NCBI GenBank assembly: GCA_944393485.1
Contig: CALYAJ010000012.1
Span: 1 to 42,733 of the forward strand
Length of the DNA: 42,733 bases
Origin: an uncultured Clostridia bacterium
GTDB lineage: Bacteria > Bacillota > Clostridia > TANB77 > CAG-508
Direction: 5' to 3'
Part shown: piece after piece, positions 1 to 42,733 of the stretch
How positions within the stretch are numbered: position 1 is the stretch's first letter
Layout of the letters: every line of letters begins with the position of its first letter
The notes under the pieces: generated by a model
Told to the model about the DNA's origin: nothing
The model's database searches: none
The model's input: the letters and a program-made list of their open reading frames with translations, nothing else
Program-made: the position numbers and the translations under genes

Positions 1-39
1 TTGTAATTCAAAAAATCGGAATAATATGAGAATCGGAAT

Positions 40-75
40 AATCTATATTATTCGGATATCCGAATAATATAGATT
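40..75. repeat. 36-bp perfect palindrome
   Basis: The two 18-base halves are exact reverse complements around the central GGATATCC (54-61). Just before it, the 12-mer AATCGGAATAAT occurs twice as a direct repeat (14-25 and 31-42). The right half runs into the first recognisable codons of the DUF1016 remnant, so the palindrome marks the break where the 5' part of that gene was lost. It could be an inversion or recombination scar, or a protein-binding site. Nothing in the sequence decides between these. Confidence 0.9.
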
Positions 76-392
76 TAGTTTTTTATAATTATATATTGAA
101 ATGTTTTGTTATAATAGATTTAAAACTTGGAGATTTGACACATCAAGACTTAGGACAAATGCAAATGTATGTAAATTATTATACAAGAGAGATGATGAAT
201 GAAGGGGATAATCCACCAATAGGAATTGTACTTTGTGCAGATAAAAGTGATCAGATTGTAAAATATACGTTACCTGAAGAAAATAATCAAATATTTGCAT
301 CAAAATATAAACTATATTTACCAACAGAAGAAGAATTTAAAAAAGAATTAAATTTAGATAATTATGTAAAAAAGGATGAGGATAAAAATTAA
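63..392 (+). pseudogene. 3' remnant of a DUF1016/YhcG-family PDDEXK nuclease gene
   Basis: The reading frame from about 63 (NNIDLVFYNYILKCFVIIDL, then THQDLGQMQMYVNYY, IGIVLCADKSD and ASKYKLYLPTEEE) matches the conserved C-terminal PDDEXK nuclease domain of DUF1016/YhcG proteins, which are usually about 330-370 residues. Only about 110 residues remain. The frame is closed by TAA at 39-41, and there is no ribosome binding site by the TTG at 96. Family-like residues continue upstream of that TTG, so TTG 96 is not a real start. In intact relatives this domain often sits with restriction or phage-defence genes. Here it is most likely a dead fragment. Confidence 0.8.
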
Positions 393-544
393 GAATAGTA
401 GACTAAATTTTTTCCTCCCTCGAAGATGCACAAAACAATTCGAAGAATGCAATGATGAGATTGAATAGATTAAGTGAAATTGGAATAATTAATTTTGTTA
501 GAAAACTAAACTAAACAAAACATTAAGCAATAGCAAAATCAAAA

Positions 545-601
<57 letters not shown>

Positions 602-626
602 ATAATATATGACCGAGGTGAAAAAT

Positions 627-1220
627 ATGCAAAAAGAATATAAGAGGATGAGCCATGAAGAATTTATAAATTATATAGATAAATTGAGTAATAATTTAGA
701 GAAATACATAAAAGAAAATAATTTAAAAATAGATTTTATTTGCCCAGTATTAAGAAGTGGGGCAATACCTGCTGTATATATTTCTAATAAGCTTAATATT
801 GTAAAATTTTTGCCTATGCAAGTAAAACATGTAAAATATAATAATGGTGAAAGCAAAACAGAGATGTTGTTGAATTCATTAGGTTCAATAAGTATTAAAA
901 AAAATGAGCCGGTTTTTTTAATAATAGAAGCATTACATAGTTCTGGGGAAAGTGCCAAAATATGTATTGATGCAATAAAAAATAAATATTCTAAAGCAAA
1001 AATTTTATATATTTGTTTGGCAAAAGCATTTAACAGTAGAAATTTTAGAGATATAACTATATATGAAGATAATGCAATATACTATAACAAAAATGGTGAA
1101 TATACTAAAGATGAATGCTTAAAATTGAATATAGAATATTATTCGCCACTATTTCCTTGGGAAAAATTAGAAAATGAATTAAATCATCCGGATGATTTAG
1201 AAGAAAATATATTTTTTTAA
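627..1220 (+). CDS. Phosphoribosyltransferase-fold protein with a degenerate PRPP loop
   Basis: A 197-residue protein. The layout matches type I phosphoribosyltransferases: an early strand-loop segment (ICPVLRSGAIPAVYISNKL) and then a hydrophobic strand with a Gly-containing loop (VFLIIEALHSSGESAK) followed by a helix. That second segment sits where active enzymes carry the PRPP motif (hydrophobic run, DD, then STGGT). Here the acidic pair is reduced to EA. The protein may therefore be a non-catalytic or divergent member. The start at 627 is preferred over ATG 609 because GAGGTG (615-620) lies 6 bases upstream of it. It has no obvious operon partner; its neighbours are a nuclease remnant and an unknown gene. 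I cannot name a substrate. Confidence 0.5.
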   Translation: MQKEYKRMSHEEFINYIDKLSNNLEKYIKENNLKIDFICPVLRSGAIPAVYISNKLNIVKFLPMQVKHVKYNNGESKTEMLLNSLGSISIKKNEPVFLIIEALHSSGESAKICIDAIKNKYSKAKILYICLAKAFNSRNFRDITIYEDNAIYYNKNGEYTKDECLKLNIEYYSPLFPWEKLENELNHPDDLEENIFF

Positions 1221-1232
1221 TAATAAGTTGTA

Positions 1233-1261
1233 TTGTATATTTAATATTGTAGTGATATAAT
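1233..1261 (+). promoter_or_regulatory. Sigma-A-like promoter for the 1331 gene
   Basis: TTGTAT (1233-1238) and TATAAT (1256-1261) are separated by 17 bases. The -10 matches consensus fully and the -35 partly. It lies about 70 bases before the 1331 start codon. Confidence 0.55.
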
Positions 1262-1330
1262 CAAATGAACGAAATGTTGAAATAACGAAGAAAGGAGAGT
1301 TGAGCATTGCTCACTCAAAGGTAAAGAACA

Positions 1331-1756
1331 ATGAAAGTTTTTGTACGGGCTAATAATGATGTAGAAGATTTTGGAGTCAAAGGCAAAAACAAAAAACGTG
1401 GCAATCCATTAACATTAAAAGAAAACCATGAATATATGGTAAAAGAATTTGCTCACGATATTTATGGCACGTATTATAAATTGTCGGGAAAGCAATTACC
1501 TTTTAGTACACAGTGTTTTTTTATTTCTGATATTGGCGGTGATGCGATATATGTACAGGTAAATGTATATGAAATAGTTGAGCTGAATCCAAAAAAAATT
1601 CCAAAAGCCACATTAAATCCGGCCAAAGATTTGGAGTTACGTCATTACTATAAAGTGCAAAGAGCATTTCCAGATATTCGCGGATGGATGTTTGAATTAG
1701 AGGGATTTGAAGAACCGGTGCTTCAGAAATACATGGATGTATCACGTGTAAGCTAA
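1331..1756 (+). CDS. Hypothetical protein, 141 aa
   Basis: I do not recognise this family. The protein is soluble, with no membrane segment or signal peptide, and is fairly basic and aromatic-rich (for example HDIYGTYYKLSG and FPDIRGWMFELEGFEEP). Its G+C is visibly higher than in the flanking genes, suggesting separate origin. AAAGG (1317-1321) lies upstream of ATG 1331. A stronger site, AAGGAGAG, lies further up at about 1292-1299 and is followed by a small inverted repeat, GAGC-att-GCTC, before the start. The gene has its own promoter at 1233 and its own strong terminator at 1804, so it is a single-gene unit. Confidence 0.7.
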   Translation: MKVFVRANNDVEDFGVKGKNKKRGNPLTLKENHEYMVKEFAHDIYGTYYKLSGKQLPFSTQCFFISDIGGDAIYVQVNVYEIVELNPKKIPKATLNPAKDLELRHYYKVQRAFPDIRGWMFELEGFEEPVLQKYMDVSRVS

Positions 1757-1803
1757 CAGCAGAACTTGTATTTTTGTTTGTTAGGAATAATTAAAAGTAA
1801 AAG

Positions 1804-1829
1804 AAGCTGGCAGAAATGCCAGCTTTTTT
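1804..1829 (+). terminator. Rho-independent terminator
   Basis: AAGCTGGCA (1804-1812), loop GAAA, then TGCCAGCTT (1817-1825) running into a T tract. It is a textbook intrinsic terminator 48 bases after the 1331-1756 gene. Confidence 0.93.
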
Positions 1830-1840
1830 CATACAAATAT

Positions 1841-1866
1841 GGATTTTAGGATCGTCCCTAAATTCC
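1841..1866. repeat. Dispersed palindromic repeat, copy A
   Basis: GGATTTTAGG, then ATCGT, then CCCTAAATTCC forms an imperfect hairpin sharing the TTTAGG...CCTAAA core of the other copies. It lies between the terminator and the Zn-ribbon gene. Confidence 0.75.
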
Positions 1867-1921
1867 TATTGAATTATACTAAAATTATTAGTAAAATTAT
1901 CTTATAAAAGGAGTGATTAAT

Positions 1922-2125
1922 ATGGCAAATTGGAAATGCCCAAAATGTGGAAATGAAGAATTTGATAAAGACCAATTTCAAGCAACAGGAGGAAACTTTG
2001 CAAAAATATTTGATGTACAAAACAAAAAATTTATAACAGTATCATGTACTAAATGTGGCTATACAGAATTATATAGACAAGATACATCAACTGGAATGAA
2101 TGTATTAGACTTTTTAATGAATTAA
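1922..2125 (+). CDS. Small Zn-ribbon protein (YpzJ/COG3478-like)
   Basis: A 67-residue protein with two CxxC knuckles, CPKCGNEEF near the N-terminus and CTKCGYTELY about 30 residues later, separated by a conserved GGNFAKIFDVQ-type stretch. This is the pattern of the zinc-ribbon nucleic-acid-binding-like family COG3478. ATG 1922 is chosen over GTG 1913 because AAAGGAGTG (1907-1915) is correctly spaced for it and contains the GTG. It is followed after 21 bases by a nitroreductase gene and may be co-transcribed with it. Function is unknown beyond probable zinc binding. Confidence 0.8.
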   Translation: MANWKCPKCGNEEFDKDQFQATGGNFAKIFDVQNKKFITVSCTKCGYTELYRQDTSTGMNVLDFLMN

Positions 2126-2146
2126 TTAAAAGAAAGAAGGATTTTA

Positions 2147-2665
2147 ATGAATGAAACTATCAAAAATTTGATTGAAAGAAGAAGTTGTAGAAACTACAAA
2201 AAAGAGCAAATAAAGACTGAAGAACTGAATCTTATTTTAGAGGCAGGAAAATATGCTCCATCAGGTATGGGAAGACAATCTCCTATTATTTTAGTTCTTC
2301 AAAATAAAGAAAAAATAGAAAAACTTTCAAAAATAAATGCTAAAATAATGGGAGTTGATAAAGATCCATTTTATGGTGCTCCAACAGTTTTAATAGTTTT
2401 AGCTGATAAAAACATAGGAACGTATAAAGAAGATGGAAGTTTAGTATTAGGAAATTTAATGAATGCAGCACATAGTTTAGGGCTTGGTTCTTGTTGGATA
2501 CATAGAGCAAAAGAAGAATTCGAAACAGAAGAAGGAAAGAAAATGCTAAAAGAATGGAATGTACCAGAAAACTATGTTGGAATAGGTCATTGTATTTTAG
2601 GCTATCCAGAAAAAGTTGGAGAAGCAAAACAACGCAAGGAAGATTATGTAAGATATATAGATTAA
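2147..2665 (+). CDS. Nitroreductase family protein
   Basis: A 172-residue FMN-dependent oxidoreductase of the NfsA/NfnB-like fold. The N-terminal RRSCRNYKKEQI motif with Arg and Ser contacts the flavin phosphate. APSGMGRQSP and the later NLMNAAHSLGLGSCWIHRA are the usual flavin and dimer-interface segments. GHCILGYPE closes the fold. Members reduce nitro compounds or quinones with NAD(P)H, but the natural substrate cannot be told here. It follows the Zn-ribbon gene closely and is ended by the hairpin at 2672. Confidence 0.9.
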   Translation: MNETIKNLIERRSCRNYKKEQIKTEELNLILEAGKYAPSGMGRQSPIILVLQNKEKIEKLSKINAKIMGVDKDPFYGAPTVLIVLADKNIGTYKEDGSLVLGNLMNAAHSLGLGSCWIHRAKEEFETEEGKKMLKEWNVPENYVGIGHCILGYPEKVGEAKQRKEDYVRYID

Positions 2666-2671
2666 AATATT

Positions 2672-2711
2672 AAGAATTACTTTATATAAAATTATAGAGT
2701 AATTCTTTTTT
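2672..2711 (+). terminator. Rho-independent terminator
   Basis: AAGAATTACT (2672-2681) pairs with AGTAATTCTT (2698-2707), followed by T-rich sequence. It directly follows the nitroreductase stop codon. Confidence 0.88.
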
Positions 2712-2761
2712 ATGTGATATATTAAAAGTGGAATTATAAAGAATTAATATAGGAGGCAAAC

Positions 2762-2965
2762 TTGGATAGATTAGAACGATTTGAAAAAGCATTGGATGAC
2801 ATTGTTACAGGATATAATGATTTAGGAAAAGAATTAGAAAAATTAAGAGAAGAAGGAAAAAGCAAAACTACAAAATTTAGAGAACTATTAGGAAAAAAAC
2901 TTGTATATAGTATGATAATTACTATTTTTAAAAGATATGATTTGATTGATAAAGATAAAATTTAA
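2762..2965 (+). CDS. Small hypothetical protein with TTG start
   Basis: A 67-residue charged protein. Residues 1-32 are heptad-like and probably helical (LERFEKALDDIVTGYNDLGK onward), and the C-terminal half is basic. The TTG start is supported by a full AGGAGG at 2751-2756 with 5-base spacing. The stop lies 10 bases before the start of the GNAT gene, whose ribosome binding site overlaps this gene's end, so the two are probably translated from one message. Family not recognised. Confidence 0.7.
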   Translation: MDRLERFEKALDDIVTGYNDLGKELEKLREEGKSKTTKFRELLGKKLVYSMIITIFKRYDLIDKDKI

Positions 2966-2975
2966 GGAGTTTCAT

Positions 2976-3494
2976 ATGGATAAAGTAGAAATAAAGGAAA
3001 TAACAATTGAAGATATTCCGGATTATGTAAAAGTAAATACTAGAGCATGGCAAGAAACATATAAAGGCTTAATAGAAGATAGAATTTTAGAAGATGTAGC
3101 AAATAATGTAGAAAACTCAATAAAAAGACAAATTGATAAATTTGAAGAAGATAAGAAAAATGGTGTAAAAAAATTTATTTTAAAAGTAAATAATGAACCA
3201 GTAGGAATGATGGCTGTAGGAAATGCTAGAAATAAAAACTATGAAGGAAAAGGAGAACTTCAAGCTTTATATTTATTAGATAAAGTAAAGAAAAAAGGAT
3301 ATGGAAAGATGCTTTTTAATAAGGCAGTGGAAATCTTAGATGCTCAAGGATTTAAAGATATGATTTTAGGTTGTTTAGTAAATAATCCATCAAATGAATT
3401 TTATAAACATATGAGAGGAAAACTAATTGATACTATAACTAGTAAAATTAAGGGATATGATTTTCAAGAAAATATATATTATTTTGAAATATAA
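2976..3494 (+). CDS. GNAT family N-acetyltransferase
   Basis: A 172-residue protein. IEDIPDYVKVNTRAWQETYKG is typical of the N-terminal part of GNAT enzymes, and VNNEPVGMMAVGNAR is the beta4 strand. LQALYLLDKVKKKGYGKMLF is motif A, with the acetyl-CoA pyrophosphate loop (K-K-K-G-Y-G-K). ATG 2976 is preferred over 2946 because TTAAGGAGTTTC precedes it. The substrate is unknown. It forms a tight pair with the upstream 67-residue gene. Confidence 0.88.
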   Translation: MDKVEIKEITIEDIPDYVKVNTRAWQETYKGLIEDRILEDVANNVENSIKRQIDKFEEDKKNGVKKFILKVNNEPVGMMAVGNARNKNYEGKGELQALYLLDKVKKKGYGKMLFNKAVEILDAQGFKDMILGCLVNNPSNEFYKHMRGKLIDTITSKIKGYDFQENIYYFEI

Positions 3495-3517
3495 ATGAAT
3501 AATTTGGGGATGGAGTA

Positions 3518-4285
3518 ATGAAAAAGAATCAAATAATAATAAATACAGAAAATTTAGATGAGATGTACAAATTGTACAAAAAATATAAACGAATTCGATA
3601 TAAAAATACAGAATTTATCTATGAAGGCAAAAATGAAGACGTAAAAGAAATAGTAAATGTTTTAAATAAAAAAACTAGAATGCAGAGATTAGCATATATA
3701 TTTGATAAATCTTGTGAAGAAATTGATAAAAAATTTGAAGGTAAAAATATATGTGGATTTGATTGTAATCAATGCATGGTTCAAAGAAAGGACAACTCAA
3801 AAGAAATAAATGGATGTTGCAGATTATGCAGGTTTCAAGGGGATAATGGTTGTAAGTCAAAAAACTTAACTTGTAAATTATTTTTCTGTGATGAGGTAAA
3901 ACAAAAATATGATGTAATAGAATTAAAAGATTTAAAACTAGTAAAATTACTTACAAGAAGACAAAGAACAATGCTAAAATTTGATTTTTTTTCTTCTAGA
4001 GAAGAAGTAATTATGGATTTATATATAGGTTTTGCAACAATAGCAGCATTTAGAGAAATATGTACTTTAATTAAGAATTCAATATTTTTAATGTTTAGAA
4101 ATAAATATGAGAGAAAAGCTAATAATTTTAAAATAAAGAATATAGTTTTTTTAGCAACAATATTTTTACTTCTATTTTTTGCAATAATTCATCCAATAAT
4201 GCCATTAGTTATAATTGGAATAGGCTTAATAGAAGATATTTTAATAAAATTGAACTTTAGGGACGGTCCTAAAAGTTCAAAATAG
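3518..4285 (+). CDS. Cys-rich protein with C-terminal membrane segment
   Basis: A 255-residue protein that I cannot assign to a named family. Residues about 78-125 hold a dense Cys cluster (CGFDCNQC, GCCRLC, GCKSKNLTCKLFFC), suggestive of bound zinc or another metal. Residues about 205-240 form one or two hydrophobic segments (IVFLATIFLLLFFAIIHPIM). The N-terminal 70 residues are basic. The last eleven codons before the stop are encoded by a dispersed palindromic repeat, so the natural C-terminus was probably changed by repeat insertion. A DUF3795-like Cys-rich relationship is possible but weak. Confidence 0.7.
   Translation: MKKNQIIINTENLDEMYKLYKKYKRIRYKNTEFIYEGKNEDVKEIVNVLNKKTRMQRLAYIFDKSCEEIDKKFEGKNICGFDCNQCMVQRKDNSKEINGCCRLCRFQGDNGCKSKNLTCKLFFCDEVKQKYDVIELKDLKLVKLLTRRQRTMLKFDFFSSREEVIMDLYIGFATIAAFREICTLIKNSIFLMFRNKYERKANNFKIKNIVFLATIFLLLFFAIIHPIMPLVIIGIGLIEDILIKLNFRDGPKSSK
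4250..4280. repeat. Dispersed palindromic repeat, copy B, inside a gene end
   Basis: TTGAACTTTAGGGAC (4250-4264) and GGTCCTAAAAGTTCAA (4265-4280) form a long near-perfect hairpin. It overlaps the 3' end of the Cys-rich gene and encodes its last residues (LNFRDGPKSS). It shares its arms TTGAACTTTA with copy C. Confidence 0.9.
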
Positions 4286-4344
4286 CTTAAAAAGATTGAT
4301 ATTACTTGAATAGGAACTTTTTAAAAAATATAAAAGGAGCGACT

Positions 4345-4806
4345 ATGCTAAAAATATATAATATTAAAGATAAAAAAGAATATATAAAAGAAGTTGCTAT
4401 ATTAACTCAAAATGAATGGGGAAAACAAAATTTAACAAAAATCGAATATGAAAATAAAATAAATAAGAAATGCGAAAAGATAATAAACAATTTAGATAAC
4501 AAGTATTATTGTAAATTAATACTTTTAAAAGATAATATTCTTATAGGTTTTATATCAATATTTGAACATGATTATGAAGAAAGAGAAGAACTTTTACCTT
4601 GGTATGCAACTATGCTTGTAAAAGAAAAATATAGAGGTAAAGGATATTCTAAAATTTTAAATGATGCAATTTTAGAAGAGGCTAAAAGAAGAAAGTTTAA
4701 GCGATTATATTTAAAAACAAAATTAAACAATTACTATGAAAAATTTGGTGCAAAATTTTTAGAAACATTAGAAAATGGAGAAAAAATATATTATTTTGAA
4801 ATATGA
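4345..4806 (+). CDS. GNAT family N-acetyltransferase
   Basis: A 153-residue protein. ILIGFISIFEHD is the strand before motif A, and MLVKEKYRGKGYSKILNDAI is motif A with the R-G-K-G-Y-S acetyl-CoA loop. RLYLKTKLNNYYEKFGAKF is the C-terminal beta-alpha element common in aminoglycoside-type and related GNATs. ATG 4345 is chosen over ATG 4306 because AAAAGGAGC (4332-4340) precedes it. The last residues (KIYYFEI) resemble those of the GNAT at 2976 (NIYYFEI), but the rest of the two proteins is not closely similar. Substrate unknown. Confidence 0.88.
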   Translation: MLKIYNIKDKKEYIKEVAILTQNEWGKQNLTKIEYENKINKKCEKIINNLDNKYYCKLILLKDNILIGFISIFEHDYEEREELLPWYATMLVKEKYRGKGYSKILNDAILEEAKRRKFKRLYLKTKLNNYYEKFGAKFLETLENGEKIYYFEI

Positions 4807-4862
4807 ATTTAGTGATATTTCTATAATTCAATCGAAAATATTCTATGTAAAAGAGGTAATAT

Positions 4863-5609
4863 ATGAACAAAAAAGAACTATTAAATAAAGCAGAAAAATT
4901 AATAAATTTATATAAAGAAGGTAAGATTGGAGGAGAAGTAATGCCAGAAGATGCAAATCCAGGATTAGAAAAATCTTCTTTAGAAAATTATTTATATTTT
5001 ACATTACCAATGACATTAAATTATCAAAGAAATTCCTATAAACTATGGGAAAGCGCCTTAAAAACATATAATAATAAAGAAACGAATTTTGTTTTTAATC
5101 CTAAAATATGTCTTAAAAAAACATTTGAAGAAGTTCAAAGTGCATTAACTAAATATAAAGTCGCTTTACAAAAACAAAAGCAAACAGAAATATGGCTAAA
5201 ATTATGCAATACATTTATAGAATTATTTGATGGTGATATACGAAAATTATTTGATTTATATGATAATAGAGTAGAAAAAATAAGAAAATATATTCAAGTT
5301 GAAAATAAAAAGAAATTTCCATATTTGTCTGGAACAAAGATATGCAACTATTGGTTATATGTAATTTATCAATATACTGATAGAAAATATAAAGACATGG
5401 AAAACTTAACTGTTGCACCAGATACACATGTATGTAAGGCAACATTAAAGTTAGGATTAATTACTGAAGAAGAATATAGTAAAAATAATGTTCAATTAAT
5501 TGTAATTGACAGATGGAAAAAATTATTAAATGGAACAAAATACAATCAAATAGATATTCATACTCCTTTATGGTTATGGAGTAGGAATGGATTTATTAAT
5601 AAATTATAA
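4863..5609 (+). CDS. Helix-hairpin-helix DNA-glycosylase-like protein
   Basis: A 248-residue mostly helical protein. Residues about 150-165 (KFPYLSGTKICNYWLYVIY) read like a helix-hairpin-helix, and about 30 residues later VAPDTHVCKA resembles the PVDTHV segment that carries the catalytic Asp of HhH-GPD base-excision glycosylases. The C-terminal IDIHTPLWLWSR adds a second His/Asp segment. Substrate and activity are inference; a divergent 8-oxoguanine-type or uncharacterised glycosylase would fit. There is no visible iron-sulfur motif. It has its own site, GAGGT, before ATG 4863 and is followed by repeat copy C. Confidence 0.45.
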   Translation: MNKKELLNKAEKLINLYKEGKIGGEVMPEDANPGLEKSSLENYLYFTLPMTLNYQRNSYKLWESALKTYNNKETNFVFNPKICLKKTFEEVQSALTKYKVALQKQKQTEIWLKLCNTFIELFDGDIRKLFDLYDNRVEKIRKYIQVENKKKFPYLSGTKICNYWLYVIYQYTDRKYKDMENLTVAPDTHVCKATLKLGLITEEEYSKNNVQLIVIDRWKKLLNGTKYNQIDIHTPLWLWSRNGFINKL

Positions 5610-5623
5610 TAGTAAACATAAAA

Positions 5624-5656
5624 TTTGAACTTTAGGGACGGAGCGTAAAGTTCAAA
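5624..5656. repeat. Dispersed palindromic repeat, copy C
   Basis: TTTGAACTTTA (5624-5634) and TAAAGTTCAAA (5646-5656) are perfect arms around GGGACGGAGCG. The loop keeps the GGGACGG core but the second half of the core has diverged, so the outer stem alone is preserved. Confidence 0.88.
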
Positions 5657-5759
5657 AATTACTGAAAAATTTGGCGGTAAAGGTCATGATGGCGCAGCTA
5701 GTAGTCCAATCCCTTTAGAAAAAAAAGATAAGCTAATTGATATTTTAATAAATATTTAA
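5649..5759 (+). pseudogene. 3' fragment of an unidentified gene
   Basis: Immediately after repeat copy C an open frame without a start codon reads TEKFGGKGHDGAASSPIPLE and then a helical tail ending in TAA at 5757-5759. The composition and the GGKGHDGAA run look like the end of a real protein. Nothing upstream of the repeat continues it. I infer that the repeat or a deletion removed the 5' part. I do not recognise the family. Confidence 0.45.
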
Positions 5760-5766
5760 AAAAGTA

Positions 5767-5797
5767 TTGACTTAAAGTTAACTCTAAGTGATATAAA
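5767..5797 (+). promoter_or_regulatory. MerR-type promoter with operator
   Basis: TTGACT (5767-5772) and TATAAA (5792-5797) are separated by 19 bases, the overlong spacer typical of promoters controlled by MerR-family activators. The spacer carries the near-perfect palindrome CTTAAAGTTAACTCTAAG (5771-5788), resembling operators described for AdhR-like MerR proteins. It probably mediates autoregulation of the downstream merR-type gene. Confidence 0.75.
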
Positions 5798-5830
5798 AAA
5801 TATGAAGCAAGCTTAAAAGGAAGTGATAAA

Positions 5831-6214
5831 GTGACAATAGCTGAAGTAAGCAAAAAATATGATTTGACTCCAGATACGATTAGATATTATGAAAAAGAAG
5901 GATTAATACCAAAGGTTCCAAGAACTAAAAATGGTATTAGAGATTTTGATGAAGAATCTTGCGGATGGATTGAATTTATTAAGTGTATGAGAAATGCAGG
6001 AATGGAAATCGAAATCTTGAAAAAATATGTAGATTTATTTAAAAAAGGGAAAAGCACAATTAAAGAAAGAAAATTATTATTAGAAGAACAAAGAACAAGA
6101 CTTTTAAAGAAACAACAAGATATAAATGCAACATTAGAAAGATTAGATTATAAAATTAAGTTATATCAAGAAATAGAAGCTGGAAAAAGAAAAGATTTTA
6201 TGGAAAAACCATAA
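5831..6214 (+). CDS. MerR family transcriptional regulator
   Basis: A 127-residue protein. The N-terminal winged helix is clear: MTIAEVSKKYDLTPDTIRYY followed by EKEGLIPKVPRTKNGIRDFD. The C-terminal half is a long dimerisation coiled coil (residues about 75-120). It lacks the Cys signature of metal sensors and resembles AdhR/BltR-type regulators of aldehyde or electrophile stress. GTG 5831 follows GGAAG. It precedes an aldo/keto reductase gene by 95 bases, a common target for such regulators. Confidence 0.92.
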   Translation: MTIAEVSKKYDLTPDTIRYYEKEGLIPKVPRTKNGIRDFDEESCGWIEFIKCMRNAGMEIEILKKYVDLFKKGKSTIKERKLLLEEQRTRLLKKQQDINATLERLDYKIKLYQEIEAGKRKDFMEKP

Positions 6215-6216
6215 AA

Positions 6217-6242
6217 TTGACACTTAAATATTTTAGTATAAT
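6217..6242 (+). promoter_or_regulatory. Possible promoter for the aldo/keto reductase gene
   Basis: TTGACA (6217-6222) is perfect and TATAAT (6237-6242) is perfect, but only 14 bases separate them. The alternative -10 TAATAT (6239-6244) gives 16. The spacer includes CTTAAATATTTTAG, partly like the MerR operator half CTTAAAG. It begins just after the merR stop codon. Confidence 0.45.
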
Positions 6243-6309
6243 ATTGTTTCCAAATATAAAACAATTAAAAGCACATGATGAAATAAATAATTTATAAGGA
6301 GGAATAAAT

Positions 6310-7428
6310 ATGGGATATTTAGGAGAAGATATTAAAAAATTAGGATTTGGATTAATGAGACTTCCACAAAAAGATGGAAAAATCGATGTTGAACAAACAA
6401 AAGTAATGGTAGACAAATTTTTAGATGCTGGTTTTACATATTTTGATACAGCTTGGGCTTATGCAGGAAGCGAAGATGCTATTAGACAAGCATTAGTAGA
6501 AAGATATCCAAGAGATAAATTTCAGCTTGCAACTAAAAATGCTGCATGGATAAATTGTAAAACAAGAGAAGAAGCAATAGCTCAATTTGATACTTCTTTA
6601 AAACAAACAGGTGCAGGATATTTTGATTTTTATTTATTACATAATTTAGGAGAATCTAGAACAAAGGCTTTTGATGATTTTGATATGTGGAGCTGGATTC
6701 AAGAAATGAAGGCTGAAGGAAAAATAAAACATATAGGATTTTCTTTCCATTCAACACCAGAAGAATTAGAAGAAATATTAAATAAACATCCAGAAATGGA
6801 ATTTGTACAACTTCAAATTAATTATGCAGATTGGGAAAATCCAGCAATTAAATCTAGAGAATGTTATGAAGTTGCAAGAAAACATGGTAAACCTGTAATA
6901 ATTATGGAACCAGTAAAAGGAGGAATGCTTGCAAATCCACCAGAGCAAGTTCAAAAAGTATTCAAAGAAGCTGATCCGAATGCATCTGTTGCATCATGGG
7001 CAATTAAATTTGCAGCAAGCTTAGATGGAGTTATTACAGTACTTTCTGGAATGAGTAATATAGAACAAATGGAAGATAATATATCATATATGAAAGATTT
7101 TACTAAATTATCTGATAAAGAAGAGGAAACAATAAATAAAGCACAAGAAGTATTAAAAAGTATTCCTTTAATACCATGTACAACATGTAATTATTGCGCA
7201 AAAGTATGTCCTATGAATATAGGAATTTCTGGATCATTTACAGCTATGAATTATCTAACATTATATAATGATATGGCAGCTGCTAAACATCAAGAAGAAT
7301 GGCTTGTTGGAGGACATGGATTAAAGAAAGCATCAGAATGTATTAAATGTGGTAGATGTGAACAAGCATGCCCACAACATATTCAAATAAGAAAAGAACT
7401 TGAAAAAGTTGCTGAAAAATTAAATTAA
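6310..7428 (+). CDS. Aldo/keto reductase with C-terminal 4Fe-4S domain
   Basis: A 372-residue protein. An aldo/keto reductase barrel spans residues 1-275, with catalytic residues in FDTAWAYAGSEDA (Asp, Tyr), LATKNAAW (Lys) and YLLHNL (His). GFSFHSTPEE and the later VITVLSGMSN are typical barrel segments. A ferredoxin-like tail holds two clusters, CTTCNYCAKVCPMNI and CIKCGRCEQACPQHI. Family members reduce carbonyls, and the cluster domain suggests electron input other than NADPH alone. ATAAGGAGG precedes ATG 6310. It lies between a MerR regulator and a DUF362 gene, and the three probably act in one stress or redox response. Confidence 0.95.
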   Translation: MGYLGEDIKKLGFGLMRLPQKDGKIDVEQTKVMVDKFLDAGFTYFDTAWAYAGSEDAIRQALVERYPRDKFQLATKNAAWINCKTREEAIAQFDTSLKQTGAGYFDFYLLHNLGESRTKAFDDFDMWSWIQEMKAEGKIKHIGFSFHSTPEELEEILNKHPEMEFVQLQINYADWENPAIKSRECYEVARKHGKPVIIMEPVKGGMLANPPEQVQKVFKEADPNASVASWAIKFAASLDGVITVLSGMSNIEQMEDNISYMKDFTKLSDKEEETINKAQEVLKSIPLIPCTTCNYCAKVCPMNIGISGSFTAMNYLTLYNDMAAAKHQEEWLVGGHGLKKASECIKCGRCEQACPQHIQIRKELEKVAEKLN

Positions 7429-7456
7429 TATAAATTATGTGAGATGAGATTATTTT

Positions 7457-8341
7457 ATGGAAAAAGCAAAAGTTTATTTTACAAAAGAAATTACACCAGA
7501 AAGTGTAATAAAAATGTATGAAAAATTAGGAAAGGGATTACCAGGGAAAGTTGCAGTTAAATTACATTCTGGAGAACAAGGAAATCAAAATTATATTAGA
7601 CCAGAATTTGTAAAAGCTATAGTAGAAAGAGTAAAAGGAACTGTAGTCGAATGTAATGCAGCATATGAAGGTGCTAGAAACAGTACAGAAAAACATAAAA
7701 AATTAATAGAAGACCATGGTTGGACTAAATATTTTGATGTGGATATTATGGATGCAGATGGAGATGATATGGTTTTAGATATTCCAAATGGAAAAGTTTT
7801 AAAACAAAATTTTGTTGGAAAAAATATGAAGAATTATGATTCTATGTTAGTACTTTCACATTTTAAAGGACATCCAATGGGAGGATATGGTGGAGCATTA
7901 AAACAATTATCTATAGGTTGTGCTTCATCAGAAGGAAAATCTTGGATACACTCTGCAGGAAAATCAAAAAATCAATTTGAAATATGGGATAATTTACCAG
8001 AACAAAATTTATTCCTAGAATCAATGGCAGATGCTGCTTCATCAGTAGTAAATTACTTTAAAGATAATATTTTATTTATAAATGTTATGTGTAATTTATC
8101 AGTTGATTGTGATTGTTGTGCAGTAGCAGAAGATCCATGTATGAAAGATATTGGAATTTTAACAAGTACAGATCCAATAGCAATAGATCAAGCTTGTATA
8201 GATTTAGTTTATGATTCAAAAGATCCAGGAAGAGATCATTTTGTAGCAAGAGTTGAAAGACAAAATGGAACACATACAATAGATGCTGCAAATGAACTTG
8301 GATTTGGAACAAAAGAATATGAACTAATTAATGTAGACTAA
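7457..8341 (+). CDS. DUF362 domain protein
   Basis: A 294-residue protein. KVAVKLHSGEQGNQNYIRP, VVECNAAYEGARN and LSHFKGHPMGGYGGALKQLS follow the DUF362 pattern. NLSVDCDCCAVAEDPCMKDI adds a Cys-rich segment, and ILTSTDPIAIDQACIDLVY is the family's C-terminal signature. DUF362 proteins are often annotated as iron-sulfur proteins. This one has no separate ferredoxin domain and might pair with the iron-sulfur reductase 28 bases upstream. The terminator at 8352 closes the unit. Confidence 0.9.
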   Translation: MEKAKVYFTKEITPESVIKMYEKLGKGLPGKVAVKLHSGEQGNQNYIRPEFVKAIVERVKGTVVECNAAYEGARNSTEKHKKLIEDHGWTKYFDVDIMDADGDDMVLDIPNGKVLKQNFVGKNMKNYDSMLVLSHFKGHPMGGYGGALKQLSIGCASSEGKSWIHSAGKSKNQFEIWDNLPEQNLFLESMADAASSVVNYFKDNILFINVMCNLSVDCDCCAVAEDPCMKDIGILTSTDPIAIDQACIDLVYDSKDPGRDHFVARVERQNGTHTIDAANELGFGTKEYELINVD

Positions 8342-8351
8342 AGATATTGTG

Positions 8352-8384
8352 ACATCCCTAGGAATATAGGGATGTTCTTTTTTT
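8352..8384 (+). terminator. Rho-independent terminator
   Basis: ACATCCCTA (8352-8360) pairs with TAGGGATGT (8367-8375), followed by CTTTTTTT. It follows the DUF362 stop by about 10 bases. Confidence 0.93.
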
Positions 8385-8468
8385 GGTATTGTGTTGAAAA
8401 AAATGTAAGCATGTGATATGTTTATTAAGAAAAAATGTTGTATAATATAGAAATTTGGAGATGAGTTT

Positions 8469-8972
8469 ATGGAATATTGGGAAGTATTAGATGGAGAAGG
8501 AAAACCAACAGGCGAGATAATGAAGAAATATGATAAAGAAGTTTTTGACAGAGGTTTCTATCATTTAGGTTTAGATGTATGGATAATAAATAGTAATAAT
8601 AAAATATTGATTCAAAAAAGGTCACCACTAAAGAAATTAGAACCTAATGTATGGGCTATGACTGGAGGATCTGTTATAGTAGGCGAAAATTCATTAAAAA
8701 CGATAGTTAGAGAGGCAAAAGAAGAATTAGATATTGATATCGATATAAATAAATTAAAATTGATTACAAAGTTTAGAACAGGAAATGTTTGGATTGATAC
8801 GTATGTTTTAAAATGTGACTATGATATTTCTAAAATGAGATTTTGCAAAGAAGAAGTGCAAGATGCTAAATGGGCAACTTGGGAAGAAATTGATGAATTA
8901 GTAAAAAAAGGGCAGTTTATTAAGCATAGATGGGAGTTTGTAAATAAATTTATTAAGGAAGAAATAGATTGA
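8469..8972 (+). CDS. Nudix hydrolase (IDI/YfcD-like)
   Basis: A 167-residue protein. The Nudix box is GGSVIVGENSLKTIVREAKE followed by ELDID, matching GX5EX7REUXEEXGU except that the last Gly is Asp. The N-terminal EYWEVLDGEGKPTGEIMKK and the RGFYHLGLDVWIIN strand are typical of the isopentenyl-diphosphate isomerase-like Nudix group, which hydrolyses nucleoside diphosphate derivatives. A -10-like TATAAT lies at 8441-8446 with no good -35. Its stop codon is one base from the ATG of the broken response regulator, so both were probably one transcript. Confidence 0.88.
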   Translation: MEYWEVLDGEGKPTGEIMKKYDKEVFDRGFYHLGLDVWIINSNNKILIQKRSPLKKLEPNVWAMTGGSVIVGENSLKTIVREAKEELDIDIDINKLKLITKFRTGNVWIDTYVLKCDYDISKMRFCKEEVQDAKWATWEEIDELVKKGQFIKHRWEFVNKFIKEEID

Positions 8973-8973
8973 T

Positions 8974-9645
8974 ATGGCTAAGATATTAATTGTTGAAGAT
9001 GATAAAAAATTAAGAGATTAATTAAAAATATTTTTAGAAAAGCATGGCTACGAAGCAGTAATACTAGAAAAATTTGACAATACAATTGCTGAGGTATTAG
9101 AAAGTAAAGCAGATTTAGTATTGTTAGACATAAACTTGCCATATATTGATGGGGAATATATTTGTAAAGAAATAAGAAAAGTCTCAAATGTTCCAATAAT
9201 TATAGTAACTAGTAGAGATAATGAATTAGATGAGCTTTTAAGTATTAATAATGGTGCAGATCAATATATTACGAAACCATATAATATTCAGATTTTACTT
9301 GCAAAAATAGAAAGACTATTACAAAGAAGTAATACAAGCCAAGTAAATCAAGATAAAATAGATTGTGGAGAATTTGTTTTAAATATATCAAAGAGCATTA
9401 TAGAAAAAGATGATAAATCAATAGAATTAACAAAAAACGAATTAAAAATTTTACATTATTTAGTTTTAAATAAAGAAAAAATTGTTTCTAGAAATGAAAT
9501 AATGGATTATTTATGGGAAAGTGAGAACTTTATTGATGATAATACTCTTACTGTAAATATAAAAAGACTAAGGAATAAATTAGAAGAATTAGGATTAAAT
9601 GATGTAATAGAAACTAAAAGAGGACAGGGATATATATTAAAATGA
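8974..9645 (+). pseudogene. OmpR-family response regulator (BceR-like) with in-frame stop
   Basis: ATG 8974 begins MAKILIVEDDKKLRD, then codon 16 is TAA (9019-9021), and the same frame continues without interruption as LKIFLEKHGYEA to the end at 9645. Relatives have Glu or a similar residue at that place, so one base change (GAA to TAA) would explain it. The rest is intact: phospho-acceptor Asp about residue 52 in LVLLDINLP, Lys in YITKPY, and a winged-helix C-terminus (LTKNELKILHYLVLN, then LTVNIKRLRNKLEEL and TKRGQGYILK). The last codons overlap the kinase start (ATGA). Internal reinitiation would give only a domain lacking the phosphorylation pocket's acidic pair. A sequencing error is the main alternative. 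Confidence 0.85.
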
Positions 9646-10652
9646 AGTTTAGAGATTATTTGAAAGATAAATTATTATATGTAATACTTTTAATAGCATG
9701 TATTTTAAGTGTAGAAATATTACTAATACCAATTATAAATTATGTATATATAAAAATATATGTTGTAATAGTGCCGCTTATTTTATTTTTAATTCCATTC
9801 TTTATAGAATATTATAAAAAGAAAGAATATTATTCTGAAATTAAAGCTAGAGCAAATGAATTAGAAGAAAAATATTTAATAACAGAATTATTGCCAAAAG
9901 CTGATTTTATTGAAGCAAAACTTAATAAAGATTTGATATTAGATATTGGAAAATCAATGTTAGAAAATGTAAATAAATATAAATATATTCAGGAAGATTA
10001 TAAAGAATATATAGAACTTTGGATTCACGAAATAAAAATACCAATTGCAACAAGCAAGATGATAGTGGAAAATAACAAATCAGATGTTACAAAAAGTATA
10101 GATGAAGAGCTTGATAAAATAGAAAATTATATAGAACAAGCATTATATTATGCAAGAAGTAATACTGTGGAAAAGGATTACATTATAAAGAAGAATATTT
10201 TAAAAGATATAGTAAATAGTACTATTGTGAAGAATAAAACTACTTTAATTCAAAACAATGTAAAAATTGAAATGGATAATCTAGAAGAAGAAGTTTATAC
10301 AGATAGCAAATGGTGTATATTTATTTTAAGTCAGATTATTCAAAATTCTATAAAATATAGTAAAGAGCAAAACAAAGAAATAAAGTTATATGCCGAAAAT
10401 AAAAAAGAAAATGTAATATTATATATTAAAGATAATGGAATAGGAATAGATAAGGCTGAGATTGGTAGAGTATTTGAAAAGGGATTTACAGGAACTAATG
10501 GAAGGCAAGAAAAAAAGTCAACAGGAATAGGTTTATACTTATGCAAAAAATTATGCGATAAACTATGTATTGGATTAGAAATTGCTTCAGAAAAGAATAT
10601 AGGGACAGAAGTAAAATTAGTATTTCCAAAGAATAGTTATATAAACATGTAA
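9642..10652 (+). CDS. Intramembrane-sensing histidine kinase (BceS/YxdK-like)
   Basis: A 336-residue kinase. Two N-terminal membrane helices (about 11-31 and 36-57) are joined by only a few residues, so there is no extracellular sensor domain. The phosphorylated His is residue 129 in WIHEIKIPI, a sequence typical of BceS-type kinases. The ATP domain shows N-box QNSIKYS, G1 DNGIGIDKAE and G2 KSTGIGLYL. Known relatives sense antimicrobial peptides only through their partner BceAB transporter. Here that transporter lies 3.8 kb downstream, beyond an island of unknown genes. The upstream regulator gene is interrupted. Confidence 0.92.
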   Translation: MKFRDYLKDKLLYVILLIACILSVEILLIPIINYVYIKIYVVIVPLILFLIPFFIEYYKKKEYYSEIKARANELEEKYLITELLPKADFIEAKLNKDLILDIGKSMLENVNKYKYIQEDYKEYIELWIHEIKIPIATSKMIVENNKSDVTKSIDEELDKIENYIEQALYYARSNTVEKDYIIKKNILKDIVNSTIVKNKTTLIQNNVKIEMDNLEEEVYTDSKWCIFILSQIIQNSIKYSKEQNKEIKLYAENKKENVILYIKDNGIGIDKAEIGRVFEKGFTGTNGRQEKKSTGIGLYLCKKLCDKLCIGLEIASEKNIGTEVKLVFPKNSYINM

Positions 10653-10658
10653 TTATGA

Positions 10659-10731
10659 TTGACATAATACCAAGAATGAATGTATAATAGATAAGACACA
10701 AGTAATTAATAAATTCCAAAAAAATAGGAGG
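10659..10731 (+). promoter_or_regulatory. Promoter and leader of cassette 1
   Basis: TTGACA (10659-10664), an 18-base spacer and TATAAT (10683-10688), followed by a leader ending TTCCAA...AATAGGAGGAATGAA before the start codon. The same arrangement, with the same leader end, recurs at 11220. The ribosome binding site AGGAGG is at 10726-10731. Confidence 0.85.
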
Positions 10732-10740
10732 AATGAAGAA

Positions 10741-11142
10741 ATGTGTAAAGAATACGAAAAAGCGGACGAAGCACGTAGGGAGTACGAAGAAAACAGGAAC
10801 CGGTTAAGCAAAGCGGTTTCTAAAACGAACAAAGTTCTTGAGACAGCGCATCATAAAGCTGCGCTCATGCAGGGAACACCTTTTCTTTTGAAATTACTCT
10901 CCGGAAGAGTAGAGTACGACGAAGAAACAGAAGAGGTAATATTCTGCTATGAAATTTATAATGCAGACAGAACCTCTCTTCACGGAAAAGGTCTGCAGGT
11001 CTTTGTGGATTGGGAAAGTGCATTAAGGTATGCACTTGACTGCTCAGATCCGAGGCTTCCGGAAGATTTGTGTTCAGAACTACTTAAGGCTGTGGAAGAG
11101 TTCCGCTCAGCATATGTAAAATATGCTGAGCTTGATGATTAA
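10741..11142 (+). CDS. Hypothetical protein of higher G+C (cassette 1)
   Basis: A 133-residue acidic, soluble protein. Residues 1-40 are a charged, probably coiled-coil helix (KADEARREYEENRNRLSKAV). The middle has alternating strands (GRVEYDEETEEVIFCYEIYN), and the C-terminal part is helical again (LCSELLKAVEEFRSAYVKYA). I do not recognise the family. The first 60 coding bases are about 43% G+C by my count, against well under 30% in the flanking kinase gene, which points to horizontal acquisition. It has its own promoter and terminator. A perfect 11-bp hairpin lies in its last codons. Confidence 0.75.
   Translation: MCKEYEKADEARREYEENRNRLSKAVSKTNKVLETAHHKAALMQGTPFLLKLLSGRVEYDEETEEVIFCYEIYNADRTSLHGKGLQVFVDWESALRYALDCSDPRLPEDLCSELLKAVEEFRSAYVKYAELDD
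11105..11131. repeat. Perfect hairpin inside the 3' end of a gene
   Basis: GCTCAGCATAT (11105-11115), loop GTAAA, ATATGCTGAGC (11121-11131). It is an 11-bp perfect stem within coding sequence and 11 bases from the gene's stop, with no T tract, so it is not an ordinary terminator. It could slow 3' exonucleases or be a protein or recombination site. Confidence 0.85.
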
Positions 11143-11153
11143 CGTATTCTGGA

Positions 11154-11191
11154 AAAGGGAAAGGATGACGAAAAGTCACCTTTCCCTTTCT
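11154..11191 (+). terminator. Rho-independent terminator of cassette 1
   Basis: AAAGGGAAAGG and TGAC on the left pair with GTCA and CCTTTCCCTTT on the right, with loop GAAAA, followed by TTCTATTTT. It follows the cassette 1 gene. Confidence 0.9.
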
Positions 11192-11219
11192 TCTATTTTA
11201 AATAATGATAAATAAATAA

Positions 11220-11290
11220 TTGACATAAAGTTTGCACCGGGTGTATAATTGCCGAGAAGCACGTAGTATACAGTTCCAAAGAATAGGAGG
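11220..11290 (+). promoter_or_regulatory. Promoter and leader of cassette 2
   Basis: TTGACA (11220-11225), an 18-base spacer and TATAAT (11244-11249). The leader ends TTCCAAAGAATAGGAGGAAT, closely matching cassette 1, and the first codons (ATGTGTA) also match. AGGAGG is at 11285-11290. The shared promoter, leader and start suggest duplication of an expression cassette. Confidence 0.88.
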
Positions 11291-11297
11291 AATGAAT

Positions 11298-11720
11298 ATG
11301 TGTATAGAAGAATACAACGAGTCAATGGCTGATGAAAATATATTAAAAAATACTATAGAAGAATTAAATGAGTGTCTAGATAAAATTCGGATAGAAATGC
11401 AATCGAAGACGCTTGAATCTCCTTTATGGTTACATACAGAAGTTGAATTTAATTCAAATAATGAATTAAATTTAAAATTTCATTTCCATGAAGTAATTGT
11501 AGCTGAGTTCTATTCAGAAAAAGAAAAACGGGTTACAAAAACGATAAAAAAAGGAGATTGTACTCAAGCCGTTATATACAGAGAAGTGTTAGGATGGTGT
11601 GAGGATTTACAAATGCTAGTTGAAAAACAGGGAAATATAGTTTCAGATGCCAACAAAATCCATTTAAAAGACATTATAGAGAAATTTACTCTTATATGTG
11701 TAGACTTTTTATCTGGATGA
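11298..11720 (+). CDS. Hypothetical protein (cassette 2)
   Basis: A 140-residue soluble acidic protein, family not recognised. The order of elements is like cassette 1: N-terminal charged helix (residues about 14-35, TIEELNECLDKIRIEM), a central beta-rich part (EVEFNSNNELNLKFHFHEVI) and a C-terminal helical part. Sequence identity between the two is limited to the first few residues (MC.E). ATG 11298 is chosen because AGGAGG lies 7 bases upstream; ATG 11292 would leave one base. Its base composition is AT-rich like the chromosome, unlike cassette 1. Confidence 0.78.
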   Translation: MCIEEYNESMADENILKNTIEELNECLDKIRIEMQSKTLESPLWLHTEVEFNSNNELNLKFHFHEVIVAEFYSEKEKRVTKTIKKGDCTQAVIYREVLGWCEDLQMLVEKQGNIVSDANKIHLKDIIEKFTLICVDFLSG

Positions 11721-11732
11721 TGATGTATTCTT

Positions 11733-11769
11733 AAAAAGAGCAGTACAAAACAAGTATTGCTCTTTTTTC
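11733..11769 (+). terminator. Rho-independent terminator of cassette 2
   Basis: AAAAAGAGCA pairs with TGCTCTTTTTT around a loop region with an extra GTAC/GTAT pairing, ending in a T tract just after the cassette 2 gene. Confidence 0.92.
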
Positions 11770-11797
11770 TTTTTTAATATCCTGTTATATAAAGCTA

Positions 11798-12009
11798 TTT
11801 ACAACACAACTAAATTGGAATATAATGTAAAAACATTCTACATACGTGGGAGGATTTTCAATTAATGCAGAAGAATTATTAAATAAAGAATTTGTATTTT
11901 TATTTATACATGGAAAGACGAATGTTTTGTTGAATATTTTCCTAAAATTGATGATGATATAATTTTGGACACATTGCTTACTAGAATTCTTCATAGTTTT
12001 GAAGAATGA
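11798..12009 (+). pseudogene. Decayed paralogue of the 13370 gene, with promoter remnant
   Basis: TTTACA (11798-11803), 17 bases, TATAAT (11821-11826) forms a promoter. AAAACATTCTACATACGTGG at 11829 then matches the intact gene's AAAACATTCCACATACGTTG (its KHSTYVG codons). A large internal part is missing. INAEELLNKEFVF (one frame) and then IYTWKDECFVEYFPKIDDD with a downstream LL...SFEE end (another frame) align with the intact paralogue's NKEYVFDIYVYDDNTFLFDW and following PKLDELDAALLLYY. The shift lies at the T tract near 11897. The frame closes with TGA at 12007-12009. This 354-base stretch between cassette 2 and the next gene is therefore a gene relic. Confidence 0.7.
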
Positions 12010-12010
12010 C

Positions 12011-12061
12011 GAAGACAAAGCCGGCATAATACTGTAAAAAGTGCTATGCCGGTTTTGTCTT
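12011..12061. terminator. Large hairpin, probable terminator between convergent units
   Basis: AAGACAAAGCCGGCATA and TATGCCGGTTTTGTCTT form a 17-base stem with one mismatch around a 16-base loop region. It separates the relic on the plus strand from the minus-strand gene ending at 12075. T tracts are short on both sides, so direction is uncertain. The GCCGG stem resembles the terminator at 13766. Confidence 0.75.
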
Positions 12062-12074
12062 AAAAAAATACTTG

Positions 12075-12548
12075 TTAACCACCTATATGTTTTTCCATAT
12101 ATGCCTGAAATTCAGGTATATCAGAAGAAAATGGCAAATATTCCAAAGTTTTGATATAAGTGCCTCCGCAACAAATGCAATGTGTTTCAAATATAACATC
12201 ACCTTTTTTGTATTTGTCTGTTCCTTCTATATATAAAAACTGGATTTCAGGATTTTTATATATAAAAGCAATCTTGGGTTTTAAAATCTTTCTTGGATTA
12301 TCCTTATTACAGGAAAAAATGATGCCTTCGGTGTATTCAATGTGTTCATTTTTAAAAGTATCAATTAAATACAATACTACATCGCCTTCAGAATTAAAAC
12401 CAGCAGGGCATTTTCGCCCACCTATACAAAAAACAGTTTCACCTTCTTCGTTGTCTTCATAACTTGGAACTTCAAAGCCCCAATTTTTAAAGAAACGTTC
12501 TAATGCTCTCCGAAACATTTCTTTATATTTTTCTTCAATAGGTTTCAT
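12075..12548 (-). CDS. Hypothetical protein, paralogous trio member 1
   Basis: A 157-residue protein, homologous by eye to the proteins at 12609-13091 and 13825-14277. Shared elements are an N-terminal helix ending FFKNWGF, a YTEGIIFSCNKDN strand, a NPEIQFLYIEG strand, a KKGDVIFETHC segment and a C-terminal IPEFQAYMEKHI helix. Where the other two have SCPKGxCTFE, this copy has HCICCGGTYI, keeping paired Cys but changing the spacing. GGAGGG precedes ATG 12548. It lies 60 bases after the 12609 gene and is probably co-transcribed with it. Function unknown. Confidence 0.8.
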   Translation of the reverse strand: MKPIEEKYKEMFRRALERFFKNWGFEVPSYEDNEEGETVFCIGGRKCPAGFNSEGDVVLYLIDTFKNEHIEYTEGIIFSCNKDNPRKILKPKIAFIYKNPEIQFLYIEGTDKYKKGDVIFETHCICCGGTYIKTLEYLPFSSDIPEFQAYMEKHIGG

Positions 12549-12608
12549 TTTTTTCCCTCCATTTTGTTGTGAAGATAGGTTAACAGTAACTATTGTTTTA
12601 GCATAAAA

Positions 12609-13091
12609 TTATGCCAAAGCTTTCAGTTGTTCTTCAATCCAAGCCTGAACCTCAGGGACTTTTGATTGAAGAACCATTCTGGATGACTCAAACGTACATC
12701 CACCTTTTGGGCATGAACGATGATATCTTATCATACCTAAAGGAATTTTCTTTTCGGGGATATCAACGAAATAGACATCCTGACTTTCCGACGTAAGATG
12801 CACAAAAAACTTTTTAGGTGTAAATGTATCATCTTCTTTGTTAAAGGTAAATACAATTCCTTCGGTATACTTGGTGTAGGTTTCTCTAAAATTAGTAGCA
12901 AGTAATCTTGCAGTAATTTCAGTTATGTCTGAGTTAAAAAAACACAGATAAGTGTTGTTACCTACTTCAAAAATTGGATCGCTGTCGTCATCAAGACCAA
13001 GAGTACGAACCACTTTGAAGTCCTCACTTACAGATGCGAAAAACTTTTCTAATTTTTTTCGCACCAATTCCCGTAATAGATAATTCATCAT
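12609..13091 (-). CDS. Hypothetical protein, paralogous trio member 2
   Basis: A 160-residue protein of the same unknown family: YTEGIVFTFNKED, SQDVYFVDIPEKKIPLGMIR, RSCPKGGCTFE (two Cys four residues apart) and SKVPEVQAWIEEQL at the C-terminus. AAAGGAGGT lies just before ATG 13091; ATG 13088 is also possible. A good promoter lies at 13135-13163. It is followed 60 bases later by paralogue 1. No signal peptide or membrane segment is present, so it is probably cytoplasmic. The paired Cys could bind metal or form a disulfide, which is inference. Confidence 0.82.
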   Translation of the reverse strand: MMNYLLRELVRKKLEKFFASVSEDFKVVRTLGLDDDSDPIFEVGNNTYLCFFNSDITEITARLLATNFRETYTKYTEGIVFTFNKEDDTFTPKKFFVHLTSESQDVYFVDIPEKKIPLGMIRYHRSCPKGGCTFESSRMVLQSKVPEVQAWIEEQLKALA

Positions 13092-13134
13092 TTTTTACCT
13101 CCTTTAAAGAGCAACGGTTTTTATTAACAAAACC

Positions 13135-13163
13135 ATTATATCACATAGATATTATAATAACAA
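13135..13163 (-). promoter_or_regulatory. Promoter for the 13091-12075 gene pair
   Basis: On the minus strand TTGTTA (13163-13158), a 17-base spacer and TATAAT (13140-13135). An inverted repeat, CAAC-aaa-GTTG on that strand, overlaps the -35 and may be an operator. Confidence 0.7.
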
Positions 13164-13293
13164 CTTTGTTGAACGTATCTAACTTAAGCGAAATATATTT
13201 TTATTATGATATAATTCTATTATAAAATATGAGATTGTTTTTTGTATAAGATCATTAATCTTTTACGTGAATTATTAATACAAAAATATAATA

Positions 13294-13330
13294 TTGCAAA
13301 AACTAACATAGCTATATATAATATCTATGT
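13294..13330 (+). promoter_or_regulatory. Promoter for the 13370 gene
   Basis: TTGCAA (13294-13299), 17 bases, TATAAT (13317-13322). An inverted repeat ACATAG (13306-13311) / CTATGT (13325-13330) spans the -10, so binding of a repressor is possible. The 278-base gap between the divergent genes at 13091 and 13370 holds only these two promoters and AT-rich sequence. Confidence 0.65.
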
Positions 13331-13369
13331 AGTAAGAAGTTCTAGTTGAATTATGAAAGGAGCAAATAT

Positions 13370-13747
13370 ATGAGTATAGACTTTCAAAAAGAAAAGGAAC
13401 GGATTGAATTAAAACATTCCACATACGTTGGAAGTATAGGAATATATATGGAATTTAGTGAAGGAATAGAAGATGCAGCATTTCAATATTATTTATATGA
13501 TGGAATTAGAAAAGAAGAAGCTGTAAATTTCATTCCTAGTATGTTTTCAAGCATAGTAGAAGATCAAATGAAGGACCAAAAAAGTTTAGAGATTGAAAGA
13601 AATTTATTTCGAATAAGTAATAAGGAATATGTTTTTGATATTTATGTTTATGATGACAACACATTCTTATTCGATTGGAATCCTAAATTAGATGAATTAG
13701 ATGCGGCGCTATTATTATATTATGCATGGATAAACTTATCACAATAA
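13370..13747 (+). CDS. Hypothetical protein; intact member of the family decayed at 11.8-12.0 kb
   Basis: A 125-residue acidic protein with no recognised family. Features visible: an N-terminal charged helix (DFQKEKERIELKH), alternating strands (STYVGSIGIYMEF; KEYVFDIYVYDDNTFLFDW) and a C-terminal LDELDAALLLYYAWINL helix. ATG 13370 is chosen because GAAAGGAGC precedes it. The gene stands alone between two minus-strand members of the paralogous trio. A broken, shortened copy of the same gene lies 1.4 kb upstream. Confidence 0.78.
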   Translation: MSIDFQKEKERIELKHSTYVGSIGIYMEFSEGIEDAAFQYYLYDGIRKEEAVNFIPSMFSSIVEDQMKDQKSLEIERNLFRISNKEYVFDIYVYDDNTFLFDWNPKLDELDAALLLYYAWINLSQ

Positions 13748-13765
13748 ATATATATTCCAAAAAAG

Positions 13766-13812
13766 TACAAGCCGGTACAAAAATCTGTATAAGATTAATG
13801 TACCGGCTTGTA
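13766..13812 (-). terminator. Terminator between convergent genes
   Basis: ACAAGCCGGTACA (about 13767-13779) and TGTACCGGCTTGT (13800-13812) form a 13-bp perfect stem. On the minus strand it is followed by ACTTTTTTGG, so it suits the minus-strand gene ending at 13825. It may also stop the plus-strand gene ending at 13747. Confidence 0.85.
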
Positions 13813-13824
13813 TTGGTTAAAGTG

Positions 13825-14277
13825 TTAACCGACTATCTGCTGTTCCATCCAAACCTGTAACTCAGGAATCTTGGAGTTAAGTTGGAGATCATCACATTCG
13901 AAAGTACAGCTACCTTTAGGACAAGACCTATAAAAAAGAATTTGTCCTTTTTTACGATTTTTCTCCGGAATATCATGTAAATACACATGCTGTGTTTCCG
14001 GATACTTATGAATCCTAATTTCAAGTGGAGTTAATTTTTTGCCAGCTTCGTTAAATTTGTTATAATAAAAAATGATTTCTTCACGATATAGATTGTATTT
14101 ATCCCTAGCTAAAGCTAAGAAAAATTTGCTATCATCATTTAAGAAGCTAGCAGTTCTTAAAGGGCCAATCTGAAAAAGAGGATATTCATCTGTAGATTCC
14201 TCTAATATGGAAACAGAGAATCCCCAGTCATTGAAAAAGATTTCTAATTCATTCCGTAAAGTTTCCTGTTTTGTCAT
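13825..14277 (-). CDS. Hypothetical protein, paralogous trio member 3
   Basis: A 150-residue member of the same unknown family: LEIFFNDWGFSVS near the N-terminus, REEIIFYYNKFNE, YPETQHVYLHDIPEKNRKKG, RSCPKGSCTFEC with an added third Cys, and SKIPELQVWMEQQI at the end. ATG 14277 is chosen because GGAGGT lies 7 bases upstream; the longer frame from 14301 would place the ribosome binding site inside the gene. It has its own promoter at 14322-14350 and terminator at 13766. Its promoter region abuts the operator of the ABC transporter, which is divergently transcribed. Confidence 0.82.
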   Translation of the reverse strand: MTKQETLRNELEIFFNDWGFSVSILEESTDEYPLFQIGPLRTASFLNDDSKFFLALARDKYNLYREEIIFYYNKFNEAGKKLTPLEIRIHKYPETQHVYLHDIPEKNRKKGQILFYRSCPKGSCTFECDDLQLNSKIPELQVWMEQQIVG

Positions 14278-14321
14278 GCTAATACCTCCATTTATAAACA
14301 ATTGTAGATTGATACAAAAAA

Positions 14322-14350
14322 ATTATAGCATGTTATTTAATTTATATCAA
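14322..14350 (-). promoter_or_regulatory. Promoter for the 14277 gene
   Basis: On the minus strand TTGATA (14350-14345), 17 bases, TATAAT (14327-14322). The BceR-like box at 14353-14366 lies immediately upstream of this -35, so a regulator bound there could act in both directions. Confidence 0.75.
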
Positions 14351-14352
14351 TC

Positions 14353-14366
14353 TTACAAAAATGTAA
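14353..14366. promoter_or_regulatory. BceR-like operator
   Basis: TTACA-AAAA-TGTAA is a perfect inverted repeat; with flanks it reads TCTTACAAAAATGTAAGA (14351-14368). It matches the TnACA-N4-TGTAA form known for BceR-type regulators. It lies about 20 bases upstream of the ABC transporter's -35, the usual activating position. Part of a further site, TTGTAAG, follows at 14372. Confidence 0.8.
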
Positions 14367-14387
14367 GATTATTGTAAGCTAAATAAA

Positions 14388-14415
14388 TTGTATAAAAAAT
14401 AAAAAACAGTATAAT
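14388..14415 (+). promoter_or_regulatory. Promoter for the Bce-type ABC transporter
   Basis: TTGTAT (14388-14393), 16 bases, TATAAT (14410-14415). The -35 is weak, which suits a promoter needing activation from the adjacent operator. Confidence 0.65.
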
Positions 14416-14447
14416 AGAATTAAAGTTAAATAAGAGAGGAGATAAAA

Positions 14448-15215
14448 ATGGAAAAAGTATTAGAGGTTAAGAATATAGAGAAATACTATGGGAATAAATC
14501 AAACTTAACAAAAGCAATTGATAATATAAGTTTTGATATACAAAAAGGTGAGTTTGTAGGAATAATGGGAGCTTCTGGTTCAGGAAAAACTACACTTTTA
14601 AATTGTATATCTACAATAGATAGAGTAACCGCCGGAAAGATAGTTATAAATAATCAAGATATAACTAAGCTAAAAGGTAATAAATTAAATAAATTTAGAA
14701 GAGAAGAATTAGGATTTATATTTCAAGATTTTAATTTATTAGATACATTAACAGCTTATGAAAATATTGCTTTAGCACTTACAATACAAAGAGTAAAGCC
14801 AAAAGAAATAGAAACAAGAGTACAAGAAATAGCCAAGAAATTAGAAATTACTGATATCTTAAATAAATATCCTTATCAAATTTCTGGAGGGCAAAAACAA
14901 AGAGTTGCTTCAAGCAGAGCAATAATAACAAATCCTAAGTTGGTTTTGGCAGATGAGCCAACAGGAGCATTAGATTCTAAGTCTGCAAGACAATTATTAG
15001 AGAGTTTTGAAGATTTAAATAAAAAATTAAATGCGACAATTTTGATGGTTACACATGATTCATTTACCGCAAGTTATGCTAATAGAATTTTATTTATAAA
15101 AGATGGAAAAATCTTTAATGAACTTATAAAAGGAGATAGCACAAGAAAAGAATTCTTCGAAAAAATAATAGAAGTTCAAACTCTATTAGGAGGTGAACTT
15201 GGAGATGTTATTTAA
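14448..15215 (+). CDS. Bce-type ABC transporter ATPase (BceA/YxdL-like)
   Basis: A 255-residue ATPase. Walker A GASGSGKTT, Q-loop GFIFQDFNLLDTLTAYENI, signature SGGQKQRVASSRAI, Walker B LVLADEPTGALDSKS and H-loop MVTHDSF are all intact. The DFNLLDTLT stretch and the MacB-like length fit the antimicrobial-peptide transporters of the BceAB group. It overlaps the permease gene. Transporter plus YxeA downstream most resembles the Bacillus YxdLM-YxeA arrangement. It probably confers resistance to a peptide antibiotic and signals to the kinase at 9642. Confidence 0.93.
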   Translation: MEKVLEVKNIEKYYGNKSNLTKAIDNISFDIQKGEFVGIMGASGSGKTTLLNCISTIDRVTAGKIVINNQDITKLKGNKLNKFRREELGFIFQDFNLLDTLTAYENIALALTIQRVKPKEIETRVQEIAKKLEITDILNKYPYQISGGQKQRVASSRAIITNPKLVLADEPTGALDSKSARQLLESFEDLNKKLNATILMVTHDSFTASYANRILFIKDGKIFNELIKGDSTRKEFFEKIIEVQTLLGGELGDVI

Positions 15216-17271
15216 ATTATCATTTAAAAACATGAGGAAAACTATTAAAGATTTTGCAATTTACTTTTTAACATTAGCATTAGGAGTTGCAATCTTTTAT
15301 ATGTTTAATTCATTAGATAGCCAAGAAGCAATGCTACAAGTATCGAATTCTACAAGAGAGCTAATAAAACTAATGATAACAATGCTTGGTTTTGTATCTG
15401 TTTTTGTAGCAATTATTTTAGGTCTTTTAATTGTTTATGCAAATAATTTCTTAATTAACAGAAGAAAAAGAGAATTTGGAACATATATGTTACTTGGAAT
15501 GAGTAAAGGGCAAATTTCTAGGATATTATTAATAGAAACAATTTTAGTTGGAATAATTTCATTAGTTGTAGGATTAATTGTTGGTATATTTGCATCACAA
15601 TTTATGTCCATATTAGTAGGAAAATTATTTGCAGCAGATATGAGTAAATTTAAATTTGTATTTTCAAAAGGTGCATGTATAAAGACATGTATTTATTTTG
15701 CAGTAATGTATATTGCAGTAATGATATTTAATACATTTACAATTTCAAGATATAAATTAATAAATTTATTAAATGCATCAAAAAAGAATGAAAAAATTAA
15801 AATAAAAAATCTTTGGGTATGTATATTAGTATTTATTATTGGTGCAGTAATGCTAGGATATGCATATTACAAAGTAACAGGTGGAATTTCGGAATTATCA
15901 ACTGAAGAAAAAATGTTACCAGTTATATTAATGGGAATAGTAAGTACAATATTAATCTTTTGGTCAGTATCAGGATTTATACTTAAAATCGTACAATTAA
16001 GAAAAAATATTTACTTAAAAGATGTTAATATGTTTGTTTTAAGACAATTACACAATAAAATAAATACAACTGTTGTAAGTATGTCTGTAATCTGTTTAAT
16101 GCTATTTATGACAATAACAATATTATCATCAGCATTGTCATTAAATAGCACAATGAGAAGAGATTTAGAAGAAATGACACCAGTAGATATTAATTTATAT
16201 AAGACAGCTAATTTGCCAGAAAACAAAAAAATGTCAAAAGCTCAAATAGAAGATTCAAGAAAAACAATGGTTCAAACATTGGAAGAAAATGGTTTTGATA
16301 TGAATAATCTTAAAGATGTAGTAGAAATTCCAATTTATGCGACAAATGAATTAACATGGAAAGATACATTAAGTCCAGTATATGATGAAGTAAAAAAACA
16401 ATTTCCAAATCTTTTATATGAAACAGCAGAAGAATTAGTAAAAGTATCTGATTATAATAAAGTTGCAAGATTATATGGAACTACAGAATATAACTTAAAT
16501 GATGATGAATATGTAATTTTATGCGATTTTGATAATATGAAAAATCTTAGAAATCAAGCTTTAAAGGAAGATAGCACAATAACAATTGGTAGTAAAGAAT
16601 ATAGGTCAAAATATGATGAATGCCAAGAAGGATATTTAGAAATGGCAGGAAGCCATATAAATACAGGAATTATATTAGTTCCAGATAATTGTAATTTGAC
16701 AGAAGATATGAAGGAAGAAACATTCTTAGCTGCAAATTATAATGCAGATACTGAAGAAGAAAAAGAAGAAATAGAAAAGAATTTTACTGATGAAATGAAT
16801 TCAGAATTATATAAAAATTTAGAAGAAAAAGAAATTACAATAGATGGCATGACTAAAATTGCACTTATAGAATCTAGTTTAGGTGTATCAACAATAGTAT
16901 TATTTATAGCAATTTATCTAGGAATAATATTCTTAATTGCAAGCTCTGCAATATTAGCATTAAAGCAATTAACAGAAAGCTCAGATAATAAACAAAGATA
17001 TACAATTTTAAGAAAAATTGGTGCTGATGAAAAAATGATAAATGGAGCATTATTTAAACAAATAGGAATATTTTTCTTAATGCCATTAATATTAGCAATT
17101 ATTCATTCTATATTTGGAATACAATTTGTTCTAACTATGATGAGTGTACTTGCAGATTCAAAAGAATTATTACCATCAGTTATTGCAACTGCAATAGTAA
17201 TAGGTTTAGTTTATGGAGCATATTTTATGGCAACATATTTAGGAAGTAAAAATATTATTAAGGAAGAATAG
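15205..17271 (+). CDS. Bce-type ABC transporter permease (BceB/YxdM-like)
   Basis: A 688-residue FtsX-like permease. The N-terminus MLFKLSFKNMRKTIKDFAIY and the pattern of a TM helix, a helix group to about residue 310, a roughly 240-residue extracellular domain and the final three helices match BceB permeases, whose large loop binds the peptide antibiotic. NRRKREFGTYMLLGMSKGQI is the conserved cytoplasmic FtsX segment. ATG 15205 is used; TTG 15199 sits better behind AGGAGG (15188-15193) and would add two residues. It overlaps the ATPase gene by 11 bases, indicating coupled translation. Confidence 0.93.
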   Translation: MLFKLSFKNMRKTIKDFAIYFLTLALGVAIFYMFNSLDSQEAMLQVSNSTRELIKLMITMLGFVSVFVAIILGLLIVYANNFLINRRKREFGTYMLLGMSKGQISRILLIETILVGIISLVVGLIVGIFASQFMSILVGKLFAADMSKFKFVFSKGACIKTCIYFAVMYIAVMIFNTFTISRYKLINLLNASKKNEKIKIKNLWVCILVFIIGAVMLGYAYYKVTGGISELSTEEKMLPVILMGIVSTILIFWSVSGFILKIVQLRKNIYLKDVNMFVLRQLHNKINTTVVSMSVICLMLFMTITILSSALSLNSTMRRDLEEMTPVDINLYKTANLPENKKMSKAQIEDSRKTMVQTLEENGFDMNNLKDVVEIPIYATNELTWKDTLSPVYDEVKKQFPNLLYETAEELVKVSDYNKVARLYGTTEYNLNDDEYVILCDFDNMKNLRNQALKEDSTITIGSKEYRSKYDECQEGYLEMAGSHINTGIILVPDNCNLTEDMKEETFLAANYNADTEEEKEEIEKNFTDEMNSELYKNLEEKEITIDGMTKIALIESSLGVSTIVLFIAIYLGIIFLIASSAILALKQLTESSDNKQRYTILRKIGADEKMINGALFKQIGIFFLMPLILAIIHSIFGIQFVLTMMSVLADSKELLPSVIATAIVIGLVYGAYFMATYLGSKNIIKEE

Positions 17272-17272
17272 T

Positions 17273-17295
17273 GATTTTAGGACCGGCCCTAAATC
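17273..17295. repeat. Dispersed palindromic repeat, copy D
   Basis: GATTTTAGG, ACCGG, CCCTAAATC forms a hairpin with the common TTTAGG/CCTAAA arms. It lies in the 48-base gap between the permease and YxeA genes. It breaks up the operon and could lower expression of the downstream gene. Confidence 0.8.
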
Positions 17296-17319
17296 CCTAG
17301 TTGTGAAAGGATGAATGAA

Positions 17320-17673
17320 ATGAATGATGTAAAAGAAAAAATTCCAATGATAATAGCAGTTATAGCAATTATTGCTTTACTCGTAATATTATTTTATTTG
17401 TTTTTTGTACAAAAAAGCGAATATTATGTACAAATAGATAATTCTAAAATAGAGCAAATTTCTAGAACTGATAACATGAAATATAAATATACATTAACAG
17501 GATATAAAGAAAATGGGAATTCTAAAGAATTAGAATTTAATACTAGTAGAGAATTAAGAGAAGGAGCATATTTAAAGCTAGATGTAATGCTACTAAGAGG
17601 TGTAATTACTTGGGAAGAGGTTGAGCCAACTGAACTACCAGATAAAGTAAAAACAGAAATGAATGTTGAATAA
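17320..17673 (+). CDS. YxeA family protein
   Basis: A 117-residue membrane-anchored protein: one N-terminal helix (about residues 8-30) and then an extracellular domain with YYVQID, YKYTLTGYKENG, REGAYLKLDVMLLRGVITWE and ELPDKVK, the pattern of YxeA (DUF1093). In Bacillus the gene follows the Yxd peptide-sensing module, as here. ATG 17320 lies 9 bases after GAAAGG; ATG 17311 lies directly against it and is less likely. Its role in peptide resistance is not defined. Confidence 0.85.
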   Translation: MNDVKEKIPMIIAVIAIIALLVILFYLFFVQKSEYYVQIDNSKIEQISRTDNMKYKYTLTGYKENGNSKELEFNTSRELREGAYLKLDVMLLRGVITWEEVEPTELPDKVKTEMNVE

Positions 17674-17699
17674 AAAGAAGAAAGAAATGAGGTGGTAAT

Positions 17700-18398
17700 A
17701 TGAAGCTTTTCTTAAAAATATTACTTGTTATAGTTTTATTTCTTTCAAGCATAGGCATACTAATACTTGGCAAAGGATATAACATGTATAAAGAAGCTTT
17801 GGAAAAAACACCTTTAGATGAAAAAGTAGAAGAAATCAAGAGCAAAGAAAAATATGTAGAACTATCAGAATTACCAAATACATATTTAAATGCAGTAATT
17901 TCTGTAGAAGATCATGGATTTTATAATCATTCTGGGATAGATGTAATTGCAATTGGAAGAGCAATTATTAATAATATAAAAGCCATGAAATTTGCAGAAG
18001 GAGGAAGTACAATTACACAACAATTGGCCAAAAATGTTTATTTTACTCAGAAGAAAGAACTTACAAGAAAAGTAGCAGAAGTTTTTATGGCATGGAAAAT
18101 TGAAGATAATTATTCTAAAGATGAAATATTAGAATTATATATAAACACAATGTATTTTGGAAATGGATATTACAATATAATGGATGCATGCGAAGGATAT
18201 TTTGGAAAGTCCCCTCATGAAATAACAGATGGAGAATGTATAATGCTTGCAGGAATACCTAATGCTCCATCTGTATATAATCCAAAAGAAAATCCAAAAC
18301 TTGCAAAACAAAGACAAAGACAAGTTGCTGATAAAATGGTAGAATATGGCTATTTAAGTGAAGAAGAGGCAGAAAAGATATTGAATGAAAAAAGTTAA
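17700..18398 (+). CDS. Monofunctional GT51 peptidoglycan transglycosylase
   Basis: A 232-residue enzyme that polymerises lipid II glycans at the outer face of the membrane. An N-terminal TM helix (about 4-24) precedes the GT51 domain. The motifs are VISVEDHGFYNHSGID with the catalytic Glu, EGGSTITQQLAKNVYF, RKVAEVFMAWKIE and ELYINTMYFGNGYYNI, with GIPNAPSVYNP at the end. There is no transpeptidase domain, so it resembles MtgA/SgtB rather than a bifunctional penicillin-binding protein. It sits 26 bases after the yxeA-like gene and may be read through from the peptide-response module, linking that module to cell-wall synthesis. Confidence 0.93.
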   Translation: MKLFLKILLVIVLFLSSIGILILGKGYNMYKEALEKTPLDEKVEEIKSKEKYVELSELPNTYLNAVISVEDHGFYNHSGIDVIAIGRAIINNIKAMKFAEGGSTITQQLAKNVYFTQKKELTRKVAEVFMAWKIEDNYSKDEILELYINTMYFGNGYYNIMDACEGYFGKSPHEITDGECIMLAGIPNAPSVYNPKENPKLAKQRQRQVADKMVEYGYLSEEEAEKILNEKS

Positions 18399-18422
18399 TT
18401 TAAATTAATTCCCCTTTATTTT

Positions 18423-18469
18423 AGTGAATTCAATTATTAGAAAAGACTAATAGTTTGAATTCACTTTTT
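18423..18469 (+). terminator. Rho-independent terminator
   Basis: AGTGAATTCAA (18423-18433) and TTGAATTCACT (18455-18465), with an inner ATTAG/CTAAT pairing, followed by TTTTTG. It ends the unit containing the transglycosylase. Confidence 0.92.
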
Positions 18470-18567
18470 GTATAGGAAAAATCTGTATAAGCTTAAAATG
18501 TAGTAATACCAACTATTTCCATACAAATAACTAAAATTATATGATAATATAATTTTAAGGTGAGTGT

Positions 18568-19770
18568 ATGAGATTTTTAAAATTACGTGGTGAAAAATTA
18601 TTATTAAAAGAATTAAAATATAGTATTAATTTTTTCCTTAAGGAATCAAGCCCAAAAGGCTTAATAAAAGATAAAACAGTATTTGCAGATGATATAGCAA
18701 GTATTGCATCAGTTGGTTATGGCTTGGCATCACTTGTAGTTGCAGTAGAAAGAAAATGGCTAGATTATAATATAGCACATAAAAAAGCAGAAATAATTTT
18801 AGATACATTTTTAAAAGATGTAGAAGGAAAAAATGGATTCTTTTATCATTTTGTAAATATGGAAACAGGAAAAAGAGAATGGAATTCTGAACTTTCGATA
18901 ATAGATACTGCGATTTTTATATGTGGAGCATTATTAGCTGGAGAATACTTTAGAGGAGCAATAAAAGAAAAAGCAGAAAGATTATATAAAAATATTAATT
19001 GGAATTGGTATGTTGACAAAGAAAAGAAGTATTTTTATATGGGATACACACCAGAAAATGGATTCTGGGGATATTGGGATATGTATGCAGAACAACTAAT
19101 GATGTATGTTTTAGGTGTAGCATCTCCAACATATCCTGTTTCAAAAGAATTATATAATAATTTTAAAAGACCAGTTTCAAATTATGAAGATATAGAAAAT
19201 ATAATTTTTTCATATGGAGGAAGCTTATTTACATATCAATATTCACATGCATGGATAAATTTTAGAAATCTTATAGATAAAGAGGGAATAAATTGGTTTA
19301 ACAATTCTGTAAAAGCTACAAAAGCAAATAGATTATATTGCATAAGAAATAAAGAAAGATTTAAAACATTTAACGAAAATTCTTGGGGACTTACCGCATG
19401 TGTAGGACCAAATGGATATTCTGGAGGATATGGAGCAATGCCATGTTATGCTGATTTAAGTAAAGAAAATGATGGGACAGTTGCACCATGTGGAGCAATA
19501 GGTTCTATAGTATTTACTCCAGAAGAAAGCATAAGAGCTATAGAATATTATTATAATAGATATCCAAGTTTATGGGGCAAATATGGATTAAAAGATGCAT
19601 ATAATTTGGAAACAAAAAATAAATGGATTGCCAAAGAATATATTGGAATAGATAAAGGTATAGAAATATTAATGATAGAAAATTATTTAACAGGTTTAAT
19701 TTGGAAATATATGATGAAAAATAAATATATAATTAAAGGATTAAAAACTTTAGAAATACAAAGGAAGTAA
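18568..19770 (+). CDS. Glucoamylase-family (PF10091, GH144-like) protein
   Basis: A 400-residue predicted glycoside hydrolase with an alpha/alpha barrel layout. KTVFADDIASIASVGYGLAS near the N-terminus, NGFFYHFVNMETGKREWNSE, IIDTAIFICGALLAGEYF and the C-terminal FTPEESIRAIEYYYNRYP match the glucoamylase-like domain PF10091, which includes beta-1,2-glucan-acting GH144 enzymes. NSWGLTACVGPNGYSGGYGA is the other conserved patch. No signal peptide is visible, so it may act inside the cell. A small AAATTATAT/ATATAATTT hairpin (18534-18555) lies just before its AAGGTG ribosome binding site. Substrate is inference. Confidence 0.8.
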   Translation: MRFLKLRGEKLLLKELKYSINFFLKESSPKGLIKDKTVFADDIASIASVGYGLASLVVAVERKWLDYNIAHKKAEIILDTFLKDVEGKNGFFYHFVNMETGKREWNSELSIIDTAIFICGALLAGEYFRGAIKEKAERLYKNINWNWYVDKEKKYFYMGYTPENGFWGYWDMYAEQLMMYVLGVASPTYPVSKELYNNFKRPVSNYEDIENIIFSYGGSLFTYQYSHAWINFRNLIDKEGINWFNNSVKATKANRLYCIRNKERFKTFNENSWGLTACVGPNGYSGGYGAMPCYADLSKENDGTVAPCGAIGSIVFTPEESIRAIEYYYNRYPSLWGKYGLKDAYNLETKNKWIAKEYIGIDKGIEILMIENYLTGLIWKYMMKNKYIIKGLKTLEIQRK

Positions 19771-19788
19771 TTGAAAATTACTTCCTTT
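19760..19788 (+). terminator. Terminator overlapping the stop codon
   Basis: AAAGGAAGTAATT and AATTACTTCCTTT form a nearly complete stem with a short loop, and the left arm contains the TAA stop of the preceding gene. The T tract is only three bases, so efficiency may be modest. Confidence 0.75.
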
Positions 19789-19826
19789 AGTGTTATCATA
19801 TATAAAGTTATTAATTAGGAGAAAAT

Positions 19827-20423
19827 ATGGAAAATACATTTTTAGATAAATTAGAAAAAGAAGAAGAATTAAATAATGAAATAATAGAAGAAATTTCTGA
19901 AAAAAATTTGGATATTTATAAAAAAGATATAAATAATTGCAAATTTATACATACTGAAATATTAGATAGTAATTTTGAAAAGGTATATTTTAAAAATGTG
20001 AGTTTTGATAATTGCAATTTTTCTAATACAACATTTACAGAATGCAGTTTTATAAATTGTAAATTCAAAAACTGCAAAATGATTGGTTCGAATTTTATAG
20101 AAAATATATTTATAGATGTAGAAATAAAAGATTCTAATTTAAACTATGTAAATATATCAAATACAAGTTTTAACAATATTAGTATAAAAGATACAACATT
20201 AATAAATTCATATATGCAAGATACAAATTTAAAAAATACAAAATTTAATAATATAGATTTTACAAAATCTCAAATATTTAAAACAAGATTAAAAGATATA
20301 GATTTATCAAATTCTAAAATAGAAGGATTATCAACTACTTTAGAAGATATAAAAGGAGCTAAAGTTACAGAATTTCAAGTTATGGATTTAGCATATTTAT
20401 TAGGTGTAAAAATAAAAATTTAG
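19827..20423 (+). CDS. Pentapeptide-repeat protein
   Basis: A 198-residue protein. From about residue 30 to 175 it consists of five-residue repeats with a central Phe/Leu/Ile (for example VSFDNCNFSNTTFTECSF and NCKFKNCKMIGSNF), which fold into a right-handed quadrilateral beta helix. The C-terminal ITEFQ-like helix (TEFQVMDLAYLLGVKIK) is a capping or dimer element. Some family members (Qnr/MfpA) mimic DNA and protect gyrase, but most have no known role, and I cannot tell here. It is 12 bases upstream of the Dabb gene. Confidence 0.9.
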   Translation: MENTFLDKLEKEEELNNEIIEEISEKNLDIYKKDINNCKFIHTEILDSNFEKVYFKNVSFDNCNFSNTTFTECSFINCKFKNCKMIGSNFIENIFIDVEIKDSNLNYVNISNTSFNNISIKDTTLINSYMQDTNLKNTKFNNIDFTKSQIFKTRLKDIDLSNSKIEGLSTTLEDIKGAKVTEFQVMDLAYLLGVKIKI

Positions 20424-20435
20424 GAGGGTTAAAAA

Positions 20436-20717
20436 ATGATTAAACATGTTGTAATGTGGAAATTTAAAGAAAATACAGAAAAAGAAATGGATGAATTCCT
20501 AGAGGGATTAAAAAGCTTAGAAAATCAAATACCAGAAATAAAAAGTATGCAGGTTGGAAAAAATATAGATAATGATGAATATGATGCAATATTAATTTCA
20601 GAATTTGAGTCTGTAGAAGATATGAAAAAATATAAAACAGATCCAAGACATGTTAAAGTTTCAAACATGTGTAAAGAAATAAGAACAAAAAGAACTGCAT
20701 TTGATTTTGAAGAATAG
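20436..20717 (+). CDS. Dabb (stress-responsive A/B barrel) family protein
   Basis: A 93-residue protein: MIKHVVMWKFKENTEKEMDE, IKSMQVGKNI, YDAILISEFESVEDMKKYKT and DPRHVKVSNMCKEI match the ferredoxin-like Dabb fold (PF07876), usually a homodimer. GGAGGG precedes ATG 20436. The role is unknown. It is likely co-transcribed with the pentapeptide protein and ends in the terminator at 20710. Confidence 0.92.
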   Translation: MIKHVVMWKFKENTEKEMDEFLEGLKSLENQIPEIKSMQVGKNIDNDEYDAILISEFESVEDMKKYKTDPRHVKVSNMCKEIRTKRTAFDFEE

Positions 20718-20736
20718 GCTTTTGTCTATTCTTTTT
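20710..20736 (+). terminator. Rho-independent terminator
   Basis: AGAATAG pairs with CTATTCT, followed by TTTT. The left arm contains the Dabb stop codon. Confidence 0.85.
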
Positions 20737-20742
20737 AATATA

Positions 20743-20884
20743 ATAGGAAAGTTCTCTGAACTTCCCTATCATATAAATAAATTTCACACAAAATTGCACA
20801 GCAATTTTGGCGACGAACAAAGACGGGGCATGTAAGTTATTTAAAAGGTCATAAAACTTTAATCATGCCCCTTTTGTTCTTTTA
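20743..20884 (+). ncRNA. Candidate structured RNA or leader
   Basis: Three consecutive hairpins lie in the 204-base gap before the DUF4186 gene. Hairpin 1 (20743-20769) has 11 of 12 pairs. Hairpin 2 is AAAATTGC-aca-GCAATTTT (20790-20808). Hairpin 3 pairs GAACAAA with TTTGTTC and GGGGCATG with CATGCCCC (20815-20879) and ends in a T-rich tail, as an intrinsic terminator would. A TATAAT (20739-20744) precedes hairpin 1 but no good -35. It could be a small RNA or an attenuating leader for DUF4186. I do not recognise a known riboswitch. Confidence 0.4.
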
Positions 20885-20921
20885 TCTGGATTAATATTTA
20901 GAAATTTCTAAGGAGGAAAAA

Positions 20922-21290
20922 ATGACAGAAGAAGAGTTCATAAAAAATCAATTGGAAGCATTAAGTAAATCAAAGTTTAGAAGTAGTTTTAATTTAAAAG
21001 AAAAAGATAAAAAATATATACAAGATAAAGGATTAGATAAAATAGAAGAACATGCTTATGATTTTATAACAAAAAGATTGGCACCTAAAGATATTCCAAA
21101 TGATGGAAAACAAACTCCAATGAGAGGACATCCAGTATTTATTGCACAGCATGCAACTGCAACGTGTTGTAGAGGTTGTTTATATAAATGGCATAAAATA
21201 AGAAAAGGAAAAGATTTGTCAAAAAAAGAAATTAAATATGTAGTAGACATTATAATGGAGTGGATATCAAGGCAAATAAATAGTAAATAA
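20922..21290 (+). CDS. DUF4186 family protein
   Basis: A 122-residue protein. SKFRSSFNLKEKDKKYIQDK, KRLAPKDIPNDGKQTPMRGH, PVFIAQHATATCCRGCLYKW and HKIRKGKDLSKKEI are hallmarks of DUF4186. The His and three Cys in AQHATATCCRGC look like a metal or catalytic site. No function is established. AAGGAGG precedes ATG 20922. A 33-base gap follows before the ABC-F gene. Confidence 0.92.
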   Translation: MTEEEFIKNQLEALSKSKFRSSFNLKEKDKKYIQDKGLDKIEEHAYDFITKRLAPKDIPNDGKQTPMRGHPVFIAQHATATCCRGCLYKWHKIRKGKDLSKKEIKYVVDIIMEWISRQINSK

Positions 21291-21323
21291 AAGCCAAAAC
21301 TAATTCTTGTAAAGGAGGTAAAG

Positions 21324-22799
21324 ATGTCACTAATTCAAATAAATAATTTAACTTTTAGATATGACAGAGATTATGAAAATGTTTTTGAAAATGTAAATTT
21401 AAATATAGATACAAATTGGAAACTTGGTTTAATTGGAAGGAATGGAAAAGGAAAAACTACATTTCTAAAATTACTTACAGGAAATTTAAAAGGAACAGGA
21501 AGTATAAATAAAAATGTAGAAGTTACATATTTTCCATATGAAGTAAAAAAAGATGACTTGACTTTAAATATTATTCAGGAAATTTGTATGGCAGAAGATT
21601 GGGAGATTATTAAAGAAATTAATTTATTGAAAGCAAATGTAGAAATACTATATAGAAATTTTAGTACATTAAGCGGTGGGGAAAAAGTAAAAGCATTATT
21701 ATCTGCTTTATTTTTAAAAGACAATAATTTTTTATTGATAGATGAACCAACAAATCATTTGGATACGAATGCCAAAAAAGATATTGCAGAATATTTAAAA
21801 AATAAGAAGGGATTTATTTTAGTTTCACATGATAGAAATTTGCTAGATAATGTAACAGATCATATTATTTCTATAAATAATTCTAATATAAATATTGTTC
21901 AAGGTAATTATTCTGTTTGGAAAGAAAATTTTGATAGACAAAATAATTTTGAATTAAAGCAAAACGAAAAACTACAAAAAGAAATTGGAAAATTAGAATT
22001 TGCAAGTAAAGAGACTAGTAAATGGTCATATTCTGCAGAAAAAGAAAAGCAAAGAAAAGAAGCAAATGATAAAATAGATAGAGGTTATTTAGGTCATAAA
22101 TCTGCCAAAATTATGAAAAAGTCTAAAGTTTTAGAAGAAAGAAAAAACAAAAATATAGAAGATGCAAAGAACTTGCTTAAAAATATAGATAAAGTAGAAG
22201 AATTAAAAATAATTCCATCAAAATATGATAAAAAAGAATTGATTATTGCAAATGATTTTCAAATTATTTACGATAAACCTATATTTGCACCACTTTCTTT
22301 TACTATAGAAAATGGTGATAGATTATTATTAAAAGGAAAAAACGGGATTGGAAAATCTAGTGTAATTAATGCAATATTAGGTGCAAAAATAAAATATGAT
22401 GGTATATTAAAAATTAACAATAATGTTAAAATATCATATGTAAAACAGGATACATCTTCATTACAAGGAAGCTTTAAAGAATTTATACAAAACAATAAAG
22501 TAGATGAAAGCATATTCAGAGCGATGCTTATAAAAATGGGAGTGGATAAGAAAGAGATAAATTCAAATTTGGAAGATTTAAGTGAAGGGCAAAAGAAAAA
22601 GATTCTAATTGCTAAAAGTATTTCTGAAACGGCAGATTTATATATATGGGATGAACCTTTAAATTATATTGATATAATTACAAGAGAACAAATAGAAAAT
22701 ATGATTTTAAAATATAAACCAACAATGCTATTTATTGAACATGATGAAACTTTTGCAGAAAAAATTGCAACTAAAACAATAGAATTAAAGGAGTGTTAA
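21324..22799 (+). CDS. ABC-F ribosomal-protection protein (Lsa/CplR-like)
   Basis: A 491-residue soluble protein with two ATPase domains and no membrane helices. Domain 1 has GLIGRNGKGKTT, LSGGEKVKALLS and LLIDEPTNHLD; domain 2 has LKGKNGIGKSS, LSEGQKKKILIAKS and LYIWDEPLNYID. The linker between them (about residues 205-290) is the charged interdomain arm. The N-terminus LTFRYDRDYENVFENVN and the WDEPLNYID motif are typical of the Lsa/CplR group, which displaces lincosamides, streptogramin A and pleuromutilins from ribosomes. The actual spectrum cannot be read from sequence. No attenuator leader was found in the short upstream gap. Confidence 0.85.
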   Translation: MSLIQINNLTFRYDRDYENVFENVNLNIDTNWKLGLIGRNGKGKTTFLKLLTGNLKGTGSINKNVEVTYFPYEVKKDDLTLNIIQEICMAEDWEIIKEINLLKANVEILYRNFSTLSGGEKVKALLSALFLKDNNFLLIDEPTNHLDTNAKKDIAEYLKNKKGFILVSHDRNLLDNVTDHIISINNSNINIVQGNYSVWKENFDRQNNFELKQNEKLQKEIGKLEFASKETSKWSYSAEKEKQRKEANDKIDRGYLGHKSAKIMKKSKVLEERKNKNIEDAKNLLKNIDKVEELKIIPSKYDKKELIIANDFQIIYDKPIFAPLSFTIENGDRLLLKGKNGIGKSSVINAILGAKIKYDGILKINNNVKISYVKQDTSSLQGSFKEFIQNNKVDESIFRAMLIKMGVDKKEINSNLEDLSEGQKKKILIAKSISETADLYIWDEPLNYIDIITREQIENMILKYKPTMLFIEHDETFAEKIATKTIELKEC

Positions 22800-22801
22800 T
22801 A

Positions 22802-23683
22802 TTGCATGATATTTGGAATCCTTGGCATGGATGTAAAAAAATAAGTGAAGGTTGCCAAAATTGCTATATGTATTATTTAGATAAAGCAAGAGCTGATAAA
22901 AGTGGAGAAGAAATATATAAAGTAAGAAATAATTTTGATTATCCATTACATAAAAATAGACAGGGCAGATATAAAATCCAATCAGGAGAAATGATTAGAA
23001 TATGTATGACATCAGACTTCTTTTTAGAAGAGGCAGACAAGTGGAGAGAAGATGTATGGAAGATAATAAAAGAACGTAGTGATGTAAAATTTTTTATACT
23101 TACTAAAAGAGCTAATAGAATAAAAGATAATCTTCCAAAAGATTGGAATAATGGATATGAAAATGTAATGTTAAATGTGACATGCGAAAATCAAAAAAGA
23201 GCAGATGAAAGAATTCCAATATTATTGGATATTCCTGTAAAACATAAAGGAATAATGGTAGCACCAATGATTTATGATATAGAAATTGATAAATATTTAA
23301 GTACTGGACAAATAGAACAAGTCTTATGTGGCGGTGAAAACTATGATGGAAATAGAATTTGCAGATTTGAATGGGTTCAAAATTTAAGTAATCAATGTAA
23401 GAAATATAATATTACATTTAATTTTATAGAAACAGGCACAAGATTTGTAAAAGATAATAAACTATATGTAATTCCAAGCAAAAAGGTGCAAAGTGAAATG
23501 GCATATAAATCAGGAGTTAATTTTAAAGGTAAAGATATTGATTTTAAATTATATAATATATTTGGTAAAGAAATAAAAAAAGAAGATTTATATGTTCCTA
23601 AATTTGGTGAAAATTGCGAAAAATGTGCAAGTAAGCTAACTTGTAATGGATGTACGAATTGTAAAAAATGTGTTATGAAATAA
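22802..23683 (+). CDS. DUF5131 (phage Gp37/Gp68-like) family protein
   Basis: A 293-residue protein. IWNPWHGCKKISEGCQNCYM carries the family's Cys motif, and then RICMTSDFFLEEADKWREDV, FFILTKRANRI, NVMLNVTCENQKRADERIP and VLCGGENYDGN follow DUF5131. It is related in appearance to radical-SAM-like or photolyase-associated proteins, with unknown function. The C-terminus adds CEKCASKLTCNGCTNCKKC, dense enough for a metal or iron-sulfur site. TTG 22802 is chosen over GTG 22793 since AAGGAGTG (22788-22795) is spaced correctly for it. It follows the ABC-F stop by two bases. Confidence 0.85.
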   Translation: MHDIWNPWHGCKKISEGCQNCYMYYLDKARADKSGEEIYKVRNNFDYPLHKNRQGRYKIQSGEMIRICMTSDFFLEEADKWREDVWKIIKERSDVKFFILTKRANRIKDNLPKDWNNGYENVMLNVTCENQKRADERIPILLDIPVKHKGIMVAPMIYDIEIDKYLSTGQIEQVLCGGENYDGNRICRFEWVQNLSNQCKKYNITFNFIETGTRFVKDNKLYVIPSKKVQSEMAYKSGVNFKGKDIDFKLYNIFGKEIKKEDLYVPKFGENCEKCASKLTCNGCTNCKKCVMK

Positions 23684-23710
23684 ATTTTGAATACCATTTG
23701 GCTTTTTGGC

Positions 23711-23739
23711 TTGAATAAAATAACTAAAAAGAGTATAAT
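23711..23739 (+). promoter_or_regulatory. Promoter of the rsmE operon
   Basis: TTGAAT (23711-23716), 17 bases, TATAAT (23734-23739), 30 bases before rsmE. It is the start of the housekeeping block. Confidence 0.78.
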
Positions 23740-23769
23740 AAGTACGAAAAAGAAAAACGGGAGAGATAA

Positions 23770-24516
23770 ATGCCAAAATTTTTTATAAAATCAGAAAATT
23801 TAAAAGAAAATGAAGAAATTTGGATTACAGGAAATGATGTGAATCATATAAAAAATGTTTTAAGAAAAAAGCCTGATGATTTATTAAATATATGTAATTC
23901 AGATACAAGTCAAAATTATGAAGTTAAAATATTAAAATTATTTGATGACAAAATAATTTGTAAAATTATTTCTAATAAAATATCAAATTCAGAATCAAAA
24001 TTAAATTTAACGATTTATCAAGGTTTGCCTAAAGCAGATAAGATGGAGTTAATCATTCAAAAATGCACAGAATTAGGAGTAAAAGAAATAGTTCCAACAA
24101 TTATGAAAAGGTCTGTTGTCAAGCTTAAAGAAAAAGATAAAGAAAACAAAATTAATAGATGGCAAAAAATAGCAGAAGTTGCAGCAAAGCAATCAGGAAG
24201 AGATTTTGTTCCTAAAATTAATAATATCATTAATTTTAATCAAATAGATTATCAAAAATATGATAGAGTATTAGTTTTATACGAAAATGAAGATAAATTA
24301 AGTATAAAACAAGTAATAAATGAATTAAAAAATGAAAAAATCTTAAATTTAGCTATTGTGATTGGACCAGAAGGTGGATTTGATGAAAAAGAAATTCAAG
24401 ATTTAAGTAAGCCTAATATAAGTATCGTTACATTAGGAAAACGTATATTAAGAACAGAGACTGTAGCATTAGTTGTTAGTGGAATATTAATGTATGAATT
24501 AGGAGATTTAAATTAG
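23770..24516 (+). CDS. rsmE: 16S rRNA (uracil-1498-N3)-methyltransferase
   Basis: A 248-residue SPOUT methyltransferase that modifies U1498 of 16S rRNA. The N-terminal PUA-like domain holds NDVNHIKNVLRKKPDD. The SPOUT knot holds YQGLPKADKMELIIQKCTEL, LAIVIGPEGGFDEKEI and LGKRILRTETVAL, the SAM-binding loops. Length is normal for the family. It is the first gene of a run through yicC and gmk, with gaps of 11-20 bases and a final overlap. Confidence 0.96.
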   Translation: MPKFFIKSENLKENEEIWITGNDVNHIKNVLRKKPDDLLNICNSDTSQNYEVKILKLFDDKIICKIISNKISNSESKLNLTIYQGLPKADKMELIIQKCTELGVKEIVPTIMKRSVVKLKEKDKENKINRWQKIAEVAAKQSGRDFVPKINNIINFNQIDYQKYDRVLVLYENEDKLSIKQVINELKNEKILNLAIVIGPEGGFDEKEIQDLSKPNISIVTLGKRILRTETVALVVSGILMYELGDLN

Positions 24517-24527
24517 GAGTGTGAAAT

Positions 24528-25547
24528 ATGAAAAATAAAACAGATGTTAAAGAAAATACTAATAAAGAAACAAAAGATGCAGTTCTAGATGAAAAAACAG
24601 AAAAAATTGTAGAAGAAATTGCAGAAGAAAAGAAAAAAGAGAAAAAGATGTCTAAAGAATATGAACAAAAAGCTAATAAAGCTATTTTTAAGAATATAAT
24701 TATAGCTATAGTTATATTGGCATATTGCATATTAAAAATCTTAGGATTTATGAATATAAGAGAAGAAATATATATTGTAGACCTAAAAGTATTTAGTTTA
24801 TCTATACTTGTATTTTCTATAATTGTATTCGAAAGAAGTTATAAAAAAATAGATTTAACATTATTTACACATGGATTAGAAGCTTTATTTGTTGCTATAG
24901 CAACATTATGCGAAGTTTATGTATATCAAATATTTATAGAGCAATTTGTTGTGGTAATAGCAATAGAATCTTTAATAATTGCAGTATATTATATTGCTAA
25001 ATGTATAAAAATATATGGTAAATATAAAAAAGAATATTTAAAAAGTTTAAGTGATATTAGTGAAATTGTAAAAGAAGAGAAAATTATAAAAATAGAAACA
25101 AAAAGAAAAAAAAAGAAAGAAAACAAAAATGAAAAAAACGAAAAGAAAAGTGTTGAAAATAAGAAAGTAGAAAAATCAAAGAGGAAAGAAGAAAAGAAGA
25201 AAAAGAAACCATCAAAAATAGTTGAATTAAATAATGATGAAAACCGAAAAGTGGAAGAAAAAGCAAAAACGGATGTAAAACAAGAAGAAACAAATAAAAC
25301 AAAAGTAAAGAAAGAAAACAAAAAAGTTGCAGATGTTAAAGAAGAAATAAAATTGAAAGAAAAAAAGACTAAAAAAGTAGCAATACCTAAGAAAAAAACA
25401 AAAAGTTCTGAAAAAATAGATGAAAAGAAAAAGACAGAATCAAAAAAAGAAGAAAATCAAGAAGAAAAAAATGAAAAAACTAATCAAACTAATGAAACAA
25501 ATAAAAAGAAAACAACAAAATCAACAAAAAATAATGGTAAGAAATAG
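24528..25547 (+). CDS. Membrane protein with long Lys/Glu-rich tail
   Basis: A 339-residue protein, family not recognised. Residues 1-50 are charged. About four membrane helices lie between 53 and 170 (IFKNIIIAIVILAYCILKIL; FSLSILVFSIIVF; ALFVAIATLCEVYVYQIF; VVVIAIESLIIAVYYIA). From about residue 175 to the end the protein is low-complexity and rich in Lys and Glu, with repeated KKK and KKT blocks. The strongly basic tail would suit binding to RNA, ribosomes or acidic lipids, which is inference. It lies between rsmE and yicC in a core operon, so it may be an expressed lineage-specific gene. Confidence 0.8.
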   Translation: MKNKTDVKENTNKETKDAVLDEKTEKIVEEIAEEKKKEKKMSKEYEQKANKAIFKNIIIAIVILAYCILKILGFMNIREEIYIVDLKVFSLSILVFSIIVFERSYKKIDLTLFTHGLEALFVAIATLCEVYVYQIFIEQFVVVIAIESLIIAVYYIAKCIKIYGKYKKEYLKSLSDISEIVKEEKIIKIETKRKKKKENKNEKNEKKSVENKKVEKSKRKEEKKKKKPSKIVELNNDENRKVEEKAKTDVKQEETNKTKVKKENKKVADVKEEIKLKEKKTKKVAIPKKKTKSSEKIDEKKKTESKKEENQEEKNEKTNQTNETNKKKTTKSTKNNGKK

Positions 25548-25559
25548 GAGATAATAATA

Positions 25560-26441
25560 ATGATTAGAAGTATGACTGGATTTGGAAGAGGAACTTTTGC
25601 AAATGATGAAAGAGAATATATTGTAGAAATAAAATCTGTAAATCATAAATATGCTGATGTAAATATAAGAATGCCATATGTATTAAGCTTTTTAGAAGAT
25701 AAAATAAAAAAACATATTCTAGAAAAAGTTGCCAGAGGGAAAATTGATGTAAATATTATGTTTAACAACAATAGTAATATTGGGAAAAAAGTAACATTAA
25801 ACCAAGAAATGGCAAAAGTATATATCAGTGAACTAAAGAAAATGGCAGAAGAAAACAATATTATAGATGATATTTCAATAATGAAAGTTTCTAGATTGCC
25901 AGATGTACTTAATGTTGTACAAGATGACAATACAGATTTATTTTGGAATGAGTTAGTAATTGCGATTGATGAAGCGTTATCTGGTTTTATTCAGACAAAA
26001 GAAAAAGAAGGCTCTAAACTTGCAGAAGATATGCAAATTAGATTGGACAATGTATTTCAAAATATTTCAAAGATTTCAGAATATTCTTCTGGACTTATTG
26101 AGCAATATGTAGTAAAATTAAGGGACAGGATAAAAGAAATGCTACAAACAGATATTGTGGACGAAGCAAGAATTGCACAAGAAGTAGTTATATATGCAGA
26201 TAAAACTTCAATAGAAGAAGAAGTAACTAGATTAAAAAGTCATATAGCACAATTTAAAGAATTACTAAATACAAAAGATATAGTAAAAGTTGGTAAAAAA
26301 TTAGACTTTATTATACAAGAGATGAATAGAGAAACTAATACAATAGGTTCTAAATCAAATTGTTTGGAAATAACAAATTTAGTAATAGAAATAAAAACTG
26401 AACTTGAAGATATTCGTGAGCAGGTTCAAAACATTGAATAG
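25560..26441 (+). CDS. yicC: YicC/YloC family endoribonuclease
   Basis: A 293-residue protein. It begins [20 protein letters not shown], and [18 protein letters not shown] and [10 protein letters not shown] complete the N-terminal domain. The C-terminal part has [33 protein letters not shown] and the hallmark [20 protein letters not shown]. YicC proteins are RNA endonucleases. In Firmicutes the gene regularly precedes remA, rpoZ and gmk, as here. Confidence 0.95.
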
Positions 26442-26452
26442 GAAGTGATTAT

Positions 26453-26704
26453 ATGAAACTAATTAATATAGGTTTTGGAAATATAGTTTCTGCAGATAGA
26501 ATTATAGCAATTGTAAGTCCAGAATCTGCACCAATAAAAAGAATGGTGCAAGAAGCGAAAGATAAAGGCACAGCAATAGATGCTACATATGGTAGAAGAA
26601 CAAGAGCAGTACTTGTAACAGATTCTGATCATCTAATACTTTCTGCACTTCAACCAGAAACTGTTGCTGCAAGATTGGACAAGAATATGGATAATAAAGA
26701 TTAA
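26453..26704 (+). CDS. remA: Extracellular matrix regulator RemA
   Basis: An 83-residue DNA-binding protein (DUF370). [39 protein letters not shown] and [14 protein letters not shown] are diagnostic. In Bacillus it activates matrix and osmoprotection genes as an oligomeric ring. It is 11 bases after yicC and shortly before rpoZ. Confidence 0.95.
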
Positions 26705-26724
26705 TAATTAGGAGGTAATGTTTT

Positions 26725-26913
26725 ATGTTAGTAAAACCATCAGTTAACGAATTATTAACAAAAGTTGATAACAGATATACATTAGTAATAATGGTATCAA
26801 AAAGAGCAAGACAAATTGCTTCAGGATCAAAACCAGTAACAGATGTTAAATCAAATTCAGTAGTTTCATTGGCAACAAATGAAGTCGCTGAAGGTAAGGT
26901 GGTATTATGCTAG
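26725..26913 (+). CDS. rpoZ: DNA-directed RNA polymerase omega subunit
   Basis: A 62-residue omega subunit that helps assemble RNA polymerase. MLVKPSVNELLTKVDNRYTL, VIMVSKRARQI and the KPVTDVKSNSVVSLATNEVA segment match the family, with the RARQIA core. Length fits the short clostridial form. Its last codons overlap gmk by 7 bases. GGAGG precedes ATG 26725. Confidence 0.94.
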   Translation: MLVKPSVNELLTKVDNRYTLVIMVSKRARQIASGSKPVTDVKSNSVVSLATNEVAEGKVVLC

Positions 26914-27482
26914 TTATTTTATCTGGTGTAGCTGGAGCTGGAAAAAATACAATACAAAAAGAAATTATTAAAAGAATGGAAAATGTAGTTGCTATTCCTT
27001 CTTTTACAGATAGACCAATTAGACCAGGTGATGTACCAGGAGAGACATATAATTTTGTTTCAACAGAGGAATTCGAAAGAATGATAAAAGATGGAGAATT
27101 ATATGAATATGATATTCATCATAATCATTATTATGGTACATCAAGAAAAGTTTTAAATGACAAAATTAAAGAAGGAAAAGTTATAATTAAAGATATTGAT
27201 GTTAATGGAACAGAAAACTTAATAAATCTTTTAAAAAATGACACAAAAGTAATTACAATCTTTTTAAGAGTTCCAAAAAAAGAATTAGAAAAAAGATTAG
27301 AAACTAGAATAGATAAGCCAAGCCCAAAAGAAATTAAATTAAGATTAAATAGGTTTGATTATGAAGAATCTAAAATAGATTTATATGATTATGTTATAAA
27401 AAATAATGATTTAGAAAAAACAGTTTCTATTATACAAACAATAATAGAAGAAGAATTAAAAGTAAAAAATCCAGAATTTTAA
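26907..27482 (+). CDS. gmk: Guanylate kinase
   Basis: A 191-residue kinase converting GMP to GDP. The P-loop reads SGVAGAGKNT, where most bacterial enzymes have GPSGxGKGT or GPSGxGKST, so the usual Pro-Ser and the residue after Lys are changed. PSFTDRPIRPGDVPGETYNF and ELYEYDIHHNHYYGTSRK carry the GMP-binding Arg, Glu and Tyr. LRLNRFDYEESKIDLYDYVI is the usual C-terminal segment. It overlaps rpoZ and ends in the terminator at 27488. Confidence 0.9.
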   Translation: MLVILSGVAGAGKNTIQKEIIKRMENVVAIPSFTDRPIRPGDVPGETYNFVSTEEFERMIKDGELYEYDIHHNHYYGTSRKVLNDKIKEGKVIIKDIDVNGTENLINLLKNDTKVITIFLRVPKKELEKRLETRIDKPSPKEIKLRLNRFDYEESKIDLYDYVIKNNDLEKTVSIIQTIIEEELKVKNPEF

Positions 27483-27487
27483 AATGG

Positions 27488-27520
27488 GGAGGGTATTTAT
27501 AAATATCTTCCTTTTTATTT
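27488..27520 (+). terminator. Rho-independent terminator after gmk
   Basis: GGAGGGTATTT (27488-27498) and AAATATCTTCC (27501-27511), with two G-T pairs and a tight loop, followed by TTTTTATTTT. It lies between gmk and priA and probably only partly terminates. Confidence 0.75.
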
Positions 27521-27533
27521 TATAGGAGAAAAA

Positions 27534-29774
27534 ATGATAGCAGAAGTAATAGTTAATACAAATGTAAAAAGTTTAAATAAAATATTTGATTATAATATTC
27601 CTAAAGAATTGGAAAACAAAGTAGCTATTGGAAGCATAGTACTTATTCCATTTGGAAGAAATAAAAAATTAGAAGAAGGCTTTGTAACAAATATAAAAGA
27701 AAGTACTTCTTTTGAAGTAAAAGATATTGCTGGAGTAGAACAAGCTTCATTATCTGAAGAAAAAATAGCTTTGGCAAAGTGGATGTCAAAAAAATATTTT
27801 TCAAATGTTGCCGAATGTATGAAATTGATGCTAAAACCAGGAACTACTAGTAAAAATTTTGCAAATAGAATTACAGAAAAGCAAGCAACATTTGCTAAAT
27901 TAAGTATTCCTAAAGAAGAAATTTTATCATATATTCAAAACAAAAAAATAAAATCAGAAAAACAAATTTCTATATTAAATTTTTTAATTTCAAATGATAA
28001 TTCACAAGTAACCGAAATTATTGAGAAAACTAATACATCAAGAGCAATTATTAAAACATTAGAAAAAAATGGTTTTGTAACTTTATATAAAGGACAAATT
28101 AAGAGAAATCCTTTGGTAAATAAAGAAATTAATAGAACAACAAATTTAAAATTTACTGAAGAACAAGAATATGCATATAATAAAGTTTTAAGTGCAATAG
28201 AAAATAAAGAATATAAAGAATTTTTGTTATATGGTGTAACCGGTTCAGGGAAAACAGAGGTTTATTTGCAATTAATAGAAGAAGTTATAAAAAAAGGTGA
28301 AAGTGCAATAGTTTTAGTACCTGAAATATCACTTACTCCTCAAATGATAAATAGATTTATTTCTAGATTTGGAAAGGATATTATTTCTGTTTTGCATAGC
28401 AAATTATCTGTTGGAGAGAGACATGATAGTTGGGAAAAAATAGAAAATGGTGAAGCTAAAATAGTAATAGGAGCTAGATCTGCTATTTTTGCACCAGTAC
28501 AAAATTTAGGAATAATTATAATAGATGAAGAACATGATTCTTCTTATAAATCAGAAATGTCACCAAGATATAATGCAAAAGAAGTTGCAAGCCAAATTGC
28601 TAAATATAATAATATTCCTGTTTTACTTGGAAGCGCAACTCCTGATATAAGCACATTTTATAATGCTAAGATGTCTAAAATAGAATTGTTAAGATTGACT
28701 AAAAGAGCTAATAATTCCAATATGCCAAATATCAAAATAATAGATTTGCGAAAAGAATTAGCAAATGGAAACAGAAGTATGATTAGTGTAGATTTGTACA
28801 AAAAAATATTGGAAAATTTAAAAAATAAAAAACAGACTATTTTATTTTTAAACCGTAGAGGTTTTTCAACTTTCATAATGTGTCGTGATTGCGGATTTGT
28901 TGCTAAATGCCCAAATTGTAATATTAGTCTTACATATCATAAAAAAGAAGAAAAATTAAAATGTCATTATTGTGGTCATGAAGAGAATGTAATGAGTATT
29001 TGCCCAGTGTGTGGCAGTAAAAAAATAAAATATTTTGGAACAGGTACACAAAAATTAGAATTAGAAATAAATAAATTATTTCCAAAAGCAACAACTATTA
29101 GAATGGACATAGATACTGTAACTAAGAAAAATTCTCATGAAGAAATTTTACGAAAATTTAATGAAGAAGGAATAGATATCTTAATTGGAACTCAAATGAT
29201 TGTAAAAGGACATCATTTTCCAAAAGTTACATTAGTAGGTGTAGTATCAGCAGATGGAAGTTTAAATATAGATGATTATAGAGCTAGCGAAAGAACCTTT
29301 GATTTACTCGTACAAGTAGCAGGAAGAGCAGGAAGAGAGGGATTGCAAGGTAATGTAATTATACAAACTTATAATCCAGAAAATTATAGTATAGAATATG
29401 CAAAAAAACAAAATTACGAAGAATTCTACAATGTGGAAATAAAATTACGTAAACAATTGAGATATCCTCCGTTTTGTGATATAATAATGCTTGGAATGAG
29501 CGGAGAACAAGAAAAAAACGTTTGTGATATTTCAAATAAAATATATGATAAATTATCAGCTCAAATTAAAGAAAATAATATACAAGCAAATATATTAAAA
29601 CCATTACCAGCACCAATAGACAAAATAAAAAATAGATATAGATGGAGAATAATAATAAAAACTAATTTAAATGATAAACTAATAGAAATAATTAATAATT
29701 GTTTATATGATGAAGAAATAACAAAGAGTAATGTAAGAGTTATTGCAGATACAAATCCAACAAATATGCTATAG
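27534..29774 (+). CDS. priA: Primosomal protein N' (replication restart helicase)
   Basis: A 746-residue helicase that restarts stalled forks. The N-terminal DNA-binding domain is MIAEVIVNTNVKSLNKIFDY onward. Helicase motifs: LLYGVTGSGKTEVYLQ, VLVPEISLTPQM, IIIDEEHDSSYK and VLLGSATPDIST. The zinc-binding module has four CxxC pairs (CRDCGFVAKCPNC; CHYCGH; CPVCGS) and is intact. LLVQVAGRAGREGLQG is the last helicase motif. Family length is normal. It is followed by two dispersed repeats before def. Confidence 0.96.
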   Translation: MIAEVIVNTNVKSLNKIFDYNIPKELENKVAIGSIVLIPFGRNKKLEEGFVTNIKESTSFEVKDIAGVEQASLSEEKIALAKWMSKKYFSNVAECMKLMLKPGTTSKNFANRITEKQATFAKLSIPKEEILSYIQNKKIKSEKQISILNFLISNDNSQVTEIIEKTNTSRAIIKTLEKNGFVTLYKGQIKRNPLVNKEINRTTNLKFTEEQEYAYNKVLSAIENKEYKEFLLYGVTGSGKTEVYLQLIEEVIKKGESAIVLVPEISLTPQMINRFISRFGKDIISVLHSKLSVGERHDSWEKIENGEAKIVIGARSAIFAPVQNLGIIIIDEEHDSSYKSEMSPRYNAKEVASQIAKYNNIPVLLGSATPDISTFYNAKMSKIELLRLTKRANNSNMPNIKIIDLRKELANGNRSMISVDLYKKILENLKNKKQTILFLNRRGFSTFIMCRDCGFVAKCPNCNISLTYHKKEEKLKCHYCGHEENVMSICPVCGSKKIKYFGTGTQKLELEINKLFPKATTIRMDIDTVTKKNSHEEILRKFNEEGIDILIGTQMIVKGHHFPKVTLVGVVSADGSLNIDDYRASERTFDLLVQVAGRAGREGLQGNVIIQTYNPENYSIEYAKKQNYEEFYNVEIKLRKQLRYPPFCDIIMLGMSGEQEKNVCDISNKIYDKLSAQIKENNIQANILKPLPAPIDKIKNRYRWRIIIKTNLNDKLIEIINNCLYDEEITKSNVRVIADTNPTNML

Positions 29775-29800
29775 GGATTTGGGGACGGTCCTAAAATCCC
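29774..29800. repeat. Dispersed palindromic repeat, copy E
   Basis: GGGATTTGGGGAC and GGTCCTAAAATCCC form a hairpin carrying the full GGGACGGTCC core. It starts at the last base of the priA stop codon. Confidence 0.88.
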
Positions 29801-29822
29801 GTTTTTACAAAAAATAAATAAA

Positions 29823-29844
29823 TAGGGAAACAGGACAATCCCTA
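29823..29844. repeat. Short palindrome, probable copy F
   Basis: TAGGGA (29823-29828) and TCCCTA (29839-29844) flank AACAGGACAA. It differs from the other copies in the loop, so membership is likely but not certain. It ends one base from the def ribosome binding site. Confidence 0.6.
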
Positions 29845-29860
29845 AAAGGAGGAAAAGAAA

Positions 29861-30340
29861 TTGGCTATTAGAGAGATTAGACAAGCAGGAGACGAAATTT
29901 TAAGAAAAAAAGCAAAAGTTATAGAAACTTTTGATGATAGATTAAAACAACTTGCAGAAGATATGATTGAAACAATGCACAAAAATAATGGAGTAGGATT
30001 AGCAGGTCAACAAGTTGGAATACTAAAAAGAATAGTTGTAATAGATATTTATGATGGAAAAGGACCAATTGTTTTTATAAATCCAGTAATTACAAAGACT
30101 AAAGGTGAACACGAAGTTGAAGAAGGATGTCTAAGTTTTCCAAATCAATTTGCTGTTCTTAAAAGACCTAAAGAAGTTGAAGTAGAATATTATGATTTAG
30201 AAGGTAAAAAGAAAAAATTAAAGGCTAAAGATTTATTGGCTCAAGCAATTTGTCATGAAACAGAACATTTAGATGGAATTTTATTTATAGATAATATGAT
30301 TCCTGGAACTTTAGAAATCGTAAAACCAGAAAATAATTAA
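29861..30340 (+). CDS. def: Peptide deformylase
   Basis: A 159-residue metallo-enzyme that removes the formyl group from new proteins. Motif 1 reads NNGVGLAGQQVGI (Gly where most have Ala-Pro or Ala-Val before the Gln). Motif 2 is EEGCLSFP with the metal-binding Cys, and motif 3 is QAICHETEHLDGILF with HExxH. TTG 29861 is the start, supported by AAAGGAGG (29845-29852). fmt follows 18 bases later, so deformylation and formylation enzymes are paired. Repeat copies E and F lie directly upstream. Confidence 0.95.
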   Translation: MAIREIRQAGDEILRKKAKVIETFDDRLKQLAEDMIETMHKNNGVGLAGQQVGILKRIVVIDIYDGKGPIVFINPVITKTKGEHEVEEGCLSFPNQFAVLKRPKEVEVEYYDLEGKKKKLKAKDLLAQAICHETEHLDGILFIDNMIPGTLEIVKPENN

Positions 30341-30358
30341 AAATAAGGGGGATGTGCC

Positions 30359-31345
30359 ATGAAAGTATTGTTTATGGGAACACCGGATTTTGCATTGGAA
30401 TCTTTAAAAAGCATATATAATGCAAATTATGAGATTATTGGAGTAGTAACAAATCCCGATAAGAAAAAAGGAAGAGGAATGAAATTAACAGCCTCACCAG
30501 TAAAAGAATTTGCATTAGAAAAAAATCTAAAAATTTATCAACCTCAAAAAGTAAGAAATAATGAAGAATTTATAGAAGAGATTAAAACTTTAACTCCAGA
30601 TGTTATATGTGTTGTCGCATATGGAAAAATTTTACCAAAGGAAATTTTAGACATACCAAAATATGGTTGTATTAATGTACATGGTTCATTACTTCCAAAA
30701 TATAGAGGTGCAGCTCCAATACAATGGGCAGTTTTAAACGGAGATAAAGAAACAGGAATAACTACAATGTATATGGATGAAGGCATGGATACTGGAGATA
30801 TGATTTTAAAAGAGAAAATTGAAATTGGAGAGGAAGAAACTACTGGAGATATTTGGAATAAACTTGCTAAAATAGGTGGAAATCTTTTAGTGCAAACTTT
30901 AAAACTTGTAGAAGAAGGTAAAGCTCCAAGAGAAAAACAAGGAGAAGACTTTACTATGGCTCCAATGCTAAGTAAAGAAATGGCAATTATTAATTGGCAA
31001 GATAAAACAGCAGAAGAAATACACAATTTAATAAGAGGATTAAATCCTATAATGGGAGCATATTCATATTTAAATGGTAAAAAAATTAAATTTTGGAAAT
31101 CACAAGTTATTAATAAGGACGAATTTTTAAACAATAATCCAGAATTTAAAGAATATGAAAATAAATTTAATGGATTAGAGCCAGGTACAATTATTATTTC
31201 AGATCAAAAACAAGGATTATATATTAAAACAAAAGATGATGTTTTAAAAATAACAGAAATACAGGGCGAAAATGCTAAAAGAATGAAAACTGAAGATTTC
31301 TTAAGAGGAAATAGTTTAATGGCTGGTTCAATGTTTGAGTATTAA
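30359..31345 (+). CDS. fmt: Methionyl-tRNA formyltransferase
   Basis: A 328-residue enzyme that formylates initiator Met-tRNA. MKVLFMGTPDFALESLKSIY, GVVTNPDKKKGRGMKLT and the catalytic-loop VHGSLLPKYRGAAPIQWAVL are diagnostic, followed by TGITTMYMDEGMDTGDM. The C-terminal OB-like domain (from about residue 215) is complete. It ends in the terminator at 31383. Confidence 0.97.
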   Translation: MKVLFMGTPDFALESLKSIYNANYEIIGVVTNPDKKKGRGMKLTASPVKEFALEKNLKIYQPQKVRNNEEFIEEIKTLTPDVICVVAYGKILPKEILDIPKYGCINVHGSLLPKYRGAAPIQWAVLNGDKETGITTMYMDEGMDTGDMILKEKIEIGEEETTGDIWNKLAKIGGNLLVQTLKLVEEGKAPREKQGEDFTMAPMLSKEMAIINWQDKTAEEIHNLIRGLNPIMGAYSYLNGKKIKFWKSQVINKDEFLNNNPEFKEYENKFNGLEPGTIIISDQKQGLYIKTKDDVLKITEIQGENAKRMKTEDFLRGNSLMAGSMFEY

Positions 31346-31382
31346 GAAATAATTTTTATAAAATGGTTGTAAAAAAACATAT

Positions 31383-31427
31383 AAATTGATATACTTTATA
31401 CAGATTTTAAGTATATCAATTTTTTGA
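31383..31427 (+). terminator. Rho-independent terminator after fmt
   Basis: AAATTGATATACTT (31383-31396) pairs perfectly with AAGTATATCAATTT (31409-31422), followed by T's. It closes the rsmE-fmt block. Confidence 0.92.
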
Positions 31428-31475
31428 TTATATGGAAATATAAGTAAAAAAATATCTAATCTTAGGAGGTCTATT

Positions 31476-31865
31476 ATGGAAGAAAATAAAGAAAATATTG
31501 TAGAAAATATCCTAAATGAAGAAGAATATGTAATAAACATTTCTGATGAAGTAGTAACAACTATAGCTGGAATTGCAGTAGCTGACATACCAGGTGTAGC
31601 AGAAATGGCTGGGGGATTTGCCGGAGGAATACAAGAAGTACTTAGTGGAAAGAAGAATTTTAGTAAAGGAATTAAAGCAGACATAGATGGTAATGATGTA
31701 AAAATTGATGTAAACATAATAGTAAATTATGGTGTACGTATACCAGATGTTGCTTTTGATATACAAACAAAAGTAAAAAAATCAGTTGAAAATATGACAG
31801 GACTTAATGTTGAAGAAGTTAATGTACATGTTCAAGGTGTAAATGTAGAAAAAACAGAAGATTAA
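31476..31865 (+). CDS. Asp23/Gls24 family envelope stress protein
   Basis: A 129-residue protein. VINISDEVVTTIAGIAVADI, PGVAEMAGGFAGGIQEVL, DVNIIVNYGVRIPDVAFDIQ and VEEVNVHVQGVNVEK match Asp23 (DUF322). Asp23 proteins form a layer under the membrane anchored by AmaP. The amaP gene is 17 bases downstream, so the pair is co-transcribed. Confidence 0.95.
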   Translation: MEENKENIVENILNEEEYVINISDEVVTTIAGIAVADIPGVAEMAGGFAGGIQEVLSGKKNFSKGIKADIDGNDVKIDVNIIVNYGVRIPDVAFDIQTKVKKSVENMTGLNVEEVNVHVQGVNVEKTED

Positions 31866-31882
31866 AATTAGGAGGAATATTT

Positions 31883-32431
31883 ATGAAGTTTTTAGATAGA
31901 TTTATTTTAGTAATATATTCAATAGTTATGTTTTTATTATCAGTTCTAACAGCAGTTTTATTATTTAGATGGTTAGATATAGAAACAGTTCATACTTTTG
32001 TTAGAGACACACTATTTACAGAACCATATTCTAGCATAGTATTAGGTGTTGTAATTGTATTTATATTGTTTTCTATTAAAGCATTGTTTTTTAAAGGAAA
32101 AGATGAAAGAGCAACAAAAGATGGAGTATTACTACAAAATGATAATGGTAAATTATTAATTTCTAAAGATACATTAGAAAACCTTGTTATAAATATTGCC
32201 AGAGGTTTTGAAGGAACAGAAAATGTTGTAGCTAAAGTTGGATTAGATAAAGAAAATAATCTAATAGTATATGTAACTTTATATGTACATCCTAATGTTG
32301 TAATAAAAGACTTAACAACTAATATTCAAAATAGAATTAAAGATGCAATCAAGAAAACTTCAGATTTAGAAACAAAAGAAGTAAATGTAAGAATTAGAAA
32401 TATTACTCCAGAAACAAAAGTAGAAGCATAG
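31883..32431 (+). CDS. amaP: Alkaline shock response membrane anchor protein AmaP
   Basis: A 182-residue protein. Two N-terminal membrane helices (residues about 7-27 and 52-70) are followed by an Asp23-like domain (VINIARGFEGTENVVAKVGL, YVTLYVHPNVVIKDL, KTSDLETKEVNVRIRNI). It would anchor the upstream Asp23 protein at the membrane. It sits between asp23 and a DUF2273 gene, the common clostridial order. Confidence 0.9.
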   Translation: MKFLDRFILVIYSIVMFLLSVLTAVLLFRWLDIETVHTFVRDTLFTEPYSSIVLGVVIVFILFSIKALFFKGKDERATKDGVLLQNDNGKLLISKDTLENLVINIARGFEGTENVVAKVGLDKENNLIVYVTLYVHPNVVIKDLTTNIQNRIKDAIKKTSDLETKEVNVRIRNITPETKVEA

Positions 32432-32445
32432 AAGGGAGGATTAAT

Positions 32446-32649
32446 ATGAATAATTTTAAGGATTTTTTATATGAATATAGAGGCGCAATAATAGGAGCAA
32501 TAGTTGCAATAGTAATATTAGTAACAAGACTTTACCAATTAGTTATCGGAATTATTTTAATTGGAATGGGAATTTTTGTTGGAAATTATATACAAAGAAA
32601 TAAATATGTTGTGAAAGAAAAATTAAAAAATTTTATAGATAGAATGTAG
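32446..32649 (+). CDS. DUF2273 small membrane protein
   Basis: A 67-residue protein with one or two hydrophobic helices (GAIIGAIVAIVILVTRLYQL; VIGIILIGMGIFVGNYI) and a basic C-terminus (RNKYVVKEKLKNF). It is regularly found with Asp23 and AmaP and is probably a partner in that membrane complex. GGGAGG precedes ATG 32446. Confidence 0.9.
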   Translation: MNNFKDFLYEYRGAIIGAIVAIVILVTRLYQLVIGIILIGMGIFVGNYIQRNKYVVKEKLKNFIDRM

Positions 32650-32660
32650 AGGGGAAATAG

Positions 32661-33068
32661 ATGGAAAAATCAGCAAAAAGAGAATTAACTTTTAAAATTT
32701 TATATAGTCTACAAATAAAAAAAGAAATCAATAATGAAGAAATTGAACTATTTTTAGAAGATAATAATTTAAGAGAAAAAGACAAAAAAGAAATAGAAGA
32801 AGATGTAGCAAATATAAATAAAAATATGGAAGAAATACAAAATAAAATTGCTTTAAACTTAAAAGATAATTGGACAATTGATAGAATTTCTAAAATAGAT
32901 AATGCATTACTTACACTTGCAATTTATGAAATAATGTATAAAAAAATACCTTTTAAAGTAGCAATAAATGAAGGTGTAGAACTTGCAAAAAAATATGGTG
33001 GAGATTCATCTTCTTCATTTGTAAATGGAGTTCTTGCAAATATTGTTAAGGAGTTAAATTTAGAGTAA
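32661..33068 (+). CDS. nusB: Transcription antitermination factor NusB
   Basis: A 135-residue all-helical protein: [58 protein letters not shown] and the final [17 protein letters not shown] are diagnostic. It works with NusE/S10 in rRNA antitermination. Its stop codon shares its last base with the xseA ATG. Confidence 0.96.
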
Positions 33069-34255
33069 TGGAATATAAAGCATTAAGTGTTACAGAATTA
33101 AATAAATATATAAAAGATAAAATAGCAACAGACGAATTTTTAAATAATGTATTAATTAAGGGAGAGATATCTAATTTTAAGCATCATTATACAGGACATA
33201 TGTATTTTACATTAAAAGATGATAACTCTCTTATTAAATGCATTATGTTTAAATCATATACAACAAATTTAAAATTTGTACCAAAAGATGGTATGAGTGT
33301 ATTGGCTTTTGGTACAATTTCTGTTTTTGAAAGAGATGGAGTATACCAATTATATTGTAAAGCTATGCAAGAAGATGGTTTAGGTAGTTTATATAAAGCA
33401 TATGAGGAGCTAAAAGAAAAATTGCAAAAAGAAGGGCTTTTTGATGAAGCACATAAAAAGAAATTACCTAAAGCACCAAAGGTAATTGGTGTATTAACAT
33501 CTAATACAGGTTCTGTTATTAAAGATATAATTAATGTTTCTACAAGAAGAAATCCAAATGTATATATAAGGTTATATCCAGTTCCTGTACAAGGAGAAGG
33601 CGCAGGAGAAAAAATTGTTGAAGCAATTAAAATAATGAATGATAAAAATTTAGCAGATGTTTTGATTTTGGCAAGAGGTGGAGGTTCTTTAGAGGATTTA
33701 TGGCCATTTAATGAAGAAGTAGTTGCAAGAGCAATATATGAATCAAAACTACCAATAGTTTCTGCAGTTGGACATGAGACAGATTTTTCAATTTCAGACT
33801 TTGTTGCTGATTTAAGAGCACCAACACCATCTGCAGCAGCAGAATTAGTTGTACCAAATGTAGCGGAGTTAAGTCAAAAACTTGATGTATATAATTTAAG
33901 ATTGAAAAATGCATTAAAGAAAAAAATTGATATTATGAAAATGAGATATGAGAAATGCATGAAAAGTAGAGTTTATACAGATCCATTAAAAAATATAAAT
34001 GATCAGTATTTAAAATTAGATATGTTACTAAAAAGCATGACTAATAGTGTACTTACTAAAATTCAAAAAAGTAAGACTGAAGCTACAAAGAATATAGCAA
34101 AATTAGATGCATTAAGCCCACTAAAAACATTAGCAAGAGGATATTCTATTGTTCAGAAAAATGGAAAAGTAGTAAAAAGTGTTAATGAATTAAATAAAGA
34201 TGATATCATAAGTTTAAGATTAGCAGATGGGAATAAAGATGCCAAAATTATATAA
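33068..34255 (+). CDS. xseA: Exodeoxyribonuclease VII large subunit
   Basis: A 395-residue nuclease subunit. The N-terminal OB domain holds LIKGEISNFKHHYTGHMYFT. The catalytic part holds KAPKVIGVLTSNTGSVIKDI, DVLILARGGGSLEDLWPFNE, AIYESKLPIVSAVGHETDFS and DFVADLRAPTPSAAAELVVP. The coiled-coil C-terminus ends TLARGYSIVQKNGKVV. It forms the complex with the xseB product, encoded 13 bases downstream. Confidence 0.97.
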   Translation: MEYKALSVTELNKYIKDKIATDEFLNNVLIKGEISNFKHHYTGHMYFTLKDDNSLIKCIMFKSYTTNLKFVPKDGMSVLAFGTISVFERDGVYQLYCKAMQEDGLGSLYKAYEELKEKLQKEGLFDEAHKKKLPKAPKVIGVLTSNTGSVIKDIINVSTRRNPNVYIRLYPVPVQGEGAGEKIVEAIKIMNDKNLADVLILARGGGSLEDLWPFNEEVVARAIYESKLPIVSAVGHETDFSISDFVADLRAPTPSAAAELVVPNVAELSQKLDVYNLRLKNALKKKIDIMKMRYEKCMKSRVYTDPLKNINDQYLKLDMLLKSMTNSVLTKIQKSKTEATKNIAKLDALSPLKTLARGYSIVQKNGKVVKSVNELNKDDIISLRLADGNKDAKII

Positions 34256-34268
34256 TGGAGGTTATAAC

Positions 34269-34487
34269 ATGGATTTTGAAGAAATAATGAAAAAATTAGA
34301 AGAAATTACGGCTGAATTAGAAAAAGGAGAATTAACTTTGGATGAATCTGTAAAGAAATTTGAGGAAGGAATAAAACTTTCTAAAGAATGTAGTAAAATA
34401 TTAGAAGATTCAGAAAAAAGAATTAATATATTAATAAATAATGATGGAAATATATCAGAGGAAAATTTTTTACCGGAGGAAGGATAA
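34269..34487 (+). CDS. xseB: Exodeoxyribonuclease VII small subunit
   Basis: A 72-residue helical protein: MDFEEIMKKLEEITAELEKG, ELTLDESVKKFEEGIKLSKE. It binds the large subunit's coiled coil. ATG 34269 is preferred over 34227 because GGAGG precedes it and 34227 lies inside xseA. The PAP2-like gene begins 7 bases after its stop. Confidence 0.95.
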   Translation: MDFEEIMKKLEEITAELEKGELTLDESVKKFEEGIKLSKECSKILEDSEKRINILINNDGNISEENFLPEEG

Positions 34488-34494
34488 TTTTAAG

Positions 34495-34935
34495 ATGGAT
34501 GTTTTAGGACAGATAGTTACAAATAAATATATTTATTTACCATTTTTAACATGGTTTTGTATACAATTATTTAAAGTAATATGGGATTTAGTTACTACTA
34601 AAAAGTTTAATTTTAAAAGAATTATGGGAGCAGGAGGAATGCCAAGTTCTCATAGTGCAGTTGTTATGGCACTTGCAACTTTAATTGGAAAAACTGAAGG
34701 TTTTGATAGTACGATGTTTGCTTTATCTATAATTTTTGCATTTGTTGTTATGTATGATGCAGCAGGAGTAAGGAGAGCTGCAGGAAAACAAGCCCAATTA
34801 TTAAATAAATTAGTTGAGACACCTGGACTTACAGGATTACAAGTATCAGAAAAATTAGTCGAAGTATTGGGACATACACCATTACAAGTTTTAGTTGGAG
34901 CAATTATAGGTATTATTGTTGGATGTATATTTTAA
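34495..34935 (+). CDS. Divergent PAP2 (YuiD-like) family membrane protein
   Basis: A 146-residue integral membrane protein with about four helices. RIMGAGGMPSSHSAVVMALA carries the PSSHS motif, and VVMYDAAGVRRAAGKQAQLL the second conserved motif of divergent PAP2 proteins. LGHTPLQVLVGAIIGIIVGC is the last helix. Relatives are assumed to be lipid phosphatases, but no substrate is established. ATG 34495 has GGAGG 14 bases upstream, so spacing is long; ATG 34441 lies inside xseB and is unlikely. Confidence 0.9.
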   Translation: MDVLGQIVTNKYIYLPFLTWFCIQLFKVIWDLVTTKKFNFKRIMGAGGMPSSHSAVVMALATLIGKTEGFDSTMFALSIIFAFVVMYDAAGVRRAAGKQAQLLNKLVETPGLTGLQVSEKLVEVLGHTPLQVLVGAIIGIIVGCIF

Positions 34936-35017
34936 ATTTTAGCTAAAAAAACTTATTTTAGATGATAGAGAGCTGGGTTGCATAAGAATTATAAAAATAA
35001 TAAAAGGAGGTTTTATT

Positions 35018-36664
35018 ATGGAAGATATAGAAATTGCAAGAGGTGCAAAATTAAAAAATATAAATGAAATTGCTAAAAAAGCTGATATTCCAGAAGAATA
35101 TATAGAGCAATATGGTAAGTATAAAGCAAAAATCTCCTTAAATTATTTTGAAAAAATAAAAAACAATAAAACTGGAAAATTAATATTAGTTACATCAATC
35201 AATCCAACACCTTTAGGAGAAGGAAAAACAACTGCTTCAATTGGAATTGTAGATGCATTTAATAAAATAAATAAAAAAGCAATATTAGCTTTAAGAGAGC
35301 CATCTCTTGGACCTGTATTTGGAATTAAAGGAGGAGCAACTGGTGGAGGATATTCACAAGTTGTTCCAATGGAAGATATTAATTTACATTTTACTGGTGA
35401 TATTCATGCAATTACAACAGCAAATAATCTATTAAGTGCAATAATTGATAATCACATTTTTCAGGGAAACGAACTAGGAATAGAAAAAGTTACTTGGAAA
35501 AGATGTCTAGACTTAAATGATAGAGCTTTAAGAAAAGTTGAAGTTTCACTTTCTGGTGAAAAAAATATGAAACCAAGAGAAGATGGTTTTGATATAACTG
35601 TTGCATCAGAGATTATGGCAATTTTATGCTTAGCTAAAGATTTAAAAGATTTAAAAAGAAGATTAGGTAATATTGTAATTGGATATAATAAAGGAAATGA
35701 ACCAATTACATGTAGAGATTTAAAAGCAGATGGAAGTTTAACAGTTATTTTAAAAGATGCTATAAAACCAAATTTAGTTCAAACAATTGAAAATAATCCT
35801 GTAATAATACATGGAGGACCATTTGCTAATATTGCACATGGATGTAATAGTGTAATTGCAACAGAAATGGCTTTAAAAATGAGTGATTATGTAATTACGG
35901 AAGCTGGTTTTGGTGCAGATTTAGGTGCAGAAAAATTTTTAGATATAAAATGTAGAAATTTAAGTACAAAACCAAATGCAGTAGTAATTGTTGCAACTTT
36001 AAAAGCATTAAAATATCATGGAGGAGCAACAAAAGAAGAATGCACATTAGAAAATGCAGAAGCATTAAGAAAAGGAATTCATAATTTAAAAAGACATATA
36101 GAAAATATTAAAAAATATGGAATTGAGCCAATAGTTGCTATTAATAAATATACTCAAGATACACAAAAAGAAATAGAAGTATTACAAGAAGAACTTGATG
36201 GAATAGCTAAATATAGTCTTTTAGAAAATTGGGCTAAAGGTGGAGAAGGAGCAGTAGATTTAGCTAATAAACTTATTGAAATTTGCGAAAATAAAAATGA
36301 TTTTAAATATATGTATGAGTTAAATGATACAATAGAAGAAAAAATAGATAAAGTTGCGAAAAATATTTATGGAGCTGAAAAAGTTGAATATAGCGACTTA
36401 GCTAGAGAACAATTAAAAGAAATAAATCATTTAAAAATTCCTGTATGTATTGCAAAAACACAATATTCTTTTTCAGATGATCCTAAAAATTTATTATGTG
36501 ATAAACCATTTAATATACATGTATCAGAATTAAAATATAAAGCTGGTGCAGAATTTGTAGTAGTATTAACAGGAAAAGTAATGACAATGCCAGGACTTCC
36601 AAAAGTTCCAGCAGCAGAAAAAATTGATATAGATGAAAATGGAAATATAGAAGGAATATTTTAA
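35018..36664 (+). CDS. fhs: Formate-tetrahydrofolate ligase
   Basis: A 548-residue enzyme joining formate to tetrahydrofolate with ATP. VTSINPTPLGEGKTTASIGI is the P-loop-like site, and LREPSLGPVFGIKGGATGGG and DINLHFTGDIHAITTANNLL are the signature blocks; VVLTGKVMTMPGLPKVPAAE ends the protein. It feeds one-carbon units to purine and formyl-Met synthesis or acetogenesis. The Wood-Ljungdahl genes are not in this window, so I cannot say more. The AAAGGAGG site precedes ATG 35018. Confidence 0.97.
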   Translation: MEDIEIARGAKLKNINEIAKKADIPEEYIEQYGKYKAKISLNYFEKIKNNKTGKLILVTSINPTPLGEGKTTASIGIVDAFNKINKKAILALREPSLGPVFGIKGGATGGGYSQVVPMEDINLHFTGDIHAITTANNLLSAIIDNHIFQGNELGIEKVTWKRCLDLNDRALRKVEVSLSGEKNMKPREDGFDITVASEIMAILCLAKDLKDLKRRLGNIVIGYNKGNEPITCRDLKADGSLTVILKDAIKPNLVQTIENNPVIIHGGPFANIAHGCNSVIATEMALKMSDYVITEAGFGADLGAEKFLDIKCRNLSTKPNAVVIVATLKALKYHGGATKEECTLENAEALRKGIHNLKRHIENIKKYGIEPIVAINKYTQDTQKEIEVLQEELDGIAKYSLLENWAKGGEGAVDLANKLIEICENKNDFKYMYELNDTIEEKIDKVAKNIYGAEKVEYSDLAREQLKEINHLKIPVCIAKTQYSFSDDPKNLLCDKPFNIHVSELKYKAGAEFVVVLTGKVMTMPGLPKVPAAEKIDIDENGNIEGIF

Positions 36665-36678
36665 TATTTTGTATAAAG

Positions 36679-36733
36679 ACACCATATATGGATAAAATAA
36701 TCTTAACATTATTTTAAAAGTGTGGTGTTTTTT
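36679..36733 (+). terminator. Terminator-like hairpin reaching the sleB start
   Basis: ACACCA (36679-36684) pairs with TGGTGT (36723-36728), and TAAAATAAT (36693-36701) with ATTATTTTA (36708-36716). T's run to 36733, and the ATG of sleB begins at 36734. It probably ends the fhs transcript, but its position also places it in the sleB leader. Confidence 0.7.
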
Positions 36734-37423
36734 ATGTTTAAAAGGAATAAAAAATTATTAATATGTATAATAATGATAATAGTTACAATAATATCTTTTG
36801 TGCTAATTTCAGTATATCCTAAGGAAAATGAAGTAGAAGCACTTTCTAAATATGGTTCAAGAGGAAGTGAAGTAACACAAATCCAGACAAAATTAAAAAG
36901 ATGGGGATATTATAAAGGAAATATAGATGGAATATTTGGAACACAGACTCTAGAAGCTGTAAAATATTTTCAAAGAAAAAATGGACTAGTAGTTGATGGT
37001 ATTGCAGGTAAAAAAACATTGGAAGCAATGGGAATTTTTAATTCATCATCATCTAGTTCTTCTAGCTCTAATTCTAGTGATTTAAATTTACTTGCTAGAC
37101 TTATTTATGGAGAGGCGAGAGGAGAATCATATACAGGTCAAGTTGCAGTTGGTGCAGTTGTTTTAAATAGAGTAAAAAGCAGTTCTTTTCCAAATACAAT
37201 TTCAGGTGTAATATATCAAAGTGGGGCATTTGATGCAGTTAGTGATGGACAAATTAATTTAACACCAAATTCTACTGCAAAAAAAGCTGCACAAGATGCA
37301 TTAAATGGTTGGGATCCTTCTTATGGAGCAATTTATTATTTTAATCCTGCTACTGCAACGAATAAATGGATTTGGTCTAGACCAGTGACGGTAACAATAG
37401 GAAATCATAGGTTTTGCAAATAG
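36734..37423 (+). CDS. sleB: Spore cortex-lytic enzyme SleB-like
   Basis: A 229-residue protein. A signal or anchor helix (residues about 7-27) is followed by a peptidoglycan-binding domain (SRGSEVTQIQTKLKRWGYYK, GIFGTQTLEAVKYFQRKNGL), a Ser-rich linker and a hydrolase_2 domain (ARLIYGEARGESYTGQVAVG, AVVLNRVKSSSFP, YYFNPATATNKWIW, GNHRFCK). The catalytic Glu lies in GEARGE. It cleaves spore cortex during germination and shows that the organism sporulates. No ribosome binding site is visible; the GTG at 36722 lies inside the hairpin and would add four residues. Confidence 0.93.
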   Translation: MFKRNKKLLICIIMIIVTIISFVLISVYPKENEVEALSKYGSRGSEVTQIQTKLKRWGYYKGNIDGIFGTQTLEAVKYFQRKNGLVVDGIAGKKTLEAMGIFNSSSSSSSSSNSSDLNLLARLIYGEARGESYTGQVAVGAVVLNRVKSSSFPNTISGVIYQSGAFDAVSDGQINLTPNSTAKKAAQDALNGWDPSYGAIYYFNPATATNKWIWSRPVTVTIGNHRFCK

Positions 37424-37463
37424 AATAAAAAGCCGAAAAAATTGGGAGTAATAATATATATTC

Positions 37464-37492
37464 TTGACAAAAACATAACATATTGATAATAT
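37464..37492 (+). promoter_or_regulatory. Promoter of the yqeG gene
   Basis: TTGACA (37464-37469), 17 bases, TAATAT (37487-37492). The -35 matches consensus, and the -10 is close. Confidence 0.75.
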
Positions 37493-37520
37493 TATGGCAT
37501 AAGATTAGGAGGATAAGCGG

Positions 37521-38039
37521 ATGTTATTATATCCCGATTTTTATTTTAAAAATATAAAGGAAGTAGATATAAAATTATTAAAAGATAATAACATTAAAGC
37601 ATTATTATTAGATGTTGATAATACTTTAATAGATTTAGATAGAAATATATTAGATGGTGCAGTAGAATGGTGTGATAGTCTAAAAAAAGAAGGTATAAAA
37701 TTCTGCATACTATCTAATTCAAATAAAAAAGACAAAGTTGCGAAGGTAGCTAAAACACTTAATGTTCCATTTATTTTTTTTGGAACCAAGCCATTAAAAA
37801 GAGGATTTAAGAAGGCAAAGAAATTATTAAATTTAGATTTTAAGAATATGGCAATAATTGGAGATCAAATATTTACTGATGTAATAGGTGGGAATAGATG
37901 CAAAATGTTTACAGTTTTAGTTGAGCCAATTAGTACAAGAGAATTATTTATTACATCAATAAAAAGAGGAGTAGAAAATAAAATTATTAAAAATTACAAT
38001 AAAAAAAGAGCAACAGCAGGTAAAGCTAAGCAAAAATAA
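37521..38039 (+). CDS. yqeG: YqeG family HAD IIIA phosphatase
   Basis: A 172-residue HAD-fold phosphatase. LLLDVDNTLIDLDR holds the catalytic DxDxT-like site, KFCILSNSNKKDK motif 2, KPLKRGFKKAKKLL motif 3 and AIIGDQIFTDVIGGN motif 4. Substrate is unknown, though related proteins include phosphatidylglycerophosphatase of plant and yeast organelles (PTPMT1-unrelated GEP4 type). It is upstream of the prepilin peptidase and M24 peptidase genes. Confidence 0.93.
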   Translation: MLLYPDFYFKNIKEVDIKLLKDNNIKALLLDVDNTLIDLDRNILDGAVEWCDSLKKEGIKFCILSNSNKKDKVAKVAKTLNVPFIFFGTKPLKRGFKKAKKLLNLDFKNMAIIGDQIFTDVIGGNRCKMFTVLVEPISTRELFITSIKRGVENKIIKNYNKKRATAGKAKQK

Positions 38040-38062
38040 TTAAACAAGAAAGAGGAATTACA

Positions 38063-38815
38063 ATGTATTTTAATGATGTACATGTTATGATATATGTTGC
38101 ATTTGGAATCTTAGGATTATTTGTAGGCAATATATTACCACATATAAATCAAAAATTAATTGAACATAAAAAAATAATTACAAAAGATTTTTTTAAAGAT
38201 TATATTAAGAATTTTAAACCACATTATGTACATATGATATTAATAGCAATTATATATATGGCTTTAGTATATAAACTTGGAATATATCCAACTTTTATTC
38301 AAAATTTAGAATTAATTAAATATTGTTTATTAACACCTATGTTATTTTCAGTAGCATATATAGATTATAAAGAAAATATTATACCTAATAGATTAGTACT
38401 CACAATGGCAGAAGTAGGAATGTTATTAACATTTATTTTTGGATTATCAGATATTAATCTTGCAATGGATATGCTACTTGGAATGGTTTTAGGAACAGCT
38501 ATTTTTGGTATACTAACTATTCTTGGAAGGATGGTTTCAGGAAAAGATTCTATGGGATTGGGAGATGTAAAACTTATAGCTGCTTTAGGATTATTCTTTG
38601 GTTCTTCTAATATATTAGCAATATCAATAATATCATTTTTAATTGGAGCAATAATTAGTATAATATTAATTATTGCTAAGAAGAAAAAGATTAATGAGTA
38701 CATACCTTTTGGACCATTTATTGTAATAGCAAGTTTTATTTCCATATTTGTACCGTTTAGTACAATATTATATGTTCTACTCAAGATTTTTACTTTAGGA
38801 ATGTATAAAGTATAG
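38063..38815 (+). CDS. Prepilin (type IV) leader peptidase, short form
   Basis: A 250-residue membrane enzyme with about seven helices. The two aspartates of the A24 family appear in VAYIDYKENIIPNRLVL and SMGLGDVKLIAALGLFFGSS (the GxGD motif). The N-terminal zinc-CxxC methyltransferase domain of longer PilD proteins is absent or replaced by a short basic stretch. It would process type IV pilin or pseudopilin leader peptides. No pilin genes are in the window. Confidence 0.88.
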   Translation: MYFNDVHVMIYVAFGILGLFVGNILPHINQKLIEHKKIITKDFFKDYIKNFKPHYVHMILIAIIYMALVYKLGIYPTFIQNLELIKYCLLTPMLFSVAYIDYKENIIPNRLVLTMAEVGMLLTFIFGLSDINLAMDMLLGMVLGTAIFGILTILGRMVSGKDSMGLGDVKLIAALGLFFGSSNILAISIISFLIGAIISIILIIAKKKKINEYIPFGPFIVIASFISIFVPFSTILYVLLKIFTLGMYKV

Positions 38816-38834
38816 TGATGGGAGATGCTAAACA

Positions 38835-39908
38835 ATGAACGAGAAAATAAAAGAATTAAGAGAAAAATTATCAGAAGTAGATATGGATGGAATGATAGTT
38901 TCTAATCCAGTAAATATTAGATATTTAACTGGAATAGATGCTGATATTGAAGGAGTATTATTAATAACTAAAAAAGAAAATATTTATATAACAGATGCAA
39001 GATACACCGAAAGAATTAATACCATTTTAACAATAGAGGATGAAATTATTCCATACGATTTTAAAGATTTAGATTCAATAGATTATGAAAATATGTTTAT
39101 GTTTTGCAATAATGTTGGTTTTGAAGAGAATTACGTAACATATGCAAAATACAAAGAATATAAACAAGTATATAAAATCAATAATTTATTAGAAACAGAT
39201 GGAATAATTGAAATGCTACGAATTATTAAAGCTCCTGATGAAATTAATTATATTCAAAGAGCTTGCAAAATAACAGACGAGTGTTTTGAACATATTTGTA
39301 AATTTATAAAAATAGGTATGACAGAAAAAGAAATTGCATACGAAATAGAGCGTTATTTTAAAACACATGGTGCAGAAGGAGTATCTTTTGATACAATAGT
39401 TGCATCAGGAAAAAATTCTTCTATGCCACATGCAGTTCCTACAGATAAAAAGATAGAAGAAGGAGATCCTATAACTATTGATTTTGGATGTAAATATAAT
39501 GGATATTGTTCTGATATGACAAGAACTATTTTTGTAAAATATGTTCCTGAAGGAATAAAACCTATATATAATTTAGTGTTAAAGAATCAAAAATTAGCAT
39601 TGGATGCTATTATGGAAAATGCGAATTCTCGTATTTTAACAATGATGGTAGAAAGTGATTTTAAAGTTAATGGTTTTACATTGGACCATAGTTTAGGACA
39701 TGGAGTTGGATTAGATATTCATGAAAGACCATATATTGGAAGAAAAGATTATTTATTAAAAGAAAATATGGTAGTTACTGATGAACCAGGAATCTATCTA
39801 CCAGGAAAATTTGGAGTTAGAATAGAAGATACTGTTTTAGTAAAAAAAGATAAAGCAGTAAGATTAACAGAATCAAGTAAAGATTATATTGTTATTAATA
39901 ATGAGTAA
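38835..39908 (+). CDS. M24 family Xaa-Pro peptidase
   Basis: A 357-residue aminopeptidase. The N-terminal creatinase-like domain begins with VSNPVNIRYLTGIDADIEGV. The metal ligands are in ITIDFGCKYNGYCSDMTRTI (two Asp), HSLGHGVGLDIHERPYI (His), VTDEPGIYLPGKFGVRIEDT (two Glu). It removes N-terminal residues before proline. It lies immediately upstream of efp, a very common clostridial pairing. Confidence 0.95.
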   Translation: MNEKIKELREKLSEVDMDGMIVSNPVNIRYLTGIDADIEGVLLITKKENIYITDARYTERINTILTIEDEIIPYDFKDLDSIDYENMFMFCNNVGFEENYVTYAKYKEYKQVYKINNLLETDGIIEMLRIIKAPDEINYIQRACKITDECFEHICKFIKIGMTEKEIAYEIERYFKTHGAEGVSFDTIVASGKNSSMPHAVPTDKKIEEGDPITIDFGCKYNGYCSDMTRTIFVKYVPEGIKPIYNLVLKNQKLALDAIMENANSRILTMMVESDFKVNGFTLDHSLGHGVGLDIHERPYIGRKDYLLKENMVVTDEPGIYLPGKFGVRIEDTVLVKKDKAVRLTESSKDYIVINNE

Positions 39909-39912
39909 AATC

Positions 39913-39941
39913 TTGATTTTTAAGCATATTTGTAGTAAAAT
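39913..39941 (+). promoter_or_regulatory. Promoter of efp
   Basis: TTGATT (39913-39918), 17 bases, TAAAAT (39936-39941), 50 bases before the efp start. Confidence 0.6.
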
Positions 39942-39991
39942 AAACGAAGTGCAAAAAAAGAGAATAAAGAAAATAATAGGAGGTATTAATT

Positions 39992-40558
39992 ATGGCAGAA
40001 GTATATTCAGCAGGAGATTTTAGAAATGGAACAACATTTGAAATGGATGGAAACGTATTTAAAGTTGTAGAATTTCAACACGTAAAACCAGGAAAAGGAT
40101 CAGCATTTGTTAGAACAAAATTAAAAAATGTTATAACAGGTGCAGTTATAGAAAAAACATTTAATCCATCAGAAAAATATCCAGGAGCAGAAATAGAAAA
40201 AAGAGATATGCAATATTTATATGAAGATGGCGGATTATATTATTTTATGGACAATGAAACATATGAGCAAATCCCATTAAATGAAGAACAAATTGGTGAT
40301 GCATTAAAATATATGAAAGAAAATATGGATATGAAAATATTATCTTATAAAGGAAAAGTTTTTGCAGTAGAACCACCAATGTTTGTTGAATTAGAAGTTA
40401 CATATACAGAACCAGGATTTAGTGGTAATACAACTACAACATCTGGAAAACCAGCAAAATTAGAAAATGGATTAGAAATAAGTGTTCCATTATTTGTTGA
40501 AATCGGAGATGTTATAAGAATAGATACTAGAACTGGGGAATATATGGAAAGAGTTTAA
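39992..40558 (+). CDS. efp: Translation elongation factor P
   Basis: A 188-residue, three-domain factor that helps ribosomes through polyproline stretches. [20 protein letters not shown] and [20 protein letters not shown] begin domain I; the Lys in KPGKG is the position modified in other bacteria. [15 protein letters not shown] and [20 protein letters not shown] end domain III. AGGAGG precedes ATG 39992. The CD1247-like gene is 16 bases downstream. Confidence 0.97.
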
Positions 40559-40574
40559 TATAAAGGAGTTCTAT

Positions 40575-40997
40575 ATGGATTTAAAAGATCAATTTCAAAA
40601 ACTTATGAAAGATATGGAAGAAAATATAAAGGATGAAGAAGATTTAAAATATGTTCAAAACCATATTTTTGCAATGATGTCAGATATATTAGATAAAGTA
40701 GATAATTTATGCAATTCTAATGAAATTAGGATAGCTAAATTAGAAGATAAAATAGATAGAATGTCTAAGGAACTTTATTTAAATGATGTATATGATATCG
40801 AAGTTGTTTGTCCTTATTGTAATTATGAATTCGAAACAGAATTTGATGAAAATAAAAAAGAAATCAAATGTCCAGAATGTAATAATATTATAGAATTAGA
40901 TTGGTCATCAGAAGACGATGATGATGGATGCACAGGAAGTTGTAATTCTTGTCCAGGATGTGGAGATCATCATACTGAAGACGAAGATGATATGTAA
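40575..40997 (+). CDS. CD1247-like Zn-ribbon protein
   Basis: A 140-residue protein. A coiled-coil N-terminus (residues 1-65, DLKDQFQKLMKDMEENIKDE) precedes a zinc ribbon CPYCNYEFETEF...CPECNN, and a Cys-rich acidic tail (CTGSCNSCPGCGDHH). It fits clostridial proteins annotated with a CD1247 N-terminal domain, often next to efp. Function unknown; the tail could bind additional metal. Confidence 0.82.
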   Translation: MDLKDQFQKLMKDMEENIKDEEDLKYVQNHIFAMMSDILDKVDNLCNSNEIRIAKLEDKIDRMSKELYLNDVYDIEVVCPYCNYEFETEFDENKKEIKCPECNNIIELDWSSEDDDDGCTGSCNSCPGCGDHHTEDEDDM

Positions 40998-41001
40998 GTA
41001 T

Positions 41002-41035
41002 AAGACGTGTATATTTATTATATGCGTCTTTTTTA
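41002..41035 (+). terminator. Rho-independent terminator
   Basis: AAGACG pairs with CGTCTT, extended by TATA pairs in the middle, followed by TTTT. It ends the efp unit before the convergent M23 peptidase gene. Confidence 0.88.
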
Positions 41036-41079
41036 GTGTGTATATATGAGTCAAATTTACTTAATAATCCATATTTAAA

Positions 41080-41649
41080 TTAGAAATAATCCAACGGATT
41101 TACATATTTATCATTTATCCTAAAACCAAGATGTAGATGACAGCCAGTAGTAGCTCCATTTGTTGGTTTGCCATTTGAGTCGGTATATTTGTTGCCTGGG
41201 ACACCATAAACGTATTTTGGACCAACCTGAGCGATTATTTGCCCTCTTAAAACTATATCTCCTTCACTTACTAAAAAGTTAGGTGAAATATGACAATATG
41301 TAATTTTATAATTATCAAAAGATAATGTTAAAGTATAACCACCAGCACCTAAGAAACCAAGGAAAGATATTTTACCATCAGCAATAGCTATAAGATTTGT
41401 TCCTTCTGGAGCGCCAATATCTGTGCCATAATGAAAAGATGAAGCACCAGCTGTTGGAGCATTTCTTTTTCCAAAAGGAGAAGTAACTTTTGTATAACCA
41501 GGGATTGGCCAAGCAAATCCATTTGTAGAAATGGTTATAGAATTACTATATAATAAATTAGAATAATTATAATCTGATGATAAAGAAACAAAAAAAGTTG
41601 TAAATAAAATTAAAAGAATAATAAATGAAATAAAATATTTATGAATCAA
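41080..41649 (-). CDS. M23 family metallopeptidase
   Basis: A 189-residue secreted or membrane-anchored peptidase. An N-terminal helix (residues about 6-25) precedes a LytM domain: GFAWPIPGYTKVTSPFGKRN, SSFHYGTDIGAPEGTNLIAI (His and Asp ligands) and TTGCHLHLGFRINDKYVNPL (HxH). It resembles enzymes that cut peptidoglycan cross-bridges or act in sporulation. The TTG start at 41649 is supported by GGAGG 6 bases upstream. A hairpin lies immediately before that site. Confidence 0.92.
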   Translation of the reverse strand: MIHKYFISFIILLILFTTFFVSLSSDYNYSNLLYSNSITISTNGFAWPIPGYTKVTSPFGKRNAPTAGASSFHYGTDIGAPEGTNLIAIADGKISFLGFLGAGGYTLTLSFDNYKITYCHISPNFLVSEGDIVLRGQIIAQVGPKYVYGVPGNKYTDSNGKPTNGATTGCHLHLGFRINDKYVNPLDYF

Positions 41650-41660
41650 AATAAACCTCC

Positions 41661-41703
41661 AATAGTTACTAGAGCTTAGCTTCTAGTAACTATTTTTTTT
41701 TTT
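41661..41703 (+). terminator. Strong plus-strand terminator in the M23 leader
   Basis: AATAGTTACTAGA (41661-41673) pairs perfectly with TCTAGTAACTATT (41682-41694), followed by a run of about 12 T's on the plus strand. Both flanking genes are on the minus strand, where the hairpin instead sits in the M23 leader next to GGAGG. Long A and T tracts follow to 41740. Confidence 0.8.
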
Positions 41704-41732
41704 AAACTTTTTAAAAATATTTTTTTTTTTTT

Positions 41733-42464
41733 TTAAAATTTAATAAAATTTTTAAATATATTTTTAAATATATTTTTTTCTTTTAAAGATAAAGAATCGT
41801 TAGGTCTACTTTCTAAAAATAAATATAAAACCAATAGGTCAAGAGCTCTAAAAGACATTGCCTTAAAATATTTAGGATTTTCGCTTGAATTAATTGCAAG
41901 ACGATTTATTCTTGGCTTTTTTGCTAAAGACCAATCATCATTATGGATATCCTTATAAGCATAAGGATTACTAGAATTTGCAAAGAAAGCCATAGTCCAT
42001 GAACGCAATAGTAAATCGTAATTATTTCCTGGCTTAAATTTTGATATAAAATCTTTTTCTATAGTTTCATCAAAAGTAATTAAGCTAGAAAAAGTTATAT
42101 TTAGTTTTATATGTAAGTCTTCATCCAAATCATATGCTGACTTTAGAATTTGTATATTAGGAGGAACAGACAATCTTCCCAAATAATAAATTATATTTTC
42201 TTTTAAAAGAAATATTTTTTGTGCATCTAATATTAGAAAATTTGGTAAATCTATAGAATTAAATAATTTACCTTGATAGCAAGCATTTAATAATAAATAT
42301 AGGAAATCTTGTATTTCTAGTATTTCATTTTTGCTTAAAGAATTTAATTTTTTACGTACTGAATTTGTAACAGAATCTGTATTTGGCATTATTAGAGATT
42401 GTATTGCCAAATTTACATCTTTAGTTACTAATGCATTGAAAATTTTTTCGGCTATATTTCCCAT
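41733..42464 (-). CDS. Hypothetical protein, 243 aa
   Basis: Family not recognised. The protein has no signal peptide or membrane segment. It is mostly helical, with Leu-rich stretches (KNEILEIQDFLYLLLNACYQ; FRALDLLVLYLFLESRPNDS), and is slightly basic. A conserved-looking ALDLLVLYLF end suggests a helical bundle. AAGGAGT is 6 bases before ATG 42464. It lies downstream of tRNA-Trp, with a terminator between them. No relative is seen elsewhere in the window. Confidence 0.72.
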   Translation of the reverse strand: MGNIAEKIFNALVTKDVNLAIQSLIMPNTDSVTNSVRKKLNSLSKNEILEIQDFLYLLLNACYQGKLFNSIDLPNFLILDAQKIFLLKENIIYYLGRLSVPPNIQILKSAYDLDEDLHIKLNITFSSLITFDETIEKDFISKFKPGNNYDLLLRSWTMAFFANSSNPYAYKDIHNDDWSLAKKPRINRLAINSSENPKYFKAMSFRALDLLVLYLFLESRPNDSLSLKEKNIFKNIFKNFIKF

Positions 42465-42478
42465 AAAGACTCCTTAAA

Positions 42479-42507
42479 TAAAAAATAACCACAAAATAAA
42501 TTGTGGT
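42479..42507 (-). terminator. Terminator of the tRNA gene
   Basis: On the minus strand ACCACAA pairs with TTGTGGT around a short loop, followed by TATTTTTTATTT. It lies 13 bases beyond the tRNA end. Confidence 0.85.
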
Positions 42508-42519
42508 CTAATAAAAAAA

Positions 42520-42594
42520 TGGCAGGGGTAGTAGGATTCGAACCCACACAGGCGGTTTTGGAGACCGATGTGCTACCATTAACACTATACCCCT
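42520..42594 (-). tRNA. tRNA-Trp (anticodon CCA)
   Basis: 75 bases on the minus strand, including an encoded CCA end. The acceptor stem is AGGGGTA/TACCCCT, the D arm contains TAATGGTA, the anticodon loop is CTCCAAA (anticodon CCA), and the T arm holds GGGTTCGAATCC. All arms fold. One mismatch is present in the anticodon stem. Confidence 0.97.
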
Positions 42595-42611
42595 AAAAAT
42601 TCAACATCAAT

Positions 42612-42640
42612 ATAGTATCATATTGGAAAAATTTATGCAA
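42612..42640 (-). promoter_or_regulatory. Promoter of tRNA-Trp
   Basis: On the minus strand TTGCAT (42640-42635), 17 bases, TACTAT (42617-42612), about 17 bases before the tRNA. The rest of the window end (42641-42733) shows nothing I can name. Confidence 0.65.
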
Positions 42641-42733
42641 TAGGTTTAGCTAAAAAATCAGGATAAAGACATGAAAAAAAATTTCAAAGTTCTAAAATAA
42701 TATAAAAATCAATAAAAACCAGTTCCAAATATA

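Follow-up and report, generated by a model that had tools for sequence, protein, structure and literature searches.

Orphan immunity genes carried as short divergent cargo are established for the rAID arrays of gut Bacteroidales (PMC12247911). These arrays consist of short divergent genes for small proteins; they are free of toxin genes, atypical in GC content relative to their host, variable among strains, co-oriented and accompanied by a tyrosine recombinase, and the published detection rule looks for short genes whose GC content is under 41% (PMC12247911). In Bacillota, the YezG-like/TIGR01741 immunity proteins are similar in size to the proteins described below, and for the cognate immunity proteins of T7SS LXG toxins an adjacent LXG toxin gene is expected. 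The BceRSAB peptide-resistance module is the third point of comparison, and a consensus, AnnTTACnAnnnnGTnAG, has been published for Bce-type regulators (PMC10858260). Here we describe a slot inside such a module. In the window (the whole stretch of 42,733 nucleotides analysed, from an uncultured Clostridia bacterium), it lies between the histidine kinase and BceAB and contains three genes of one family (A, B and C) together with three other small genes:

9642 to 10652, plus strand: Bce-type histidine kinase, which borders the slot on the left
10741 to 11142, plus strand: small slot gene of another family, 133 amino acids; GC3 0.381, the highest in the window
11298 to 11720, plus strand: small slot gene with YezG-like similarity (E 0.0017, below the Pfam cut-off)
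12014 to 12059, no strand: inverted repeat, probable terminator, downstream of A
12075 to 12548, minus strand: family member A, 157 amino acids, downstream gene of the B-A pair, with the hairpin variant HCICCGG; orthologue in G003 (L027:6144-6611)
12609 to 13091, minus strand: family member B, 160 amino acids, with SCPKGGCTFE; orthologues in G003 and G008
13135 to 13163, minus strand: promoter-like site of B-A, TTGTTA-17-TATAAT with extended -10, a consensus match only
13370 to 13747, plus strand: small slot gene of a third family, 125 amino acids
13766 to 13812, no strand: inverted repeat, probably a terminator in both directions, separating C from the 13346 gene
13825 to 14277, minus strand: family member C, 150 amino acids, with SCPKGSCTFE, modelled with AlphaFold (pLDDT 93); orthologues in G006 and G001
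14322 to 14350, minus strand: promoter-like site of C, TTGATA-17-TATAAT with extended -10; same layout in G006, G001, G011a and G008 (there with B)
14353 to 14366, no strand: BceR-like operator, a perfect TTACA-N4-TGTAA palindrome between C and bceA
14448 to 15215, plus strand: BceA-like ATPase, right border of the slot
15193 to 17271, plus strand: BceB-like FtsX permease, right border together with the ATPase

A sequence-only reading of this DNA had proposed that A, B and C are paralogs belonging to no recognized family. All three open reading frames are present as it described them; C starts at the ATG at 14277 behind GGAGG, while the mechanical ORF list begins it at the TTG at 14301. Pairwise identity is 26-39%, and the Smith-Waterman local scores (A-B, 126; A-C, 163; B-C, 245) all exceed the best of 500 shuffled controls (maximum 59, means approximately 30). 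Judged by these alignments, the three are homologous far beyond chance, and the proposed paralogy holds. Searches of Pfam, NCBIfam, PHROG and PADLOC, with single proteins and with all members known to us, return only scattered chance-level matches, never two members to one family, in agreement with the claim that they match no characterized family. A sequence-profile search of the PDB gives nothing better than E 0.38, and Rfam gives no match.

How widely is the family distributed? The host genome holds A, B and C only. Profile searches add 12 members, nine in the same genus (in seven other genomes: G001, G003 with two, G006, G008, G011 with two, G012 and G013) and three in two sister genera (G523, G596, G599). 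No further member was accepted from searches of the class (391 genomes), the phylum (398) and another Clostridia family (299), or from a pattern scan across approximately 85,000 species, and a scan of whole-species contigs recovers only four genus members, all already known; these negatives are bounded by genome sampling and by the sensitivity of the patterns. Some further matches at the level of the order are weak (E 1e-3 to 1e-2). One match in G423 (E 3e-4) was rejected as a member: it has an internal stop and sits in a transporter operon. In another genus, a 93 amino acid long ORF (L069:4489-4770) combines an N-terminal FF helix with a C-terminal SKVTKIQAWIEQQI; this stump, seen in L032 and L069 and carrying the C-terminal motif of the family, is possibly a member with an internal deletion. 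On these data, A, B and C belong to one undescribed family of small proteins, which appears to be restricted to this lineage.

The sequence-only reading took the differing central residues of the three copies as a sign of diversification. In a maximum-likelihood tree, A, B and C each cluster with orthologs from other species with strong support, and because each groups with its own orthologs, the tree indicates that they are old paralogs rather than a recent burst; what is seen instead of recent diversification of central residues is old copies under purifying selection. The shared motifs described there stand as a consensus, though several are absent from individual copies. FFxxWGF is found in A and C (B has FFASVSEDF instead), TEGI(I/V)F in A and B (C has REEIIF), and DIPEK in B and C only; ExQxxY and the C-terminal (I/V)PExQ(A/V)(W/Y) helix are present in all three. 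Across 10 representatives of the family, F14, E66, F70, P84 and Q96 are invariant, and L11, I89 and S135 are kept in nine.

An AlphaFold model, one of the checks proposed at the outset, is confident when built from the alignment of all 15 members (AlphaFold2 on C: pLDDT 93, pTM 0.86); a single-sequence model of B was discarded (pLDDT 48). The predicted layout is a helix (residues 3-16), an antiparallel meander of about nine strands and a second helix (residues 138-149), i.e., the members are predicted to be small soluble single-domain proteins. Foldseek finds nothing at E <= 0.001 in the PDB or among viral models (best E 0.12, PDB). The best VIA-align result, an OspA mutant with Z 6.9 over 73 residues, falls within the noise range stated for the tool, and the p32 and LolB-like rows of the same search (Z below 7, mixed unrelated folds) are indistinguishable from noise. 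The fold may be new, or it may merely be absent from the structural libraries.

The contents of the slot differ from one genome to another. It is empty in G005, G007, G009 and G012. In G003 a decayed stump of C remains, and in G004 only the other small families are present, C being gone and its terminator left behind. Other relatives carry one or two family members in the slot. Members outside the slot are solitary, flanked by housekeeping genes at unrelated sites in other species, e.g., in the glyS-trpS gap, beside rsmE or beside a transglycosylase. Within the window, the 13370-13747 family has a second, decayed copy, of which a remnant is left at positions 11820-12010 (a direct repeat, KHSTYVG region). 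Descent of A, B and C from the same ancestor as the other two slot families was considered and rejected (profile-profile probability under 1%).

The base composition of the family is foreign to its hosts. A, B and C have 31-36% GC, against approximately 26% for the whole host, and GC3 of 0.21-0.30 against a mean of 0.123; all six slot genes lie within the top eight GC3 ranks among the 49 ORFs of the window. Over the whole family, GC3 is 0.21-0.55, compared with means of 0.11-0.16 in the surrounding long ORFs, and it exceeds every surrounding long ORF in 14 of 15 cases; the exception is G599, whose three neighboring ORFs are themselves GC-rich. In L024, L021, L066 and L067 only the coding sequence has the high GC3, and the regions just upstream are AT-rich and host-like. 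These AT-rich upstream regions are not fully accounted for by a simple model in which an entire cassette came from a donor richer in GC. Elsewhere in the window, a 141 amino acid long ORF at 1331-1756 with no Pfam family has the fourth highest GC3 (0.26), and is possibly another foreign cassette.

Orthologs of the family genes give dN/dS of 0.21-0.34, against 0.03-0.07 for bceA compared between the window and relatives, values that, like the dS values below, are rough Nei-Gojobori estimates on short genes. The family genes are therefore maintained by selection and yet evolve quickly. The dS of C to its orthologs in G006 and G001 is 0.22, whereas that of bceA, one gene away, is 0.91 to G006, which suggests that C has moved between species. 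A GC3 well above that of the host in 14 of 15 cases, together with dN/dS of 0.21-0.34, gives the family genes the look of genes that were acquired horizontally and are kept by selection. Purifying selection as such would suit any other accessory role as well as immunity.

Which described system does the family resemble most? The slot shares with rAID its short, divergent, toxin-free and strain-variable genes of atypical GC content. It differs in that no recombinase ORF lies between 9642 and 17271, in having genes on either strand that are served by promoters and terminators of their own, in the lack of SUKH or any other known immunity domain, and in its host, which belongs to Bacillota rather than Bacteroidales. 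A, B and C do fall under the 41% GC limit of the rAID rule, yet they are GC-richer, not poorer, than their host. A, B and C give no profile match to the YezG-like family (PF04634), although their slot neighbor at 11298-11720 has sub-threshold similarity to it; the true YezG-domain gene of the genus is a conserved single gene elsewhere. An LXG-domain protein is absent from 14 genomes of the genus (a Bacillus subtilis control is positive), no LXG toxin gene lies in the locus, and the sole full EssC/T7SS locus of the genus, in G001, contains none of the slot families. No toxin gene adjoins any of the 15 members, and none of them matches a known immunity family. We assign the family to no known system because the LXG toxin is absent, the T7SS locus has no relative of these genes, and the recombinase and co-orientation of rAID are lacking; a role like that of an orphan immunity gene is the one we favor.

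We put forward, with a probability of about 0.38, that A, B and C are solitary immunity-type proteins of the cytoplasm that have no resident toxin. The homology, the confidently predicted fold, the foreign composition, the gain and loss, and the purifying selection are established; the immunity role is inferred by analogy with gut bacteria that carry short divergent immunity genes in arrays. That likeness had been suggested from the sequence: the gene gain and loss at the slot and its several small orphan families agree with it, and the lack of an adjacent toxin or antitoxin partner does not. The family appears to move between species in the form of stand-alone genes and to collect in the variable slot between bceS and bceA. 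Under the immunity scheme, the proteins would bind and block, in the cytoplasm, incoming toxins produced by competitors, with A, B and C types recognizing different toxins. The genes would be transcribed from their own promoters and retained while a matching toxin is common, and otherwise lost. C, which lies beside the BceR-like operator, may also rise when an antimicrobial peptide is sensed.

The position of C invites another explanation, namely that C (and B in G008, and the G011 copy) serves the Bce module as an accessory: operator-bound BceR would drive bceAB together with the divergent small gene, the product of which would help cells survive peptides that target the cell wall. The operator fits the consensus for Bce-type regulators (PMC10858260); the -35 of C is 2 bp away from it, and a similar -35 near the operator recurs in G006, G001, G008 and G011a. 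However, nearly every genus member examined has this operator in front of bceA, and because these include the insert-free G005, G007 and G009, it belongs to bceAB. A and B in the window do not adjoin it, and the members in G012, G011b, G523, G596 and G599 lie away from any Bce operator or module. The BceRSAB module borders the slot and supplies the operator beside C, but it occurs without the family, and the family without it, so that the two do not form one system. In addition, the response regulator adjoining the histidine kinase (8974-9642) has an in-frame stop at codon 16 here, where relatives have an intact protein of 223 amino acids; the stop could be either a true nonsense mutation or an artifact of assembly. 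Co-regulation with bceAB is possible for the copy nearest bceA but cannot explain what the family does in general; as an account of these genes we find the accessory explanation doubtful. Two perfect TTGACA-18-TATAAT promoters with similar leaders, at 10659-10688 and 11220-11249, precede two of the other slot genes.

It is rather unlikely that the genes are cargo of another conflict system, e.g., proteins that act singly against phages or plasmids, or one that works on behalf of a mobile element. Foreign composition, patchy distribution and the several small orphan families sharing the slot would suit such cargo. Against it, PADLOC and PHROG offer no match, and no relative is found among 50,697 phage and 72,556 plasmid records or in IMG/VR scans, the latter being limited by pattern.

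The sequence-only reading had defined the family by a paired-Cys motif, which would fit a metal- or thiol-binding protein. SCPKGxCTFE is found in B and C, where the pair sits at a predicted beta-hairpin turn, and 8 of 10 representatives keep the first Cys. The second is not conserved: among the 15 members, CX4C is confined to the B and C types, A has HCICCGG, the G011 copies lack both Cys, G012 and G013 lack the pair, and it is missing from the members that have diverged most. A single conserved Cys column is not the ligand set of a zinc ribbon or CXXC metal protein, and with one pair a stable zinc site would need a partner. The Cys pair is not the hallmark of the family, and metal or thiol binding through it is improbable. 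Still further down, the disfavored idea of antitoxins from a toxin-antitoxin pair can claim the small size and the tandem B-A arrangement, but B and A are two copies of one family rather than unlike genes and the remaining members are solitary with no conserved partner, which makes it very improbable.

If these are orphan immunity genes, the acquired interbacterial defense of gut Bacteroidales would extend to gut Clostridia with reduced genomes, the family would serve as a marker for locating the matching toxins, and a specific collecting slot would exist beside a peptide-resistance module. At minimum, the family is an undescribed one with a confident predicted structure. It is tempting to go further and regard the gap between the histidine kinase and the ABC transporter of Bce modules in this genus as a recombinase-free slot for acquired defense, in which unrelated foreign immunity families, one with a new fold, lie beside a BceR operator and some are induced by antimicrobial attack; we regard this broader scheme as a long shot. 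Near the same locus in relatives there is another small orphan family with no Pfam match (L026:7988-8305, L027:438-767, L028:9193-9537), whose members are 105-114 amino acids long and have GC3 of 0.32-0.42.
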